Source: Actinomadura sp. DC4 (GTDB lineage: Bacteria > Actinomycetota > Actinomycetes > Streptosporangiales > Streptosporangiaceae). Taken from it: 64,000 nucleotides of DNA. Shown in pieces: positions 1 to 64,000 of this stretch. Position 1 is the stretch's first letter. Each line of letters opens with the position of its first letter. The notes under the pieces are model-generated. The model saw only the letters and a program-made list of their open reading frames with translations. It searched no databases and had not been told where the DNA came from. The translations under genes and the position numbers were made by a program. Location of the stretch: assembly GCF_030406325.1 (NCBI RefSeq), contig NZ_JAUEQY010000010.1:1-64000 (forward strand), written 5' to 3'.

Positions 1-2
1 AC

Positions 3-113
3 CAGACCATTGACCAGGGCCTCCACTGGTCGATCATCCGCCGCGAACATCAAGCCAGAGCCCGCCGAAGCCACTTCCGCCGACGCCTACGCCTCCAGGT
101 CATCCAGATCTAG
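3..113 (+). pseudogene. C-terminal tail of a possible transposase, cut by the window edge
   Basis: Reading from base 3 there is an open frame of 36 codons ending in TAG. It is rich in basic and aromatic residues (for example WSIIRREHQARARRSH) and resembles the arginine-rich tail of a transposase or integrase. The start lies outside the window. The IS256-type fragment 320 bases downstream supports a mobile-element setting. The fragment is too short to name a family, and it could instead be the end of an unrelated basic protein. Confidence 0.3.
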
Positions 114-431
114 GGATGTAGTACTAGCGGTTGTCCGCCGTCCATCCCCCGCGTGACCAGCCCGGTCTCGTACGCCACGACGATGGCCCTGGGTCGCGTC
201 GTCCAAGGACGGATGACCGGCGTCGGCATGGAGGCGCTCTGGGAACGAGCGGTAGTCCGAGGTGAGGCGGACATGAAGACTCACTTCACGTCTGAAAGCC
301 CTGCCCTTCGGGTTGCGTCCACGGAGGTGGTGTATGAGTTTCCGCTGGTGGCAGGCGTGTCGCCGTGGAGTTGAGGACGGCCACCGCGTAGATCCTTCGA
401 AGTCGTCCAAGACAAGAAGGAGATCAACGCG
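114..431. other. No gene recognised between two mobile-element remnants
   Basis: This 318-base stretch has short open frames on both strands. None has a convincing start signal, codon pattern or recognisable protein. It leads directly into the IS256-type fragment and may include its former 5' flank. I could not identify a terminal inverted repeat. Confidence 0.5.
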
Positions 432-668
432 ATGGCCGTGGACAACAGTGTGGACCCTGCGGGCTGGTTCGCCGAGCAGATCGGGGCGTGTGAGCCGGAT
501 CTGCTTCGGCAGATGGTCAAGACGATGGCCGAGGCGCTGATGAGCGCCGAAGCCGACGCGATCTGCGGTGCCGACTACGGCGAGCGCTCAGGCGAGCGGG
601 TGAACCGGCGGAACGGGTATCGGGAGCGGGATCGGGACACTCGGGCCGGGACGGTGGAGCTGGCGCGC
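432..668 (+). pseudogene. IS256-family transposase, N-terminal fragment
   Basis: The first ~78 residues match the conserved N-terminus of IS256/mutator-type transposases. The segments MVKTMAEALMSAEADAICGA, YGERSGERVNRRNGYRERD and RDTRAGTVELA carry the family's signature. In intact members this region is followed by the IPKLR...Y block and a DDE catalytic domain of some 300 residues. Here similarity stops abruptly near base 668 and the frame continues into unrelated sequence, ending at 761. The element has therefore lost its catalytic domain and is not functional. It marks the left end of the window as an insertion hotspot. Confidence 0.75.
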
Positions 669-724
669 GGAGCCCTACGAGATTCGAATGGGAACCGGAC
701 CCGCCCCTCTGGCGTCCCACCCGT

Positions 725-1522
725 ATGCCTGGTCGAATGTGCCGGTTCCGGCACGCCTTGATGCTCCCGGCAAGCGCGCTGCCGCTGCTCGTGGCCTGTA
801 GAGGCGGGGACGGCGGGGCAGAGAACGTTTCGAATCCGCCTGTCCAGCCCAACGCGTTGGTGCTGAGTGTCCAGGAATGGCAGGAGAATCCCGCGCCGCC
901 CACCGAGGAAGCTGCGTTGCCGGAGGTCTCGTTGTACGGCGACGGACGCATGATCGTGGCGACCGCGCAAAGCGGGGCCCTGCAGACCGCACGCGAGTAC
1001 CGGCTGACGCCGGGGAAACTGCGCGCGGTCTACCGGCAGGCCGCCCGCGCCGGGCTGACCCGAGGATGCGATTTCAGCGGGGACGTGCTCGACGGGGCCG
1101 GGATGGTCATCACAGTGCACACTGGCCGAGGTCCGCAGAAGACCACGGTGAAGGTGCCCTGGGGTCGGCGGTCGGGGACCAGCGGCAAGGTCGTCGGCTT
1201 TCGTCGAAGTCTGGACCCTGCGCACTGGCCGGCGCGGGACTTCTCCGTCCCGCCGCGTCCCTACCAGGTGGACCGGCTCGCGGTGCTGCCGGTCGCGGCC
1301 CTGGAAGGTCCGACACGACCGTGGCCGATCACCGAGGTGAACATCCAAGGGACACGCCTGTGTACGGTGCTCCGTGGCCAGCGGCGACAAGAGGCCGATG
1401 TCCTGGCACGCCGGGTGAGTCCAGCGACACGGTGGACCCGTGGCGGGCAGGCGTTCTGCGTGGTCTTCCGGCCGTTGCTGCCCAACGAGCCAGACTGCTC
1501 CGCGCTCGAACGCACCCCTTAG
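725..1522 (+). CDS. Putative secreted lipoprotein of unknown function
   Basis: The 265-residue product starts with basic residues, then a hydrophobic run ending in LPLLVAC, a plausible lipobox with cysteine 25 as the lipidated residue. A glycine-rich spacer follows (RGGDGGAENVSNPP), then a mostly beta-type body. The product should be exported and anchored to the outer face of the membrane. I recognise no domain. Three in-frame starts (725, 737, 761) would all keep the lipobox; 725 is the most upstream and has no strong ribosome-binding site. The gene stands alone between mobile-element debris and a non-coding stretch, so context gives no function. The coding call rests on the signal peptide and frame length. 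Confidence 0.55.
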   Translation: MPGRMCRFRHALMLPASALPLLVACRGGDGGAENVSNPPVQPNALVLSVQEWQENPAPPTEEAALPEVSLYGDGRMIVATAQSGALQTAREYRLTPGKLRAVYRQAARAGLTRGCDFSGDVLDGAGMVITVHTGRGPQKTTVKVPWGRRSGTSGKVVGFRRSLDPAHWPARDFSVPPRPYQVDRLAVLPVAALEGPTRPWPITEVNIQGTRLCTVLRGQRRQEADVLARRVSPATRWTRGGQAFCVVFRPLLPNEPDCSALERTP

Positions 1523-2040
1523 CCGGATAATGGCCTCGCGGGCTCGCGAGATGAGCACGCCGCTGTCCACTTGGCTTATGAGCTAGTGACCTAACCCCGA
1601 CCAACCAGCTGTCACCACTGCGGAAGAGCTACAACCCAGTGGGGATGGTCCCAATGCCAGGCTGGCGGCGACGATGGCCGAGGTCCCCAGACAGTAGTCC
1701 GGGGCCCAGCGATGAAGCATCATCCCCGTTACGAACGCCCGGGCTGATCAACCAGACCGGGTCGAAAGAGCGTGGACAGCTTGGCAGAAGGCGGATCCCG
1801 GAGAGGCTCGCTCACGTCATCCTGGAGTTCATTCCATGAGGTGTCCCCATGGATTAGCGGCCGGACCGGCCGCCACGGACGCGCATCCGGCGCGCTCGGC
1901 ACCGAGGCCATAAGGACCATCGTTCGCGGTCCACCTCACGACGCTCGCGAAGGATATCCGGGACCTGGCGGGTCGCGACGGCATCGCCGTCGGGCAGGCC
2001 TGGCACGGCGTCCGCAGCCGCAGGCCTGCTGGGGTTCGTC
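1523..2040. other. Non-coding or decayed stretch
   Basis: No credible gene is seen in this ~520-base stretch. One short frame around 1,934-1,990 reads FAVHLTTLAKDIRDLAGRDG, which looks like genuine protein sequence. It has no start and runs into a stop upstream and a different frame downstream. It is probably a relic of a decayed gene. Confidence 0.45.
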
Positions 2041-2487
2041 AGCGGCTTCGCTCGCGTCGCCGACGCTGCGAACGCCTCGTTCGGGCGGGGGGTGTTTCTC
2101 GGCGTTAGCTGGCTGCGGATCGCGGTGCATCCGCAGATGGCCGAGTTCACCAACCTGGTGGACTCCACGCCGGCGCTACGCGCGTACGCCGAACGCATGT
2201 GGACCCGGCACACCGACGGCCTCAGCGCAGCCATCGCCGACGAGACCGGCGTCGACCACGACAACCTCACATGTGTGGTTCTTGCCCGATTCGTACTCGA
2301 GATCCCGGTTCTCGCACGCGGTCGGCAGGACCGCCGAGCCGCCGTCGAGGCAAGCTTCGACATCCTCACACGCGGCTGGGAGTCGCCGAGCAAGCCGTCC
2401 GCGCCCCGTAGCGCTTGGCCGGCCGACGTTCGTGTCAGGTCATTCCGGTCTCTAAGCGATGTTCAGGTGGGTGATGCTGGCGGATGA
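2041..2487 (+). pseudogene. TetR-family regulator, C-terminal half only
   Basis: The frame around 2,092-2,403 encodes a helical segment typical of the ligand-binding C-terminal domain of actinobacterial TetR regulators. It includes MAEFTNLVDSTPALRAYAER, WTRHTDGLSAAIADETG and VLARFVLEIPVLARG, ending in FDILTRGW. No helix-turn-helix domain is found upstream in any frame, so the DNA-binding half is missing. A GTG at 2,092 could start translation but would give a protein without an HTH. The last ~25 codons (to 2,487) look like run-on. I read it as a truncated gene, in keeping with the transposase fragments to its left. Confidence 0.5.
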
Positions 2488-2574
2488 GGGAGCGGCGGCA
2501 TGTGGGTGCTGCGCCGGACGAAGAGCGCGAGACGCTTTCCCACCGCCGCGAGACTAAATGAGACTGGGAAACAT

Positions 2575-2607
2575 GCCGGGTCGGTACCCGTGGGGTGCCG
2601 ACCCGGC
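2575..2607 (-). terminator. Hairpin terminator downstream of tRNA-Ser
   Basis: A near-perfect inverted repeat has arms of about 14 bases (GCCGGGTCGG... paired with ...CCGACCCGGC) and a short loop. It lies 20 bases past the 3' end of the tRNA-Ser gene on the minus strand. A weak T-rich stretch follows on that strand. Confidence 0.6.
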
Positions 2608-2627
2608 GTCTTACCTGCTCAGTGCGG

Positions 2628-2712
2628 CGGAGGATAGGAGATTCGAACTCCTGAGGGGTTGCCCCCAACACGCTTTCCAAGCGTGCGCCCTAGGCCACTA
2701 GGCGAATCCTCC
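2628..2712 (-). tRNA. tRNA-Ser (anticodon GGA)
   Basis: The minus strand folds as an 85-base class II tRNA. The acceptor stem GGAGGAT pairs with ATCCTCC, the anticodon stem-loop CACGC-TTGGAAA-GCGTG gives anticodon GGA, a long variable arm is present, and the T-arm contains GTTCGAAC. The discriminator is G, as usual for serine. The terminal CCA is not fully encoded (CCG follows). A serine tRNA next to the SRP RNA gene and dnaX is a common actinobacterial arrangement. Confidence 0.95.
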
Positions 2713-2722
2713 GCGGAGAAGC

Positions 2723-3037
2723 CTACCGGGTTTGCGGCAAGGGCCGTACATCGATAACCGCGGTGATCGGGAGGGGGCCGTAGATGTGCGGGAACACGCC
2801 GTCGCCGACCGGCTCGTCCCGTACGTCCAGGCCCTCCGGGTCGATGACGAGGAGCACCAGATCGTCAAGGTCGGCGTAGAACGCGCGCTGGACCGTACGG
2901 GCCTGGTCCTCGTCGCGGGAGGCGTGGATGAAGCCGACCTCGGCGAGCGTCAGGCCGCGCGTGGACACCTCGTACGGGCCGCCGGAGGTGCGGGCGGCCT
3001 CCCACTCGGAGCGTTCGGCGATGTGGAAGATCTTCAT
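2723..3037 (-). CDS. DUF952 family protein
   Basis: The 104-residue product begins MKIFHIAERSEWEAA and contains GFIHAS, then the FPHIYGPLP segment characteristic of DUF952 proteins, which are small cytoplasmic proteins of unknown biochemical role. The length fits the family. The frame stays open another 306 bases upstream, but that extension would run through the SRP RNA gene. The ATG at 3,037 has a GGAGG about nine bases upstream, so I use it. The gene lies between tRNA-Ser and the SRP RNA and is transcribed divergently from the SRP RNA. No partner is evident from context. Confidence 0.85.
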   Translation of the reverse strand: MKIFHIAERSEWEAARTSGGPYEVSTRGLTLAEVGFIHASRDEDQARTVQRAFYADLDDLVLLVIDPEGLDVRDEPVGDGVFPHIYGPLPITAVIDVRPLPQTR

Positions 3038-3116
3038 TGACGGGGCCTCCGGAGATCGTTCGAACGGAGAGAAGCGTACGGGCCGAAGACGTCCTCGCGA
3101 TGCCATAGACTCTGTC

Positions 3117-3207
3117 GAGACCCCCTGTGCGGCGTCATCCTGTGAACCTCCCCAGGGCCGGAAGGCAGCAAGGATAAGCGGGCTCTGGCGGGTGCGCGGG
3201 GGGTCCT
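3117..3207 (+). ncRNA. ffs: Signal recognition particle RNA (small bacterial type)
   Basis: The conserved SRP RNA apical domain is present: GTGAACC, then CCAGGGCCGGAAGGCAGCAA, which includes the GGAA-type tetraloop and the asymmetric internal loop that bind the Ffh M domain. The ends pair as GACCCCC with GGGGGGTC to form the long closing stem. The RNA works with Ffh to target nascent membrane and secreted proteins. It lies just upstream of dnaX on the same strand, as in other actinobacteria. A TAGACT at 3,106-3,111 could be the -10 element. End positions are approximate by a few bases. Confidence 0.9.
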
Positions 3208-3233
3208 CTGCTTCTAATGAGGACGGACCCCCG

Positions 3234-5714
3234 ATGAGTCTGGCTCTGTACAGAAAGTATCGGCCAGCGACGTTCGCCGAGCTCAAGGGGCAGGAGCACG
3301 TCGCCGAGCCGTTGCAGCAGGCGCTGCGCAACGGGCGCATCAACCACGCTTACCTGTTCAGCGGGCCGCGGGGATGCGGAAAGACCTCCAGTGCCCGGAT
3401 CCTGGCGCGCTCCCTCAACTGTGAGAACGGGCCGACGCCGGAGCCGTGCGGCAAGTGCGACTCGTGCGTCGCCCTCGGGCCGACGGGCTCGGGGCACATC
3501 GACGTCATCGAGATCGACGCGGCCTCCCACGGCGGCGTGGACGACGCCCGCGACCTGCGCGAACGCGCCTTCTTCGCCCCGGTCGCCGCGCGCTTCAAGA
3601 TCTACATCATCGACGAGGCGCACATGGTGACCCGCGAGGGTTTCAACGCGTTGCTGAAGCTCGTCGAGGAGCCGCCGTCGCACCTGAAGTTCATCTTCGC
3701 GACGACCGAGCCGGAAAAGGTCATCGGGACGATCCGGTCCCGTACGCACCACTATCCGTTCCGCCTCATCCCCCCGGGCACGCTGCGCGAGCTGCTCGAG
3801 GACATCCTGCAAAAAGAGGACGTGCCGTACGAGCCGGCGGCGATCCCCCTGGTCGTACGGGCCGGGGCCGGGTCGGCGCGTGACTCCGAGTCGATCCTCG
3901 ACCAGCTTCTCGCGGGCTCCGGGGAAGACGGCATCACGTACGCGCGCGCGGTCTCGCTGTTGGGATACACCGACGCGACGCTGCTGGACGAGGTGGTGGA
4001 CGCGGTCGCCGCCCATGACGGCGGCGCGGTGTTCGCCTCGATCGACCGGGTGATGGAGGGCGGCCAGGACCCACGGAGGTTCGCCGCCGACCTGCTCGAA
4101 CGCTTCCGCGACCTGGTGATCCTGTCCAACGTGCCCGACGCGGGCGCGAACGGGCTGCTCGACGTGCCCTCGGACGAACTCGAACGCATGCAGGCGCAGG
4201 CCTCACGCCTCGGCCCGGCCGAGCTGACCCGCGCCGCGGACCTGCTGCACACCGGCCTGACCGAGATGCGCGGCGCGACCGCGCCGAGACTGCTGCTCGA
4301 ACTCATCTGCGCCAGGATCCTGCTGCCCGGGGCGTACGACGACGAGTCGTCCCTGCTGGCTCGGCTGGATCGCCTCGAACGCCGCTTCGCCATCGGCGAC
4401 GGCGCTCCTGCGAGCGAGATGCCGCCGATCCGCCGCCCCCAGCAGGCGGCCAACAACAGCCCCGCCCAGACGCCCCGCGCCGACCAGCAACGCGACGAGA
4501 ACCAGCCCCCGCCGGTGAGTCGTGAGTCCGGACCCCCTCCCGCCCGGGGGGGCGACCCCACTTCCATTGTCCAGCCTGGGCAAAGGCGGGGGGAAGACGA
4601 GCGGGCGGTTGTGGATAACTCTGCGGCCGGGTCGGGTACGGGTGGTTCGTCGGGGGGCGGTGCGGGTTCGCGCGGCTCAGGTTCTCGGGGCGGCGGCTCG
4701 CGTGGGTCCGGTTCTCAGGGTGCCGGCTCTCGCGGCTCGGCCACGGGGGGCGGTTCAGCGGGACCCGGTTACGGGCCGACCGACCCCGACGAGTACGGGT
4801 CCAGCGAGTACGGCCCTGGTGGGAACGGCGCCGGCGGCAACGGGCCCGGCGGAAGCGGCGCGGAAGACCGGGCGCGGTCGAACCCGGCCGCGGCATCGCG
4901 TACGTCCGGCGGTCAGCCGCCGGCCGACGACATCGGCTGGCCGACCGCCCTCGCGCCAGGCGGGCGAACCCAGCCCCAGCGCCCGAACGGCGCCCGCTCC
5001 AGCGACGCCCGCTCCAACGACGGCCGTCCCAACGACGGCCGTCCCAACGACGGCCGTCCCAACGACGGCCGTCCCAACGACACACGCTCCAACGACGCGC
5101 ACTCCGGCGACGAGCGAAGTGAAGCCTCCGCAGGCACCGCGAAATCCGGATCGGTCGACGTCAGCGCCATCCGCGGCATGTGGGTCGACATTCTCGAAGC
5201 CGTCAAGCAGCGCAGCAAGGTCGCCTGGATCGTCCTCATGGAGGGCGTCGACGTCGCCTCCCTCGAAGGCAACGTTCTCACCCTGGCCTTCGCCAACGAG
5301 GGGAAGCGCCGCGGGTTCACCACCGGCGGCAAAGAGGTCGTGCTCAGAGAGGCGCTGAAAGAGATCCTCGGCGTCGACTGGCGTATCGACGCCGTCCTCG
5401 ACAACGGCCAGGGCGGCCGGCCGAGCAGCCCCCCGCCGCCGCCCCCCGAGCCGGGCGGCTGGGGCAACACCGCCGCCCCGCCCCGCCCTCGCGAGACCCG
5501 CGAGACCAGCAACAACACCCGTGAGACGTCCGAGCAGTCCAGGCCCCCTCAGGCATCGGGCATCGTCCCGCCGCCTCCCGAGCCCATGGACGAGGCGGAC
5601 GAGGTCGACCCCGAGGGCGACGCGGACGCCGGTAACGAGGCCGCGCTCACCGGCATGGCGCTGATCGAGCAGGTCCTCGGAGGAAAGGTCATTCAGGAGA
5701 TCGACAACGCTTGA
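3234..5714 (+). CDS. dnaX: DNA polymerase III subunits gamma/tau
   Basis: The 826-residue clamp-loader ATPase starts MSLALYRKYRPATF. Walker A is GPRGCGKTSS at residues 44-53, the zinc-binding cysteines are at 63, 72, 75 and 78, and the Walker B-type IIDEAH lies near 130. The conserved AAA+ and lid domains run to about residue 400. A ~240-residue low-complexity linker follows, rich in Gly, Ser, Arg, Asn and Pro, then a tau-like domain near 640-730 and an acidic tail. The protein loads the beta clamp onto DNA and links the polymerase to the helicase. The ATG at 3,234 follows the SRP RNA by 27 bases. I see no A-rich slippery heptamer, so the short gamma form is probably not made by E. coli-type frameshifting. 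Length is on the long side because of the linker and its tandem repeats. Confidence 0.97.
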   Translation: MSLALYRKYRPATFAELKGQEHVAEPLQQALRNGRINHAYLFSGPRGCGKTSSARILARSLNCENGPTPEPCGKCDSCVALGPTGSGHIDVIEIDAASHGGVDDARDLRERAFFAPVAARFKIYIIDEAHMVTREGFNALLKLVEEPPSHLKFIFATTEPEKVIGTIRSRTHHYPFRLIPPGTLRELLEDILQKEDVPYEPAAIPLVVRAGAGSARDSESILDQLLAGSGEDGITYARAVSLLGYTDATLLDEVVDAVAAHDGGAVFASIDRVMEGGQDPRRFAADLLERFRDLVILSNVPDAGANGLLDVPSDELERMQAQASRLGPAELTRAADLLHTGLTEMRGATAPRLLLELICARILLPGAYDDESSLLARLDRLERRFAIGDGAPASEMPPIRRPQQAANNSPAQTPRADQQRDENQPPPVSRESGPPPARGGDPTSIVQPGQRRGEDERAVVDNSAAGSGTGGSSGGGAGSRGSGSRGGGSRGSGSQGAGSRGSATGGGSAGPGYGPTDPDEYGSSEYGPGGNGAGGNGPGGSGAEDRARSNPAAASRTSGGQPPADDIGWPTALAPGGRTQPQRPNGARSSDARSNDGRPNDGRPNDGRPNDGRPNDTRSNDAHSGDERSEASAGTAKSGSVDVSAIRGMWVDILEAVKQRSKVAWIVLMEGVDVASLEGNVLTLAFANEGKRRGFTTGGKEVVLREALKEILGVDWRIDAVLDNGQGGRPSSPPPPPPEPGGWGNTAAPPRPRETRETSNNTRETSEQSRPPQASGIVPPPPEPMDEADEVDPEGDADAGNEAALTGMALIEQVLGGKVIQEIDNA
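4986..5105 (+). repeat. 15-bp tandem repeat inside dnaX
   Basis: Eight consecutive 15-base units encode the pentapeptide NDGRP and variants (NGARS, SDARS, NDTRS, NDAHS). Four central units at 5,016-5,075 are identical (AACGACGGCCGTCCC). The two units before and two after are diverged. The reading frame is kept because the unit is a multiple of three. This lies in the disordered linker of DnaX and probably varies in copy number between strains. Confidence 0.9.
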
Positions 5715-5897
5715 CCTGCGAGTTAAGCCCGCTTGCCGGGTCCGTAGGCCACTCTGATCCAGGGCACGGCACCCCGATCAAGACGACTGCCCGGGCGCGG
5801 TGAGATGCCGGGAATTTCGATCACGGGTGGGCGCGTACCGCAACGTGACCGAACCCCGTAGTCTCGTGCCATCGGACGATCGAACAAGGAGAACGCC

Positions 5898-6266
5898 GTG
5901 GAACCCGGAGGCGAGCCGAATATCCAGCAGATGCTGCAGCAGGCGCAGCGGATGCAGGAGCAGCTCATGAATTTGCAGCGCGAGCTCGCGGAGACCGAGG
6001 TCGATGGGTCTTCCGGCGGCGGGCTGGTGACCGCGACTGTGAACGGTCAGAGTGAGCTGGTCAAGCTCGTGATCGACCCGGCGGCGATCGACGCGGCCGA
6101 CCCGCAGGAGACCGCCGAGACCATCGCGGATCTCGTCCTCGCGGCGATTCACGCCGCCGGCGAGGAGGCGCAGCGGTTGCAGGAGACCAAGATGGGGCCG
6201 CTGACCGAGGGCCTGAGCGGCCTGGGCGGCGGTCTGCCCGGAGGCCTCGGCCTGCCCGAGCTCTGA
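5898..6266 (+). CDS. ybaB: YbaB/EbfC family nucleoid-associated protein
   Basis: The 122-residue protein begins (GTG) [20 protein letters not shown]. The coiled [20 protein letters not shown] helix is followed by the beta core ([20 protein letters not shown]), the diagnostic pattern of the YbaB dimer that binds DNA as a tweezer-like particle. The C-terminus is glycine-rich. The GTG has an AAGGAG upstream. Position between dnaX and recR is the conserved order in bacteria. It probably helps organise the nucleoid and is co-transcribed with recR, 40 bases downstream. Confidence 0.93.
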
Positions 6267-6306
6267 CCGACAGCGAAACCGAAACGACGAGAAGAAGGGA
6301 GGCACC

Positions 6307-6906
6307 GTGTACGAAGGGGTCGTTCAGAACCTCATCGATGAGCTGGGCCGGCTGCCTGGCGTCGGGCCCAAGAGCGCACAGCGGATCGCCTTCCATCTGC
6401 TCGCCGCGGATCCCGCCGACGTCACCAGGCTGACCGAGGCGTTGCGGGAAGTAAAAGACAAGGTCAGATTCTGTAAGGTCTGCGGTAATGTGGCCGAAGC
6501 AGAAGAATGCCGGATCTGCCGGGACGCCCGTCGCGACATGAACGTGATCTGTGTCGTCGAAGAGCCGAAGGACGTCGTCGCCATCGAGAAGACGCGCGAG
6601 TTCCGCGGCCGCTACCACGTGCTCGGCGGCGCGATCAGCCCGATCGAGGGGGTCGGCCCCGATGACCTGCGCATCCGTGAGCTCATGACGCGTCTCGCCG
6701 ACGGCGAGGTGACCGAGCTCATCCTCGCCACCGACCCGAACCTCGAAGGCGAGGCGACCGCGACCTATCTTGCCCGGCTCGTGAAACCGATGGGCCTCAC
6801 CGTCACACGGCTGGCCAGCGGCCTGCCGGTGGGAGGCGATCTGGAATACGCCGACGAGGTCACACTCGGTCGCGCGTTCGAAGGACGGAGGCTGCTCGAT
6901 GTCTGA
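6307..6906 (+). CDS. recR: Recombination protein RecR
   Basis: The 199-residue product shows the full RecR layout: an N-terminal helix-hairpin-helix ([20 protein letters not shown]), a C4 zinc finger (FCKVC...CRICRD) near residues 57-72, a Toprim domain with [12 protein letters not shown], and a C-terminal Walker-like part. RecR acts with RecF and RecO to load RecA at gapped DNA. The start is GTG with a GGGAGG upstream. The stop overlaps the next gene by eight bases, indicating translational coupling. Confidence 0.97.
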
Positions 6907-7432
6907 GAACAGCTGGACCACGCTCGCCGATCGAGTGGCGAAGCACGTTGAGAACTACCTGACGGTGCTGGAGGCGGTCGCCAAGGGCGACGCCGGCGAG
7001 CACGCGGTGCCCTACCTCCTGCTGGAGGTCTCACAGATCGCGATGGCCGGCGCGCAGCTCGGCGCCAGCACCGACGTGATCCTGCCCGACAACTGGGAGC
7101 CCGACGTCGGCGAGGACCCCGACCTGGACGCCGTACGGCAGGGGCTGGCCGAACGCCTCACCGAGGTCGACGACTACACCGAGATGTTCGACCCGTACAA
7201 GGACGACGAGACGACCGCCTACCGGCTCTCGGACGACCTCGTCGACGTGGCGAGCGACCTGGTGCACGGCCGCCGGCACTACGAGGCCGACCGCAAGCTC
7301 GAGGCGCTCTGGTGGTGGCAGTACTCCTACTTCAACCACTGGGGCAACCACGCGGGCGCGGCGCTCCGTGCGCTTTACGCCGTTTCCGCGAGCGCGCGCC
7401 TGGACGTGATGGAGGAACAGGTCGCCGGTTGA
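6899..7432 (+). CDS. DUF5063 domain protein
   Basis: The 177-residue, acidic, mostly helical protein starts [20 protein letters not shown]. It carries the [22 protein letters not shown] block typical of DUF5063, a family commonly found directly after recR in actinobacteria. There is no signal peptide or membrane segment, so it is probably cytoplasmic. Its ATG lies inside the end of recR (eight-base overlap), so the two are co-expressed. The biochemical function is unknown; the constant position next to recR hints at a link to DNA metabolism, but that is inference only. Confidence 0.85.
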
Positions 7433-7568
7433 CGGAAGCTTTCCGGTGGGTTGCAGCGAAAGCCGCAAATCTCGCATAGCGGGATAACGTCTCGCAGCTT
7501 GGGCCGTTGACCTCGGTAGACTCGGGCGCGTCAAGCCTTCCAACGCCTGATCCGAGGAGTGCACACGC

Positions 7569-8837
7569 GTGGCCCTTGTCGTGCAGAAGTACGGTGGCTC
7601 CTCCGTCGCGGACGCTGAAAGCATCAAGCGCGTCGCCCAGCGCATCGCAGCCACGAAACGGGACGGAAACGACGTCGCCGTGGTGGTGTCCGCGATGGGG
7701 GACACGACGGATGAGCTGATCGATCTGGCCAACCAGGTCAGCCCCCTGCCACCGGCACGTGAACTCGACATGCTGCTCACCTCGGGTGAGCGCATCTCGA
7801 TGGCGTTGCTCGCGATGGCGATCGCGAACCTCGGCCACGAAGCGCGGTCCTTCACCGGCTCCCAGGCCGGCGTGATCACCGATGGCAGCCACGGCAAGGC
7901 GCGCATCATCGACGTCACGCCCGGCCGCATCCGCGGCGCCCTCGACGAGGGCCTGATCGCGATCGTGGCCGGCTTCCAGGGTGTGTCCCAGGACACGAAG
8001 GACGTCACGACGCTCGGCCGCGGCGGTTCCGACACCACGGCGGTGGCGCTCGCCGCCGCGCTCGGCGCCGACGTCTGTGAGATCTACACCGACGTCGACG
8101 GCATCTTCACCGCCGACCCCCGGATCGTCCCGGTCGCGCGGCGCATCCCCGACATCTCCTACGAGGAGATGATGGAGATGGCCGCCTGCGGCGCGAAGAT
8201 CCTGCACCTGCGCTGTGTGGAGTACGCCCGGCGGTACGGCATGCCCATTCACGTGCGGAGCTCGTTCAGCCACAAGACCGGCACGTGGGTCAAGGACAGC
8301 ATCGAGGGAAACACGATGGAACAAGCGATCATCTCCGGCGTCGCCCACGACCGGAGCGAAGCGAAGATCACCGTAGTCGGCGTGCCCGACAAGGTCGGCG
8401 AGGCCGCGACGATCTTCTCCACGCTCGCCGAGGCCGAGATCAACATCGACATGATCGTGCAGAACGTCTCGGCCGCGCGTACGAGCCGTACGGACATCTC
8501 CTTCACGCTCCCGCGTACGGACGGACAGACGGCGATGGCGTCCCTCAACAAGATCAAGGAGCGCATCGGGTTCGACTCGCTGCGCTATGACGACCAGATC
8601 GGCAAGGTCTCGCTGATCGGCGCGGGCATGCGGTCCCACCCCGGTGTGACCGCGAAGTTCTTCGGCTCCATCGCCGACGCGGGCGTCAACATCGAGATGA
8701 TCTCCACCTCCGAGATCCGGATCTCCGTGGTGGTCGACCAGGACGACGTCGACGCCGCCGTCACCGCCGCCCACCGCGCCTTCGACCTCGACTCCGACCA
8801 GGTCGAGGCAGTCGTTTACGGAGGAAGCGGCCGATGA
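7569..8837 (+). CDS. lysC: Aspartate kinase
   Basis: The 422-residue enzyme phosphorylates aspartate, the first step toward lysine, threonine, methionine and diaminopimelate. The amino-acid kinase domain starts [18 protein letters not shown] and includes [14 protein letters not shown] and [18 protein letters not shown]. Two ACT domains follow from about residue 265 ([19 protein letters not shown] and [20 protein letters not shown]), where allosteric inhibitors bind. The start is GTG with GAGGAG 12 bases upstream. It overlaps asd by four bases (ATGA). The layout and size match the actinobacterial alpha/beta aspartate kinase in which a second product comes from an internal start. Confidence 0.97.
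8316..8837 (+). CDS. Possible internal start giving the aspartate kinase beta subunit
   Basis: An in-frame ATG at 8,316 is preceded by GAGGGA with a four-to-five-base gap and would yield 173 residues starting [18 protein letters not shown], that is, only the two ACT domains. In Corynebacterium and other Gram-positive bacteria the beta subunit of this enzyme is made from such an internal site at the same point of the protein. The signal is visible here, but its use is inferred. Confidence 0.45.
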
Positions 8838-9904
8838 AGCGCAAGCCCACCCTCGCCCTCGTCGGCGCCACCGGCGCCGTCGGCACCGTGATGCGCGAGA
8901 TCGTCTCCAGCCGCGCCGACGTCTATGGCGAGATCCGCCTCATCGCCTCCGCCCGTTCGGCCGGCAAGCGGCTGCCCGTACGCGGCGAGGAGCTCGTCGT
9001 CCAGGAACTGACCCCCGAGGTCTTCGACGGCGTCGACATCGCCATGTTCGACGTGCCCGACGAGGTCTCCAGGAAATGGGTCCCGATCGCCGCCGAGCGT
9101 GGCGCGGTCGTCGTGGACAAGTCAGGCACGTTCAGGATGGAGCCGGACGTCCCGCTCGTCGTGCCCGAGGTCAACCCCGAGGCCGTACACGACCGGCCGC
9201 GCGGCATCATCTCCACGCCCAACTGCACCACGCTGTCGATGATGGCCGCGATGGGCGCCCTGCACACCGAGTACGGCCTCAGCGCCCTCGTCGTCGCCTC
9301 CTACCAGGCGGTCTCCGGCGCCGGCGTGGCCGGGGCGGAGCGCCTGTACGCCGAGATCGAGGCGGTCGCCGGCGACCGTACGCTCGGCCAGACGGCGGGC
9401 GACGTGCGCAAGAGGATCGAGGACCGCCTGGGCGACGAGGAGTCGCCCTTCCCGGCGCCGCTGGCCCTCAACGTCGTGCCGTGGGCCGGTTCGCTCAAGG
9501 AGGACGGCTGGGCCTCGGAGGAGCTCAAGCTCCGCAACGAGTCCCGCAAGATCCTCGGCATCCCCGGCCTGAAGGTCTCCGCCACCTGCGTACGCGTCCC
9601 GGTGGTCACGACGCACTCCCTCGCGGTGCACGCGACGTTCGAGCGGCCGGTGACCGTCGAGGGGGTCCGCGCGATCCTGGACGCCGCGCCGACCGTGGTC
9701 GTCATGGACGACCCGAAGAACTCCGTGTACCCCACCCCGGCGGACGTCGTCGGCACCGACCCGACGTACGTCGGCCGGATCCGGCAGGCGATCGACTTCC
9801 CCGACACCCTCGACCTGTTCGTCTGCGGCGACAACCTCCGCAAGGGCGCGGCGCTGAACGCCGCCGAGATCGCCGAGCTCGTCGCCGCCGAGTTCACCGG
9901 CTGA
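8834..9904 (+). CDS. asd: Aspartate-semialdehyde dehydrogenase
   Basis: The 356-residue NADPH-dependent enzyme converts aspartyl phosphate to aspartate semialdehyde. The N-terminal Rossmann motif is [14 protein letters not shown]. The catalytic cysteine sits in [10 protein letters not shown] near residue 133, and the later [10 protein letters not shown] and [13 protein letters not shown] segments are family hallmarks. It overlaps lysC by four bases, forming the classical lysC-asd operon, and a strong terminator follows seven bases after the stop. Size and motifs are normal. Confidence 0.97.
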
Positions 9905-9910
9905 CGTGGG

Positions 9911-9940
9911 AGGAGGCCCGGGACGCATCCCGGGCCTCCT
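9911..9940 (+). terminator. Terminator of the lysC-asd operon
   Basis: A perfect 13-base inverted repeat with a four-base loop (AGGAGGCCCGGGA / TCCCGGGCCTCCT) lies seven bases after the asd stop. The U-tract is poor, as is common in high-GC actinomycetes. It may also act on the convergent gene ending at 9,962. Confidence 0.8.
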
Positions 9941-9961
9941 CGGTTTCACGAGAAACATCGG

Positions 9962-10456
9962 TCACAGGAACGTGATGTCCCAGTGCGACGGCTCGCGGGC
10001 GAACAGCGATCGGCCAGGCGCCCGGTAGACCGCCGCCCCGTCACCGCGCCGGTGGAGGCGCTGGTAGTGGTGCCGTACGTAGCGGTTGACGCAGTGGCTG
10101 GGCAGTACGTCCAGCTTGTAGCCCGCGCCGTGGCTGAGCCCTCCCCGCGAGTGTCCACGCTCGGTGCCGCCGGAGATCACCAGCCCGCAGCGGCTGGCCT
10201 CGCGGAACTGGAGCACCCCGTCGAGCGTCGATGGCCGCAGCCCGTCGAGCGAGGTGCAGTGCGGGTTGCTCCGGCGAGTGCAGTGCCCGGAGGAGATCCA
10301 CCGCAGGCCGGCGATGCGAAGCAACGCGCTCGCCTCCTGCTGGCGCAGTGGTCCCGACACCGTTTTCCGGTCATGCGCCCAGGCATGGGCCGTACCAGCG
10401 GTAAAAGCGGAAAATGCCATGGCGCAGCCGGTGATGACGGTCAGTCGTATCGACAT
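9962..10456 (-). CDS. Secreted M15-like (D-Ala-D-Ala peptidase fold) protein
   Basis: The 164-residue product has a clear signal peptide (MSIRLTVITGCAMAF... ending TAHAWA) and should be exported. The mature part contains SGGTERGHSRGGLSHGAGYK followed by LDV, and it ends with EPSHWDITF. The spaced H...D pair and the final HWD resemble the zinc ligands of M15/hedgehog-type peptidases (HxxGxAxD and EPWHW-like), although spacing differs. It may be a cell-wall amidase or carboxypeptidase, or a non-catalytic relative. Several cysteines suggest disulfides. The ATG at 10,456 has GGAGG a few bases upstream; the longer open frame beyond it is an artefact. It is convergent with asd. Confidence 0.65.
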   Translation of the reverse strand: MSIRLTVITGCAMAFSAFTAGTAHAWAHDRKTVSGPLRQQEASALLRIAGLRWISSGHCTRRSNPHCTSLDGLRPSTLDGVLQFREASRCGLVISGGTERGHSRGGLSHGAGYKLDVLPSHCVNRYVRHHYQRLHRRGDGAAVYRAPGRSLFAREPSHWDITFL

Positions 10457-10608
10457 CCAACCTCCCCGTACATGTCGCATGCACCAAGGCGCAGCATCTG
10501 CCACGTGCGACGCGACACCGCAGCAGCGGACGCGCCCTTTTGCGAAAAGAACCGCCGATCCTGACCGGCCATTGGTCTGCGCCGGCTCATCGCGCGAGGA
10601 GACGTACA

Positions 10609-11280
10609 GTGTCGGCTGTGGCCGTACCGACCAAGTCCGAGCAGACACGGGATCTGATCGCCAAGACCGCTTTGCGGCTGTTCCGCGAACGCGGTTACGA
10701 GGCCACGACGATGCGGGCGATCGCCACAGAGGCGGGCGTCTCGGTCGGCAACGCCTATTACTACTTCGGATCCAAGGAAGAGCTGATCCAGCTCTATTAC
10801 GAGCACTCCCAGGACGACCACGCCGAGGCGTGTGAGGCCATCCTGAAGGGCGAACCGGAGTTCCGGGCACGCCTGCTCGGCGTGCTCCGCGCCCGCATCG
10901 ACACGCTCCAGCCGTACAAGGAGTTCGCCGGAAAGTTCTTCAAGCACGCGGCCGAGCCGTCGAGCCCGCTGAGCCCGTTCAGCGGCGAGTCCGCCCCGAT
11001 ACGCGACGCGGCCGTCGCGGTCTACCGCGAGGTCGTCGAGGGCTCGACGCTGAAGACCGACGCCGAGATCCGCGCCGAGCTCCCCGAGCTCCTGTGGCTC
11101 TATTCCATGGGTGTGGTCCTCTACTGGGTCTACGACAGCTCCCCGGACGCCGCGAAGACGTACCGCCTGGTCGAGCGCACCGTTCCCCTGATCGACCGTC
11201 TGGTCGGCATGGCCCGCCTGCCGGGCATGCGCGGCGTCGTACGCGAGGCGCTGTCCACCTACCGCGACCTGCGTAAATAG
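10609..11280 (+). CDS. TetR-family transcriptional regulator
   Basis: The product has 223 residues from the GTG at 10,609, which has GAGGAG at a good distance; a second GTG lies three codons later. The N-terminal HTH is textbook TetR (TRDLIAKTALRLFRERGYEA, then TMRAIATEAGVSVGNAYYYF). The C-terminal half is helical and ligand-binding in type, similar to regulators of fatty-acid or multidrug genes. It is divergent from the secreted protein gene at 9,962-10,456, whose start is 153 bases away. That gene is a possible target, but no clear palindrome was found between them. Confidence 0.88.
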   Translation: MSAVAVPTKSEQTRDLIAKTALRLFRERGYEATTMRAIATEAGVSVGNAYYYFGSKEELIQLYYEHSQDDHAEACEAILKGEPEFRARLLGVLRARIDTLQPYKEFAGKFFKHAAEPSSPLSPFSGESAPIRDAAVAVYREVVEGSTLKTDAEIRAELPELLWLYSMGVVLYWVYDSSPDAAKTYRLVERTVPLIDRLVGMARLPGMRGVVREALSTYRDLRK

Positions 11281-11416
11281 ACGGGCCGGAGGTCCTCGGC
11301 CAGTGCTGATCAACGCCGGGCTGGAGATCCGGCAGGCGGCCGCCCAATGACCGGGAGAGCGACAGCCTCCGCTCGATGAGCGCCCGCGACGGAGGTGGAG
11401 GAGCTGAAGTACCGGG

Positions 11417-12347
11417 ATGAACGACGCCCGGCGGTTCGACCTCTGGGACGACGTCGAGGGCGATTACCACGCCCTCTTCGCCGACGGCGACCTCATCCAG
11501 ACGCCGGGCAGCACGACGAAGGTCGACGACATCGGCCACGCGCTGATGGTCGACCGCTGGATCAAACCGGGCCGTAGCACCGTCGAGATGTATGCGGCGA
11601 GCGGCTGACCGAGTACAACGGGGCCACGCAGTGCGAACGCGGCAACTGGTGCCACCGGTCGCACTACTACAACGTTCACGACGAGCTGAACCGGCCGGGT
11701 GAGTACCTCGGCCTCACCGGCAACACGCCACCGGTGCCGGCCTCGGCGGGACTCCCCGAGGTCACCCGGCTGATCTGCGACCGGCGGGCGCAGTACTACG
11801 ACCTGGTCGCGAGCGAGCTCCGCCAGGGCCACATCGCTGCGGCACGGGACATGAACGCCCAGGCGCTGCTGTGGCGGGCGTTCACCGATCTCCTGATGCC
11901 CCGGCTCACGCGGTCGGACGACCGGCTGCACCGCCTGCTGTACGGGCGGCCTGGTGGCCGACGCCCGGTCCCGGTGGGACGGCAGGCCAACCCCATCCTG
12001 ACGGCCACGTACGTCCAGGCGGCCCAGGCACAGCGCGCCGGCGGCCTGAACGGTCCGCTGGTGCTCGACACGATCAAGGGCGACTGCGCGCAGTTCCGTG
12101 CCCGCGAGGCGGACGCGGTGGCCACCTGCGTGAGCAAGGCCGCGGCCGGCGGGTGCGCGATCTGCACGGTCGGTACCAGCCCGCCTTCAATTACTACGAA
12201 CCCCGTGCCCGTGTCCTGGACACCTCACCGCTGGTCGACGAGGTGCTGGACAACCTGCGGCTGGTCAGCCAGTACGTACGTACGGACGGCCGCCCGGTGA
12301 GGCCTCGTCAGGGGGGCGGCGGCCCGGTCCAGCCGCGGCAGCGGTAG
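11417..12347 (+). pseudogene. Frameshifted gene of unknown function
   Basis: Protein-like sequence runs through three successive frames. The first (11,417-11,608) starts MNDARRFDLWDDVEGDYHAL. The second, from about 11,600, reads LTEYNGATQCERGNWCHRSH and continues to about 12,170. The third reads HGRYQPAFNYYEPRARVLDT and runs to the stop at 12,347. Both shifts have the direction expected from a single-base deletion. Codon bias stays coding-like through the junctions, so the breaks are recent or are sequencing errors. Joined, the protein would be about 305 residues, with a Cys-rich centre and no signal peptide. I do not recognise the family. The 3' end overlaps the convergent MerR gene. Confidence 0.6.
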
Positions 12348-12697
12348 CCGACGTCTCTGGCCCGGGCGGCGGTATTGATGATCTTGTTGAGTCGGTCGCG
12401 GGTGACGGTCAGGCCGTCGATCCGCTCCTCGATGCGGTCGCGTTCGGCCGACAGCCGGTCGAGGAGCTCCGGCGTCACCTCGCCGGTCACCACGCAGGGC
12501 AGGATCTGGAGGATCGTCCTGCTCGGCAGGCCCGCGGCGTACAACTGCTGGATCAGGTCGACGCGCCCGACCGCCTCGTCGGCGTACCGCCGCTGCCCGC
12601 TGTCGCTGCGCGTCGACTCCAGCAGCTCCTGCTCCTCGTAGTACCGCAGCGCCCGTACGCTCACGCCCGTCTTGGCGGCCAGCTCGCCGATCCGCAT
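12308..12697 (-). CDS. MerR-family transcriptional regulator
   Basis: The 129-residue protein starts MRIGELAAKTGVSVRALRYY, the winged HTH of MerR. A long dimerisation helix follows (LDRLSAERDRIEERIDGLTV), then a short C-terminal part. It lacks the cysteines of metal-sensing members and is closer to the small-molecule or SoxR-like regulators that control oxidoreductases. The ATG at 12,697 fits the family start. It is divergent from the SDR gene at 12,775 and shares a MerR-type spacer with it, so it very probably regulates that gene. Confidence 0.9.
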   Translation of the reverse strand: MRIGELAAKTGVSVRALRYYEEQELLESTRSDSGQRRYADEAVGRVDLIQQLYAAGLPSRTILQILPCVVTGEVTPELLDRLSAERDRIEERIDGLTVTRDRLNKIINTAARARDVGYRCRGWTGPPPP

Positions 12698-12709
12698 GAA
12701 CCTCAACCC

Positions 12710-12741
12710 TTGCCTCTGACGTCAACGTCAGGTCTTAGCGT
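12710..12741 (+). promoter_or_regulatory. MerR-type operator/promoter for the SDR gene
   Basis: A perfect inverted repeat with a two-base centre (CTGACGT-CA-ACGTCAG, 12,716-12,731) sits between TTGCCT (12,710) and TTAGCG/TAGCGT (12,735/12,736). The spacer is 19-20 bases, longer than the usual 17. That elongated spacer with a central dyad is the hallmark of MerR-activated promoters. It lies between the MerR gene and the SDR start at 12,775. Confidence 0.65.
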
Positions 12742-12774
12742 AGCCGCGAACGACGCAGACAACGGAGGAAGATC

Positions 12775-13455
12775 ATGGACATCGAGGGTTCCGTCGCGCT
12801 GGTCACCGGGGCCGGTCGCGGCATCGGACGTCATTTCACCCGGCAGCTCCTGGAGCGGGGCGCCGCGAAGGTCTACGCGACCATGCGTACGCCGGAGGTC
12901 GTCGAGCTTCCCGGCGTGGAGGTGCTCCGTCTCGACATCACCGACCCGGAGCAGGTCGCCGCCGTGGCGGCCGCCGCCGGAGACGTCACACTGCTGGTCA
13001 ACAACGCGGGCGTCTGCACGAACCAGAACCTCGTCACCGGGGACCTGGAGAAGATCCGGCTGGAGATGGAGACGCATTACTTCGGCACACTCGCCATGGT
13101 CCGCGCGTTCGCCCCCGTCCTGGCGCGCAACGGCGGCGGCGCGATCCTGAACGTCGGTTCCGTCCTGTCGTGGGTGCCGTACGACGGGGTCAACGCCTAC
13201 AGCACGGCGAAGGCGGCCGAGTGGAGCCTCACCAACGGCATCCGCCTCGAACTCGCCGGTCAGGGGACCACGGTCGCGGGCCTGTACATGGGCAGCACCG
13301 ACACCGACATGATGGCCGGGTGGGACGTCGAGAAGAACGACCCCGCCGACGTCGTACGGACCGCGCTGGACGGCATCGCGGCCGGCGAGGCCGAGATCCT
13401 CGCCGACCAGATCGCCGTCCAGGTCAAGGCCGCCCTGTCGGCGGCCGCTAGCTGA
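12775..13455 (+). CDS. SDR-family oxidoreductase
   Basis: The 226-residue short-chain dehydrogenase has the cofactor motif VTGAGRGIGRHF (residues 10-21), NNAG near residue 79, a catalytic serine in NVGSVLSWVP and YSTAK for the active-site tyrosine and lysine. There is no signal peptide. The substrate cannot be deduced. The divergent MerR gene and the MerR-type promoter upstream suggest induction by a small molecule. It converges on the S9 peptidase gene with an eight-base overlap. Confidence 0.92.
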   Translation: MDIEGSVALVTGAGRGIGRHFTRQLLERGAAKVYATMRTPEVVELPGVEVLRLDITDPEQVAAVAAAAGDVTLLVNNAGVCTNQNLVTGDLEKIRLEMETHYFGTLAMVRAFAPVLARNGGGAILNVGSVLSWVPYDGVNAYSTAKAAEWSLTNGIRLELAGQGTTVAGLYMGSTDTDMMAGWDVEKNDPADVVRTALDGIAAGEAEILADQIAVQVKAALSAAAS

Positions 13456-15205
13456 GGTCGAGGTGCTTGCGGGCGAAGTCGATCGTGGCGGCCATCTGGC
13501 GGATGCGCTCCTCCACGACCAGGGAGCCGTGGCCCGCGTCGTAGCGGTAGACCTCGTGCTCCTTGCCCAGCTCCCGCAGGCGTTCGAGATAGTTGTCGAT
13601 CTGCCGGATCGGGCAGCGCGGGTCGTTCTCCCCGGCCATGACGAGCACCGGTGTGGTCACCTGCTCGACGTAGGTGATCGGGGAGGAGGCGGTGTACCGG
13701 TCCGGCACGTCGGCCGGTGAGCCGCCGAACAGCGACCGGTCGAAGGCCTGCAGCGCCTCCATCTCGTCCTCGTACGCCGCGACGTAGTCGGCCACCGGGA
13801 CGATGCCGATCGCCACGGACCAGTCGCCCGGCTGCGTGCCGATGCCGAGCAGCGTGATGAAGCCGCCCCACGAGCCGCCGGTGAGCACCAGCCGGGACGG
13901 GTCGGCGAGGCCGGAGGAGACCGCCCAGTCGCGTACGGCCTTGACGTCCTCCAGCTCCACCAGCCCGGGACGGCCCTCGATGGCGTCGCGCCACTCGCTG
14001 CCGTAGCCGCTCGAACCTCGGTAGTTGACGCGGACGACCGCGAAGCCGTGGTCGACCCACGCGGCGGTGTCCGGAGAGAACGAGTCCTGGTCGTACGCCG
14101 CCGGGCCGCCGTGGATGTCGAAGACCGTCGGGAACGGGCCGGAACCGGCGGGCTTGGAGATCAGCGCGTGCACGTCGCCGCCCGGTCCGGATACCCAGGC
14201 GTCCTCGACCGCGACCGACTCCGGCGCCGGCGAACCCGGCGGGGTCAGGACGACCGCGCCCGAGGTCGAGCGGATCACCGGTGGCGATGCCGAGGAGGAC
14301 CAGGAGAACTCCACCGAGCCGTCCGGGCGGGCGGAGGCCGAGCCGATCACGCCGGGCGGCGTGTCGATCCGCTCCAGGTCGCCGCTCGCCAGGTCGTAGC
14401 GGTAGAGCTCGTCGCGTGCCTGGTGGGAGCGGGAGACGAGCAGCGCGGAGGCGTCGGGGTACCAGTCGGCGCCGACCTCGCCGGTGAGGTCGAGGGCGAT
14501 CTCGCGGATCTCGCCGCTGACCGGGTCCCAGATGAGCGGCTCGCCCCGCCCGCGGCGCTCGTGCTCGACCAGCAGCCGCTGGTCGCCGTCGACCGGGGAG
14601 AACGCGATCGCGCCCAGGCCCTTGCCCGGCCCGTCCCACAGGTCCGCGACGGTCGAGCCGTCGGCCCGTACGACGCGCAGCGCCATGTGCCGGCTGTCGC
14701 CGTGCTCGCTGTGGTTGATCGCCACCAGCGACTCGTCCTCGGACAGGTCGATGGCGTAGGCGTCCTCGTCACTGGAGTAGAGCACCCGCGACTCGGCGCC
14801 CGGCGCGCACCAGTGGATGGTCGAGCCGCTCTCGGTCGAGCGGCCGATGACCGCCAGGCCGCTGGAGCCGACCGCGAGCCCGGCCGGGTAGGACGGCTCC
14901 AGCGGCGGCGCGGTGTCCGCGCCGCCGCCGAACGGCTCACGCCGCCACACGCCGAACTCGTCGCCGTCGGTGTCGGCGAACCACCAGATCCACTCACCGG
15001 TCGGGTCGACGCCGCCCATCCAGGTGCCGTTGGGCCGATCCGTCACCTGGCGCCGCGCGTCGGTCTCGCGGTCCCAGGCGTAGATCTCCCAGGTGCCCGT
15101 GGCGTTCGAGCGGAAGACACTGCGGTGCGGTGCGTGGTGGGCCCAGCTCGGCAGGCTCACCCGCGCCGCGCGAAACCGTGCCTTCCAGCGTTCGTCGTCG
15201 ACCAT
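13448..15205 (-). CDS. S9-family (prolyl oligopeptidase-like) peptidase
   Basis: The 585-residue serine peptidase has an N-terminal beta-propeller (repeats such as WEIYAWDRETDARRQV and YRYDLASGDLERI) that gates access. The alpha/beta-hydrolase domain starts near residue 330. The nucleophile lies in TGGSWGGF near 442, aspartate in AGENDPRCP near 515 and histidine in YDAGHGS near 555. The order and length fit the acylaminoacyl-peptidase/S9C branch. There is no signal peptide, so it is probably cytoplasmic. The ATG at 15,205 fits the family start. It lies 12 bases downstream of the carboxypeptidase gene on the same strand. Confidence 0.92.
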   Translation of the reverse strand: MVDDERWKARFRAARVSLPSWAHHAPHRSVFRSNATGTWEIYAWDRETDARRQVTDRPNGTWMGGVDPTGEWIWWFADTDGDEFGVWRREPFGGGADTAPPLEPSYPAGLAVGSSGLAVIGRSTESGSTIHWCAPGAESRVLYSSDEDAYAIDLSEDESLVAINHSEHGDSRHMALRVVRADGSTVADLWDGPGKGLGAIAFSPVDGDQRLLVEHERRGRGEPLIWDPVSGEIREIALDLTGEVGADWYPDASALLVSRSHQARDELYRYDLASGDLERIDTPPGVIGSASARPDGSVEFSWSSSASPPVIRSTSGAVVLTPPGSPAPESVAVEDAWVSGPGGDVHALISKPAGSGPFPTVFDIHGGPAAYDQDSFSPDTAAWVDHGFAVVRVNYRGSSGYGSEWRDAIEGRPGLVELEDVKAVRDWAVSSGLADPSRLVLTGGSWGGFITLLGIGTQPGDWSVAIGIVPVADYVAAYEDEMEALQAFDRSLFGGSPADVPDRYTASSPITYVEQVTTPVLVMAGENDPRCPIRQIDNYLERLRELGKEHEVYRYDAGHGSLVVEERIRQMAATIDFARKHLDLS

Positions 15206-15217
15206 GGGTCAAGCATG

Positions 15218-16162
15218 TCAGTCCGTCGCCTGGCCTGCGGGCAGCCTGCGCATCTGGAGCATCGTCGTCTTGGTGCCGAAGCCCCAGTCCAGGATCGCCG
15301 AGGCGTCCTTGAACCGGCGGTTGGAGTCCGTGGTGGTGCTGTTCAGCACCACGCCGATGAGCGTACGGCCGCTGTGCTGGGCGGTGAAGACCAGGGAGTA
15401 TCCGGCCGCGGTGGTGTGGCCGGTCTTGATGCCGATCGCGCCGGGGTAGGAGCCCAGGAGGAGGTTCGTGTTGGCCCAGGAGTACGCCGCGTGGCCGCTG
15501 GTCTTGCTCAGCGAGTAGGACTGCCGCGTCACGACCGCCTTGAAGTTCACACTGGTCATGGCGTACCTGGCGAGCAGGATCAGGTCACGGGGGGTGGAGT
15601 ACCCCTCCTTCTTCGTCGACGTGGGGAGCCCGTCGACGTTCAGATAGTGGGTCGAGGTCATCTTGAGCGCGGCGGCCTCTTTGTTCATCTTCGCGACGAA
15701 CTTGGTCTGGCCGGGGCCGTAGATGTCGCCGAGGGCGTACGCGGCGTCGCACCCGGAGGGCAGCATCATGGCGTTCAGGAGCTGCCGTACGGTGACCTTG
15801 TCGCCCACTTTGAGTCCGGCGCTGCTCGCGTCGTTGTTCTTGACATGGTTGACGTAGGACTGCTTGATGGTGACCGTCTTGTCCAGGTTGCCGGCCCGGA
15901 GCACGATGACCGCGGTCATCATCTTGGTGATGCTGCCGATCGGCCGTTTCGTCGTCGTCGCGAGGCCCCAGAGTTTCTTGGCCGTGTCCGCGTCATAGAG
16001 GTACGCACCCTTCGCGGCGATTCCCGCGGGGGCCGAGGCGGCGGCCGGGGCGACCTTTACGGTGCCCGCCTTCGTACGGGCCGTGGCGCTCGCGGCGACC
16101 GGGACGCCGGCAAGCAGGCCGGCGACTGCGGTGGCGGCGATCAGACGAGCGCTGAGGCGCAT
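15218..16162 (-). CDS. D-alanyl-D-alanine carboxypeptidase (S11 family)
   Basis: The 314-residue exported enzyme trims pentapeptide stems in peptidoglycan. It has a signal peptide ending near ASA (residue 26), the SITK active-site motif at 77-80, SGC at 136-138 in place of the usual SGN, and KTGHT near 250. The SGC variant occurs in actinobacterial members, so the enzyme is probably active. There is no clear C-terminal membrane anchor. The ATG at 16,162 has AGGAG upstream; an upstream extension in the same frame lacks a signal peptide at its start and is rejected. Confidence 0.92.
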   Translation of the reverse strand: MRLSARLIAATAVAGLLAGVPVAASATARTKAGTVKVAPAAASAPAGIAAKGAYLYDADTAKKLWGLATTTKRPIGSITKMMTAVIVLRAGNLDKTVTIKQSYVNHVKNNDASSAGLKVGDKVTVRQLLNAMMLPSGCDAAYALGDIYGPGQTKFVAKMNKEAAALKMTSTHYLNVDGLPTSTKKEGYSTPRDLILLARYAMTSVNFKAVVTRQSYSLSKTSGHAAYSWANTNLLLGSYPGAIGIKTGHTTAAGYSLVFTAQHSGRTLIGVVLNSTTTDSNRRFKDASAILDWGFGTKTTMLQMRRLPAGQATD

Positions 16163-16363
16163 GAGGAACTCCTGTATTGGGGGGAATACCGTGCATGCTG
16201 ACAGGCCGGGTATTTCCCCGGCAACCGGACGCGCCGTTTCGGTCTCGAAGACTAATGTCGCGGTGTCCGGAAGGTAAGCGACGGTCCGCTTTCCGGTCGG
16301 CCGGAGCACGCGGCCCTTGTGGGTTCTGGACCGGCCCGGCCCCGGGTGGCTTACCGTTGAGGG

Positions 16364-16588
16364 GTGGCGTCGCAGTCCTCGACCGAGTCAGTTCCCCGGC
16401 AGGCCGGTGATGGCGCCGAGGAGGTCACTCACGGCTATCCTCCGCCCGCCCGGCCGGTGGGGTCGACCGTCGTGGCCTACTGCGGCGCGGTGATGACCGT
16501 ACGGGGGGAGTCGTCGGCCTCCCCGCCGCCCGACACGTGCGCGGAGTGCGCCGCGATCTGGAAGCGACGTCGGCGCAGATCGCGCTGA
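16364..16588 (+). CDS. Small cysteine-containing protein of unknown function
   Basis: The 74-residue product from a GTG start has a proline-rich middle and a C-terminal YCGAVMTVRGES...TCAECAAIWKRRRRRSR. The spaced C and CAEC could bind zinc, and the basic tail could bind nucleic acid. GAGGG lies just before the GTG. It precedes the PIG-L deacetylase gene by 48 bases on the same strand and may be co-transcribed. I do not recognise a named family; coding potential is supported by the cysteine pattern and codon bias. Confidence 0.55.
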   Translation: MASQSSTESVPRQAGDGAEEVTHGYPPPARPVGSTVVAYCGAVMTVRGESSASPPPDTCAECAAIWKRRRRRSR

Positions 16589-16636
16589 GCAGGCACGAAG
16601 ACCCAGGATGTCGGTCCCGCACGGCATGCTGGACCC

Positions 16637-17449
16637 ATGGACTCTGAACTCACCCTGATGGCCGTGCACGCTCATCCCGACGACGAGGTGCTGGGCACCG
16701 GAGGCGTCTTCGCGCGCTACGCCGAAGAGGGCATCCGCACGGTCCTGGTCACCTGCACCAACGGCGAGCAGGGCGACGGGCCCGGCGGGGTTAAGCCGGG
16801 CGAGCACGGCCATGACGAGGCCGCGGTGCGCGAGCGGCGGCTCGCCGAGCTCCGCGACTCCGTGGCGCACCTGGGCATCGAGCACGTCGAGCTGCTCGGC
16901 TACCGCGACTCGGGAATGGACGGCTGGGACACCAACTCCGAAAGCGACGTGTTCAGCAATGTCCCGATCGAGGACTCCGCGGCCCGTCTCGGCGAGCTGA
17001 TGGAGAAATACCGGCCGCAGGTCGTGGTGACCTATGACGAGAACGGCAACTACGGCCACCCGGACCACATTCAGGCCCACCGCATCGCGGTCGCGGCGGC
17101 CGAGGCGACGAAGATTCCGCGCAAGTTCTATTACACGGCCGTCCCCCGCGAGCGGTTCCGCGAGTTCATGAAACGCATGCAGGAGGAGTCCGGCGAGGAC
17201 TTCGGCGAGCTGCCCGAGGACTTCGGCACCCCCGAGGCGGAGATCACCACCTTCGTTGACGTCATGCCGTACGCCGAGCGCAAGCGCAAGGCCCTCGCCG
17301 CGCACGAGAGCCAGGGCGACAACATCTTCTTCCTGCGGATGTCCGACGAGGTCCAGCTGCAGGTCTTCGGCACCGAGTCGTTCGTACGCGTCCGCAGCGA
17401 CGTCGCCGCGCCGGACAAGGAGGACGACCTGTTCGCCGGCCTCCGCTGA
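16637..17449 (+). CDS. PIG-L/LmbE-family deacetylase (MshB/Mca-like)
   Basis: The 270-residue zinc hydrolase has AHPDDE at residues 12-17 (metal ligands and catalytic aspartate) and GHPDHI near residue 140. These define the family that includes the mycothiol enzymes MshB and Mca, which cleave N-acetyl or amide bonds on glucosaminyl inositols. The central TYDENGNYGHPDHIQAHRIA is closest to those two. It is probably cytoplasmic and involved in mycothiol metabolism or detoxification. MshB and Mca cannot be separated safely by eye; size is between them. Confidence 0.88.
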   Translation: MDSELTLMAVHAHPDDEVLGTGGVFARYAEEGIRTVLVTCTNGEQGDGPGGVKPGEHGHDEAAVRERRLAELRDSVAHLGIEHVELLGYRDSGMDGWDTNSESDVFSNVPIEDSAARLGELMEKYRPQVVVTYDENGNYGHPDHIQAHRIAVAAAEATKIPRKFYYTAVPRERFREFMKRMQEESGEDFGELPEDFGTPEAEITTFVDVMPYAERKRKALAAHESQGDNIFFLRMSDEVQLQVFGTESFVRVRSDVAAPDKEDDLFAGLR

Positions 17450-17578
17450 GAGGGTGGTGCCAGCCCCACCATGACGGGGTGTGGTGGCCCCCCGGCCCAC
17501 TCGGGTGCGTGCTGGATGGGATGTCGAGCCGCGGATTTCTAGTGTCATCAGCGAACTCATTTAACGAGGAGAACGCTG

Positions 17579-19750
17579 ATGAAACCGAATTTGGCCGCCC
17601 GGCTCGGCGGCTGGAGCGCCGGCCACAGAAAGACCGCGATCTTCGGCTGGCTGCTGTTCGTCGTGGCCGCCGTGCTCATCGGCGGCATGGTCGGGCAGAA
17701 GTCCCTGACCGACGGTGAGGAGGGCACCGGAGACTCCGGGCGCGCCGAGCGCATCATCGACGAAGCGGGCATCAAGAGCCCCGCCTCGGAGATGGTGATA
17801 GTGCACAGCGCGAAGGTGAACGGCTTCCGCGCGGCGCTGCCGGACGTGACCCAGGCCGTGAAGTCGAGCGGACAGGCGACCGGGCTCCGTGAGCCGCTGA
17901 TCTCCAAGGACGGCCACGACGCGCTGATCCAGTTCGACGTGGCCGGGGACCCCGAGACGGCGGCGGACCGCATCATGCCGGTCGAGAACGCCGTGTCCGC
18001 GGCGGCCGCCCGGCATCCCGACCTGCGGATCGAGGAGTTCGGCGACGCCAGCGGCGAACACTGGTTCAACAAGACCATGGGCAATGACTTCTCCCGTGCG
18101 GAGATGACGGCCGTGCCGCTGGCGCTGGGCATCCTGCTCGTCGCCTTCGCGGCGCTGCTCGCCGCGGTGCTCCCCGTCGTCATCGCGGTGACAGCGTTCC
18201 TTGCGGCCAACGGCCTACTCGCCGTCTTCAGCCACGCGTTGCACATGGACGACGCGGCCAGCTCGGTGATGCTGCTGATGGGCCTTGCGGTCGGTGTCGA
18301 CTACTGCCTGTTCTACCTGCGGCGTGAGCGTGAGGAGCGCGCGGCGGGCCACGACAAGGAGACCGCGCTGCGCATCGCGGCGGCGACCTCGGGCCGCTCG
18401 GTGCTGGTGTCCGGGCTGACCGTCATGGTGGCGATGGCCGGCATGTTCCTGTCCGGCATGATGCTGTTCGAGGGCTTCGCGGTTGCCACGATCCTGGTCG
18501 TCCTCATCGCGATGCTCGGCTCGGTGACCGTCCTGCCGGCCCTGCTGTCGCTGCTCGGCGACAAGGTGGAGTTCGGCCGCATCCCGTTCCTGCGCCGCAA
18601 GCGCTCGACCGGCCGGTTCTGGAGCTTCGTCCTGCGCCCCGTGCTGGCCCGCCCGGGCATCTCCGCGGCCCTCGCCGCCGGCGTCCTGCTCGTCCTGGCG
18701 GCGCCCGCGCTCGGCATGCACACCGAGAAGCTCAGCATCGAGCAGCAGCTGCCGCACAACACCTCGATGATCAAGACGTACGAGCACATCACCGCCGCCT
18801 TCCCGGGCGGCCCGGAACCGGCCGTCGTCGTGGTGAAGTCCGCGAACGTGCAGGCGCCCGCGATGAAGTCGGCGATCAAGTCCTTCACCTCGTCGGTGGG
18901 CGGCGCCGGTGAGTTCGGCGTGGTGCACACGAAGGTCTATCCGGGTCCGAACGTCGCCATCATCGACGTGCCGCTGAACGGCAGCGGGTCGGACGCGACC
19001 TCCCAGCACGCGCTCACGACGCTGCGCTCCCAGCTCGTGCCGGACGCCTTCGGCCACGTCGCCGAGGCGCACGTGGCGGGCAACCTGGCGTTCTCCAACG
19101 ACTGGAACACCCAGCTGCGCCACAGCATCGTGCCGGTCTTCGTGTTCGTGCTCGGCATCACGTTCCTGCTGATGCTGTTCTCGTTCCGCTCCATTCCGAT
19201 CGCCGCCACCGCGATCGTGCTCAACCTGCTGTCGGTCGGCGCCGCGTACGGCGTGATGGTCGCGGTGTTCCAGCACGGCTGGGGCGCGAGCCTGGTCGCC
19301 ACGCACGGGGTCGGCGCGATCGAGGCCTGGCTGCCGCTGTTCGTCTTCGTGGTGCTGTTCGGCCTGTCGATGGACTACCACGTGTTCGTCGTGTCCCGGA
19401 TCCGCGAGGCGTACGACCGTGGCACCCCGACCTCGGAGGCGGTCGCCTCGGGCATCCGCTCGACGGCCGGCGCGGTGACGAGCGCCGCCGCCATCATGGT
19501 CGCGGTGTTCGCGGTCTTCGGCACGCTGTCGATGCAGGACTTCAAGCAGATGGGCGTCGGCCTGTCGGTCGCGGTCCTGCTGGACGCCACGATCGTACGA
19601 GCGGTGCTGCTGCCCTCGGTGATGAAGCTGCTGGGCGAGAAGAACTGGTACCTCCCCCGCTGGCTGGAGTGGCTGCCCTCGCTGTCCCACGGCGAGGAGC
19701 CCCGCCCGGTCCAGCCGCCGCAGCCGGCGTACGCGCCCGCCGAGCACTGA
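17579..19750 (+). CDS. MMPL-family (RND-type) transporter
   Basis: The 723-residue integral membrane protein has one N-terminal helix (TAIFGWLLFVVAAVLIGGMV), an extracytoplasmic loop of ~150 residues, five helices, a second loop and five or six C-terminal helices. This is the duplicated MMPL topology. The GLAVGVDYCLFYLRRERE and FGLSMDYHVFVVSRIRE segments carry the paired Asp-Tyr motifs used for proton coupling. Members export lipids, siderophores or drugs. The ATG at 17,579 has AACGAGGAG upstream. It ends at a strong terminator. The substrate is unknown; no biosynthetic genes are adjacent. Confidence 0.93.
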   Translation: MKPNLAARLGGWSAGHRKTAIFGWLLFVVAAVLIGGMVGQKSLTDGEEGTGDSGRAERIIDEAGIKSPASEMVIVHSAKVNGFRAALPDVTQAVKSSGQATGLREPLISKDGHDALIQFDVAGDPETAADRIMPVENAVSAAAARHPDLRIEEFGDASGEHWFNKTMGNDFSRAEMTAVPLALGILLVAFAALLAAVLPVVIAVTAFLAANGLLAVFSHALHMDDAASSVMLLMGLAVGVDYCLFYLRREREERAAGHDKETALRIAAATSGRSVLVSGLTVMVAMAGMFLSGMMLFEGFAVATILVVLIAMLGSVTVLPALLSLLGDKVEFGRIPFLRRKRSTGRFWSFVLRPVLARPGISAALAAGVLLVLAAPALGMHTEKLSIEQQLPHNTSMIKTYEHITAAFPGGPEPAVVVVKSANVQAPAMKSAIKSFTSSVGGAGEFGVVHTKVYPGPNVAIIDVPLNGSGSDATSQHALTTLRSQLVPDAFGHVAEAHVAGNLAFSNDWNTQLRHSIVPVFVFVLGITFLLMLFSFRSIPIAATAIVLNLLSVGAAYGVMVAVFQHGWGASLVATHGVGAIEAWLPLFVFVVLFGLSMDYHVFVVSRIREAYDRGTPTSEAVASGIRSTAGAVTSAAAIMVAVFAVFGTLSMQDFKQMGVGLSVAVLLDATIVRAVLLPSVMKLLGEKNWYLPRWLEWLPSLSHGEEPRPVQPPQPAYAPAEH

Positions 19751-19765
19751 CCCTTCGGACAAGAC

Positions 19766-19797
19766 GGCCCGCCCCCTTCACCGGGGGCGGGCCCTTT
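19766..19797. terminator. Bidirectional terminator
   Basis: An 11-base perfect inverted repeat (GGCCCGCCCCC / GGGGGCGGGCC) with a six-base loop is followed by CTTTTC. It lies between the convergent MMPL and SnoaL-like genes and can serve both. Confidence 0.85.
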
Positions 19798-20232
19798 TCA
19801 CTTTCCGCTGAAGGCGGCGAGGAGGTCGGGGACCTGGCCGAGCGCGGCGGCGATGGCCAGGGTGTTCTGGTACTCGCGCCACAGCACCGTCCTGCCGTCG
19901 CGTACGCGTAGGACGCCGATGAACGGGGCCGAGGCTCGGTGGCCGGTGGCCTCGTTGACGCCGGCCAGCGTGTACTCCACCACGATCACCTCCGGGTCGG
20001 TCGTGTCGTGGATGACGACGTCGCGGACCTCCTCGAACCGGACCGGGAAGGCCGCCCGCTCGTCGGCCGTACGGTCGCGGAACTCCGCGCGGCTCTCGAA
20101 GCGGTTCGGCCGGCCGGGCGGGGCGAAGGGCATCTCGATCACGGCGTCGTCGGCGAGGAGCTCGGCGTCGGACTCGCCGAGCCAGTGCCGCCGCATCTGC
20201 TCGAAGATCTCGTGCGGGCCGGGGACGGACAT
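19798..20232 (-). CDS. SnoaL-like (NTF2-fold) protein
   Basis: The 144-residue protein has the cone-shaped SnoaL/NTF2 signature: an N-terminal helix (MRRHWLGESDAELLADDAVI), EMPFAPPGRPNRFES and the strand pattern ending HRASAPFIGVLRVRDGRTVL. Family members bind small hydrophobic molecules or act as cyclases or isomerases; the role here is unknown. The start has GGAAGG upstream. It is transcribed divergently from a TetR gene, with two palindromic operators between them, so it is almost certainly controlled by that regulator. Confidence 0.85.
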   Translation of the reverse strand: MSVPGPHEIFEQMRRHWLGESDAELLADDAVIEMPFAPPGRPNRFESRAEFRDRTADERAAFPVRFEEVRDVVIHDTTDPEVIVVEYTLAGVNEATGHRASAPFIGVLRVRDGRTVLWREYQNTLAIAAALGQVPDLLAAFSGK

Positions 20233-20252
20233 GGGGTTTCCTTCCCTCTAAG

Positions 20253-20293
20253 ATGAGTGGAGACTCATGTAACTATCATGAGTCGTCACTCAT
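20253..20293. promoter_or_regulatory. Twin palindromic operators for the divergent TetR regulator
   Basis: Two copies of ATGAGT-N4-ACTCAT occur at 20,253-20,268 and 20,278-20,293, with centres 25 bases apart. The whole element is also a larger inverted repeat with 18 of 20 arm positions matching. It fills the space between the SnoaL-like start (20,232) and the TetR start (20,313). Dimeric TetR repressors bind such sites, so autoregulation and control of both flanking genes is expected. Confidence 0.8.
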
Positions 20294-20312
20294 CTTGTCA
20301 AGGAGGGGCCGG

Positions 20313-20903
20313 TTGACCTCGCAGTCCAGCGACCCGCCCAAGCAGCTACGGGCGGACGCGCGGCGGAACAGGGTGCGGATTCTCACCGCCGCCGAAGCCG
20401 TGTTCGCCGAGAAGGGGCCGTCGGCCTCGACCGAGGAGGTGGCCGAGCGGGCGGGGGTGGCCATCGGCACGGTCTTCCGGCATTTCCCGACCAAACAGGC
20501 GCTGCTTCAGGCGATCATGAAAGAGCTGCTCTCCCGGCTCACCGAGGAGGCCGACGCGCTGACCGCCGAAGGCCCGGCCGGCGACGCGCTCTTCACGTTC
20601 TTCTCCGGCCTGGTCGCCCAGGCGGCGCACAAGAAGACCGTCGTCGAACTCCTTGCCGAGACCGGCATCGATCTCCAGCTCGCCGACGCCGTACACCGGC
20701 TGCGGGAGAAGGTCGCCGAACTCCTCGAACGCTCCCAGGACGCCGGCACCGTACGCCCGGACGTACGGCTCGACGAGGTCATGGCGCTGCTCACGAGCAC
20801 CTGCCAGGGCGCGCTGCAGAGCGGCTGGGATGAGGACCTGCAGCGACGTACCCTCGCTATCGTTTTCGCCGGATTGACCGGGACGAAAGGAACCGCCCGA
20901 TGA
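20313..20903 (+). CDS. TetR-family transcriptional regulator
   Basis: The product has 196 residues from a TTG at 20,313 with an AGGAGGG upstream; a longer frame upstream would run through the operators and is rejected. The HTH (RILTAAEAVFAEKGPSASTE, then AERAGVAIGTVFRHFPTKQA) is clear and the C-terminal region is helical. It overlaps the SDR gene by four bases, so the two are translated together. Two ATGAGT-N4-ACTCAT sites lie just upstream, giving a plausible autoregulated switch for the SDR and SnoaL-like genes. Confidence 0.92.
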   Translation: MTSQSSDPPKQLRADARRNRVRILTAAEAVFAEKGPSASTEEVAERAGVAIGTVFRHFPTKQALLQAIMKELLSRLTEEADALTAEGPAGDALFTFFSGLVAQAAHKKTVVELLAETGIDLQLADAVHRLREKVAELLERSQDAGTVRPDVRLDEVMALLTSTCQGALQSGWDEDLQRRTLAIVFAGLTGTKGTAR

Positions 20904-21661
20904 CCGGCGAGAACGCAGCGACCCCCCTGACCGGACGGACCGCGCTCGTCACCGGAGCGCGCCGCGGCCTCGGCCTCGAGATGGCACGGGCCCTGGCCCG
21001 CGCGGGCGCCCGGGTCCTGCTCAACGGCCGGGAGCCCGGCGGCCTGCGCCCGGTGGTCGAGGAGCTGCGCGGCGCGGGGCTGGACGCCGAGGCGCTGGCG
21101 TTCGACGTCACCGACGAGACGGCCGCGGCCGAGGCGGTCCGCGCCCATCCCATCGACGTGCTGGTCAACAACGTCGGACAGCGCGACCGGCGGGACCTGG
21201 AGGACATCACCTCCGCCGACCTGCTGCGCCTCCTCGAAACGGATCTCGTGTCGGCGTTCGGCCTCAGCAAGCTGATCGCGCGCCCGCTCGCCGAACGCGG
21301 CGCGCCCGGCCGGATCGTCAACATCTCCTCCGTCCTCGGACGGCTCGGCCGGCGGGGCGACGCGGCGTACGCGGTGGCCAAGGCGGGCCTGGACGGCCTC
21401 ACCCGTGCGCTCGCCGCCGAGTTCGGCCCGTACGCCATCACGGTGAACGCCGTCGCGCCCGGATCGATGGCCACCGAGACCAACGCCCATCTGGTGGCGG
21501 ATCCGGAGTGGAGCGAATGGCTGGAGCGGCGTACGGCGCTCGGCCGCTGGGGCCGGCCGGAGGAGGTGGCGGGGCTGGTGGCGTTCCTGGCCGGCGACGC
21601 GGCGTCCTATGTCACCGGGCAGACCATCGCGGTCGACGGCGGGATGTCGGTCACGTTCTGA
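20900..21661 (+). CDS. SDR-family oxidoreductase (FabG-like)
   Basis: The 253-residue classical SDR has the cofactor motif VTGARRGLGLEM, NNVG in place of NNAG, a catalytic serine in NISSVLGRLG, YAVAK and the C-terminal VDGGMSVTF typical of FabG-like reductases. It overlaps the TetR stop by four bases (ATGA). Together with the SnoaL-like protein it forms a regulated unit that probably modifies an imported or toxic small molecule. The substrate is unknown. Confidence 0.92.
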   Translation: MTGENAATPLTGRTALVTGARRGLGLEMARALARAGARVLLNGREPGGLRPVVEELRGAGLDAEALAFDVTDETAAAEAVRAHPIDVLVNNVGQRDRRDLEDITSADLLRLLETDLVSAFGLSKLIARPLAERGAPGRIVNISSVLGRLGRRGDAAYAVAKAGLDGLTRALAAEFGPYAITVNAVAPGSMATETNAHLVADPEWSEWLERRTALGRWGRPEEVAGLVAFLAGDAASYVTGQTIAVDGGMSVTF

Positions 21662-21662
21662 G

Positions 21663-22727
21663 TCACCAGGCCGCGGCGGCGAACGCGACGGCGGCGGCCA
21701 GCGAGGCGGCGGCCGTACGCCCGGTCAGCGCCCCGGCCGCGCCGACGACGACGGGCACGACGGGCTGGGCGACTCCCCAGGACAACCCGAGGAACGCGAA
21801 CCACCGCGGCCGGTCGAGCGGAGGCGCGTCCTCCGCCGCCAGCGCGGGCCAGTACCCGAGCAGGGCGCTGCCCGCCATCGCCCACGCGACGTACGCCGCC
21901 ACGGTCAGCGGCACGCTCGGCGTCACGGCCATGGCCAGCGCGAACACCCCGGAGGCGAGCAGCGCCGGGCGCGGGTGCCCCGAGAGCGGCCTGCGGGCCA
22001 TCGGCGCGAGCAGGGCGGCGGCGGCCAGCGTGAGGCCGGGCAGCCACGCCGGCGCGCCCCGCTGGAGCAGCACGAACGGCGTGAACATCAGGATCGCCAG
22101 ATAGCCGAAGGCGTACGCGGTGGCGCCCGCGGTCAGCCGCACCAGGCGCCGCGGCGGTCGCCAGCGGACGGTCATGCGGGTCGGCACGGATCCCCGGGGC
22201 AGGCAGGTGCGGGCGACGGCCGCGGCGGCCAGGCAGGTGACGGCATCGGCGACCAGCAGCGGGCGTACCCCGAACGGGAGCAGCACCGCGGCCAGCAGGC
22301 CCGAGACCGCACCGGCAGCGGCTAGCGCCATGCCGAGCAGGGCGTACGCGTCCTGGCGGTCTTGTCCCTCGGTCACGCGGGCGAGGAGCTCGCTCGTGGC
22401 CGGTTCGTAGATCTCGAAGGCCAGGCCCGTGGCGGCGACGGCGGTCAGGACCTGCCAGGGCGTACGGGCGGCGGCGAGCGCGAGCAGCGCCAGGCCGGTC
22501 GCGCCCAGGCCGAGGACGACGAGCGTACGCGGGGCCGCGCGATCGAGCAGGACACCGCCCGCCCAGCGCGAGACCAGCGCCGTGGCGCCGAACACGGTCA
22601 GCACCGCCGTGACCAGCCGCGGCCCGGCGAGCACGGCCAGAAAGGAGAATGCGAACGCCCCGATCTGGTTGAGCACCCGGATCCCCAGCAACGCTTTCGC
22701 GGAGCGAGGAAGCAAGCGAAAGATCAT
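21663..22727 (-). CDS. MFS transporter
   Basis: The 354-residue membrane protein has about ten to eleven hydrophobic helices, starting FAFSFLAVLAGPRLVTAVL. The loop between helices 2 and 3 (SRWAGGVLLDRAAPRTLVVL) matches the MFS motif A (GxxxDRxGRR-like). It is shorter than the usual ~400 residues, mainly in the C-terminal half. It probably exports a small molecule. It converges on the SDR gene with one base between the stops and is divergent from the XRE regulator, 40 bases away. Confidence 0.85.
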   Translation of the reverse strand: MIFRLLPRSAKALLGIRVLNQIGAFAFSFLAVLAGPRLVTAVLTVFGATALVSRWAGGVLLDRAAPRTLVVLGLGATGLALLALAAARTPWQVLTAVAATGLAFEIYEPATSELLARVTEGQDRQDAYALLGMALAAAGAVSGLLAAVLLPFGVRPLLVADAVTCLAAAAVARTCLPRGSVPTRMTVRWRPPRRLVRLTAGATAYAFGYLAILMFTPFVLLQRGAPAWLPGLTLAAAALLAPMARRPLSGHPRPALLASGVFALAMAVTPSVPLTVAAYVAWAMAGSALLGYWPALAAEDAPPLDRPRWFAFLGLSWGVAQPVVPVVVGAAGALTGRTAAASLAAAVAFAAAAW

Positions 22728-22767
22728 CTACTGATTACCCTATGTGCATATCTGATCACAGTCCATA

Positions 22768-23592
22768 ATGCCTCTCATGAAGAAGGTCATCAGCCCCTCT
22801 TTAAGGACTCTCGGCGGCGCGATCCGGCGGCATCGCGAGGCGGCGGGTATGACACAGGAGTACCTCGGCAGTCTGGTCAACTTCACCAACGGCTGGGTCA
22901 GCAACGTCGAATGCGGTTACCTGTGTCCGCGCAAGGAGAGCATCCTCGAGCTGGAAAAGGTGCTCGGCCTGCCCGAGAAAGTCCTCCTCGACATCTATGA
23001 CCTGATCAAGTACGAGGACCCCCACCCCGTCATCTCGTTCGAGCGTTTCACCGACGCCGAGAGCCGAGCGAGCGTCATTCGCGAGTACGACGCGCTCGTG
23101 GTCCCGGGACTGCTCCAGATACCGGAGTACGCGCGGGCGCTGATCGCGGCGGGCCGTCCGAGCGCCCGGCCGGAGGTCGTCGAGAGCCTGCTCGCCGCCC
23201 GGCTCGAACGGCAGGAGATCCTCGCCCGCGACGACCCGCCCACACTCTGGCTGGTCATCGACGAGACCGCCCTGCTGCGTCCGGTCGGCGGACCCGAAGT
23301 GCACCGCGCCCAGCTCGACGTCCTCCTGGACGCGGCCCAGCGGCCGGGCGTCACGGTCCAGGTCATCCCGCTGTCGACCGGCGCGCACGCCGGACTGACG
23401 TGCGGTTTCACCATTCTTAGCTTCACCGACGAGCCCGATGTCGCCTACACCGAAGACCACGAGAGGGGCCACTTCCAGGAGCGGCCGGAACTGGTCCACG
23501 GCTGGTTCACCGCCTACCAGTCCCTGCATCTGGTGACCGAGACCGCTGCGGCATCCTTGGAGGTGATCCGGCGGACTCGGGAGCGGCTATGA
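22768..23592 (+). CDS. XRE-family HTH regulator with DUF5753
   Basis: The 274-residue protein has an N-terminal helix-turn-helix at residues 12-70 (AIRRHREAAGMTQEYLGSLV, then SNVECG). A DUF5753 domain occupies the remainder, with the typical EYDALVVPGLLQIPEYARAL and GVTVQVIPLSTGAHAGL. These proteins are abundant in actinomycetes and usually sit just upstream of a DUF397 gene, forming toxin-antitoxin-like or developmental switches (the BldB/WhiJ-associated class). Here the partner overlaps by four bases but is truncated. An alternative start is the ATG at 22,777. Confidence 0.92.
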   Translation: MPLMKKVISPSLRTLGGAIRRHREAAGMTQEYLGSLVNFTNGWVSNVECGYLCPRKESILELEKVLGLPEKVLLDIYDLIKYEDPHPVISFERFTDAESRASVIREYDALVVPGLLQIPEYARALIAAGRPSARPEVVESLLAARLERQEILARDDPPTLWLVIDETALLRPVGGPEVHRAQLDVLLDAAQRPGVTVQVIPLSTGAHAGLTCGFTILSFTDEPDVAYTEDHERGHFQERPELVHGWFTAYQSLHLVTETAAASLEVIRRTRERL

Positions 23593-23675
23593 ACACCGGC
23601 CAGTGGCGCAAGAGCACTCACTCCGGCAGCAACGGGGGCCAGTGCGTCGAGGTGGGTGTCGTGGCCACCCGGTAA
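23589..23675 (+). CDS. Truncated DUF397 protein
   Basis: The 28-residue product begins MNTGQWRKSTHSGSNGG and continues QCVEVGVVATR before TAA. The first 23 residues are the conserved N-terminal core of DUF397; normal members run about 55-75 residues, with a VRDSK...FTPAEW block that is missing here. Its ATG overlaps the XRE-DUF5753 stop by four bases, the usual arrangement. The stop comes 11 bases before pnuC, as if the distal half had been replaced when pnuC-nadR arrived. It may be non-functional, or a minimal form. Confidence 0.75.
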   Translation: MNTGQWRKSTHSGSNGGQCVEVGVVATR

Positions 23676-23686
23676 CTTCTGGAGGC

Positions 23687-24322
23687 ATGTCGGTCCACGA
23701 ACTGCTGGTTCATCCGGCGTTCAGTCTCGGGAGTACGCCCACGTCATGGGCGGAGGTGCTCGGGTTCGTCACCGGTGGCATCAACGTCTGGCTCGTCGTG
23801 CGCCAGCACATCGCCAACTGGCCGGTGGGCATCGCCAACGTGATCCTGCTCGGGCTGATCTTCGTCGACGGAGGCCTTTACGCCGACGCGGGCCTGCAGG
23901 TGGTCTACGTCGTGCTCCAGGTGTGGGGCTGGTGGCAGTGGCTGTACGGCGGCCGGGGCCGTACTCAGCTCGCCACCCACCGCACCTCCCGTACCGAGTG
24001 GATCGCCCAGGCCGTGGCCGGCGTCGTCGCCACCGCCCTGCTGACCTGGCTGCTCAGCGCCTGGACCGACTCCACCGTGCCGTTCTGGGACGCGCTGACG
24101 ACCACGATCTCGCTCGCGGCGACGTACGGGCAGAGCCGCAAGCTGCTGGAGTCCTGGTGGCTGTGGATCGCCGCCGACCTGATCTACATCCCGCTCTACG
24201 CCTACAAGCACCTCTACCTGACCAGCGTGCTCTACGTCCTGTTCCTCGGGCTGTGCGTCGCGGGACTGATCGCATGGCGCCGCGAGTGGGCCGGACGGCG
24301 GACGTCCCCGGTGGCCGCGTGA
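23687..24322 (+). CDS. pnuC: Nicotinamide riboside transporter PnuC
   Basis: The 211-residue membrane protein has seven predicted helices. The PnuC features are clear: NWPVGIANVILLGLIFVDGG, the WGWWQWLYGG aromatic motif that lines the vitamin-binding site, and WWLWIAADLIYIPLYAYKHL near the C-terminus. It moves nicotinamide riboside by facilitated diffusion. The ATG at 23,687 has GGAGG five bases upstream. It overlaps nadR by four bases; coupling of transporter and kinase traps the riboside inside as NMN. No NAD-type riboswitch was seen. Confidence 0.93.
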   Translation: MSVHELLVHPAFSLGSTPTSWAEVLGFVTGGINVWLVVRQHIANWPVGIANVILLGLIFVDGGLYADAGLQVVYVVLQVWGWWQWLYGGRGRTQLATHRTSRTEWIAQAVAGVVATALLTWLLSAWTDSTVPFWDALTTTISLAATYGQSRKLLESWWLWIAADLIYIPLYAYKHLYLTSVLYVLFLGLCVAGLIAWRREWAGRRTSPVAA

Positions 24323-25377
24323 CGCACGGCCTGGTGGTCGGCAAGTTCTACCCGCCGCACGCCGGCCACCACCACCTGATCGACACGGCCGCCGCGGGGT
24401 GCGACCGGCTCACCGTCGTGGTGGCCGCCTCGCCGCTGGAGAGCATCCCGATCGCGCTACGGGCCGCCTGGCTGCGCGAACGCCACCCGCAGCCGCATGT
24501 CGACATCGTCGCCGCCGTCGACGACATCGAGATCGACTACGACTCCGACGCCGTCTGGACCGCGCACGCCGAGATCTTCACGACCGCCGCGCGGGACCCG
24601 GTCGACGTGGTGTTCAGCAGCGAGGAGTACGGCCCCGAGCTGGCCCGGCGGCTGGGCGCCGCGCACGTGGCGGTCGACCCGGCGCGCGAACGGTTCCCGG
24701 TGAGCGGCACGGCCGTACGCCAGGACCACGTGGCCACCTGGCGGTGGCTGTCCCCGCCCGTGCGCGCCCACCTGACCCGCCGCGTCGTGGTCGTCGGCGC
24801 GGAGTCCTCCGGCACCACGACGCTCGCCCGCGCGCTGGCCGGGCACTACGCGCGGCGCGGCGGAGTGTGGGCCGCGACGCGCTTGGTCCCGGAGTACGGC
24901 CGGCTCTACTGCGAGGAGAAGCTCGCGATCGCCCGCCGCCGCGACCCGGGTCTGTGGCTCGGCGACCTGGAGTGGGCCTCGGAGGAGTTCGCCGTGATCG
25001 CCGAGCGGCAGCTCGCCCTGGAGGACGCCGCCGCCCGCGCCGGTTCGCCGCTGCTGGTCTGCGACACCGACGCGTTCGCCACCGAGCTGTGGCACGAGCG
25101 CTACGTCGGCACGCCCGCGCCGGCCCTCGCCCGTACACCGCATGACCTGTGGATCCTCACCGACACGGCGGGCGTGCCGTTCGAACAGGACGGCTGGCGC
25201 GACGGCGAGGCGATCCGCGTGCGGATGTCGGCGCGCTTCGCCGCGGAGCTGGAGCGCCGGTGCCTCCCGCACGTCACGGTGAGCGGCCCGCACGACGTAC
25301 GCCTCGCGACGGCCGTCGACGCGATCGACACCGTCCTTGACAAGAGCCGGGCCTGGACTGACGCGGGCGCGCTATAA
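24319..25377 (+). CDS. nadR: NadR-type NMN adenylyltransferase / ribosylnicotinamide kinase
   Basis: The 352-residue bifunctional enzyme has an adenylyltransferase domain (GLVVGKFYPPHAGHHHLID, the GxFxPxHxGH motif; PVSGTAVRQD equivalent to the ISSTxxR motif) in residues 1-155. A P-loop kinase domain follows, starting VVVVGAESSGTTTLARALAG. The nucleotide loop has threonine where the usual GKS/GKT lysine sits, a variant that I believe also occurs in other actinobacterial NadR-like proteins. It lacks the N-terminal HTH of enterobacterial NadR, so it is an enzyme only. The GTG at 24,319 overlaps the pnuC stop (GTGA). It converts nicotinamide riboside to NMN and then to NAD. Confidence 0.9.
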   Translation: MTHGLVVGKFYPPHAGHHHLIDTAAAGCDRLTVVVAASPLESIPIALRAAWLRERHPQPHVDIVAAVDDIEIDYDSDAVWTAHAEIFTTAARDPVDVVFSSEEYGPELARRLGAAHVAVDPARERFPVSGTAVRQDHVATWRWLSPPVRAHLTRRVVVVGAESSGTTTLARALAGHYARRGGVWAATRLVPEYGRLYCEEKLAIARRRDPGLWLGDLEWASEEFAVIAERQLALEDAAARAGSPLLVCDTDAFATELWHERYVGTPAPALARTPHDLWILTDTAGVPFEQDGWRDGEAIRVRMSARFAAELERRCLPHVTVSGPHDVRLATAVDAIDTVLDKSRAWTDAGAL

Positions 25378-25378
25378 C

Positions 25379-25404
25379 GGGAGCCCCAGGCGAAGGAGGC
25401 TCCC
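25379..25404 (+). terminator. Hairpin between nadR and the RibD-like gene
   Basis: GGGAGCC and GGCTCCC pair with a 12-base loop. The structure lies two bases after the nadR stop and includes the GGAGG of the following gene. It could be a weak terminator or could mask that ribosome-binding site. Confidence 0.4.
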
Positions 25405-25406
25405 GC

Positions 25407-25967
25407 ATGGCCAAGCTGATCTACTCGGCGATCACCTCGCTCGACGGTTACGTGGCGGACGCGGACGGCAAGTTCGACTGGAGCGTGCCGGACGCGGAGG
25501 TGATGGCCTTCCTCAACGAGATCGAGCGGCCGCTCGGCACCTATCTGTACGGGCGCCGCATGTACGAGGTGATGTCCGGCTGGGAGACCGCGCACCTGCG
25601 GGAGAACCAGCTCCCCGCCTCGGAGGACTTCACCCGGCTCTGGCAGGCGGCGAGCAAGGTCGTCTACTCGCGGACGCTGGACGAGGTCACCACGTCCAAG
25701 ACGCGGCTGGAGCGGGAGTTCGACCCCGGCGCCGTTCGCGCGATGAAGGAAGAGTCCGCGGCGGACATGAGCGTCGGCGGCTCCGAACTCGCGGGTGTGG
25801 CGCTCAAGGCCGGCGTCGTGGACGAGGTCCACCTCTACATGTCGCCCATCCTCGTCGGCGGCGGCAAGCCGTCCCTGCCCGACGACATCCGGCTGCCGCT
25901 CGAACTCCTCCAAGAGCGACGGTTCGGCAACGGCGTGGTCTACGTGCGCTACCGCACCGGCCTCTGA
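25407..25967 (+). CDS. Dihydrofolate reductase family protein (RibD C-terminal fold)
   Basis: The 186-residue protein starts MAKLIYSAITSLDGYVADAD and carries GRRMYEVMSGWE and the later MSVGGSELAGVALKAG and YMSPILVGGGKP segments. These are typical of the widespread RibD_C/DHFR-like reductases whose substrates are mostly unknown. The NADPH-binding glycine stretch is visible. AAGGAGG lies upstream of the ATG, partly inside a hairpin. Two more members of this superfamily occur in the window (31,963 and 53,386). Confidence 0.9.
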   Translation: MAKLIYSAITSLDGYVADADGKFDWSVPDAEVMAFLNEIERPLGTYLYGRRMYEVMSGWETAHLRENQLPASEDFTRLWQAASKVVYSRTLDEVTTSKTRLEREFDPGAVRAMKEESAADMSVGGSELAGVALKAGVVDEVHLYMSPILVGGGKPSLPDDIRLPLELLQERRFGNGVVYVRYRTGL

Positions 25968-26020
25968 CGGGGGCGCCGGGCCGAGTAGCCTGTGCCTTCG
26001 TCGAGGGCAGGGAGGACGAC

Positions 26021-26968
26021 ATGGTCCGCGTCGCGGTGCTGGACGACTACCAGGGCGTCGCCGCCGAGATGGCGGACTGGACGGGCCGGCTGCCCGGCGC
26101 GGAGGTACGGTTCTTCACCTCGCACATCGCCGACCCTGACGCCCTGGTGGCCGAGCTCGCGCCGTACGAGGTCATCGTGGCGATGCGTGAGCGCACCCCC
26201 TTTCCGGCGGAGGTCCTGGCCCGGCTGCCACGGCTGCGGCTGCTGGTCACGACGGGCATGCGGAACGCCTCGATCGCGCTCGACGCCGCCCGCGATCGCG
26301 GCATCGTGGTGTCGGGCACGCGTGGCCTGCCTGGGGGCACGTCCGAGCTGACCTGGGCGCTCATCCTCGGCCTGGTCCGCGGCGTCGCGGCCGACGACGC
26401 GCGGATCCGTACGGGCGGCTGGCAGGAGTCCGTCGGCCTGGACCTGGCGGGCCGGACGCTGGGCGTCGTGGGCCTGGGCCGGCTGGGCGCACGGGTTGCG
26501 AGGGTCGGCCTCGCCTTCGAGATGAACGTGATCGCCTGGAGCCCGAACCTCACCGAGGAACGCGCCGCCGAGCACGGCGTCACCCTGGCCACGAAGGAGA
26601 CGCTGTTCGCGTCGGCCGACATCGTGACCCTGCACGTGGTGCTGAGCGAGCGCAGCCGTGGCCTGGTCGGCGAGCCTGACCTCCGGGCGATGAAGCCGAG
26701 CGCCTACCTGGTCAACACCTCACGCGCCGGCCTGGTCGACACGGACGCGCTGGCCCGCGCGCTGTCCGAGAAGTGGATCGCGGGCGCGGGCCTGGACGTC
26801 TTCGACGTCGAGCCACTGCCGTCCGACCACTGGCTACGCACCTCTCCGCGTACGCTGCTTTCCCCGCACATGGGCTACGTGACCGAGGGCGGCTACCGCG
26901 TGTTCTACGAGGACGCGGTCGAGGACATCGCCGCGTTCCTGGGCGGAGATCCCGTAAGGACCCTGTGA
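26021..26968 (+). CDS. D-2-hydroxyacid dehydrogenase
   Basis: The 315-residue NAD-dependent dehydrogenase has the family layout: an N-terminal substrate domain (MVRVAVLDDYQGVAAEMADW), the Rossmann motif TLGVVGLGRLGARVAR near 145-160, the NTSRAGLVD segment with the catalytic arginine region, and the late LLSPHMGYVTEGG with the catalytic histidine. It reduces 2-keto acids or oxidises D-2-hydroxy acids. The ATG at 26,021 has GGGAGGA upstream. It lies 112 bases before the amyloid-motif gene pair. Confidence 0.92.
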   Translation: MVRVAVLDDYQGVAAEMADWTGRLPGAEVRFFTSHIADPDALVAELAPYEVIVAMRERTPFPAEVLARLPRLRLLVTTGMRNASIALDAARDRGIVVSGTRGLPGGTSELTWALILGLVRGVAADDARIRTGGWQESVGLDLAGRTLGVVGLGRLGARVARVGLAFEMNVIAWSPNLTEERAAEHGVTLATKETLFASADIVTLHVVLSERSRGLVGEPDLRAMKPSAYLVNTSRAGLVDTDALARALSEKWIAGAGLDVFDVEPLPSDHWLRTSPRTLLSPHMGYVTEGGYRVFYEDAVEDIAAFLGGDPVRTL

Positions 26969-27080
26969 TCCGTTCCCGTGGCATGGCCGTTCCGCGATAA
27001 AACCGATCTTTGAGTTGTTCTATTACACTTGGTGTCACGCGCTCAACGGAGCGTAGAAGTCGTCTCAAAGGTGGCGGCTC

Positions 27081-27476
27081 ATGGATCCTGTGCAACTGGC
27101 GGGCGCGGCGGCGGCTCTCTTGGCGGCCAGTGGCGGGGAGGCCGTTGCCGAGGCGGTCGGAAAGCGCGCTTGGGCGGAGATTTCCCAGCTCAGGGCACTT
27201 GTCGGTCGTCGCCTGACACATCATTCCGGTGACGAGAGGGCGCTCGAACGTGCCCAGCGGACGCCGGCGAAAAGTGACGACGTTCAACGCCTCGCGGACA
27301 TCATCCGGCGGCTCGTCGAAGATGATCCGGAATTCCGTGCAGAACTCAATTCCCTCGTCAGCGCGGCCGGAAAAGACTCCGCTTTTCACCCCATACTCGT
27401 GCAGCTGGCCGGTGGGGCCGAGATCGGGAAGCTGACGATATTCAATGGCCCGGTCAGCGGGGACATCTCCTTCTGA
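27081..27476 (+). CDS. Small helical protein with C-terminal beta (amyloid-type) motif; Bell-like effector candidate
   Basis: The 131-residue protein has two parts. Residues 1-~100 are helical: a hydrophobic, alanine-rich N-terminus (MDPVQLAGAAAALLAASGGE) and an amphipathic segment (DVQRLADIIRRLVEDDPEFR). The last 20 residues (112-131) are glycine- and beta-rich with the pattern GAxIGKLTI...GDISF. The next protein begins with the same pattern. Helical domain plus C-terminal repeat motif is the layout of bacterial Bell-domain proteins, proposed membrane-active effectors seeded by partners through amyloid signalling motifs. Codons such as AAT, ATA, GAT and TTT are more frequent than in neighbours, suggesting acquisition. 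No membrane effect is proven. The ATG has AAGG upstream. Confidence 0.7.
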   Translation: MDPVQLAGAAAALLAASGGEAVAEAVGKRAWAEISQLRALVGRRLTHHSGDERALERAQRTPAKSDDVQRLADIIRRLVEDDPEFRAELNSLVSAAGKDSAFHPILVQLAGGAEIGKLTIFNGPVSGDISF

Positions 27477-27486
27477 GAGGGGGAGC

Positions 27487-28626
27487 ATGCACGAACAACG
27501 GCCGGTCAGCCTCGCCATCGGCGACGGCGCCGTCATCGGCAAGATCGCCATCGTCGGCACCGCCCTCGGCGATGTGGTCGTCGAGCGTGCCGACGGCGAC
27601 GAGACGGAGATGAACCGCCGCCAGCTCCTGCGCCGCATCTCGTCCGGCCTCGGCCTGGGCGTGAGCGTCGCCTCGATCGAGGCGGTCGACTCCCTGCGTA
27701 CGGTCGCCGAGGCCACCATCGAGCGCGGGGCCCTCTCGCCGCAGGTCCTCGACTCCTGGGAACACCGGATCAACGAGCACGTGCACGACTACGCGACCAG
27801 ACCGGCCCGAGAGTTACTCCAGGACCTGATCATCGACTTCTCCGATCTGCAGGCGCTGCTCGACCGCTGCCGTTCACCGCGTACGGGCAAGATCCTGGTC
27901 CACCTGCTCGGCCGGGCCGCGGCGGTCATCGCGGTCGTCATCGACGACCTCGGCGCCACGCGTACCGCCCGCTCCTGGATGCGCACGGCCCGTACGGCGG
28001 CCGTCGAAGCCGGTGACCGGCCGCATGTCGCATGGACGCTGGCCCGGGAGGCGTTCTTCCTCCTGCACTACGGCCACTCGGGCCGTTCGGCCCTGGAGAT
28101 GAGCCGGGCCGCGACGGCGGCGGCACGGGTGACCTGGTCGGCGCGGGTCATGGCACCGACCGTGGCGGCACGGGCACACGCCCGTCGCGGGGCCACACAT
28201 GAGGCCATCGCCGCACTCGACGAGGCGGACCGCGCCTTCGAACACCTGGGGGCGGAAGCGACACAGGGGCTGTTCGGGTGGAGTTACCGGCAGATGACGT
28301 TCAGCGCGGGCAAGGCGCTGACGACCCTCGGCGAGACCCGTCGGGCGCTCGCCGCCCAGGATCGGGCACTGGCGCTGTTTCCCGCCGAGGAGGTCCTGGA
28401 CCCGGCGTTGATCCGTCTCGACCGGGCCCAGGCACTCATCCGGGCCGGTGACGTCACCGAAGGCTGCCGGTTCGGCGCCGACACCCTGCGCGGGCTCCCG
28501 CCGGCGTTCCACTCGCCACTGATCGTGAGCTGGGCGGAGGAGGCGCTGAGCGTGGTGCCTCGTGTTCGTCGTGGTGTGGAGGTGGCGGATTTTCGCGCCG
28601 CGCTGGCGGGGGTCAGCGTGGGTTGA
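27487..28626 (+). CDS. TPR-like protein with N-terminal beta (amyloid-type) motif; partner of the Bell-like protein
   Basis: The product has 379 residues. Residues 14-32 carry GAxIGKIAI...GDVVV, matching the end of the upstream protein with a one-residue gap. A basic NRRQLLRRIS segment at 43-52 follows, then a long helical region with tetratricopeptide-like pairs (ARAHARRGATHEAIAALDEA, LGETRRALAAQDRALALFPA). This helical part resembles that of actinobacterial XRE-TPR regulators, but the DNA-binding HTH is absent and the beta motif stands in its place. No NB-ARC or other NTPase domain is present. The ATG lies ten bases after the upstream stop with a G-rich Shine-Dalgarno, so the pair is an operon. 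It overlaps the convergent dehydrogenase gene by 14 bases. Confidence 0.7.
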   Translation: MHEQRPVSLAIGDGAVIGKIAIVGTALGDVVVERADGDETEMNRRQLLRRISSGLGLGVSVASIEAVDSLRTVAEATIERGALSPQVLDSWEHRINEHVHDYATRPARELLQDLIIDFSDLQALLDRCRSPRTGKILVHLLGRAAAVIAVVIDDLGATRTARSWMRTARTAAVEAGDRPHVAWTLAREAFFLLHYGHSGRSALEMSRAATAAARVTWSARVMAPTVAARAHARRGATHEAIAALDEADRAFEHLGAEATQGLFGWSYRQMTFSAGKALTTLGETRRALAAQDRALALFPAEEVLDPALIRLDRAQALIRAGDVTEGCRFGADTLRGLPPAFHSPLIVSWAEEALSVVPRVRRGVEVADFRAALAGVSVG

Positions 28627-29554
28627 CGACGTTCGTGGGAGTGCCGCCCAGGAAGGCCGCCACGTTCGCGACGCAGGTGTCGCCCTTGCGGCGCAGTGCC
28701 TCCGTGGTGTTGAAGCCGATGTGCGGAGTCAGGAGCACGCCTGGCGCGGAGGTCAGCCGGTCGTCGGGGTAGTGGATGTCATCGAGCGCGGCGCCGGCCA
28801 GGTGGCCGTCGCACAGGGCGTCGGCCAGTGCCCGCTGGTCGACCAGGCCGGCTCGCGCGGTGTTGATGAGATACGCTCCGGCGCGCATCGCCGCGAGCTC
28901 ACGCCGTCCGATCAGCCCCCGCGTCGCGGGCGACAGCGGGGTGTGTAGCGAGACGACGTCGCTCTCTGCGAGAAGCGCGCCGAGGGGGCGGAACTCGACG
29001 CCGAGGTCGCCGGCCCGCCGGCCCGACATCGTGCGAGCGCACGCGAGGACGCGCATGCCGAAGGTCCCGGCCAAACGGGCGACCTCGGAGCCGATGTCGC
29101 CGATGCCGACGAGCCCCAGAGTCCTGCCGGCGAGTTCGATGCCCTCGAAGCCGCGCCAGGTGTATTCGCCCGACCTGATGCTGCGGTCCGCCGTCACGAG
29201 ATGGCGGGTCAGCGCAAGCAGCAGCCCGATGGTGAGCTCGGCGACGGCCCGGCCGGCGTACGCGGGGACGTTCGCGATCGTGACGCCGTGCCGTGCGGCG
29301 GCGCCGACGTCGACGGAGTCGTGGCCGGTGGCCCACACCGAGATCATTCGCAGCCTCGGCAGGCGCCGGAACACCTCACCGTCCAGCACCGTCCAGCCGA
29401 CGATCACAACGTCGGCGTCGGCGGACCGGGCCACCACCTCCTCGATGCCACACGGGCCCTCGGAGTAACCGGTCACCTCGCCGAGGGAGTCGAGCCGTTC
29501 GCGGTGCCGGTCACTGAACTCGACCTCGTCGAGGATCACGATCTTCACGCTCAC
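28613..29554 (-). CDS. D-2-hydroxyacid dehydrogenase
   Basis: The 313-residue protein is of the same superfamily as that at 26,021. It shows a Rossmann motif (TLGLVGIGDIGSEVARLAG), NTARAGLVDQRALADAL and LTPHIGFNTTEALRR with the catalytic histidine. It is only distantly similar to the other copy, so it is a paralogue rather than a recent duplicate. The GTG at 29,554 has GGAGG upstream; a second GTG two codons later is also possible. Its 3' end overlaps the TPR-like gene, so transcription of the two interferes. Confidence 0.9.
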   Translation of the reverse strand: MSVKIVILDEVEFSDRHRERLDSLGEVTGYSEGPCGIEEVVARSADADVVIVGWTVLDGEVFRRLPRLRMISVWATGHDSVDVGAAARHGVTIANVPAYAGRAVAELTIGLLLALTRHLVTADRSIRSGEYTWRGFEGIELAGRTLGLVGIGDIGSEVARLAGTFGMRVLACARTMSGRRAGDLGVEFRPLGALLAESDVVSLHTPLSPATRGLIGRRELAAMRAGAYLINTARAGLVDQRALADALCDGHLAGAALDDIHYPDDRLTSAPGVLLTPHIGFNTTEALRRKGDTCVANVAAFLGGTPTNVVNPR

Positions 29555-29655
29555 GGCCGCCTCCAAGAACGTTGCTCAGAGTCGTTATACACATACGCAC
29601 CGGAGCGGGAGGGTGTCGTTGTGCACGGGTCGCTCTCTGAGGTGAACGTGGTGAG

Positions 29656-31962
<2,307 letters not shown>

Positions 31963-32628
31963 TCACGTGGCCCGATAGCGCAGGAGCGCGACGTCCCCGA
32001 CGGCCCTGACTTCGACGAGCGTCATCCGGCGCCCCGGCCCGTGCGGGAACGTCCCGGGGTTGACGAACCTCGGCGCGTCCGCGTCGCCGACGAAGAAGGG
32101 CGCGATCGCGAGGTGGATCTCATCGGCCAGACCGGCGGTGAGGAACTGCGTGTGGACCGTACCCCCGCCCTCGACCATGAGCCGGCCGATGCCGCGTTCT
32201 CCCAGGTCGTCGAGGACCTCGGCCGGGTCGACGCGCTTCCCCAGCCCGACCACCTCGGCGAGGTCGCCCAGGCGTTCCTTGATCTCCGTCGCGGCGTCGT
32301 CGGGCGCGTAGACGAGCTTGTCGCCGCCGTGGTGCCAGAACCTGAGGCCGGGATCGAGGTCGCCACCGGCGGTGAGAGTGACCTTGAGCGGGTACGGCGG
32401 GAGGTTCCGCGCCTGCCGCGCGGCCCGGCGCTCGGGCGCGTTCACGAGCAACCGCGGATTGTCGCGCCGCAGCGTGGTGGCCCCGATCAGGATCGCGTCG
32501 CACCCGGCCCGTACCTGGTCGACCCGGTCGAAGTCGCAGGAGTTGGACAGCCGCAGCCGCTCGGGGGCGGTGTCGTCGATGTAGCCGTCGAGGGAGGTGG
32601 CGACGCTGAGCAGGACGTAGGGACGCAT
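31963..32628 (-). CDS. Pyrimidine reductase-like protein (RibD C-terminal fold)
   Basis: The 221-residue protein starts MRPYVLLSVATSLDGYIDDT and has CDAILIGATTLRRDNPRLLV and GIGRLMVEGGGTVHTQFLTA. These are the hallmarks of the RibD reductase domain, closer to true 5-amino-6-ribosylamino-uracil reductases than the other two members in the window. No deaminase domain is present. The ATG at 32,628 is preferred over an upstream in-frame GTG. It lies 87 bases upstream of the geosmin synthase gene on the same strand and could share its transcript. Confidence 0.88.
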   Translation of the reverse strand: MRPYVLLSVATSLDGYIDDTAPERLRLSNSCDFDRVDQVRAGCDAILIGATTLRRDNPRLLVNAPERRAARQARNLPPYPLKVTLTAGGDLDPGLRFWHHGGDKLVYAPDDAATEIKERLGDLAEVVGLGKRVDPAEVLDDLGERGIGRLMVEGGGTVHTQFLTAGLADEIHLAIAPFFVGDADAPRFVNPGTFPHGPGRRMTLVEVRAVGDVALLRYRAT

Positions 32629-32705
32629 GCGACCGGTCCTCACCAAAGGGTCCTCACATAGTGACCGAGCCGGGCACCCGGAAACATTCCGCGAGAACGG
32701 CTCTT

Positions 32706-33656
32706 TTACAGCAGTAACGGGCCCGCGCGTTTGACGGTTCGAATGATGGGGGCGGTTTCCATCGACGTGACGTCCTCGATCGAGGCGAGCCGTTCGGTGA
32801 GGTAGCGGCTCAGATGGAGGGGATCACGGCAGTTCAGCGCCGCCACGAGGTTGGTTGGCCCGGTGGTCAGCGCGGCGAAGGCGATCTCCGGATGGCGGGC
32901 CAGCGCCTCGCCGACCGCGACCACGCTCGACGGCCGGGCGGCGATCCACAAACGGGCCTCGGTGCCGAAACCGGCCACCGCCGGCGGCAGGTCGAGCTGG
33001 TAGTCCACCACTCCGCCGCTGCGGAGCGCCTGCACGCGGCGCTTCACGGTCGTCTCCGACCAGCCGGTCGCGGCGGCGAGTTCGGCGTACGGGGCGCGGC
33101 CGTCCCGGTAGAGCGCCCGCAGCAGCGCCTTGTCGCCGTCATCGAGGTCGAGCGGCCCGTCCTCCGCCACCACCGGCGGCGGCCGGAGCCGGTCCACCTG
33201 CTCGGGGGACAGCCAGGCCAGGCCCTGCCAGCCGCCCGGCAGGACGAAACCGCGCAGCAGCAGGTGCGCGGTGACCGACACCACTCGGCTCGTACGGGGG
33301 AGTTTGTCCAGCAACAGGGCGTCCTGCTCCTGCGGGCCGCGGGTCCGCACCGTGCAGGACACCTCGGTGCCGCCCGACAGCAGATACACGAATGAGGTGT
33401 CGTCGCGGGCGGCGAGCGCCTGGGCGACCGCAGCTGCCGCGTCCGGGGTGCACCGCAGCCGTACGGTCCACTGAACGTGTCCCAGCCGGCCGCCGTTGAC
33501 CAGGCCGACCACGCGGAGCGAGCCCTGCCCGCGCAGCCGCCGGTAGCGGCGGGCCACGGTGTTCTCCGAGACCCCGAGCACCTCGGCGATCGTACGGAAC
33601 GGGGCGGGGCCGTCGATCTGCAGCGCGTGGATCAGACCTCGGTCGACGGAATCCAC
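32706..33656 (-). CDS. Two-module Lrp/AsnC-family regulator
   Basis: The 316-residue protein contains two tandem Lrp-type units. Residues 1-60 hold the first HTH (HALQIDGPAPFRTIAEVLGV and SENTVARRYRRLRGQG), followed by an AsnC-like alpha/beta domain. A second HTH (LLRALYRDGRAPYAELAAAT, SETTVKRRVQALRSGG) lies near 170-225 and is again followed by an effector domain ending VTSMETAPIIRTVKRAG. Such fused forms are known in actinobacteria and probably act as pseudo-dimers. The GTG at 33,656 has GAAGGAAG upstream. It is divergent from the NmrA-like gene (85-base spacer), a likely target. Confidence 0.9.
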   Translation of the reverse strand: MDSVDRGLIHALQIDGPAPFRTIAEVLGVSENTVARRYRRLRGQGSLRVVGLVNGGRLGHVQWTVRLRCTPDAAAAVAQALAARDDTSFVYLLSGGTEVSCTVRTRGPQEQDALLLDKLPRTSRVVSVTAHLLLRGFVLPGGWQGLAWLSPEQVDRLRPPPVVAEDGPLDLDDGDKALLRALYRDGRAPYAELAAATGWSETTVKRRVQALRSGGVVDYQLDLPPAVAGFGTEARLWIAARPSSVVAVGEALARHPEIAFAALTTGPTNLVAALNCRDPLHLSRYLTERLASIEDVTSMETAPIIRTVKRAGPLLL

Positions 33657-33741
33657 CTGTTCTTCCTTCTCCGGTGACGGTTTCCGGCAAGAATACGGCC
33701 CTGGCTGGGCCTGGCCTCCGTACGGGCGGAGGCTGACCGGC

Positions 33742-34560
33742 ATGACGAACGTGATCCTCGCCGCCACCGGAAACGTCGGCCGCCAGATCGTCGCCCAGCT
33801 CGCCGGCCACGCCGCCGTACGGGCGGTCACCCGCGACCCCGCCGCCCTGCCGGGCTCGGTGTACGGCGACCTGTCGGCCCCTGACACGATCGCGGCCTGC
33901 GTGGAGGAGGGCGACGCGGTCTTCCTGCTCTGGCCGCTGCACACCGGACGGCTCCTGCCCGCCGTGGTGGACGCCATCGCCCGCCGGGCCGGGCGGGTGG
34001 TGTTCCTGGGCACGGGCGGAGTCCCCGACCTCGGGTTCGAGGAGCAGGAGAAGCTGATCCACGGCTGCGGGATCGCGTCCACGGTGCTGCGGCCGAGCAC
34101 GTTCGCGGTGAACACGCTGTGGTGGACCGGCCAGATCCGTACCGGAGACGTCGTACGTGGGGCGTACGGCGCGTTGCCGATGGCGCTGATCCACGAGGCC
34201 GACATGGCCGCGGTCGCCGTCCGTGCGCTCACCGAGCCGGGGCACGACGATGCGACGTACGAGCTGACCGGCCCGGAGATCCTCACCCAGGCCGAGCAGG
34301 TCCGCGTCATCGGCGAGGTGCTGGACCGGCCGCTGCGCTGGGAGGGGCTCACCCGCGAACAGGCGCGCCTGCGCCTGCTCGCCGACGAGACGTTCCCGGA
34401 CTCCTTCGTCGACGTGCTGCTCGACGGTTACGCCGCCATGCTCGCCGGGCCGCCGCCGACCCTCACGTCCACCGTCCAGGACGTCACCGGCACCCCGCCA
34501 CGATCACTGCGTGAGTGGGTCGCCGACCATGCGGCCGACTTCGTTTGTCCTGGTCCGTGA
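33742..34560 (+). CDS. NmrA-like NAD(P)-binding protein
   Basis: The 272-residue atypical SDR has the Rossmann motif VILAATGNVGRQIVAQLAGH, a DLSAPDTIAACVEEGDAVFL stretch and an HEADMAAVAVRALTEP segment, a pattern of NmrA/NAD(P)H-azoreductase-like proteins. The YxxxK active site is not obvious, which is common in this subfamily; members sense redox state or reduce quinones. The ATG at 33,742 is 85 bases from the divergent Lrp-type regulator, which probably controls it. Confidence 0.88.
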   Translation: MTNVILAATGNVGRQIVAQLAGHAAVRAVTRDPAALPGSVYGDLSAPDTIAACVEEGDAVFLLWPLHTGRLLPAVVDAIARRAGRVVFLGTGGVPDLGFEEQEKLIHGCGIASTVLRPSTFAVNTLWWTGQIRTGDVVRGAYGALPMALIHEADMAAVAVRALTEPGHDDATYELTGPEILTQAEQVRVIGEVLDRPLRWEGLTREQARLRLLADETFPDSFVDVLLDGYAAMLAGPPPTLTSTVQDVTGTPPRSLREWVADHAADFVCPGP

Positions 34561-34681
34561 GCTGTTGTAGCCTCAAAGTTGCGTTCTGTGGTTTGAAGCT
34601 CACTCTTTGAGTGACTCCCGCCACTCCAGACCCTCGGTGGCGCTCACACCCGTCGTGTTCGTGAGTGGAGGGTTCAGGAGC

Positions 34682-35161
34682 GTGTCAGGTAATGACGGAT
34701 CGATCCGGGCGGAAAAACCCGCGCCCGTGGAGCGACTTGAGCGCGTGAGGCGGTTCCGGCCGGTGGCCGAGGCGTGTCCCGTCCGTTCGGTGATCGTCGA
34801 TGACAGCGACCGCTTCCTCCAGGCGGCCTGCCGCATGCTGGCCGGGGACGGGTTCGCCGTCGTCGGCGCGGCCACCGACGGCGATCAGGGGGCGCGCCTG
34901 GTCGCCGACCTGTGCCCGGACCTCGCGCTCATCGATCTCTACCTGGGCGCGGCCAACGGCCTCGAACTGATCGCCGACCTCGTGGACTCGGGACTGGCCG
35001 AGCACACGTTCACCATCCTCATCTCGAGCTATTCCGACGAGGATCTTCGCAGCCTCTGCGAGTATGGCGTCGCCGACGGCTACCTGTCCAAGCCGGACCT
35101 GTCCGGCGACGCGGTCCGCGCCATCCTGCGTGGCGCGGCTCATGGGGCCGTCCCGACATAA
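34682..35161 (+). CDS. Stand-alone response-regulator receiver protein
   Basis: The 159-residue protein is a single CheY-like domain. The acidic pair is D40-D41 in VIVDDSDRF, the phosphoacceptor is D85 in LIDLYLG, the serine position is near 115 in ILISSYSDE, and lysine 137 is in YLSKPDL. A basic N-terminal tail precedes it. There is no output domain and no histidine kinase next to it. The GTG at 34,682 has AGGAGC upstream. It overlaps the convergent GAF-ANTAR gene by 22 bases; being next to two ANTAR proteins, it may feed the same stress network, but this is inference. Confidence 0.88.
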   Translation: MSGNDGSIRAEKPAPVERLERVRRFRPVAEACPVRSVIVDDSDRFLQAACRMLAGDGFAVVGAATDGDQGARLVADLCPDLALIDLYLGAANGLELIADLVDSGLAEHTFTILISSYSDEDLRSLCEYGVADGYLSKPDLSGDAVRAILRGAAHGAVPT

Positions 35162-35886
35162 CGGATCACCTGCCGGGCCTCTTCGGGGTCGGTCACGACC
35201 GCGCCGGCGACCTCGGCGAGACGGCGGTTGCCGGTACGGGCGTACGCGCGGAGCACCGTGAACGCCTCGTCAGTGCTGATCCGCCCGTACGTGGACAGAA
35301 CGCCCTTGGCCTGCTCGATGATCACCCGGCTGTTCAGCGCGCCCTGGAGCTGCTCGACGACGGTCTCACTCCGCGTCAGGGCGCGTTCCTGCAGGATGGA
35401 GATGGTCGTGATGTCGGCCAGCGCTTGGCCCAGCGTGAGGTCATCCGCTGAGAGAGGTGCGACGCCCGTACGGAAGAGGTTCAGCGTCCCGATGGTCGAC
35501 TCGCGCAGCCGCATGGGCAGCGCGTGCACGGTCCGGAAGCCCTGTTCTTCCGCCACGGACACGAAACCGGGCCACCGGTCGCGCCATCGAGGCAGGTCAG
35601 CGGCGGTGACGGGCTCCCCGGTGTGGAAGCACTCCAGGCACGGGCCCTCCTGGTCGGCCTGCAGCTGGAACAGCTCCAGCATCTCGGCCTGTTCGTTCGA
35701 GGAGGCCAGCACCCCGAGATTGCCCTGCCCGTCGGTCAGCAGGAGCCCCGCCGCGGCGACATCGAGCAGGCGGACGCTGTGCCCGGCCAGACGATGCGCC
35801 ATGTCGATCAGGTCATAGCCGACGACCATCGTGTCGGCGATATCGATGAAAGCCGCGGTCAACGCCGGCTCTCGCGTAGTCGGCAT
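35140..35886 (-). CDS. GAF-ANTAR transcription antiterminator
   Basis: The product has 248 residues. An N-terminal GAF sensor (residues ~10-165, with CLECFHTGEPVTAADLPRWR and RLRESTIGTLNLFR) is followed by a C-terminal ANTAR domain (QLQGALNSRVIIEQAKGVLS... DEAFTVLRAYART). ANTAR domains bind paired RNA hairpins to stop termination. The GAF part probably senses a small molecule or redox state. It lies 19 bases downstream of a second GAF-ANTAR gene on the same strand, so the two may be co-transcribed. Confidence 0.92.
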   Translation of the reverse strand: MPTTREPALTAAFIDIADTMVVGYDLIDMAHRLAGHSVRLLDVAAAGLLLTDGQGNLGVLASSNEQAEMLELFQLQADQEGPCLECFHTGEPVTAADLPRWRDRWPGFVSVAEEQGFRTVHALPMRLRESTIGTLNLFRTGVAPLSADDLTLGQALADITTISILQERALTRSETVVEQLQGALNSRVIIEQAKGVLSTYGRISTDEAFTVLRAYARTGNRRLAEVAGAVVTDPEEARQVIRYVGTAP

Positions 35887-35905
35887 CTCCCTTCCCCCCT
35901 CTTCT

Positions 35906-36613
35906 CTATCGGGCGAGCCGCAGCCGCCCGGTCAGTACCTCCTCGGCGACTTCCTCCAACGGACGCGAGGAGCCGAAGGCATGTCCGCGCAGGCGGGCGA
36001 GCGCCTCACCGACGGAGATCCCGAGATCGGCGGCCAGCGCGCCGGTGGCCTGGTGGACCACCGCGTGGGTGCGCCAGGACAGGTCGAACAACGCGACCTC
36101 GTCCTCCCCACCGGCGACGTCGATGTTCAGGAGCGCCACCGTGACGGCGTCGGTCACCGCGAGGGCCTCCGCGATCTCCTCCAGCGGCCCGGCGCGAGCG
36201 CGGTAGCAGTCGAGCACGCCGATGCCGATCACCCCGATCTGCAGGGGAAACGCGAAGACGGCGGCGACCCCGGACCCTTCCGCCTCCCACGTGAACATCG
36301 GCCACCGAAGCTGCGCCTCGTGGGTCTGCAGGTCCGGCACGAGAACCGGCCGCCCGGCGACGAACGCCGACACGCACGGCCCCTCACCGAACCCGAACTG
36401 CCATTCCTCGATCCGCGCGCCCCGCTCGTCACTGGCGCCGACGAGCACGCGCCCGTCCGGCCGGTCCTTGGGCATGAGGGACAGGCCGACCCCGTCCACC
36501 GGCAATGCCGCCCGACAGGCCCGGCACAACCTCTCCGGGATGTCCGCGGTGCCCGGAGGGTCGGCCACGATGTCCGCCAGCGCTCCCGCCAGCCGTATCC
36601 GATCAACCGCCAT
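35906..36613 (-). CDS. GAF-ANTAR transcription antiterminator
   Basis: The 235-residue protein has the same two-part build: a GAF domain (LCRACRAALPVDGVGLSLMP, FGFGEGPCVSAFVAGRPVLV) and an ANTAR tail (VHQATGALAADLGISVGEAL). The ANTAR segment diverges from the classical RxxIxxAKGxLM form (it has VVHQATGAL), as in many actinobacterial GAF-ANTAR proteins. It is upstream of the other GAF-ANTAR gene and probably in the same operon. It is divergent from the DoxX-like gene. Confidence 0.9.
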   Translation of the reverse strand: MAVDRIRLAGALADIVADPPGTADIPERLCRACRAALPVDGVGLSLMPKDRPDGRVLVGASDERGARIEEWQFGFGEGPCVSAFVAGRPVLVPDLQTHEAQLRWPMFTWEAEGSGVAAVFAFPLQIGVIGIGVLDCYRARAGPLEEIAEALAVTDAVTVALLNIDVAGGEDEVALFDLSWRTHAVVHQATGALAADLGISVGEALARLRGHAFGSSRPLEEVAEEVLTGRLRLAR

Positions 36614-36752
36614 ACGAGCCGCCTCCCGGCCGAACCGTATGTATCCGGTTACTTACAGTGTACGTTCCGTACGCCGCCGGCGGTCACATTCCTCCGCTGC
36701 GACCGGTCAGGGGAGTGACAACCTCAGCCGACGTCATGGGGGATGCGTTCCG

Positions 36753-37178
36753 ATGTCCAACAAACCCGCGATCGCCTACTGGATGATCAGCTTGCCCGTG
36801 CTCCTGGAGACGGGAGTCGGCGCGGAGTGGGACCTCGCGCGGATCAAGTACACGCGCGACATCTTCGAGACGATTCACTTTCCGCTCTACTTCCTCACGA
36901 TCCTGGGCATCGCCAAGGTCCTCGCCGTGCTCGCGCTGCTCGCTCCGCGCCTCCCGCGCCTGAAGGAGTGGGCGTACGCCGGGGTGTTCTTCGTCTACGC
37001 GGGAGCGACCGCCGCCCACCTCGCCGTTCGCGACGACGCGGGAATCGTCATGCCCCTCGTCTTCGCCGCGCTGACGCTCGTCTCCTGGGGCCTGCGCCCT
37101 CCATCGCGCCGAGACCCCGCCCCGCTACGTCTCCGGCCCTCCGTTCGACCGACGCGGGCCCCGTCACCTCTAAAGTGA
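36753..37178 (+). CDS. DoxX-like membrane protein
   Basis: The 141-residue protein has four membrane segments (YWMISLPVLLETG, FPLYFLTILGIAKVLAVLAL, WAYAGVFFVYAGATAAHLAV, VMPLVFAALTLVSWGL) and the LGIAKVLAVLALLAPRLPRL loop typical of DoxX-like family proteins. A proline- and arginine-rich cytoplasmic tail follows. The function is unknown; some DoxX members affect oxidative-stress complexes. It precedes the esterase gene by 14 bases on the same strand. Confidence 0.85.
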   Translation: MSNKPAIAYWMISLPVLLETGVGAEWDLARIKYTRDIFETIHFPLYFLTILGIAKVLAVLALLAPRLPRLKEWAYAGVFFVYAGATAAHLAVRDDAGIVMPLVFAALTLVSWGLRPPSRRDPAPLRLRPSVRPTRAPSPLK

Positions 37179-37192
37179 CACGGGGGGTTTTG

Positions 37193-38428
37193 ATGATTAG
37201 TGCGCGTATTGAGGAGTTCGTCCGTACCAAGGACGTGGCGGCGCTGACCGCCGACCTGCGGGCGGCGGGCGGTCCACTGGTCGAGCCGGCCGGTGCGGAC
37301 GTGCTGGTGACGTTCGTGTGGATCGGGCCCCAGCGGCAGGTGTCGGTGCGGGGCGCCGAGGTCTTCGCGGACCCGACGGCGATGTCGCTCCCCATGGTCC
37401 GGGTGCCGGGCACCGACGTGTGGCACCTCGACGTTCGCGCCCCGCGTGGCATCACGACCGTCTACCAGTACGTGGTCGACGATCCGTTCCTCGACGCGGA
37501 CATGGACGACCTGGCCCTGATGGGCCGCCTGGCCGACGAGTCGCGCGACCGCTCCTACGCCGACCCGTTCAACCCGCGGCGGCTGTACCCGAAGGCCGCC
37601 GTACTGGGCGGCGTCGAGGAGACCGACGAGGCCCGGTGGGACTCGGTGCTGGAACTCCCGGGCGTGGAGCCCGCACCGTGGTTCGACGGCCCGGCGCCGG
37701 CGCTGGATGAGCACCGCTTCACCTCGGCCGCGCTCGGCGGCGAGCGTACGGTCTCGGTGTACGCGCCGGCGGACGCCCGGTCGCTGGTGGTCCTGCTCGA
37801 CGGCGAGTCGTGGCTGTCGGCGGCACGTCTGCACGCCGGCCTCGCGTCCCTGATGGAGTCGGGCGCCATGCCGCCGGCGGTGGTGGCGTTCGTGCACAAC
37901 CCGCCGGACATGAGGAAGGCCCGGATGACCGAGATGGCGTGCCACTCGGGCCTGACCACGATGCTGGCGGACGAACTGCTGCCGCTGCTGCGGTCCCACT
38001 ATGACGTGCCGGGCGACGTGGTCGTCGGCGGAAGCAGCCTCGGCGGTCTGGCCGCGTGCTTCGCGGCGTACGAGCGTCCGGAGGTGTTCGACGCCGTACT
38101 GTCGATCTCGGGCAGCCACTGGTGGGGCTACCTTCCGGAGCCGGGCGGCTGGGGCCGCGACGGCGAGCCGGAGTGGCTGACGCGCCGCTTCGCCGACGCA
38201 CCGCGGGCCCGGACCCGCTTCTGGATCGACGTCGGTGTGCTGGAGACCGGCGCGTCACCGCTGTACCCCGGCACCGACCATCGTGGGGCCAACCGTCACC
38301 TGCGTACGGTCCTGCGTGCCAAGGGTTACGACGTCACCTACTACGAGGCCCCGGGCGGCCACGACTCCGCGACCTTCCGGCGCAGCGCGGTGCGGGGCCT
38401 TACCGCCCTGCTCACCCCGGCGAGCTGA
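37193..38428 (+). CDS. Enterochelin esterase-like alpha/beta hydrolase
   Basis: The 411-residue protein combines an N-terminal immunoglobulin-like domain (VLVTFVWIGPQRQVSVRGAE) with an esterase domain. Nucleophile serine is in VVGGSSLGGLAACF near residue 280, and histidine is in EAPGGHDSATF near the end. This is the layout of Fes-type enterochelin esterases, which release iron from siderophores. No signal peptide is present. The ATG at 37,193 follows a G-rich sequence. No siderophore genes are nearby, so another ester substrate is possible. Confidence 0.9.
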   Translation: MISARIEEFVRTKDVAALTADLRAAGGPLVEPAGADVLVTFVWIGPQRQVSVRGAEVFADPTAMSLPMVRVPGTDVWHLDVRAPRGITTVYQYVVDDPFLDADMDDLALMGRLADESRDRSYADPFNPRRLYPKAAVLGGVEETDEARWDSVLELPGVEPAPWFDGPAPALDEHRFTSAALGGERTVSVYAPADARSLVVLLDGESWLSAARLHAGLASLMESGAMPPAVVAFVHNPPDMRKARMTEMACHSGLTTMLADELLPLLRSHYDVPGDVVVGGSSLGGLAACFAAYERPEVFDAVLSISGSHWWGYLPEPGGWGRDGEPEWLTRRFADAPRARTRFWIDVGVLETGASPLYPGTDHRGANRHLRTVLRAKGYDVTYYEAPGGHDSATFRRSAVRGLTALLTPAS

Positions 38429-38438
38429 CCCGCCGGGG
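38415..38438. terminator. Hairpin between convergent esterase and methyltransferase genes
   Basis: CCCCGGCG and CGCCGGGG pair perfectly around a short loop that includes the esterase stop codon. It lies between two convergent genes and could terminate both. Confidence 0.6.
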
Positions 38439-38446
38439 AGTCGTTC

Positions 38447-39037
38447 TCAGCGGCGGTGGACGCTGACGGCATAGCCGCCGCCGTCGTACGGGTCGGCGTC
38501 CCAGGTGGCGAAGCGGTCGACGAAGGTGAGGCCGGCCCCGGCGCAGTAGGCGTCGTACTCCGGCAGCGTGATGCTGGGCGGTACCGGCAGGTGGGCCTGA
38601 TCCAAGCCGAATCCGGCGACCAGCAGACCGCCCGGGCGCAGGGCCGAGGTCAGGCGGCCGACCACCGTGGCCTCCGTGCCGGCGGCGAGAAGCGGGAAGA
38701 TGTTGCCGGCGGCGACCACGAGATCGAAGTCCGCGGCCGGGTCGAGCTCCGCCAGGTCGGCCTGGATCCAGGGCAGTCCCGGCGCCTCCTTCCGCGCCAC
38801 CGCCAGCATGGACGCGTCGAGATCCACTCCGACACAGTCGTACCCGAGCTCCGCGAGGCGGATCGCGACTCGCCCGGTACCGCATCCGGCGTCCAGTACC
38901 CGGGCTCCGGCGGGCACGAGCGCGGCGCAGAACCGCGCCTCACCGTGCATGTCCTTACCGCTCCCGGCCAGGGCCGCGAACCGCGTCGCGTAGTCCTCTC
39001 CGGACGTCCCACCGGTCAGCTCTTGCCAGCGACTCAT
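38447..39037 (-). CDS. Class I SAM-dependent methyltransferase
   Basis: The 196-residue enzyme starts (from 39,037) MSRWQELTGGTSGEDYATRF. It has SAM-binding motif I VLDAGCGTGRVAIRLAELGY, then VGVDLDASMLAVARKEAPGL and the LRPGGLLVAGFGLDQAHLPV segment. The methyl acceptor is unknown; small-molecule acceptors are usual for this type. An ATG 24 bases upstream (39,061) is possible, but neither start has a good Shine-Dalgarno; I prefer 39,037 by typical family starts. Confidence 0.88.
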   Translation of the reverse strand: MSRWQELTGGTSGEDYATRFAALAGSGKDMHGEARFCAALVPAGARVLDAGCGTGRVAIRLAELGYDCVGVDLDASMLAVARKEAPGLPWIQADLAELDPAADFDLVVAAGNIFPLLAAGTEATVVGRLTSALRPGGLLVAGFGLDQAHLPVPPSITLPEYDAYCAGAGLTFVDRFATWDADPYDGGGYAVSVHRR

Positions 39038-39064
39038 GAGGGAAGCATAGAGAGCGGCCATGAG

Positions 39065-39099
39065 AAGAGGGCCCGTGCCGACTCGGCACAGGCCCTCTT
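39065..39099 (-). terminator. Terminator after the DUF1062 gene
   Basis: A long near-perfect hairpin (AAGAGGGC...GTGCCGA paired with TCGGCAC...GCCCTCTT) lies nine bases downstream of the DUF1062 stop on the minus strand, before the methyltransferase gene. It would end in T-rich sequence on that strand. Confidence 0.7.
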
Positions 39100-39107
39100 G
39101 TGGTGGA

Positions 39108-39500
39108 TCACATCAGGACGAAGGAGAAGCCCAGTTTCGTCCTGCGGAGTTCCCAGCATCCGTCCCAGTCGAGCGCGAACCGGTTGCGCCGGGCGATCAA
39201 CGGGTCGAGCAGGGTTGCCGCGACGAGGGAAGGCGAGTTGGCCGAGTAACCGGCCAGCAGGCCGGCGGGCAGCGAACGGACCGGGACGCGCTCGTGGACG
39301 GTGAGTTTGCCGGTCCGGCCGCAGGAAACGCAGCCGACCAGGAGCCAGACGTGGAGAAGCTTGCCGTTGGCGTTGACGCGGAACCTGCCGTTGCCGGTGG
39401 TGGCGTGGCCGGAGGGGCAGGCCACACATCGGAGGGCGAGCAGAGGCAGGCGGGTACGCCGCACCACCCAGGGCAGCACGATATGGGGATGTGAGGACAT
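39108..39500 (-). CDS. DUF1062 family protein
   Basis: The 130-residue product starts MSSHPHIVLPWVVRRTRLPL. It has CVACPSGH, then GRFRVNANGKLLHVWLLVGC with a CVSCGRTGKLTVHERVPVRS motif and a long helical C-terminus. This CxxC...CxxC zinc-ribbon-plus-helices build is characteristic of DUF1062. The zinc ribbon suggests nucleic-acid or protein binding; the function is unknown. The ATG at 39,500 is the only good start. It is monocistronic, with a terminator behind it. Confidence 0.8.
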   Translation of the reverse strand: MSSHPHIVLPWVVRRTRLPLLALRCVACPSGHATTGNGRFRVNANGKLLHVWLLVGCVSCGRTGKLTVHERVPVRSLPAGLLAGYSANSPSLVAATLLDPLIARRNRFALDWDGCWELRRTKLGFSFVLM

Positions 39501-39710
39501 GATCTCTCTGCAGACCTGACGAAGAGCACGGAGAACAGAGCCGACGGCGTCGTCGGCGACCGGTGCGCGGGAAGGTGTCAGGTCTAAAGAGCAGGCGGCG
39601 TCATGCGCGCGAGGTCCTCACGTAGGGGTGGGGAACCCAAATCAGGCGACCGCCATCCGAGAGATCCACTCGTTTTCGCGGCCGGCCCGCCTCCACCCGG
39701 CCCTGCTGCG

Positions 39711-39752
39711 AAAATCAAAAATGGGGCTCCGAAGCGAAGCTTCGAAACCCCA
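39711..39752 (-). terminator. Rho-independent terminator of tRNA-Pro
   Basis: On the minus strand TGGGG...CGAAGC-TTC-GCTTCG...CCCCA is followed by ATTTTTGATTTT. It begins about 23 bases after the tRNA-Pro 3' end. The T-tract is unusually good for this genome. Confidence 0.88.
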
Positions 39753-39774
39753 TCTGAACTGCTAGGTCACACTG

Positions 39775-39848
<74 letters not shown>

Positions 39849-39900
39849 GTGGCCACAGATCGCCTACAGCGCCTGCGCCGGGCTCTACTCTAGCGGACGT

Positions 39901-40818
39901 TCACCCCTGCCCGCGCCCTGGTGCGCCATCCCCCGGCACCAAGGTCAGCAGCGACGCCTCGGGCGGGCAGCAGAAGCGGACCGGCGCGTACGGTGACGTG
40001 CCCAGCCCGGCCGACACGTGCAGCCAGGACTCCCCGTTGCGGTGCAGGCCCTTGACCCGTGAGCGTTCGATGCCGCAGTTCGTCACCAGGGCGCCGTAGA
40101 GGGGCACGCACAGCTGACCGCCGTGCGTGTGCCCGGCCAGCAGGAGCCGGTAGCCGTCCGCCGTGAAGCGGTCCAAATTGCGCGGCTCCGGTGAGTGCAG
40201 CACTCCGATGCTCAGCATGTCCGGTGACACCGCGCCGGCGATCTGGTCGTAGCGGTCCTTGCCGATGTGGGAGTCGGCGACACCGCCGACCTGCACCTCC
40301 GTCGAGCCCACCTTCAGGCTGCCGACGTGGTTGTTCAGGTCCAGCCAGCCGGCGGCGGTCAGGGCCGCGCCCAGCTCCTCGTACGGTAGGTCGGGCACCG
40401 TACGGACGTTGTAGTCCTTGCGGCTCGTACGCCAGAGGTAGCGCGCCGGGTTCTTCGGCACCGGGGAGAACATGTCGTTCGAGCCGTACACGAACACGCC
40501 GGGGCGGTCGAGCAGCGGGCCCAGCAGCTCCAGGAACGGGCCGATCGCGTCAGGATGAGAGATCGAGTCGCCGGTGTTGACCACGAGGTCGGGCTCGAGG
40601 GAGTCGAGGGCGGCGACCCACTTGATCAGGCGGCGGCGGCCCGGTGTCAGGTGGGTGTCGGAGATGTGCAGGATCTTCAGAGGCCGCTGGCCCGGAGCGA
40701 GGACGGGTACGTCATAGCGGCGCAGGCGGAACCAGTTGCGTTCGACGACGGACGCGTAGCCGATTCCGGCGACGCCGGCGCCGAGTACTCCCAGGGGGAC
40801 GGCGTATCTCTTGTGCAC
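39901..40818 (-). CDS. Metallophosphoesterase
   Basis: The 305-residue protein has an N-terminal membrane-type segment ([20 protein letters not shown]) and then the calcineurin-like motifs: ISDTHL near residue 52, NTGDSIS near 80, GSNDMF (in place of GNHD) near 112, and GHTHGGQ near 230. It is a binuclear metal phosphatase, probably at the membrane. The GSND variant replaces the usual histidine with aspartate. The GTG at 40,818 begins the basic MHKRYAV leader. It is the counterpart of the gene beside ponA2 in mycobacteria. Confidence 0.9.
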
Positions 40819-40887
40819 CCATCCATCGTGCCAGACCCGAAGACCGGTTTATTGGAAAGCACCACAGCGCCAGGAAGGGCAAGATTA

Positions 40888-41343
40888 ATGACCATGTTGA
40901 AGGAGAAGCTGCGGACCGACCTGTCGGTCGCGATGAAGGCGCGTGACGAGGTTCGCACCCGTACGCTCCGTATGGCCTTGACGGCGCTCACGAATGAAGA
41001 GGTCTCGGGCAAGCAGGCGCGTGAGCTGTCCGACGACGAAGTCGTCAAGGTGTTGCAGCGTGAGGCCAAGAAGCGCCGCGAGGCGGCGGAGGCGTTCGCC
41101 GGCGCCGGCCGTACGGAGCAGGCCGAGGCGGAGCGGGCCGAGGGTGTGGTGCTCGACGAGTACCTCCCGACGCAGCTCGGTGACGCCGAGCTGACCGAGC
41201 TCGTCGCCGCCGCCATCGCCGAGACCGGAGCCGAGGGGCCACGGGCGATGGGGCAGGTCATGAGGGTCGTGACGCCCAAGGTCGCGGGCCGCGCCGACGG
41301 ACGCCGGGTCTCCGGAGAGGTCAAGCGCCAGCTCGCGGGCTGA
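40888..41343 (+). CDS. GatB/YqeY domain protein
   Basis: The 151-residue, highly helical protein starts MTMLKEKLRTDLSVAMKARD. It has the typical YqeY core (ALTNEEVSGKQARELSDDEV, VLQREAKKRREAAEAFAGAG) and the C-terminal GPRAMGQVMRVVTPKVAGRA shared with the tail domain of the GatB amidotransferase subunit, which touches tRNA. The stand-alone role is unknown. An ATG six bases later is an alternative start. It converges on the PBP gene, with a terminator between. Confidence 0.92.
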   Translation: MTMLKEKLRTDLSVAMKARDEVRTRTLRMALTALTNEEVSGKQARELSDDEVVKVLQREAKKRREAAEAFAGAGRTEQAEAERAEGVVLDEYLPTQLGDAELTELVAAAIAETGAEGPRAMGQVMRVVTPKVAGRADGRRVSGEVKRQLAG

Positions 41344-41352
41344 AAACCGAAG

Positions 41353-41385
41353 ACGCCCTTGTACGCCGCGGCGTACGAGGGCGTC
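41353..41385. terminator. Bidirectional terminator
   Basis: GACGCCCT-T-GTACGCC pairs with GGCGTAC-G-AGGGCGTC (one bulged pair) around a GC loop, between the convergent yqeY-like and PBP genes. Confidence 0.8.
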
Positions 41386-41398
41386 CCGTTCAGTAGTT

Positions 41399-43666
41399 CT
41401 AGTTGAACGGCCAGATGCCCCCGCGCCTTCGCCTGCGCGGCTTGGAGGCCGGGCCGTTGCCGTTGCTCACGAAGATGACGACCGAGGTGTCCTTGTCGGC
41501 CTTCACCCCCGAGCTCGGCGAGGTGTAGGCCACGGTGCCCTTGCGCTGGCTGGAGTCGATCGCGCGCGGCGAGACCTGCACCGAGAAGCCGGCGTTCTGG
41601 ATCTGGCGGGTCGCGTCGGTCACCGACAGACCCCGGACGTTGGGTACGCGTGCCTGGTCCAGGTTGCCGAAGTCGTCGACCGGTGTGTGGAACGAAGATG
41701 GCTTCGTGTCCTGCAGCGCCGACCGCATCGAGGCCTGCCAGATGGCGCCGACGTTCGCGCCGTAGATGCCCGGGCTCGGGTTGCCGAAGGGCGCCGCCGG
41801 GTCGCCGTACCAGACGGCGGCCGAGAGGTCGGGGGTGTAGCCGGCGAACAGCGCGCACGAGTGGGCCTCGCAGGTGCCGGTCTTGCCCGCCGCCGGCCGC
41901 CCGATACCCCTGCCGCGGCCCGTGCCGCTCGTAAGCACGCCCTGCAGGATGCGGGTGACCTCGTCGGCCACGCTCGAGTCGACCGACTTGCCGCACTTGG
42001 CCTGGGGAACCTTGATCTTCTTGCCGTCGGCGTCGGTGACGTCGTTGATGGCCACCGGGGTGCAGTACTGGCCGCGGGCGGCGAAGCCGGCGTACGCGGC
42101 GGCGAGGTGGGTGACGTCGATGTTGTTGGTGCCGAGCACCTGGGAGGGCACCTGCTGGAGCGCCTGGCCGTTGGCCTGCTTCATGCCGAAGGCGGTGGCC
42201 ATCTTCGAGGCCTCGCACAGCCCGACCCGTTGTTCCAGGTAGGCGTAGAACGTGTTGATCGAACCCCACGTGCCGGTGTCGAGGTTGGCCGACTTGCGCT
42301 TGGAGGTCTCGGCGTTGCTCAGCGTCCAGGGCTCGAAGTGGTTGCCCTTGCAGTCGGTGAACCCGCTGACCGTCGTGCTGTTCGGCGCCGGCAGGGTGGT
42401 GCCGACGCTGTAGCCCTTGTTGAGCGCGGCGGCGAGCGTGAAGATCTTGAAGGTCGACCCGGCGGAGTAGCCGCCGTTGCCGCCGTGGGCGTAGTCCGCG
42501 GCGAGGTTCAGGGTCGTCTGGCCCTTCCCCTTGTGATCGCCATAGTCCTTACTGACCACCATCGCCTTGATCTCGCCCGTGCCGGGCTTGACCATCGCCT
42601 CCGTGGCCGTCTTGCTCCGGCTGGGCCGCAGGTCGAGTGCGCGCTGCGCCGCCTTCTGGTCCTTCATGTCGAGCGTCGTACGGATCGTGAGGCCGCCGCG
42701 GTAGAGCAGGCGCTCGCGGTCGGCCGAGGTCTTGCCGAAGGCGGAGTTGCCGAGGATCTCGTCCTTGACGTACTCACAGAAGAAAGGAGCCTTGCTGTCC
42801 GCGCAGTCGGTCTTGGGCTTCTTGATGTGCAGCTTGATCGGCTCGGCGGCCGCGGCGTCGGCCTGCTGCTTGGTGATGATCTTCAGGTCCGCCATGCGGT
42901 TGAGCACGATGGTGCGCCGGTCCGTGGCGCCCCTCGGGTTGAGCTCGGGGTCGAAGGCGTACGGGCTGTTGGTGACGCCCGCGAGCAGCGCGGCCTCGGA
43001 GAGGGTGAGCTCGGAGGCGTTCTTGCTGAAGTAGTACTGCGAGGCCGCCTGGACGCCGTACGCGCCGGAGCCGAAGTAGGCGATGTTGAGGTAGCCCTCG
43101 AGGATCTGGTCCTTGGTCAGGCGTTTCTCGACGTTGACGGCGTACCGCAGCTCACGGAGCTTGCGCCCGAAGTTGGGCGCTTTCGCCGCCTCCGCGTCCT
43201 TGTCGGTCTTGGCGTTCTCCACCAGGAGGTTCTTCACGTACTGCTGGGTGAGCGTCGAGCCGCCCTGCTTGATGCCGCCGTCCTGCGCGTTGGTGACGAG
43301 CGCGCGGAAGGAGCCCTTCGCGTCGAGGGGGCCGTGCTGGAAGAACCGCGCGTCCTCGATCGCGACGATGGCCTTCTGCATGATCGGTGCGACCTGGCCG
43401 AGGCTCACCGACTCGCGGTTGTGGAAGTAGAACTGCGCGATGACCTGGCCGTCCGCGGAGTACACCGTCGTACGCTCGGGTGGCGGCTTGAGGCTGAAGT
43501 CGTCCGGCATGCTCTGGAAACTGTCGGAGGCGTCCCGCGCCGCCATGCCCACACTGCCCACGCCCGGCAGGGCGAGGAGACCGACCAGAACCCCGGCGAA
43601 GGCAGCAGCCCCGAGAAGTCGCAGCAGCTTGACGATCACGCGTTCCTGATCTTCCCTCGCACCCAT
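41399..43666 (-). CDS. ponA2: Class A penicillin-binding protein with C-terminal PASTA domain
   Basis: The 755-residue protein has a membrane anchor (LLRLLGAAAFAGVLVGLLAL). A GT51 glycosyltransferase domain follows (AIEDARFFQHGPLDAKGSFR with the catalytic glutamate, GGSTLTQQYVKNLL). The transpeptidase domain has STFK near residue 404, SIN near 470 and KTGT near 594, and one PASTA domain starts near 665 (VPNVRGLSVTDATRQIQNAG). It polymerises and cross-links peptidoglycan. Size, the single PASTA and the position beside a whiB4-type gene match mycobacterial PonA2. The ATG at 43,666 follows an in-frame GTG. Confidence 0.95.
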   Translation of the reverse strand: MGAREDQERVIVKLLRLLGAAAFAGVLVGLLALPGVGSVGMAARDASDSFQSMPDDFSLKPPPERTTVYSADGQVIAQFYFHNRESVSLGQVAPIMQKAIVAIEDARFFQHGPLDAKGSFRALVTNAQDGGIKQGGSTLTQQYVKNLLVENAKTDKDAEAAKAPNFGRKLRELRYAVNVEKRLTKDQILEGYLNIAYFGSGAYGVQAASQYYFSKNASELTLSEAALLAGVTNSPYAFDPELNPRGATDRRTIVLNRMADLKIITKQQADAAAAEPIKLHIKKPKTDCADSKAPFFCEYVKDEILGNSAFGKTSADRERLLYRGGLTIRTTLDMKDQKAAQRALDLRPSRSKTATEAMVKPGTGEIKAMVVSKDYGDHKGKGQTTLNLAADYAHGGNGGYSAGSTFKIFTLAAALNKGYSVGTTLPAPNSTTVSGFTDCKGNHFEPWTLSNAETSKRKSANLDTGTWGSINTFYAYLEQRVGLCEASKMATAFGMKQANGQALQQVPSQVLGTNNIDVTHLAAAYAGFAARGQYCTPVAINDVTDADGKKIKVPQAKCGKSVDSSVADEVTRILQGVLTSGTGRGRGIGRPAAGKTGTCEAHSCALFAGYTPDLSAAVWYGDPAAPFGNPSPGIYGANVGAIWQASMRSALQDTKPSSFHTPVDDFGNLDQARVPNVRGLSVTDATRQIQNAGFSVQVSPRAIDSSQRKGTVAYTSPSSGVKADKDTSVVIFVSNGNGPASKPRRRRRGGIWPFN

Positions 43667-43908
43667 CACGCGACATAGGTTACGCGGGACGAGAGGTGCA
43701 TTTGGCGCACCTCCCCCCAGACGGATGACTAGTTCGTTGCCGTCGGATGGCCCGGAGGGGCTATTTCGAGAATGGACCCATCGGGGGCTGTTGAATCCAC
43801 CCGCTGTTCCGTAAGTTCTTCCCCACGGCTTTCGTATGGCGGCCTGACGTCCGCGCCCGTCCGGCCGGGGCTTCGCAACGACATCCGACCAAGGGGAGTG
43901 GGGCCAAG

Positions 43909-44217
43909 ATGTGGATCACAGACTGGACCGCCCGCGCCGCCTGCCGTAACGCGGATCCCGACGCGTTGTTCGTGCAGGGCGCCGCTCAAAACCGGGCGAA
44001 GCTGATCTGCCGTGGCTGCCCTGTGCGCACCGAGTGTCTCGCAGACGCTCTGGACAACCGGATCGAATTCGGTGTCTGGGGCGGCATGACCGAGCGCGAG
44101 CGTCGGGCACTGTTGCGGCGACGTCCTGACGTGACGTCATGGCGTGAGCTGCTCGAGACCGCCAAAGAGCAGTACGAGAAGACCCAGGACCCAGAAGAAG
44201 AGCTCGTCGCGAGCTGA
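43909..44217 (+). CDS. whiB4: WhiB-family iron-sulfur regulator (WhiB4 type)
   Basis: The 102-residue protein has the four cysteines of the [4Fe-4S] cluster (ACRNADP, ICRGCPVRTEC), the GVWGGMT turn and a basic tail (ERRALLRRRP) for DNA contact. WhiB proteins sense oxygen or nitric oxide and act with the sigma factor. Position next to a PonA2-type PBP and the ArsA-like pair matches mycobacterial whiB4. The ATG at 43,909 has AAGGGGAG upstream. The 242-base upstream spacer is shared with the divergent PBP gene and contains a small GAGGTGC/GCACCTC hairpin of unknown role. Confidence 0.93.
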   Translation: MWITDWTARAACRNADPDALFVQGAAQNRAKLICRGCPVRTECLADALDNRIEFGVWGGMTERERRALLRRRPDVTSWRELLETAKEQYEKTQDPEEELVAS

Positions 44218-44225
44218 GCGCCGCC

Positions 44226-44256
44226 GGCCTGACCGCCGACGCGTGCGGTCAGGCCG
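44226..44256. terminator. Hairpin between convergent whiB and ArsA-like genes
   Basis: GGCCTGACCGC pairs with GCGGTCAGGCC around an eight-base loop. It starts nine bases after the whiB stop and overlaps the stop of the ArsA-like gene. Confidence 0.7.
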
Positions 44257-45388
44257 CGGGCTCGCCGGCTTCGCCCGCGAGGTCTCCCGCGATGTTCCGC
44301 AGGCCCTCCAGGTCGTGCACGTCCTCGGCCATCGCGCCGACCGTCGCGACCGGCACCCTCGGGTGCGATGAGGTGAAGCTCTCCCGCAGCCGCGTCTCCC
44401 GCGCGGTGACGTGCATCCGCTCGGCGTGCAGCCGCAGCAGTGCCGTGGTGAGCTGGTGGTTGCCGCGCGACTCGAGCGTCTCCGCCGCCGCCTCGCTGCG
44501 TACCGCCGACAGGTGGGACGCGTCCGAGCGGTGCACCCGGTTGACGACCAGGCCGGCCAGCGGCATGTGCTCTTCGGCGAGACGCTCCACGAAGTAGGAC
44601 GCCTCGCGCAGTGCGTCGCGCTCGGGCGCGGCCACGACCAAGAAGGCCGTGCCGGGAGCCTGCAGCAGTTTGTACGTCTGGTCGGCGCGCTCGCGGAAGC
44701 CGCCGAACATCGTGTCGAAGGCCAGCACGAACGTCTGCATGTCCTTGATGAGCTGACCGCCGAGGACCTTCGTGATGACGCTGGTGAACATCCCGAACCC
44801 GGCGGTCACGACCTTCATCCCGAACCGCCCGCCGGCCTTGGCCGGGGCCATGAGCACCTTGATGAGCCGCCCGTCGAGGAAGCGGCCCATGCGCTCGGGG
44901 GCGTCGAGGAAGTCCAGTGCCGAGCGCGACGGCGGGGTGTCCACGATGATGAGGTCCCACGCGCCGGAGCGGTGCAACTGGCCGAGCTTCTCCATCGCCA
45001 TGTACTCCTGAGTGCCCGAAAGGCTGGAGGACAGCGACTGGTAGAAGGGGTTGGCCAGGATCTGCTGGGCCCGGTCGGCGTCGGAGTGCGCCTCGACGAT
45101 CTCGTCGAAGGTGCGCTTCATGTCGAGCATCATCGCGTGCAGCTCACCCTCGGCGCCCTCGACCGGGCGCGGGGTGTTGTCCAGCTCGGTCAGCCCGAGC
45201 GCCTGCGCCAGCCGGCGGGCCGGGTCGACGGTGAGCACGACGACGTCACGGCCGCGCTCGGCCGCGCGTACGCCGACGGCGGCGGCGGTCGTGGTCTTGC
45301 CCACGCCGCCGGACCCGCAGCACACGATGATCTTCGTGTCCGGGTCGTCGATCAGCGTGTCGATGTCGAACGCCGGTGGGGTCTTCAC
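44249..45388 (-). CDS. ArsA/Get3-like ATPase (second of a pair)
   Basis: The 379-residue deviant Walker ATPase has the P-loop CCGSGGVGKTTTAAAVG near residues 24-40, VDPARRL switch region, VDTPPSRSALDFLD near 150 and a long helical part. There is no arsenite-binding cysteine set, so it is not a true arsenite pump subunit. By synteny it is the counterpart of mycobacterial Rv3680, which forms a redox-linked complex with Rv3679. The GTG overlaps the preceding gene's stop by four bases, so the two are translated together in about equal amounts. Confidence 0.92.
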   Translation of the reverse strand: MKTPPAFDIDTLIDDPDTKIIVCCGSGGVGKTTTAAAVGVRAAERGRDVVVLTVDPARRLAQALGLTELDNTPRPVEGAEGELHAMMLDMKRTFDEIVEAHSDADRAQQILANPFYQSLSSSLSGTQEYMAMEKLGQLHRSGAWDLIIVDTPPSRSALDFLDAPERMGRFLDGRLIKVLMAPAKAGGRFGMKVVTAGFGMFTSVITKVLGGQLIKDMQTFVLAFDTMFGGFRERADQTYKLLQAPGTAFLVVAAPERDALREASYFVERLAEEHMPLAGLVVNRVHRSDASHLSAVRSEAAAETLESRGNHQLTTALLRLHAERMHVTARETRLRESFTSSHPRVPVATVGAMAEDVHDLEGLRNIAGDLAGEAGEPAA

Positions 45389-46380
45389 GCCGCGCCCTGC
45401 TTTCTGAGCTCGTCGGCGAACTCATGGAGCCCGGCCAGGTCCATGCCGTCGCTGAGCAGCGGCAGCTCGTACTGCGGGACGTCGGCGTCGGCCAGCCGGG
45501 CCAGCTCGCGCTCTTGCAGCATCGCCCGGCGCGCGTGGTCGCCCGCCTCGTCGGCGAGGGCCTGCGCGATCTCCGCGGCGTTGTCCTCCAGGCCGGCCGC
45601 CTTCACGCCCATCCGGATCGCCTCGACGTCGAGCTCGCCGGACAGGGCCGCGTCCAGGTCGGCGTCCAGCAGGATCGGCGGGCGCACCATGTTGACCATC
45701 AGGCCGCCGACCGGAAGGCCGAGGTCCCGCAGGTCGGAGATGCCGTCGACGGTCTCCTGGACCGGCATCTCCTCCAGCAGCGTGACGAAGTGGACGGCGG
45801 TCTCCGGGCTGCGGATGACCTTCATCACCGTGTCGGCGTGGTGGCGGATGGGGCCCATCTTGGCGAGCCCGGCGACCTCGGCGTTGACGTTGAGGAAGCG
45901 GCTGATGCGGCCGGTCGGCGGGGCGTCCATCACGACGGCGTCGTAGATGAAGTGGCCCTTTTTGTCCTTGCGGCGTACGGCCTCGCTGGCCTTTCCGGTG
46001 AGCAGCACGTCACGCAGGCCGGGGGCGATCGTGGTCGCGAAGTCGATGAGGCCGAGCTTGGTGAGCGCCTTTCCCGCACGACGGAGGTTGTAGAACATCT
46101 CCAGGTATTCGAGCATCGCCTCTTCGGGATCGACCGCCAGGGCGTACACATCGCCGCCCTCGGGGGCCACCGCGACCTTGCGTTCCTCGTACGGCAGTGG
46201 CGGGCAGTCGAAGAGCTGGGCGATGCCCTGCCGCCCCTCGACCTCGATGAGCAGGACCTTTCGGCCGCCGGCGGCCAAGGCCAGCGCGAGTGATGCGGCC
46301 ACGGTCGTTTTTCCCGTGCCGCCCTTGCCGGTGACCACGTGCAGGCGCACGCCGTCCCAATCGGTGTCTCTCGCCCTCAC
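45385..46380 (-). CDS. ArsA/Get3-like ATPase (first of a pair)
   Basis: The product has 331 residues from the GTG at 46,380. The P-loop is HVVTGKGGTGKTTVAASLAL, followed by EVEGRQGIAQLFD, MDAPPTGRISRFLNV and a C-terminal helical segment. It is the counterpart of mycobacterial Rv3679, whose complex with Rv3680 affects glycerol metabolism and reductive stress. A longer start (ATG at 46,473) would add 31 unconserved residues and run into the SPFH promoter; I prefer the shorter form but it is not certain. It pairs with the ATPase downstream by a GTGA overlap. Confidence 0.88.
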   Translation of the reverse strand: MRARDTDWDGVRLHVVTGKGGTGKTTVAASLALALAAGGRKVLLIEVEGRQGIAQLFDCPPLPYEERKVAVAPEGGDVYALAVDPEEAMLEYLEMFYNLRRAGKALTKLGLIDFATTIAPGLRDVLLTGKASEAVRRKDKKGHFIYDAVVMDAPPTGRISRFLNVNAEVAGLAKMGPIRHHADTVMKVIRSPETAVHFVTLLEEMPVQETVDGISDLRDLGLPVGGLMVNMVRPPILLDADLDAALSGELDVEAIRMGVKAAGLEDNAAEIAQALADEAGDHARRAMLQERELARLADADVPQYELPLLSDGMDLAGLHEFADELRKQGAA

Positions 46381-46505
46381 TCTTGCGAGGCTATCGTCCG
46401 GCTCGGCGGCCCTTCCCGGCGAGTGCAAGTGACGTCTGACACGCCTGCCCCGCGGAGGACTACTGTCGGACATGGAGGGAATCGGCCGGCAGAAAGGTGA
46501 GTCCT

Positions 46506-47474
46506 GTGGCTGAAGCGGCGTTCATTCTCCTGGCAATCATCGCGTTCCTGGTTTTTCTGGTCGTTGTCGCGTCGGTAAAAGTCGTGCAACAGGTGGAACG
46601 AGGCGTGGTGTTCCGGCTCGGTCAGGTGCAGCCGCAGTTCCGCGCGGCAGGTCTGACCTTGATCTTTCCGGTGATCGACAGGATGACCAAGGTCAACATG
46701 CAGACCGTCGCCATGGGCGTACCCGCCCAGGACGGCATCACGCAGGACAACGTGAGTGTCCGGGTCGACGCGGTCGTCTACTTCCGGGTCATCGACCCGG
46801 TGAAGGCGATCGTCAACGTGCAGAACTACAACTGGGCCATCTCCCAGGTGGCGCAGACGTCCCTGCGATCGGTGATCGGCCAGTCCGACATGCAGCAGCT
46901 GCTGTCGGATCGCGAGACGATCAACATCGAACTCCAGCGGATCATGGACCAGGCGACCGAGGCGCCCTGGGGCGTCAAAGTCCAGCGCGTCGAGATCAAG
47001 GACGTCTCGCTGCCCGAGGGCATGAAGCGGTCCATGGCGCGGCAGGCCGAGGCCGAGCGGGAGCGGCGGGCGCGCATCATCACCGCCGACGGTGAGTTCC
47101 AGGCGTCCAAGCGCCTGGCAGCCGCCGCCGAGGTCATGGCCCAGGACCCCGCGTCGCTGCAGCTTCGTCTGCTGCAGACCGTGGTCGAGGTCGCGGCCGA
47201 GAAGAACAGCACCCTTGTGATGCCCTTCCCGGTGGAGCTCCTGAGGTTCTTCGACCGGGCCGCGGGCGGCGACCGGACGTCGCGTGAGGGCAACCCGCGT
47301 ACCGACCTCGCCGAGCGGCTCGCCAAGGCAGAGGAGGAACTGGCCAAGGCCGACGAGCCGACCTCGATCGCCTCCGCCGACGAGGTGCCGCCCGTGCCCG
47401 GCCTGGACCCCGGTCCGGGCGTCCCGACCGAGGAGCGGCCGAACGGCGCGCGGCGGGATGAGAGTGACGCCTGA
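46506..47474 (+). CDS. SPFH/Band-7 (stomatin-like) membrane protein
   Basis: The 322-residue protein has one N-terminal membrane helix (AFILLAIIAFLVFLVVVASV), the SPFH domain (VVQQVERGVVFRLGQVQPQF, VDAVVYFRVIDPVKAIVNVQ) and the EIKDVSLPEGMKRSMARQAE oligomerisation helix. An acidic, proline-rich tail follows. It is likely a membrane-scaffold oligomer that modulates proteases or microdomains. The GTG at 46,506 has AAAGG eight bases upstream. It is divergent from the ArsA pair and sits where mycobacteria go straight to the small DUF4177 gene. Confidence 0.92.
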   Translation: MAEAAFILLAIIAFLVFLVVVASVKVVQQVERGVVFRLGQVQPQFRAAGLTLIFPVIDRMTKVNMQTVAMGVPAQDGITQDNVSVRVDAVVYFRVIDPVKAIVNVQNYNWAISQVAQTSLRSVIGQSDMQQLLSDRETINIELQRIMDQATEAPWGVKVQRVEIKDVSLPEGMKRSMARQAEAERERRARIITADGEFQASKRLAAAAEVMAQDPASLQLRLLQTVVEVAAEKNSTLVMPFPVELLRFFDRAAGGDRTSREGNPRTDLAERLAKAEEELAKADEPTSIASADEVPPVPGLDPGPGVPTEERPNGARRDESDA

Positions 47475-47491
47475 TCGCTAGGGTTTCCTCC

Positions 47492-47647
47492 ATGACTAAG
47501 TGGGAGTACGCCACCGTTCCGCTGCTGGTCCACGCGACAAAGCAGATTCTCGACAATTGGGGTGACGACGGGTGGGAGCTCGTCACCGTCATCCCCGGCC
47601 CCAACCCGGAGAACCTCGTCGCCTACCTGAAGAGGGAAAAGGCATGA
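47492..47647 (+). CDS. DUF4177-type small protein
   Basis: The 51-residue protein starts MTKWEYATVPLLVHATKQIL and continues DNWGDDGWELVTVIPG, the compact DUF4177 pattern. It ends KREKA with its stop overlapping the RidA gene by four bases (ATGA). A small protein of this type is found at the same place upstream of the RidA gene in mycobacteria. The function is unknown; the conserved position implies a shared pathway with RidA. Confidence 0.9.
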   Translation: MTKWEYATVPLLVHATKQILDNWGDDGWELVTVIPGPNPENLVAYLKREKA

Positions 47648-48105
47648 GCACTCCTGAGGAGCGGCTGGCGGAGCTCGGCCTCGAGATCCCCGAGGTCGCG
47701 GCCCCGCTGGCCTCGTACGTCCCGGCCGCACGTTCCGGCGCGTACGTCTACACCTCGGGGCAGCTGCCGATCGTCAAGGGCGAGCTGGTCGCGACCGGCA
47801 AGGTGGGTGCCGAGATCGAGCCGGAGCGCGCCGCCGAGCTGGCCCGCACCTGTGCGCTCAACGCGATCGCCGCCGTACGCGCCGAGGTCGGGGAGCTGTC
47901 CCGCGTACGGCGCATCGTCAAGGTCGTCGGCTTCGTGGCCAGCGCACCGGACTTCTACGGCCAGCCGCAGGTGATCAACGGGGCGAGCGACCTGCTCGGC
48001 GAGGTCTTCGGCGACGCGGGCACGCACGCACGCAGCGCAGTCGGGGTCGCCGTGCTGCCCCGTGACGCGCCGGTCGAGGTAGAGCTCATCGCCGAAGTCG
48101 AATAG
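47644..48105 (+). CDS. RidA-family enamine/imine deaminase
   Basis: The 153-residue protein belongs to the YjgF/YER057c/UK114 family. It has SGAYVYTSGQLPIVKGELVA, ALNAIAAVRAEVGELSRVRR and the C-terminal RSAVGVAVLPRDAPVEVELI with the conserved arginine that binds the imine carboxylate. RidA removes reactive enamines formed by PLP enzymes. It is translationally coupled to the DUF4177 gene. A small GC hairpin at 48,121-48,136 follows. Confidence 0.92.
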   Translation: MSTPEERLAELGLEIPEVAAPLASYVPAARSGAYVYTSGQLPIVKGELVATGKVGAEIEPERAAELARTCALNAIAAVRAEVGELSRVRRIVKVVGFVASAPDFYGQPQVINGASDLLGEVFGDAGTHARSAVGVAVLPRDAPVEVELIAEVE

Positions 48106-48160
48106 CTTTCGGTCGGACACCCCCGCTCCGGCGGGGACCGACCCGAAGCGAGGAGGCGCC

Positions 48161-48994
48161 TTGGCGGACGCACCTGGCCTCCGGCTGCCCGACCGGCTGG
48201 CCGAACGCGCACGAGACATCAGCGAGGGAAAGGTGGAGGCGGCCGCGCCACGCGACGCCTCCACCGTGATCCTTCTTCGCGACTCATCCAACGGCCTGCT
48301 GGTCTACCTCCTCCGTCGCGTCTCCTCGATGAAGTTCGCGCCGGGGGCGTACGTCTTTCCCGGCGGTTCGGTCGATCCGCGCGACGGCGACCTCGCGGTC
48401 GGGTGGTCCGGCCCGTCCGCGGCCGAGTGGGGCGGCGCCTTCGGGGCCGGCGAGACGCTCGCCCGCGAACTCGTGTGCGCCGCCGTACGCGAGACGTTCG
48501 AGGAGTCCGGCGTGCTGCTCGCCGGGCCGGCCCCGGACGCGATCGTGCCGGACACCAGCGGCGACGACTGGGAGGCCGACCGGCAGGCGCTCCTGGACCG
48601 CTCCCAGTCCCTCGCCGAGCTCCTGGCCCGGCGCGGCCTGGTGCTGCGCGGCGACCTGCTGCGCCCATGGGCGCACTGGATCACGCCGGAGATCGAGGAG
48701 CGCCGCTACGACACGAGGTTCTTCGTCGCCGCGCTCCCGGACGGCCAGCGCACCCGCGACGTCAGCACCGAGTCCGACCGGGTGACGTGGGTACGGCCCC
48801 GCGACGCGGTGTCGGCGGCGCGGGGCGGCGACATGCCGATGCTCCCGCCGACCCTGGTGACGCTGACCGAGCTGTCCGCGTACGACTCGGTCGCGGAGGT
48901 CCTGGCCGCGGTGCGCAGCGTACGGCCTCGTCTGCCACAGGCACGCGTCACCGGCGACGGCGTCTTCCTCATCCTGCCGGAGGACGTGTCATGA
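48161..48994 (+). CDS. NUDIX hydrolase
   Basis: The product has 277 residues from a TTG start that has a perfect AGGAGG upstream. The Nudix box is spread over the segment from GGSVDPRDGDLAVGW to AVRETFEESGVLLAG, with the REx2EE glutamates present (VRETFEESG) and an insertion between the halves. This is typical of the NUDT19-like, actinobacterial Nudix group. It hydrolyses a nucleoside diphosphate-linked substrate, unknown here. It overlaps the MBL-fold gene by four bases. Confidence 0.88.
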   Translation: MADAPGLRLPDRLAERARDISEGKVEAAAPRDASTVILLRDSSNGLLVYLLRRVSSMKFAPGAYVFPGGSVDPRDGDLAVGWSGPSAAEWGGAFGAGETLARELVCAAVRETFEESGVLLAGPAPDAIVPDTSGDDWEADRQALLDRSQSLAELLARRGLVLRGDLLRPWAHWITPEIEERRYDTRFFVAALPDGQRTRDVSTESDRVTWVRPRDAVSAARGGDMPMLPPTLVTLTELSAYDSVAEVLAAVRSVRPRLPQARVTGDGVFLILPEDVS

Positions 48995-49755
48995 AGATCG
49001 ACGGGATGGGCACGGACCGGGCGTCGTGCCTGCTGGCCCCGAACCCCACGCCGATGACCCTCGACGGCACCAACACGTGGATCCTGCGCGAACCGGGCGC
49101 GGAGCGGTCGGTCGTCGTCGACCCGGGCCCCGACCACGAGGAACACCTGAACCGGGTCGCCTCGACCGCCGGACAGGTCGCGCTCGTCCTGCTCACCCAC
49201 GGCCATCCGGACCACGCGGAGGGCGCGCGGAGGTTCGCCGAGCTGGCGGGCTCGGTCCCCGTACGCGCGCTGGACCCCGTCCACCGCCTCGGCGAGGAGG
49301 GCCTGGCCGAGGGCGACGTGGTGGAGCTGGACGGCCTGGAGGTGCGGGTCATGGAGACGCCGGGCCACACGCCGGACTCCCTGAGCTTCTGGCTGCCGGC
49401 CGACGAGGCGGTGCTCACCGGCGACACGGTCCTCGGCCGCGGAACGACGATCGTGCAGCGGCTCGGCGACTACCTGACCTCGCTGGACCGGCTACGCGCG
49501 ATGGCCGAGGGTACCCGGGTGATCCTGCCCGGCCACGGCTACAAGCTCGACGACCCGGTGGGCGCGCTCGACTTCTACATCGATCACCGGCGCGAACGCC
49601 TCCAGCAGGTGGAGGACGCCCTGGCCGCCGGCGACCGTACGGCACGCGAGGTGGTCGAACGGGTGTACGCCGACGTCGACCGCGCCCTGTGGCCGGTCGC
49701 CGAGGCCTCTGTACGCGCCCAGCTCGACTATCTGGCCGAGCGCGGGGTCTCCTAG
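48991..49755 (+). CDS. MBL-fold metallo-hydrolase
   Basis: The 254-residue protein has the metal-binding THGHPDHAEGARRF motif, METPGHTPDSLSFW, GDTVLGRGTTI and LPGHGYKLDDP, the complete set of metallo-beta-lactamase-fold ligands, and a C-terminal helical domain like LACTB2/glyoxalase II types. By synteny it corresponds to mycobacterial Rv3677c. It ends four bases into the convergent crp gene. Confidence 0.9.
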   Translation: MKIDGMGTDRASCLLAPNPTPMTLDGTNTWILREPGAERSVVVDPGPDHEEHLNRVASTAGQVALVLLTHGHPDHAEGARRFAELAGSVPVRALDPVHRLGEEGLAEGDVVELDGLEVRVMETPGHTPDSLSFWLPADEAVLTGDTVLGRGTTIVQRLGDYLTSLDRLRAMAEGTRVILPGHGYKLDDPVGALDFYIDHRRERLQQVEDALAAGDRTAREVVERVYADVDRALWPVAEASVRAQLDYLAERGVS

Positions 49756-50438
49756 CGGGAGCGCTTGCGGAGGCGTTCGATGTCGAGGACCTGGACGGCG
49801 CGGGCCTCGATGCGGAGCCAGCCGCGCTGGGCGAAGTCGGCCAAGGCCTTGTTGACCGTCTCGCGGGAGGCGCCGACGAGCTGGGCGAGCTCCTCCTGCG
49901 TCAGGTCGTGGTGGACGTGCAGGCCGGTCTCGGTGGGCTGGCCGAAGCGCTCGGCCAGGTCGAGCAGGGCCTTGGCGACGCGGCCCGGCACGTCGGTGAA
50001 GACGAGGTCGGCCATGATCTCGTTGGTGCGCCGCAGCCGCTGGGCGAGGGCCCGCAGCAGGTGGATGCCGATCTCGGGGTGGCCCTTGAGGAACGGCCAC
50101 AGGTCGGTGTGGCCGAGCGCGGCCAGCCGTCCCTCGGTCACCGCGATGGCGCTGGCCGTACGGGGACGGGGGTCGAACAGCGACAGCTCGCCGAACATCT
50201 CACTCGGCCCCAGCACGCTGAGGAGGTTCTCCCGGCCGTCAGGGGCCGTACGGGTAAGCTTGATCTTGCCTTCGAGGATGACGTAGAGGCGGTCGCCCTC
50301 CTGGTCTTCGGAGAACAGCGTCTGACCACGTGACAGCTGGACTTCTGTGACGGTGGCACGCAGCGCTCTGGCCCCCTCTTCGTCGAGCGCCTCGAAGAGT
50401 GGTGCGCGGCCGAGAACCTCGACGTCGCGGTCGTTCAC
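49752..50438 (-). CDS. crp: Crp/Fnr-family transcriptional regulator
   Basis: The product has 228 residues: a cyclic-nucleotide-binding beta-roll at residues 20-120 (ILEGKIKLTRTAPDGRENLL, the phosphate-binding FGELSLFDPRPRTASA), a dimer helix and a C-terminal HTH (LTQEELAQLVGASRETVNKA). The PRTASA cassette contains the arginine that binds cAMP, so it is a true CRP-type sensor. The GTG has AGGAGGAAAC upstream. It corresponds to M. tuberculosis Crp (Rv3676) by sequence pattern and place. Confidence 0.95.
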   Translation of the reverse strand: MNDRDVEVLGRAPLFEALDEEGARALRATVTEVQLSRGQTLFSEDQEGDRLYVILEGKIKLTRTAPDGRENLLSVLGPSEMFGELSLFDPRPRTASAIAVTEGRLAALGHTDLWPFLKGHPEIGIHLLRALAQRLRRTNEIMADLVFTDVPGRVAKALLDLAERFGQPTETGLHVHHDLTQEELAQLVGASRETVNKALADFAQRGWLRIEARAVQVLDIERLRKRSR

Positions 50439-50710
50439 GTTTCCTCCTCGGTAACCATCGAGCATAAGTGTGACGCACGTCGCAGTGTGAAGGTGAGGCG
50501 GCCCCCCTTTTTTTCTCCTACGCCCTGCGACGTGGACCAGCGTCCCATCTCGTCCCGTTAAGTCCGGACTCGGCCCACCTGCAGAGTCGTGCCGCCGGAG
50601 GCGGGCCTGGACTCCGCGGCGTCCGTACGCCTCGTGCGGACCCGCACACGCGCCGGACGAGCGCGGCCGACCGGGCATCGGTCCCGCCCCGACGCTCTAC
50701 TCTGGCAGGC

Positions 50711-51451
50711 ATGGCGACGGAAGTGACCCCGCGAGCGCGGGCTCGCAAGTGGCAGGCGGAGACGCGGCTGGGGCTGGTACGCCGGGCGCGGAAGATCAAC
50801 CGGATCCTGGCCGAGACCTATCCCGACGCGCACTGCGAGCTGGACTTCGAGAGCCCCTTCCAGCTCCTGGTCGCCACGGTCCTTTCGGCGCAGACCACCG
50901 ACAAGCGGGTCAACCTCACGACGCCGGCGCTGTTCGCCAAGTACCCCTCGGCCGACGACCTGGCCGCCGCCAACCCCGAGCACGTCGAGGAGATCCTGCG
51001 GCCCACCGGCTTCTTCCGCGCCAAGACCAAGTCCGTGATGGGGCTGTCCGCGGCGATCCGCGACGACTTCGGCGGCGAGGTCCCCCGGACCCTGGAGGAG
51101 ATGGTCAAGCTCCCCGGGGTCGGCCGCAAGACCGCGAACGTCGTGCTCGGCAACGCCTTCGACGTGCCGGGCCTGACCGTCGACACGCACTTCTCCCGGC
51201 TGGTCAAACGCTTCCGCTGGACCGCCGAGACCGACCCGGTCAAGATCGAGTACGCCATCGGCGAGCTGATCCCCCGCAAGGACTGGACGATCCTGTCGCA
51301 CCGGCTGATCTGGCACGGCCGCCGGATGTGCCACGCGCGGCGGCCGGCCTGCGGCGTCTGCCCGCTCGCCCCGCTCTGCCCCTCCTTCGGCGAGGGCCCG
51401 ACCGACGAGAAGACGGCGAGCAAGCTGGTACGGCCGGGTCCGTTCTCGTGA
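50711..51451 (+). CDS. nth: Endonuclease III
   Basis: The 246-residue DNA glycosylase/AP lyase removes oxidised pyrimidines. It has [16 protein letters not shown], the helix-hairpin-helix [17 protein letters not shown] with the catalytic lysine, [12 protein letters not shown] with the catalytic aspartate, and four cysteines for the [4Fe-4S] cluster ([20 protein letters not shown]). The N-terminus is extended by ~20 basic residues, as in actinobacteria. It is divergent from crp across a 272-base spacer with no other gene and overlaps the NUDIX gene by four bases. Confidence 0.97.
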
Positions 51452-52095
51452 CGGAGTATCCCGACTGGTTGCGCGAGTTCGTGGCGGCGGCACCTGCGAC
51501 CGAGGTGCCCGATCACTTCCGCCCGCCCGGCAACGGCGCGCGCGCCGCGGCCGTGCTCATCTTGTTCGGAGAGGGTCCCGAGGGGCCTGACCTGCTGCTT
51601 CTGCAGCGCGCCGACACCATGCGCAAGCATGCCGGGCAGCCGGCCTTCCCCGGCGGCGGCATCGACCCGGGCGACGGCGGGCCGGTCGGCGCCGCGCTGC
51701 GCGAGGCGGCCGAGGAGACCGGCCTGGACCCCGCAGGCGTCACGGTCCTGACCACGATGCCGGAGCTGTACGTCTCCCACAGCGGCTACCGCGTGACGCC
51801 GGTGATCGGCTGGTGGCACGAGCCGTCCGCGGTCGCGGCGGGCGACCCGCAGGAGGTCGCCTCGGTCGCGCGGGTGCCGATCGCCGAGCTGACCGACCCG
51901 GCCAACCGGCTCCAGGTCCGCAGTCCGTCCGGCTGGGTCGGGCCCGCCTTCCGCGTACGGAACATGCTCGTCTGGGGGTTCACCGCCGGTGTGGTGCACC
52001 GTCTGCTGCAGGTCGCGGGATGGGCGCGCCCGTGGGACGAAAGCCGCATAGAGGACCTTCCGCCCGAGGCGATCGATCTCGCCACGCGGGAGTAG
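51448..52095 (+). CDS. NUDIX hydrolase (CoA pyrophosphatase type)
   Basis: The product has 215 residues with the Nudix box [20 protein letters not shown] followed by EETGLDP. The preceding [20 protein letters not shown] is the UPF0035 signature of CoA diphosphatases. The GTG overlaps the nth stop (GTGA). Together with marP downstream it keeps the order nth-nudix-marP seen in mycobacteria. Confidence 0.9.
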
Positions 52096-52176
52096 TTCTG
52101 CGTTCGTACGTAACAGGTGCCGATCTGGTCCACCGAGGCGACGTGCGAACCCACCTTTCCCCTATACGGTGAACCA

Positions 52177-53373
52177 GTGCTGGGCGATCACCTCCTCGAC
52201 CTGATTCTTCTGGCGCTCGTCGTGCTCTTCGCGATCTCGGGGTACCGGCAGGGCTTCATCGTCGGTTCGCTGAGCTTCGTGGGCTTCGTCGGCGGCGTCA
52301 TTGTCGGCATGCTCATCGCGCCGCCGATCGTCAAGGCGGTCGTGGGCGGCCCGGCCCAGCAGGCGCTGCTCGCCATCGTCATCCCGTTCCTGACCGCGAC
52401 GCTCGGCCAGCTCCTGGCCTCCTCCATCGGCTCGGCCCTGCGCAGCCGCGTGACCTGGGACTCCGCCCGCAGCGTCGACGCGGTCGGTGGCGCGTGCGTC
52501 AGCGGTGTCGCGCTCCTCGTGGTGGCGTGGCTGATCGGCAGCGCCCTGGTCACCTCGCCCTTCGTGTGGCTGCGGACGCAGGTCAAGGACTCCACGGTCC
52601 TGCACGGCGTGAACACCTTCATGCCCGACCAGGCCAACACCTGGTTCTCCTCGTTCCGCGGCTTCGTGTCCAAGACCGGCTTCCCGCAGGTCTTCGGCGG
52701 CCTCGGCGGTGAGTCCATCGTCGACGTGCCCCCGCCCGACACCAAGATCCTCAACACGCCGGAGCTGCGCCAGGCGCGGCGCAGCATCGTGAAGATCATC
52801 GGTACCGCCCAGAGCTGCCAGCGCAAGATCGAGGGCACCGGCTTCGTGTACGCCCCGGGCCGCGTGATGACCAACGCGCACGTCGTGGCCGGCGTCGACA
52901 CCAGCCCGAAGGTCTTCACCATGGGCAACGGCACGTTCAGCGGCCGGGTCGTGCTCTACGACTACAAGCGCGACGTGGCCATCCTCGACGTCCCCGGCCT
53001 GACGCTGCCGTCGCTGAAGTTCGACGGCACCGCGCAGACGCGCGACGACGCGGTCGTGGCCGGCTTCCCCAAGAACCACCCGTTCACCACCCGCCCGGCC
53101 CGCATCCGCGCGAAGCAGAAGGCCCGCGGCCCGGACATCTACCACTCCGGCCAGGTCACCCGCGAGATCTATGCCATCCGCGCGCTGGTCGAACAGGGCA
53201 ACTCCGGCGGCCCGCTGCTGGCCACGAACGGCAAGGTCTACGGCGTGGTCTTCGCCGCCGCGCTGGACAACAAGGACACCGGCTACGTCCTCACCGCGGC
53301 GGAGGTCGCCTCCGACGCCCAACTGGGCGTCAACGCCGTCAACGAGGTCTCCACCCAGTCCTGCTCCGACTAG
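52177..53373 (+). CDS. marP: MarP-type membrane serine protease
   Basis: The 398-residue protein has four N-terminal membrane helices of the CvpA type (DLILLALVVLFAISGYRQGF...), then a periplasmic chymotrypsin-like protease. The triad residues are seen in MTNAHVVAG, KRDVAILDV and EQGNSGGPLL. Two cysteines (AQSCQRK and the C-terminal QSCSD) could form the disulfide that controls activity in M. tuberculosis MarP (Rv3671c). MarP processes cell-wall enzymes and confers acid resistance. The GTG at 52,177 is used; no strong Shine-Dalgarno is present. Confidence 0.94.
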   Translation: MLGDHLLDLILLALVVLFAISGYRQGFIVGSLSFVGFVGGVIVGMLIAPPIVKAVVGGPAQQALLAIVIPFLTATLGQLLASSIGSALRSRVTWDSARSVDAVGGACVSGVALLVVAWLIGSALVTSPFVWLRTQVKDSTVLHGVNTFMPDQANTWFSSFRGFVSKTGFPQVFGGLGGESIVDVPPPDTKILNTPELRQARRSIVKIIGTAQSCQRKIEGTGFVYAPGRVMTNAHVVAGVDTSPKVFTMGNGTFSGRVVLYDYKRDVAILDVPGLTLPSLKFDGTAQTRDDAVVAGFPKNHPFTTRPARIRAKQKARGPDIYHSGQVTREIYAIRALVEQGNSGGPLLATNGKVYGVVFAAALDNKDTGYVLTAAEVASDAQLGVNAVNEVSTQSCSD

Positions 53374-53385
53374 AGAGGACTTCCG

Positions 53386-53946
53386 ATGCGCCGCGTGACG
53401 TACTCGATGAACGTCTCACTCGACGGCTACATCGTCGGGCCGGACGGCGGCTTCAACTGGACGGAGCCCGACGACGAGCTCTTCGGCTTCGCCACCGACG
53501 AGATACGGCTGGTCGGCGTCCACCTGCTGGGACGACGGCTGTACGAGACGATGCTGTACTGGGAGACCGCCGACCAGGATCCGTCGCTCGACGAGTCACG
53601 GCTCCAGTGGGGCGCGATCTGGAACGCGCTCCCGAAGGTGGTGTTCTCCACCACGCTGCCGGCGGTGCGGGGCAACGCCCGCCTGGCCTCCGGCGGCCTG
53701 GCGGAGGAGATCGAGCGACTGCGAGCCGAGCCGGAGGAGGGCGACATCGCGATCGGCGGCGCGACTCTCGCCGCCGAGGCGGCCGCGCTGGGTCTGATCG
53801 ACGAATACCGCGCCAGGGTCCACCCGGTGCTGGTCGGCGGTGGCATTCCGTTCTTTCCCCAGCGCGAGCGCCGGGTGGATCTCGAACTCGTCGAGACCCG
53901 CACCTTCGGCTCAGGAGTCGTCTACCTCCGCCACCGCGTGTCCTGA
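53386..53946 (+). CDS. Dihydrofolate reductase family protein (RibD C-terminal fold)
   Basis: The 186-residue protein starts MRRVTYSMNVSLDGYIVGPD and has LLGRRLYETMLYWE and the GDIAIGGATLAAEAAALGLI and VHPVLVGGGIPFFPQ segments. It is clearly related to the protein at 25,407 (same length and motif spacing) but diverged. It follows marP by 12 bases, with AGAGGA upstream. It overlaps the convergent DUF309 gene by 25 bases. The substrate is unknown. Confidence 0.9.
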   Translation: MRRVTYSMNVSLDGYIVGPDGGFNWTEPDDELFGFATDEIRLVGVHLLGRRLYETMLYWETADQDPSLDESRLQWGAIWNALPKVVFSTTLPAVRGNARLASGGLAEEIERLRAEPEEGDIAIGGATLAAEAAALGLIDEYRARVHPVLVGGGIPFFPQRERRVDLELVETRTFGSGVVYLRHRVS

Positions 53947-54413
53947 GTGAGGCGCGGGGCGAGGTCGGCGTCGGTGATGGAGCCGAGGCCGTCGCGTTCG
54001 ATACGGACGACCAGGTCGCGGGCGTGCCGGGCCAGGGCCTGCGCGGCGATGTCGTGCGGGGCCGGGTCGTAGGGTGCGATGCGGCCGGCCGCGCGGCCCA
54101 GCAGGCTCCGCGCGCCCTGGGCGTTGCCACGGCGTACGTGGGTGAAGCCCACCGCGAGCTGGGCCAGACCCTGCCACAGCTCGCGCTCCGCCTCCGGGGC
54201 CGACTTCCACGCCGCCTCCAGCACCTCGTGCGCGTGGAACGGGCGGTCGGCGTCGAGCAGCCGCTGGGCCTCGGACAGCGCCTCGGCCGGGGGTGCCGTG
54301 TAGTCGTCCGGGACGCGCTCCTCGCCCTCGGCGCCGTGCGGGAGCGGGCGGCCGTACGCGTCGCGGGGCCGGGCGTTGCGGGCGCGGCCCGTCTCGTCGC
54401 GGTCGCGTGCCAT
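53922..54413 (-). CDS. DUF309 family protein
   Basis: The 163-residue protein has a disordered, charged N-terminus and then the DUF309 helical bundle: EAQRLLDADRPFHAHEVLEA with the conserved FHAHEVxE motif, WQGLAQLAVGFTHVRRGNAQ and a basic C-terminus. The histidine-glutamate motif suggests metal binding, but no activity is known. The ATG overlaps the upstream gene's stop by one base (TGATG), indicating translational coupling with the epoxide hydrolase-like gene. Confidence 0.88.
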   Translation of the reverse strand: MARDRDETGRARNARPRDAYGRPLPHGAEGEERVPDDYTAPPAEALSEAQRLLDADRPFHAHEVLEAAWKSAPEAERELWQGLAQLAVGFTHVRRGNAQGARSLLGRAAGRIAPYDPAPHDIAAQALARHARDLVVRIERDGLGSITDADLAPRLTQDTRWRR

Positions 54414-55330
54414 CAGCGGTCCGGCTCCGGATCGGCCAGCCAGCCGATCAGCTCCTGGTCGAAGGTGTCGGGGCGCTCCTCGTGCGGGAAGTGCCCGGCG
54501 CCCTCGATCAGCTTCCAGCGGTACGGGGCCTCGACGTAGCGGCCCGAGCCCTGGGCACTGCGTGGCAGCACGCACCGGTCGAGCGCTCCGTGCAGATGCA
54601 GCACCGGCACCCGGATCGGGGCGCGCATCCGCCCGGCGTACCGGATGCCGTCGGGACGCAGCAGGGACCGGATCGTCCAGCGGTGATACTCCAGCGCACA
54701 GTGCGCGACGCCCGGGATCTGGAACGCCGAGCGGTACAGCCGGGCGCTGCGCTCGTCCGGCCAGCCGGGCCCGGACCACTCGTCCAGCAGCTCGCCCACG
54801 AGGACCGCGTCGTTCTTGACCAGGCGTTTCTCCGGCGCGATGGGCAGCTGGAAGCCGAGCGCGTGCCGTACGGCCCAGCCCTGGCCCCGTACGTCGGTCA
54901 GTAGTGAGTGGCCCAGGCGCAGCGGGTGGGCGGCCGAGACCGCGACCAGCCGCTGCACGACCTTGGGGTAGTAGACGCCCATGGTCCAGGCGAGCAGGCC
55001 GCCCCAGTCATGGCCGATCACGGTGGCGTTGGCCTCGCCGAGAGAGCGCACCAGCCCCGCCACGTCGCCGGCGAGTGTGACCAGGTCATAGCCGCGCGGT
55101 GGTTTGTCGCTTCCGCCGTAGCCGCGCAGGTCGACGGCGGCGGCGCGGTAGCCGGCCGCGGCCAGCGACTCGAGCTGCCGGTGCCAGGACCACCAGAACT
55201 CCGGGAATCCGTGTACGAGCAGCACCAGCGGCCCGTCGCCCTGCTCGACGACGTGGAACCGCGTGCCGCCCGCGCTGACCGATCGATGCCGCCACGGGCC
55301 CTCGATGAGTACCGCGGATTCGTCGGTCAT
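54413..55330 (-). CDS. Alpha/beta hydrolase (epoxide hydrolase-like)
   Basis: The 305-residue hydrolase has the oxyanion motif VHGFPEFWWSWHRQL, nucleophile aspartate in VIGHDWGGLLAW (GxDxG, so epoxide hydrolase or haloalkane dehalogenase type rather than esterase), ALDRCV near the acid position and GAGHFPHEE with the catalytic histidine. It matches mycobacterial EphE by position. The ATG at 55,330 is chosen; the longer open frame would run into the upstream gene. Confidence 0.9.
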   Translation of the reverse strand: MTDESAVLIEGPWRHRSVSAGGTRFHVVEQGDGPLVLLVHGFPEFWWSWHRQLESLAAAGYRAAAVDLRGYGGSDKPPRGYDLVTLAGDVAGLVRSLGEANATVIGHDWGGLLAWTMGVYYPKVVQRLVAVSAAHPLRLGHSLLTDVRGQGWAVRHALGFQLPIAPEKRLVKNDAVLVGELLDEWSGPGWPDERSARLYRSAFQIPGVAHCALEYHRWTIRSLLRPDGIRYAGRMRAPIRVPVLHLHGALDRCVLPRSAQGSGRYVEAPYRWKLIEGAGHFPHEERPDTFDQELIGWLADPEPDR

Positions 55331-55337
55331 GCGGATC

Positions 55338-55769
55338 TCACTCGGTGATGGCGGGTCGTTCTTCGTCGCCGCCACGGCGCAGCATCGCGATGTCTTCCTT
55401 CACGGTCCGGCGGGTACGGCTGACGCCGCTCATCTTCTTCATGCGCAACAGCCCGATGCCGACGAGGATTCCGCCGAGCAGGAGGTACGCGCCGGCGACG
55501 ATGAGGAACGCCGCCCAGTTCCAGATGCCGAGTGTGATCAGGCCGAACGCCGCGGCGATCGACAGCATGATCAGGACGATGGCGGCGGTGACCCCGGCGA
55601 CGGCGAACAGCGTGCTGCCGAGCGCGGCCCTCTTGGCGTCGTCCTTCAACTCGAGTTTGGCGAGCTCGATCTCGGACTTCACCAGCTGGGAGACGCTCCC
55701 GGTGGCGAACTTGACCAGCTCGCCGACGGACATGTCCTCGAGCTGCCCGTCGGACCGTACCTCGGTCAT
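55338..55769 (-). CDS. Phage-holin-like (DUF1469) membrane protein
   Basis: The 143-residue protein has an N-terminal amphipathic helix (LVKFATGSVSQLVKSEIELA), two membrane segments (LFAVAGVTAAIVLIMLSIAA and WAAFLIVAGAYLLLGGILVG) and a basic C-terminus. This is the pattern of the holin superfamily III/DUF1469 proteins found beside epoxide hydrolase and acs in actinobacteria. The function is unknown. The ATG at 55,769 has GAGGGGAAG upstream; the longer frame from 55,838 lacks support. Confidence 0.87.
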   Translation of the reverse strand: MTEVRSDGQLEDMSVGELVKFATGSVSQLVKSEIELAKLELKDDAKRAALGSTLFAVAGVTAAIVLIMLSIAAAFGLITLGIWNWAAFLIVAGAYLLLGGILVGIGLLRMKKMSGVSRTRRTVKEDIAMLRRGGDEERPAITE

Positions 55770-55926
55770 GTGGAACTTCCCCTCTCCGTACCGGGCCGTC
55801 GCGACCGGCGGGTGCTTGGGGACGACCGCGCCGGACACGCGACGAAGATCGCCCTTGTCAGAGGTTAGCCCTGTCGGGGGTTACACGTCGTGACCATCCC
55901 GATCGGCATTGCCGCAAAATGCACAA

Positions 55927-55958
55927 GGGAGGGCGCGGCCGGCCGGCCACGCCCTCCC
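55927..55958 (-). terminator. Terminator after acetyl-CoA synthetase
   Basis: GGGAGGGCG pairs with CGCCCTCCC around a GC-rich core that can itself fold, 11 bases after the acs stop on the minus strand. The strand then reads CTTGTGCATTTT, a modest T-rich tract. Confidence 0.8.
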
Positions 55959-55968
55959 TCGCCGCGTA

Positions 55969-57936
55969 CTACTCGTCGGTCGACGTCGGCAGCTTGTCCC
56001 TGATCAGGTCCATGACCGTGCTGTCGGTCAGCGTGGTCACGTCGCCCAGCGAGCGGTGCTCGGCCACGTCACGGAGCAGCCGTCGCATGATCTTGCCGGA
56101 GCGCGTCTTGGGCAGCTCGGGCACGATCATGATCTGGCGCGGCTTGGCGATCGGGCCGAGGTGCTTGGCGACGTGGTCGCGCAGCTCCGACACCAGGGCG
56201 TCGCCGTCGTCCACCGTGCTGCCACGCAGGATCACGAACGCGACGATGGCCTGCCCGGTGACCGGGTCGGTCGAGCCGACGACCGCCGCCTCGGCGACCT
56301 TCGGGTTGGACACCAGCGCGGACTCGACCTCGGTCGTGGAGATGTTGTGGCCGGAGACGAGCATGACGTCGTCGACGCGGCCGAGCAGCCACAGGTCGCC
56401 GTCCTCGTCCTTCTTCGCGCCGTCGCCGGCGAAGTAGAGGCCCTCGAAGCGTGACCAATAGGTCTTGACGTAGCGCTCGTCGTCGCCCCAGATCGTGCGC
56501 AGCATCGACGGCCACGGCTCCTTGATCACGAGGAACCCGCCGCCGCCGTCCGGCACCGGCTTGCCCTGGTCATCGACCACGTCGGCCTCGATGCCCGGCA
56601 GCGGGCGCATCGCGGCGCCCGGCTTGCCGTGCGTCACGCCCGGCAGCGGAGAGATCATCAGCGCACCGGTCTCGGTCTGCCACCACGTGTCGACGACGGG
56701 CGTACGGTCGCCGCCGATGTTGGTGCGGTACCAGATGTAGGCCTCGGGGTTGATCGGCTCGCCGACCGAGCCGAGCAGGCGCAGCGTGGACAGGTCGTGC
56801 TCGGCCGGGAACTCCGCGCCCCACTTCATGAACGTGCGGATCGCGGTGGGGGCGCAGTAGAGGATGGACACCTTGTACTTGGCGACCAGCTCCCACCACC
56901 GGCCCTTGTGCGGCGTGTCGGGCGTGCCCTCGTACATCACGCTCGTGGCGCCGTTGGAGAGCGGGCCGTACACGATGTAGGAGTGCCCGGTCACCCAGCC
57001 GATGTCGGCCGCGGTCCAGAAGACGTCGGTGTCGGGCTTGAGGTCGAAGACCGCGTGGTGGGTCCAGGAGACCTGGGTGAGGTAGCCGCCGGTCGTGTGC
57101 AGGATGCCCTTGGGCTTGGCCGTCGTGCCCGAGGTGTACATGACGTAGAGCGGGTGCTCGGCGTCGTGCGGCTGGGCCTCGTGCTCATCGCTCTGCCGGT
57201 CGACGTACTCGTGCCACCAAAGGTCCTTGTCGTCGTTCCAGGCCACGTCCTGGCCGGTACGGCGTACGACGAGCACGTTGCGTACGTGGTCGAGGCCCTC
57301 GATCGCCTCGTCGACGGCCGGCTTGAGCGCGCTCGGCGCGCCACGGCGGTAGCCGCCGTCGGAGGTGATCACGACGTGCGCGTCGCAGTCCTCGATGCGG
57401 TTGCGCAGCGCGTCGGAGGAGAAGCCGCCGAAGACCACGGTGTGCGGTGCGCCGATACGGGCGCAGGCCAGCATCGCGATGACGGTCTCGGGGATCATCG
57501 GCATGTAGATCGCGACGCGGTCGCCCTTTTCGACGCCCATCTCGGTCAGAGCGTTGGCGGCCTTGCTGACCTCGCGCTTGAGGTCGGCGTACGTGATCGT
57601 CCGCGTGTCCCCGGGCTCGCCCTCCCAGTGGTAGGCGACCTTGTCGCCGTTGCCGGCCTCGACGTGGCGGTCCACGCAGTTGTACGCGACGTTGAGCTGC
57701 CCGCCGACGAACCACTTGGCGAAGGGCGGGTTCGACCAGTCGAGAACGGTGTCCCACTTGGTGTGCCAGTCGAGCCGGTCCGCCTGCTTCTCCCAGAAGG
57801 CGAGACGGTCGGCGTTCGCCTCGCCGTACGCCGCCTCCGTGACGTTGGCGGCCGCGGCCAGCTCTGCGGGGGGAGCGAACCGCCGGCTCTCCTGGAGAAG
57901 GTTGGACAGGGTTTCGGTAGGGGGTTCCTGCGCCAC
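55969..57936 (-). CDS. acsA: Acetyl-CoA synthetase
   Basis: The 655-residue adenylating enzyme turns acetate, ATP and CoA into acetyl-CoA. Motifs present are [20 protein letters not shown] (P-loop), [40 protein letters not shown] and [13 protein letters not shown] near the C-terminus, whose lysine is the usual acetylation switch. The start is GTG with AGAAGGAG upstream. In actinobacteria the gene is often Crp-regulated, and a crp gene is about 5.5 kb away; I did not find a convincing CRP site in the 152-base upstream spacer. Confidence 0.96.
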
Positions 57937-58088
57937 GGTGCGCTCCTTCTAGCCAATGGGTGAGACGGTGGTCAGAGCCCCACTCCAGCAGTTGGATACC
58001 GGTGGTGACAAGGGGCGGCGACTTTGTCACGCCTCTCTGTCCGGACCCCGCGAAGGGTACCCGCTGTCCGCCGAATAGGGTCGTCCGA

Positions 58089-58868
58089 ATGAGCGACCCA
58101 TTTGCCCATGTCGCAGGCCTGCCCGGCGTACGTGAGGCCGTCGAGGAGGCGCGGGAGTCGGTGGACCGGCTGCTCGGACATCGGATTCTCCGGCGGCGGA
58201 GCGCGGAGGTCTCGGCGGAGTCGGCGCTGCGCGGGGCGCGCGCGTCGGGCGCGCTGGAGGGCGCGGCGGCGGCGTCTCTGGAGGAGGTACGCCGCGGGGA
58301 GGTGAGCGATCCGCTCATCCAGGGCGCGCTGCGGGTGTCCGCGTCACTCGGTTCGCTCGCGGGTGCGTGGCGGAGCGCTCCCCGGCAGGCGCTGGCGCGG
58401 CTCCACGTGCTCGCGGCCGGTGCCTCCGAGGAGGTCGGGCGTCCTCGGTCGGTGTCCGTCTCGTCGGATCCGCTGTCTTTGGGGCCGGCGCCTTCGCCGT
58501 CTTCCGTCGCGGCCCGGCTGTCCGCGCTGAGTGACCTGCTGACGTCGCCGACGGAGGCGCCGGCCATCGTGGTCGCGGCGGTGGTGCACGGAGAGCTGCT
58601 GGCCCTGCGGCCATTCGGTTCGGCGGACGGGATCGTGGCGCGGGCGGCGGTACGGCTGACGCTCATCGACCGGGGCGTTGATCCGAAGTCGCTGGCCGTT
58701 CCGGAAGTGGGGCATGTGGAACTCGGGTCCGCTTATCGTGAGGCGATGCTCGCCTATGTCGCGGGCACCCCGGAGGGCGTCGCGCAATGGGTGCGGCACT
58801 GCGCGGAGGCTCTCGGCCTGGGGGCGCGTGACGCTTTGGCGGTTTGCGAGGCATTCACACGAATTTGA
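58089..58868 (+). CDS. Fic-like protein with degenerate active site
   Basis: The 259-residue, helical, alanine-rich protein contains ALLALRPFGSADGIVARAAV-type sequence (LLALRPFGSADGIVARAA) near residue 180. This aligns with the Fic motif HPFxxGNGRxxR, but with arginine for the catalytic histidine and ADG for GNG. An upstream ASGALEGAAAASLEEVRRGE could be the Fic N-terminal helices. It is often labelled oxidoreductase in actinobacteria without evidence. It is probably non-catalytic or has another activity. It lies between acs and the tad locus, as in Streptomyces. Confidence 0.65.
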   Translation: MSDPFAHVAGLPGVREAVEEARESVDRLLGHRILRRRSAEVSAESALRGARASGALEGAAAASLEEVRRGEVSDPLIQGALRVSASLGSLAGAWRSAPRQALARLHVLAAGASEEVGRPRSVSVSSDPLSLGPAPSPSSVAARLSALSDLLTSPTEAPAIVVAAVVHGELLALRPFGSADGIVARAAVRLTLIDRGVDPKSLAVPEVGHVELGSAYREAMLAYVAGTPEGVAQWVRHCAEALGLGARDALAVCEAFTRI

Positions 58869-59315
58869 GCCTTATGACCGATTTTTAGGCTCCCAATTAA
58901 GCGAACGGCGTTCCTGGGGAACGCCGCTCGCCGTCACGTCACACCGGGTTACCAAGCGTGCACCTTGATCAGTCGGATCGGGTCAAGCCCGTCTCGACAC
59001 GCCTCCCGCGGCTGGTCGCGCGTGGGTGCCCGGCTGCCGCGCTCGGACACTTCGTCCGTGACACCTGTCTACGCCGGATTCACGCAGATGACAAGCCCTA
59101 ACCGGGATCCGGAGAGACGCGCGGCCGTGGGTGCCGTACGGGGTCGGTGGGAAGCGGGGCGTCCTTCGCGAATCGCGTCTCGGTTCGGTAGAGCGACTAC
59201 CTAGAGTGATCTAAGATCGCGGTCGATCCGCGGCCCCGTCGCAGGAACGATCTAGAACATATCCGCTACGCTGCGAGACTTGCGGCCGGTGTTCCCGGTG
59301 TTACGCAGGTGGCTT

Positions 59316-59453
59316 ATGTCCGAATATGTCGCGAGGCGCTGGGCGGCGCTCGTGCTTCGGGAAATAGACCGCCACTCGACGCAACGGTCCGCGATGGGGC
59401 AGCATATGTCGAATCTGCATACACTGAGGAGGCTGGGTATACGTTCTTCCTGA
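59316..59453 (+). CDS. Possible small protein, 45 residues
   Basis: The frame starts MSEYVARRWAALVLREIDRH, contains HMSNLHTLRRLGIRSS at its end and stops at TGA. An in-frame GTG 18 bases upstream would add VLRRWL. The product is basic and helical with no cysteine. It precedes two terminator-like hairpins, so it could be the coding part of a short transcript. No Shine-Dalgarno of quality is seen, and the family is not recognised. Confidence 0.3.
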   Translation: MSEYVARRWAALVLREIDRHSTQRSAMGQHMSNLHTLRRLGIRSS

Positions 59454-59501
59454 CGGTGACCCTCCCTCTTTAGGTTCGACTAAGACTTCCTTGGAAAAAC
59501 G

Positions 59502-59531
59502 GGTCCGGCTCTACCCCCCCAGAGCCGGACC
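59502..59531 (+). terminator. First of two adjacent terminator hairpins
   Basis: GGTCCGGCTCT pairs with AGAGCCGGACC (11 perfect pairs) around an eight-base ACCCCCCC loop. It is about 50 bases after the small open frame. Confidence 0.75.
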
Positions 59532-59535
59532 GTCT

Positions 59536-59577
59536 GGCGACCCCCGCTCTCCCCCCCGGCGGGGGTCGCCTTGTTTT
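59536..59577 (+). terminator. Second terminator hairpin with T-tract
   Basis: GGCGACCCCCGC pairs with GCGGGGGTCGCC around a C-rich loop and is followed by TTGTTTTC. This is a canonical intrinsic terminator for a plus-strand transcript, although the nearest recognised upstream gene ends 668 bases earlier. Confidence 0.85.
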
Positions 59578-59670
59578 CTCCTTTCGTGGATGGTTTCCCC
59601 TGGCCTCCTCCGGCCGTTGTCCGGATGCGGACTCTGTTCCTTTCCGGCTCCGTTCCGTAATCGCATCCGG

Positions 59671-59690
59671 TTATCCACAGTCTGTGGACA
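59671..59690. promoter_or_regulatory. DnaA-box-like inverted repeat upstream of ssd
   Basis: TTATCCACA, a perfect consensus DnaA box, is followed after two bases by TGTGGACA, which is a near-consensus box on the other strand. The core TCCACAG-T-CTGTGGA is a perfect palindrome. It lies 64 bases before the ssd start. It may bind DnaA or another dimeric regulator; the use is not known. Confidence 0.5.
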
Positions 59691-59753
59691 GGGGCTTTCG
59701 CCCGCCGGTCCCGTGGACGCATCGTTGAACTCGCCGAGCCGAGGGAGATGCTC

Positions 59754-60824
59754 ATGTCCGCCGCCATCCTGATCGCTTCCGCCGACGCCGAACTCCTCGA
59801 TGACCTGCTGCGTCTCGCCGCCGCCGCGAACGTGGAGGCCGGTGTCGCGTCCGACGCCGTACGGGCCTGGTCGGCGTGGCGCGACGCGGCTCTGGTCGTG
59901 GCCGGTCCCGACCTGGCCGCCGAGCTCGCGAGCCGTGCTCCGCCGCGCCGGCCGGGCGTGATCCTGGCGACCTCCGACCCGGACCGGGAGGGCGTTTACC
60001 GGCTCGCCGTCGACATCGGCGCGCAGGAAGTCGCGCCCCTTCCAGACGCGGAGACCTGGCTGGTCGAGCGCATGGCCGCCGCCGTGGAGCCGTCCGCTCT
60101 CGGCGCGACCACGGTCGCGGTTCTCGGCGGCCGCGGGGGCGCCGGCGCGAGCGTGCTGTCCGCCGCGCTGGCCAGCACCGGCGCCGGCCGCGGGCTCCGC
60201 ACGCTGCTGATCGACGGCGACCCGCTGGGCGGGGGCATCGACCTGGTCTTAGGCGCCGAAGACGCTCCTGGCGCGCGCTGGTCCGACTACTCCGAGCGCC
60301 GTGGCCGGCTGAGCAGCGCCGCGCTGCACGACTCGCTCCCGGCCCACGGCGGCCTGGCGGTCCTGTCCTGGCACCGCGGGGCGGTCGAGCCGGTGCCGGC
60401 GGAGACGATGCGCTCGGTCCTGGATGCCGCGACGCGGGGCTATGACCTGGTCGTCGCCGACCTGCCCCGCCAGCCGACCGACGCGACGGTCGAGGCCCTG
60501 TCCACCGCGGACATGACGTTGATCGTGGTCCCCGCCGAGGTGCGCGCGGCCGTGGCCGCCGACCGGGTCGCAGAGGTGGCCCGTCGTTATACGAGAGACC
60601 TGCGCCTGGTCGTACGCGGACCGGCGCCCGGAGGGCTGAAGGCCGACGTCATCGCCGAGTCGCTACGGCTTCCTCTGGCCGGGGTGATGGCGGCCGACCG
60701 CCGCCTGGCCGTGGCGGTCGAAAGCGGCGATCCCGTCGGGGCCGGCGGGCCGCTGGGCGCCTTCTGCACCCGCTTCCTCGGCTATCTGGCCCAGGAACGC
60801 CCCGTCCGCCCCCGGCAGAGGTGA
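59754..60824 (+). CDS. ssd: Septum site-determining / CpaE-like protein
   Basis: The product has 356 residues from the ATG at 59,754, chosen because GAGGGAG is six bases upstream; an ATG two codons earlier is too close. An N-terminal receiver-like domain (residues 1-110) precedes a MinD/CpaE-like ATPase with the deviant loop VLGGRGGAGASVLSAALAS, in which the usual GKT is GAS, and LLIDGDPLGGGIDLVLGAED. Such proteins direct Tad pilus assembly to a site and in mycobacteria affect septation. It is the first gene of the tad operon. Confidence 0.9.
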   Translation: MSAAILIASADAELLDDLLRLAAAANVEAGVASDAVRAWSAWRDAALVVAGPDLAAELASRAPPRRPGVILATSDPDREGVYRLAVDIGAQEVAPLPDAETWLVERMAAAVEPSALGATTVAVLGGRGGAGASVLSAALASTGAGRGLRTLLIDGDPLGGGIDLVLGAEDAPGARWSDYSERRGRLSSAALHDSLPAHGGLAVLSWHRGAVEPVPAETMRSVLDAATRGYDLVVADLPRQPTDATVEALSTADMTLIVVPAEVRAAVAADRVAEVARRYTRDLRLVVRGPAPGGLKADVIAESLRLPLAGVMAADRRLAVAVESGDPVGAGGPLGAFCTRFLGYLAQERPVRPRQR

Positions 60825-60831
60825 CCCCGTG

Positions 60832-60969
60832 ATGACCGACACCGCACGCGCCGACCTGGTCGGGGCCGGGGCCGCCCCGGTGGCTGCGGAAGTACGAGCC
60901 GACCTCGTCGGAGCCGGCTCGCTCGACACCCTTTTCGCTCTCGATTCGGAAGGTGACCCTGATGACTGA
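60832..60969 (+). pseudogene. Partial duplicate of the tadA 5' end
   Basis: The 45-codon frame starts MTDTARADLVGAGAAPVAAE and continues VRADLVGAGSLDTLF. The stretch GAAGTACGAGCCGACCT, then GTxGGAGCCGGC, is repeated almost exactly at tadA codons 45-58, while the first part echoes tadA codons 9-18. It looks like a tadA N-terminus with an internal deletion, left between ssd and tadA. An in-frame GTG immediately precedes the ATG, and the stop overlaps the tadA start region by eight bases, so it could still be translated as a leader. Confidence 0.55.
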
Positions 60970-62110
60970 TCTGACCGATGCCGTACGCGCTCGCCTCATC
61001 GGCGCGGGTGCCGCCCCGACGGCCGCCCAGGTGGCGGCGGCGTTACGGGCGGAGGGCCGCACGTTAGGCGACACCGAGGTGCTGTCCCTGGCCGACGAAG
61101 TACGAGCCGACCTGGTGGGAGCCGGCCCCCTCGAACCTCTCCTGCGCGACCCGGGCGTGACGGACGTCCTGGTCAACGGCCCGAGCGAGGTATGGGTGGA
61201 CGCGGGCGAGGGCCTGCGGCTGACCCAGGTGAGGTTCCCCGACGAGTCCGCCGTACGCCGCCTGGCCCAGCGCCTGGCCGCCCTCGCCGGCCGCCGCCTG
61301 GACGACACCGCCCCGTACGCCGACGCACGCCTGCCGGGAGGCGTCCGCCTGCACGCCGTGCTCCCGCCGATCGCCTCGGCCGGCACGACCGTCTCCTTGC
61401 GCCTGCCGAGGCGCCGCGCCTTCACCCTGGACGAGCTGGTGGCGGCCGGCACCGTCCCGCCGGCCGGAGCCGCGCTGCTGGGCGCTCTGGTCGCCGCCCG
61501 GGTCGCCTTCATCGTGACGGGCGGCACGGGCTGCGGAAAGACGACGATCCTGTCGTCGCTGCTGTCCTTGGCCGACCCGGGAGAACGCCTGGTCCTGGTC
61601 GAGGACTCCGCCGAACTCCGCCCGGCCCATCCACACGTCGTCAGCCTGGAGGCACGCCCGCCCAACGTGGAGGGAGCCGGCGGCGTCACCCTCCACGACC
61701 TGGTCCGCCAGGCCCTGAGGATGCGCCCCGACCGCCTCGTCGTCGGCGAGGTGAGAGGCGACGAGGTGGTGGATCTCCTGGCGGCGCTGAACACGGGTCA
61801 CGAGGGCGGCTGCGCGACGGTCCACGCCAACGCCCCGGCCGACGTCCCCGCACGCCTGGAGGCCCTGGCCTGCGCCGCCGGCCTGACCCGCGACGCGGTC
61901 CACAGCCAGCTGGCGGCGGCCCTGGACGTGGTGATCCACCTGGTCCGCTCCGCCGGTCGCCGCCGGGTCGCCGAGATCTGCGTCTTCGAGCGAGCCGGAA
62001 ACGGCCTGGTCCACGTGGTCCCGGCGATCCTCTTCAGCCCGACCGGCCACATCACCGAGGCGATCGGAATGCCGGCCCTGCAGTCCCTCCTGACGAACCA
62101 CTCCTCATGA
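60962..62110 (+). CDS. tadA: TadA/CpaF-type secretion ATPase
   Basis: The 382-residue ATPase powers Tad (type IVc) pilus assembly. Motifs: LLRDPGVTDVLVNGPSEVWV in the N-terminal domain, Walker A VTGGTGCGKTTILSSL near residues 182-197, the Asp-box LVLVEDSAELRP, Walker B-like ALRMRPDRLVVGEVRGDEVV and the His-box NTGHEGGCATVHAN. The ATG at 60,962 has GGAAGG eight bases upstream. It is downstream of ssd and upstream of tadB, the standard actinobacterial order. Confidence 0.95.
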   Translation: MTDLTDAVRARLIGAGAAPTAAQVAAALRAEGRTLGDTEVLSLADEVRADLVGAGPLEPLLRDPGVTDVLVNGPSEVWVDAGEGLRLTQVRFPDESAVRRLAQRLAALAGRRLDDTAPYADARLPGGVRLHAVLPPIASAGTTVSLRLPRRRAFTLDELVAAGTVPPAGAALLGALVAARVAFIVTGGTGCGKTTILSSLLSLADPGERLVLVEDSAELRPAHPHVVSLEARPPNVEGAGGVTLHDLVRQALRMRPDRLVVGEVRGDEVVDLLAALNTGHEGGCATVHANAPADVPARLEALACAAGLTRDAVHSQLAAALDVVIHLVRSAGRRRVAEICVFERAGNGLVHVVPAILFSPTGHITEAIGMPALQSLLTNHSS

Positions 62111-62232
62111 AGAGCCTCCATGCACCTCACGTCGGAACGGACCACGAGCTCCTGACGCCCCACGCCCAGAGGCGTGCTCGTCGTGTCGCCGGCGGCCGGA
62201 GACCGGCACGTTTTCGGGGGCGCCCGGTATGA
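62107..62232 (+). CDS. Possible small basic protein between tadA and tadB
   Basis: The 41-residue frame overlaps the tadA stop by four bases (ATGA), which would allow translational coupling. The product (MKSLHAPHVGTDHELLTPHA then an arginine-rich tail) has no recognisable domain. The following ~100 bases up to tadB are non-coding. It may be a real small protein or a decayed remnant. Confidence 0.3.
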   Translation: MKSLHAPHVGTDHELLTPHAQRRARRVAGGRRPARFRGRPV

Positions 62233-62335
62233 CGGCCATCCGTGCTCCCGGACGTTCGCGGGGACCGGTCTTCGCGTGCTCGGGTCGCCGGGCCCTGCTC
62301 GGAGCCGCGCCCCGCGGCCGTGAGGAGTGCGCGCC

Positions 62336-63067
62336 ATGACGGCCGCCGCGAGCGTGGCCTGCGTCTTCGCGGCGGTGTGGATCCTGCTCCTGCCGTCACC
62401 GGCCACTCTGCGCCTCACCGCCGTCCTCCGTACGGCACCGGATCCCTCCCGCCGGTCCAGGCCCCCGGCCGTGATCGCCTGGCTTCGTACAACGGCCGGC
62501 GCCCTGACGGGCCGTCGCCGCGATGTCGCCAAGCGCCGCGCGGCCGTGATCGAGCTGTGCGACGGCATCGCCGCCGAACTGACCGCCGGCCGACCCGCCG
62601 CCGTCGCCCTCATCGAGGCGGCCCGGGTCCTCCCGGCCGTACCGGGCCTGCCCTCGGTGATCGATGCGGCCGAGCGCGCCGACGACGTCCCGGCGGCGCT
62701 GACGGAGGCCTCGGCGGCCGAGGGCTGCGAGGGCCTCCGCCTCCTGGCGGGCTGCTGGCGAATCGGCATGGACCGCGGCGGCATGCTCGCCTCGGTCATC
62801 GAAGGCCTGGCCGAGGCGCTGAGAGACGAACAGTCCCACCGAGAGGAGATCGCCCTTCAACTGGCGGGTCCCCGAGCCACCGCCCGCCTGCTGGCCGGCC
62901 TCCCCGCACTCGGCCTGGGAATGGCCGCCGTCCTGGGCGCCCGGCCGCTGACCTTCCTGTTCGCCAGCCTGCCGGGCGCCTTATGCCTGAGCCTCGGCCT
63001 CACCCTCGACGCCACAGGCCTGTGGTGGACCGCCCGCCTGGCCAGATCCGCCGAACGAACCCAGTGA
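62336..63067 (+). CDS. tadB: TadB-type inner-membrane protein (type II secretion F domain)
   Basis: The 243-residue protein has an N-terminal membrane helix (AAASVACVFAAVWILLLPSP), a cytoplasmic T2SSF domain (IELCDGIAAELTAGRPAAVA, GCWRIGMDRGGMLASVIEGL) and two C-terminal helices (AGLPALGLGMAAVLGARPLT and FLFASLPGALCLSLGLTL). It forms the Tad platform with TadC. The ATG at 62,336 has GAGGAG eight bases upstream. Size is at the short end for TadB, as usual in actinobacteria. Confidence 0.9.
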   Translation: MTAAASVACVFAAVWILLLPSPATLRLTAVLRTAPDPSRRSRPPAVIAWLRTTAGALTGRRRDVAKRRAAVIELCDGIAAELTAGRPAAVALIEAARVLPAVPGLPSVIDAAERADDVPAALTEASAAEGCEGLRLLAGCWRIGMDRGGMLASVIEGLAEALRDEQSHREEIALQLAGPRATARLLAGLPALGLGMAAVLGARPLTFLFASLPGALCLSLGLTLDATGLWWTARLARSAERTQ

Positions 63068-63079
63068 AGAGGAGACGAG

Positions 63080-63232
63080 ATGACCACCTCGGACCAGGAC
63101 GCCCCTCGCCGACGACAGCGCTCGACACGACTCCGCTCCTGGGGCACGGGACCCTGGCCGATCCAGGACTCCGATCCCGACGGCCGGGCCCGCGACCGTA
63201 CGGCGCCGCCGGAAAACTCGGCAGAGCGGTGA
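63080..63232 (+). CDS. Possible small hydrophilic protein after tadB
   Basis: The 50-codon frame begins MTTSDQDAPRRRQRSTRLRS and ends APPENSAER. It has a good GAGGAGA Shine-Dalgarno and lies 12 bases after tadB. The product is charged and disordered. It has no recognisable family; position inside the tad operon is the main support. Confidence 0.35.
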   Translation: MTTSDQDAPRRRQRSTRLRSWGTGPWPIQDSDPDGRARDRTAPPENSAER

Positions 63233-63668
63233 GGCTCTGCGCGGTCCTCGCTCCAGAGGCGATCCGTCCTGCGCCGCACTAGGTCAGCACCCACCGTTCG
63301 CCCCGCCGACCATCGCGAGGGGCGGTGCGACGAGCCGACGACTTCGACGGCGGGGGCAGGGCCACGCGCCGTCGCGATGACCGTCGCGCGTCAGCGGCCG
63401 CACCATCCTCGACCACCTGAAGGAGCGCGATGACGAACTCCGAGTACGACCCGCACGGCCGAGGCGAGGACCACGCGCCATCCCACCGGCGATGCTTGAT
63501 GACGTGGTGGTCGGCGCGAGGATACTGCTCGGCGCCGCCGGGACCGCGCAGGCCGTCGTGCCCGCGCCCGCCTCCGTCGCTCGTCCACCTCAGGACGCCG
63601 ACCAGACCGGCACGATGCCCGTCCGGTCCCTGGCTGGCCCGCCTCGATCGCCTGCCGAAGGCGAGCCC
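63233..63668. other. Uncertain region upstream of tadC
   Basis: Two open frames compete here. One (63,430-63,672) starts MTNSEYDPHGRGEDHAPSHR, has GGAG upstream and overlaps the tadC ATG by four bases. The other is in frame with tadC from an ATG at 63,492 (MLDDVVVGARILLGAAGTAQ) and would lengthen TadC by 59 residues. Neither is recognised. The first ~200 bases show no gene. Decay or lineage-specific small genes are both possible. Confidence 0.4.
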
Positions 63669-64000
63669 ATGATCCTGCCGCTGATGGCCGTGCTCTGCTG
63701 CGGCGCGGCCGGCTTTCTCGCCGTACCCGACGACAAGCCGCGCAGGCGGCTCCGCCGACTGTTCCCGGCCCCCGATCCACCGGTCACGCCCCGAGGAGGA
63801 CGGGAAGCACGGATGCGATGGGCGGCAGGCGGCCTGGCCGGATTCGTCTGCGCCTTGCTGGTGGGCGGCCCCGTGGGCTGGGCGGCAGGCGCCCTGGTCA
63901 CGGTCGGCTGCGTACGCGTGCTCTCCCGCCTGGAGCCGCGAGCCGTGCGGCAGCGCCGTGCCCGGATCGTCGCCGAACTCCCCTTGGCGATCGACCTCCT
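63669..64000 (+). CDS. tadC: TadC-type inner-membrane protein, cut by the window edge
   Basis: The visible 110 residues start MILPLMAVLCCGAAGFLAVP (first membrane segment), then a basic loop (KPRRRLRRLFP), a second hydrophobic pair (GLAGFVCALLVGGPVGWAAG, ALVTVGCVRVLSRLE) and the start of the T2SSF domain (RIVAELPLAIDLL). The order after ssd-tadA-tadB identifies it. The ATG at 63,669 has GAAGG seven bases upstream; an ATG at 63,492 in the same frame is an alternative. The 3' end and the pilin genes lie beyond the window. Confidence 0.85.
   Translation, partial: MILPLMAVLCCGAAGFLAVPDDKPRRRLRRLFPAPDPPVTPRGGREARMRWAAGGLAGFVCALLVGGPVGWAAGALVTVGCVRVLSRLEPRAVRQRRARIVAELPLAIDL

Follow-up and report, generated by a model that had tools for sequence, protein, structure and literature searches.

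Bell/NLR pairs and the present locus

Bacterial amyloid signaling (BASS) links a small effector to the product of a neighboring gene through a motif that both carry. In the account of Dyrka et al. 2020 given in part of a 2021 review (PMC7889193), BASS receptors are NLRs, and membranes are the hypothesized target of the Bell effector. The same part of the review names CHAT and TIR domains as rarer companions of BASS motifs and asks whether signaling amyloids occur in NLR-independent pathways (PMC7889193). An excerpt of a paper on fungal ASMs places the string ARD in BASS2 C-termini (PMC9815663).

The locus analyzed here lies in a stretch of 64,000 nucleotides from Actinomadura sp. DC4, which is called the window throughout. 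Like the BASS Bell/NLR pairs, as far as these are covered in the review (PMC7889193 on Dyrka et al. 2020), it has an actinobacterial host and combines a small effector bearing a C-terminal motif with a neighboring gene whose product has the same motif N-terminally, and members of the effector family adjoin NB-ARC genes. In contrast to those pairs, the receptor has neither NB-ARC nor NACHT and carries the TPR domain of the NsdA regulator family, the motif is unlike the common QARDIHG-type tails, and a dehydrogenase is linked. With the NsdA-family HTH-TPR regulators (NF053720) the receptor shares a TPR-like region that exceeds the cut-off in both copies of the locus found; it departs from them in having the motif in place of the HTH and in standing directly after a Bell-like gene. 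By its anatomy, with the motif N-terminal in the sensor and C-terminal in the effector, the pair would be one of amyloid signaling. It is considered moderately probable that the locus represents mobile amyloid signaling without an NTPase, with Bell effector, TPR sensor and dehydrogenase as a three-gene module. The literature searched, to which Dyrka et al. 2020 and its supplement of unclassified pairs did not belong, contained no Bell partner without an NTPase and no linked dehydrogenase. A motif-bearing, NTPase-free Bell partner in two actinobacterial families would provide a concrete and testable case for NLR-independent amyloid signaling.

The gene pair and its shared motif

The Bell-like gene (27081..27476, + strand), recognized by homologue searches, encodes a small protein of 131 aa (P0002), the proposed effector. 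After a gap of 10 nt it is followed by the gene of the NsdA-family TPR protein P0001 (27487..28626, + strand; 379 aa), the proposed receptor. The motif of P0002, GGAEIGKLTIFNGPVSGDISF, comprises residues 111-131 (27411..27473, + strand), aligns with homologue tails and matches the TPR N-terminus; that of P0001, IGDGAVIGKIAIVGTALGDVVV, comprises residues 11-32 (27517..27582, + strand). The first-pass annotation of the window had described both genes with their lengths, the gap and the two motif strings, and re-reading of the sequence reproduced each of these. The proposed match of the gene-1 tail and the gene-2 start was confirmed as well: the last 30 aa of P0002 and the first 45 aa of P0001 reach a BLOSUM62 local score of 46, and shuffling one or the other sequence 20,000 times never gave as much. 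Among the loci compared, this score was attained by none of 625 other N-termini and none of 624 other C-termini; the best foreign C-terminus against the TPR motif was the Bell tail of L068, with 45. The ATG of the TPR gene at 27487 is preceded by a good Shine-Dalgarno sequence, GAGGGGGAG (27477..27485, + strand, read from the sequence), and GC3 is 0.90 in codons 1-41; the N-terminal motif of P0001 is therefore probably translated.

Compared with the tails of other loci, the motif pair of the window is divergent. On a common-tail profile built without the window and without 8 odd-tailed loci, which were left out of all tail profiles, the P0002 tail obtained 4.4 bits, a score matched or exceeded by 15 of 2,000 shuffles; the P0001 N-terminus obtained -0.8 bits, and here 1,206 of 2,000 shuffles did as well or better. 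A weak Hexapep_2 match to P0001 residues 10-31 (E 0.21) calls for caution, for GxxIGK-like strings occur in globular beta-helices too. At the DNA level, a pseudo-repeat of 23 nt (78%) lies inside the TPR motif (window 27512-27567) and encodes LAIGDGAV and IAIVGTAL.

An NsdA-family TPR protein without HTH

P0001 matched the NCBIfam profile NF053720 with E 2.6e-27 and 96.4 bits (cut-off 75) over profile positions 97-430 of 432. The first 96 positions, where relatives carry the HTH, have no counterpart in it, and the motif stands there instead, as had been proposed at first pass. The absence of an NB-ARC, likewise proposed, agrees with the Pfam search at E up to 10, which returned weak matches only, with no NTPase and no HTH among them. 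Relatives of P0001 are present in at least 249 of the 341 genomes of the family sample at E 1e-10 (a lower bound, with 5 candidates scored per genome), the best non-self match being 1.8e-48. The 29 top loci were fetched, 25 of which could be read in frame, and an HTH-like stretch upstream of the TPR region was seen by eye in all 25. For the relatives at L263 and L067 the HTH was found by profile, L263 matching NF053720 from position 34. In PHROGs, a family of transcriptional regulators from phages also matched the TPR part of P0001, at 4.8e-10.

Derivation of P0001 from the C-terminal part of an NLR by loss of the NTPase was considered and rejected: BLASTP against the NB-ARC-TPR receptor at L067 gave E 0.07, and the NsdA profile fits instead. 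Its match to NsdA, its HTH-bearing relatives, the lack of an NTPase and the dissimilarity to the L067 receptor suggest instead that P0001 is a regulator in which the motif took the place of the DNA-binding part.

The Bell-like protein and its relatives

No family of Pfam or NCBIfam exceeded its cut-off for P0002, and PHROGs yielded no match at E 0.01. PADLOC at 0.01 had none either for P0002, P0001, the dehydrogenase or P0003, the TPR protein of the second copy. Used as a single-sequence query (E up to 0.01), P0002 found homologues in at least 90 of 341 family genomes, and the 29-row profile A2 (E up to 1e-4) found them in at least 216 of 345 order genomes. Both counts include the host's own genome and are lower bounds from 12 candidates scored per genome, and the two samples overlap almost completely. 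The 131-aa protein is presumably Bell-type, a name taken from its relatives: 28 aligned homologues with BASS-like tails share 24-34% identity with it, and some of them adjoin motif-bearing NB-ARC genes. Many homologues end in the tail type N-x(3)-G-x-V-x-G-x-V-V-Q-A-R-D-I-H-G-D-I-x-F, and in the alignment of homologue tails the P0002 tail was most alike to those of L067 and L068. Searches of genome contigs gave no match with P0002 as query and matched only Herbidospora solisilvae and Nonomuraea solani with query A3; query A4 found nothing in viral contigs with two patterns and nothing under E 0.2 in the PDB. The N-terminal hydrophobicity of the Bell protein is moderate (KD17 maximum 1.44 in the window and 1.72 in the second copy), which is borderline for membrane insertion. 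The odd codon use ascribed to the first gene at first pass is real, GC3 being 0.70 in it against 0.86-0.95 in seven other genes or stretches measured.

The host genome, of 10.67 Mb, contains a second Bell-like gene at L219 (G000:C56:202390-202761, - strand) with the common tail NTVTGNVRGNVLQARDIHGNITF; no partner was detected within ~4.5 kb per side.

Neighbors of Bell-type loci were studied at 121 loci, namely 120 fetched ones and the window, which are part of all Bell homologue matches. Partners were counted from a 6-frame scan because the gene caller misses low-GC3 genes, the L067 receptor among them. An NB-ARC gene lies within 1 kb at 49 or more of the 121 loci, a lower bound because a single query was used for detection, which left unflagged the P-loop partner of L091 and an 848-aa motif-bearing neighbor of L087. 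At 34 of the 49 the tail motif occurs in the N-terminal part of the receptor. Together with the motif shared in the window, these NB-ARC neighbors support the BASS-like pairing suggested at first pass. Within 1 kb, the window is the only locus with a TPR gene resembling that of P0001, and at 71 of the loci neither kind of gene was detected (5 of the 71 are near a contig end); Bell-type genes that stand alone with an intact tail are apparently common. One of the observations that the first-pass annotation named as refuting the pairing was partly made, since Bell-like genes commonly lack a P0001-like partner. The pair recurs in the second genome described below.

The arrangement of the window, with the receptor gene immediately following the Bell gene in the same orientation, is shared by only four of the NB-ARC loci (L067, L068, L113 and L165). 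L067 belongs to Nonomuraea solani (G175) and L068 to Herbidospora solisilvae (G042), both of the same taxonomic family as the host; their gene order is that of the window, with an NB-ARC-TPR protein as receptor. The shared motif is clear at L067, with a score of 44 that none of 3,000 shuffles reached; at L068 it is weak, scoring 28, with 59 of 3,000 shuffles as high. HTH-bearing TPR genes are located ~2 kb from the Bell gene at L090 and L099. An HTH-TPR regulator, below the entry threshold of the tree discussed next, is also encoded in Nonomuraea solani (L067:3318-4745), where the Bell gene and its NB-ARC-TPR partner lie ~650 nt further downstream.

A second copy in another family

Three IGK-type Bells were compared with 394 class genomes, of which at least 30 match, the host's own included (a lower bound, with 10 candidates scored per genome). 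After the window, the strongest match is in G602, a genome of another family, with E 6.5e-29; the next best is 3.4e-14. The G602 Bell gene ends in the tail ITGNASVGKLVNIGEVTGDVSF and overlaps by 14 nt a TPR gene encoding P0003. This protein of 421 aa carries VSVGDAAAVEKL(X)VIGAVYGDVTV in its N-terminal part, together with an NsdA-type TPR region, and has no HTH. Its identity to P0001 is 46% across 383 aligned positions, which include the motif, and it matches NF053720 with 108.8 bits over profile positions 103-431 of 432; no Pfam family matches it at 0.001. In the short flanks of 29 loci (L231-L259), a P0001-like gene is present at L231 only and NB-ARC genes at three. The threshold of 1e-60 is passed by just two of 35 genomes of the family to which G602 belongs, G602 itself and G494, whose relative (L263) has an HTH. 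A search of the 394 class genomes with the N-terminal 86 aa of P0001 matched P0001 itself and G692, and was insensitive, as G602 was missed. The G692 match was taken as spurious, with no TPR protein there and a minus frame that looks antisense of another gene.

In a tree of TPR regions, from which L040 (1 of 34 rows) was left out, P0001 and P0003, both without an HTH, group as a single clade (100/98) within the relatives. Its placement is rough, since branches in this region are long and the tree program cautions that they may have been joined wrongly, and the position of L263 is meaningless because only 13% of its columns are filled.

The G602 pair scores 41 for its own motif match, with 4 of 3,000 shuffles as good. 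Crossed between the two genomes the scores are 47 and 39, similar to the 46 and 41 of the own pairs, so the motifs of the window and G602 form one motif class with no sign of pair-specific co-variation. The co-variation between partners envisaged in the first-pass annotation therefore does not appear as a pair-specific signal with two pairs.

Several other genes of G602 were noted. Near its module, L260:7452-9353 encodes a trypsin-like protein (weak Trypsin_2, below the cut-off), perhaps a conflict-system neighbor. On L261 (4871-6232; G602:C175) the end of a BTAD-domain protein of the SARP type resembles a Bell protein, with the tail ARKIDIGKQVVFEEEVKVKGNFSF, so that it can be read as a fusion of a transcription factor with a Bell-like effector; the 893-aa gene that follows contains a similar string, GSLRIGTLALFNDTVTAGGGFSI.

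An empty site and a linked dehydrogenase

According to blastn, the segment 26947..29693 (no strand assigned), which holds the Bell, TPR and dehydrogenase genes, has no counterpart in G001, a genome of the same genus. Positions 1-1418 of the G001 locus L226 correspond to window positions 31111-29694, and 1520-2442 to 26946-26024. The terpene synthase gene and the upstream dehydrogenase gene adjoin there, ~100 bp apart, which constitutes an empty site and supports the mobility suspected at first pass. G001 contains no Bell match to P0002, no dehydrogenase at 1e-50 and no close P0001 relative (best 1.4e-39). The flanks are a 2-hydroxyacid dehydrogenase gene (26021..26968, + strand), which occurs without the pair within 1.5 kb in four other genomes of the genus, G001 and three further members, and a terpene synthase gene (29656..31920, - strand), identified by Terpene_syn_C_2 and blastn; both are placed outside the module. 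The pair had been described as lying between two dehydrogenase genes. Both are indeed 2-hydroxyacid dehydrogenases, but the downstream one appears to be part of the module and the upstream one is plain flank.

The proposed third gene of the module (28613..29566, - strand) encodes a D-2-hydroxyacid dehydrogenase-like protein with the Pfam domains 2-Hacid_dh and 2-Hacid_dh_C. It is convergent with the TPR gene, overlapping it by 14 nt in the window and lying 4 nt away from it in G602 (L260), and the two module-linked dehydrogenases are 59% identical. Among 95 relatives of the host, 15 genomes match at 1e-50, its own included. The highest identity in any genome but the host's is 45%, and none of the seven other genomes of the host genus has a match at 1e-50. 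The three genes would accordingly seem to move together, because they are linked at both places and the site is empty in G001. No convincing direct repeats were found around the segment (26940-29720), no promoter in a sigma-70-type scan of 26900-29700, and no plasmid match to P0001 (E limit 1e-20) or the dehydrogenase (E limit 1e-60). Among the genomes searched, the three-gene module was present in two only.

The catalytic triad of D-2-hydroxyacid dehydrogenases consists of Arg, Glu and His. The module-linked protein resembles these enzymes (PF00389/PF02826) in both domains and in the Arg and His columns (R233, H277), which are intact in all seven dehydrogenases compared. It differs from them in the gapped Glu position and in being encoded convergently to an amyloid-motif gene. 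The Glu position is gone in both module-linked dehydrogenases through the same four-residue gap, and is kept in all five chosen others, that is, the upstream neighbor and 4 of the 14 non-self matches, these four resembling the upstream neighbor more. Two PDB alignments of the dehydrogenase put the gap at this position too. The protein also matches an uncharacterized PHROGs family at 4e-38. We know of no Bell system that contains a dehydrogenase without the usual Glu position, and the module would name a third gene for such a system.

Proposed mechanism and alternatives

In the proposed mechanism, the Bell-type effector would be a small helical protein whose C-terminal tail is able to adopt a beta-arch amyloid fold. 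The TPR sensor may derive from an NsdA-type HTH-TPR regulator by substitution of the motif for the HTH. On binding a trigger, the TPR part would expose or cluster the motif, which would then template the Bell tails, and the assembled Bell bundles may act on the membrane and lead to arrest or death of the cell. The nucleus would be built without an NTPase; as the sensor contains none, it would fall to the TPR part or its ligand to bring about clustering. The dehydrogenase-like protein would probably supply or modulate the signal, for example by binding NAD(H) or a 2-hydroxyacid, rather than perform ordinary catalysis; that it binds one of these and reports on it is a guess. Features that speak against an amyloid module are the two instances only, the lack of pair specificity and the divergent motif. 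To these are added the small number of NB-ARC loci arranged like the window (4), the borderline hydrophobicity of the Bell N-terminus, the weak Hexapep_2 match and the long branches around the HTH-less clade. If the substitution is as proposed, HTH domains and amyloid motifs may be interchangeable output modules of TPR sensors.

A bolder form of this mechanism is offered tentatively and is rather doubtful as a whole. It takes the locus as an NTPase-free amyloid death switch, in which a developmental regulator of NsdA type exchanged its DNA-binding domain for an amyloid motif, which spreads as a three-gene cassette and in which the Glu-less dehydrogenase serves as a metabolite or NAD(H) sensor or as a guard. 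The output of a signal that formerly led to transcription would then be a killer protein templated in prion-like fashion.

The main rival makes the TPR protein a brake rather than a triggering sensor: like an antitoxin, it would use the shared motif to cap or sequester the tail of the Bell protein, which would be released once the TPR part binds a ligand. The tight coupling on the same strand (10 nt in the window and a 14-nt overlap in G602) suits such a function, and so does a TPR family named after repressors. On the other hand, the gene order and the motif positions, C-terminal in the effector and N-terminal in the partner, are those of L067, and in such pairs NLR-side motifs reportedly seed the Bell side. 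A brake is regarded as unlikely.

A regulatory pair without cell death is judged improbable. Here the motif would serve as a small beta tag by which a TPR regulator without DNA binding attaches to a scaffold protein that acts, as NsdA does, in development or secondary metabolism. According to the part of PMC7105598 concerned, nsdA negatively affects sporulation and antibiotic synthesis, which accords with this explanation, as does the SARP-type protein with a Bell-like end in L261. It is opposed by the Bell relatives elsewhere that adjoin NB-ARC genes sharing their motif, and by the restriction of the module to two genomes, with an empty site.

Compared with these, templating between the TPR motif and the Bell tail remains the preferred reading. 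A chance match between unrelated neighbors, due to a composition rich in Gly and small hydrophobic residues, is very improbable: the motif is short and P0001 fails to score on the general tail profile, but none of the 20,000 composition-preserving shuffles equaled the match, and G602 carries the same pair in another family with a motif match of its own (41, 4 of 3,000 shuffles).
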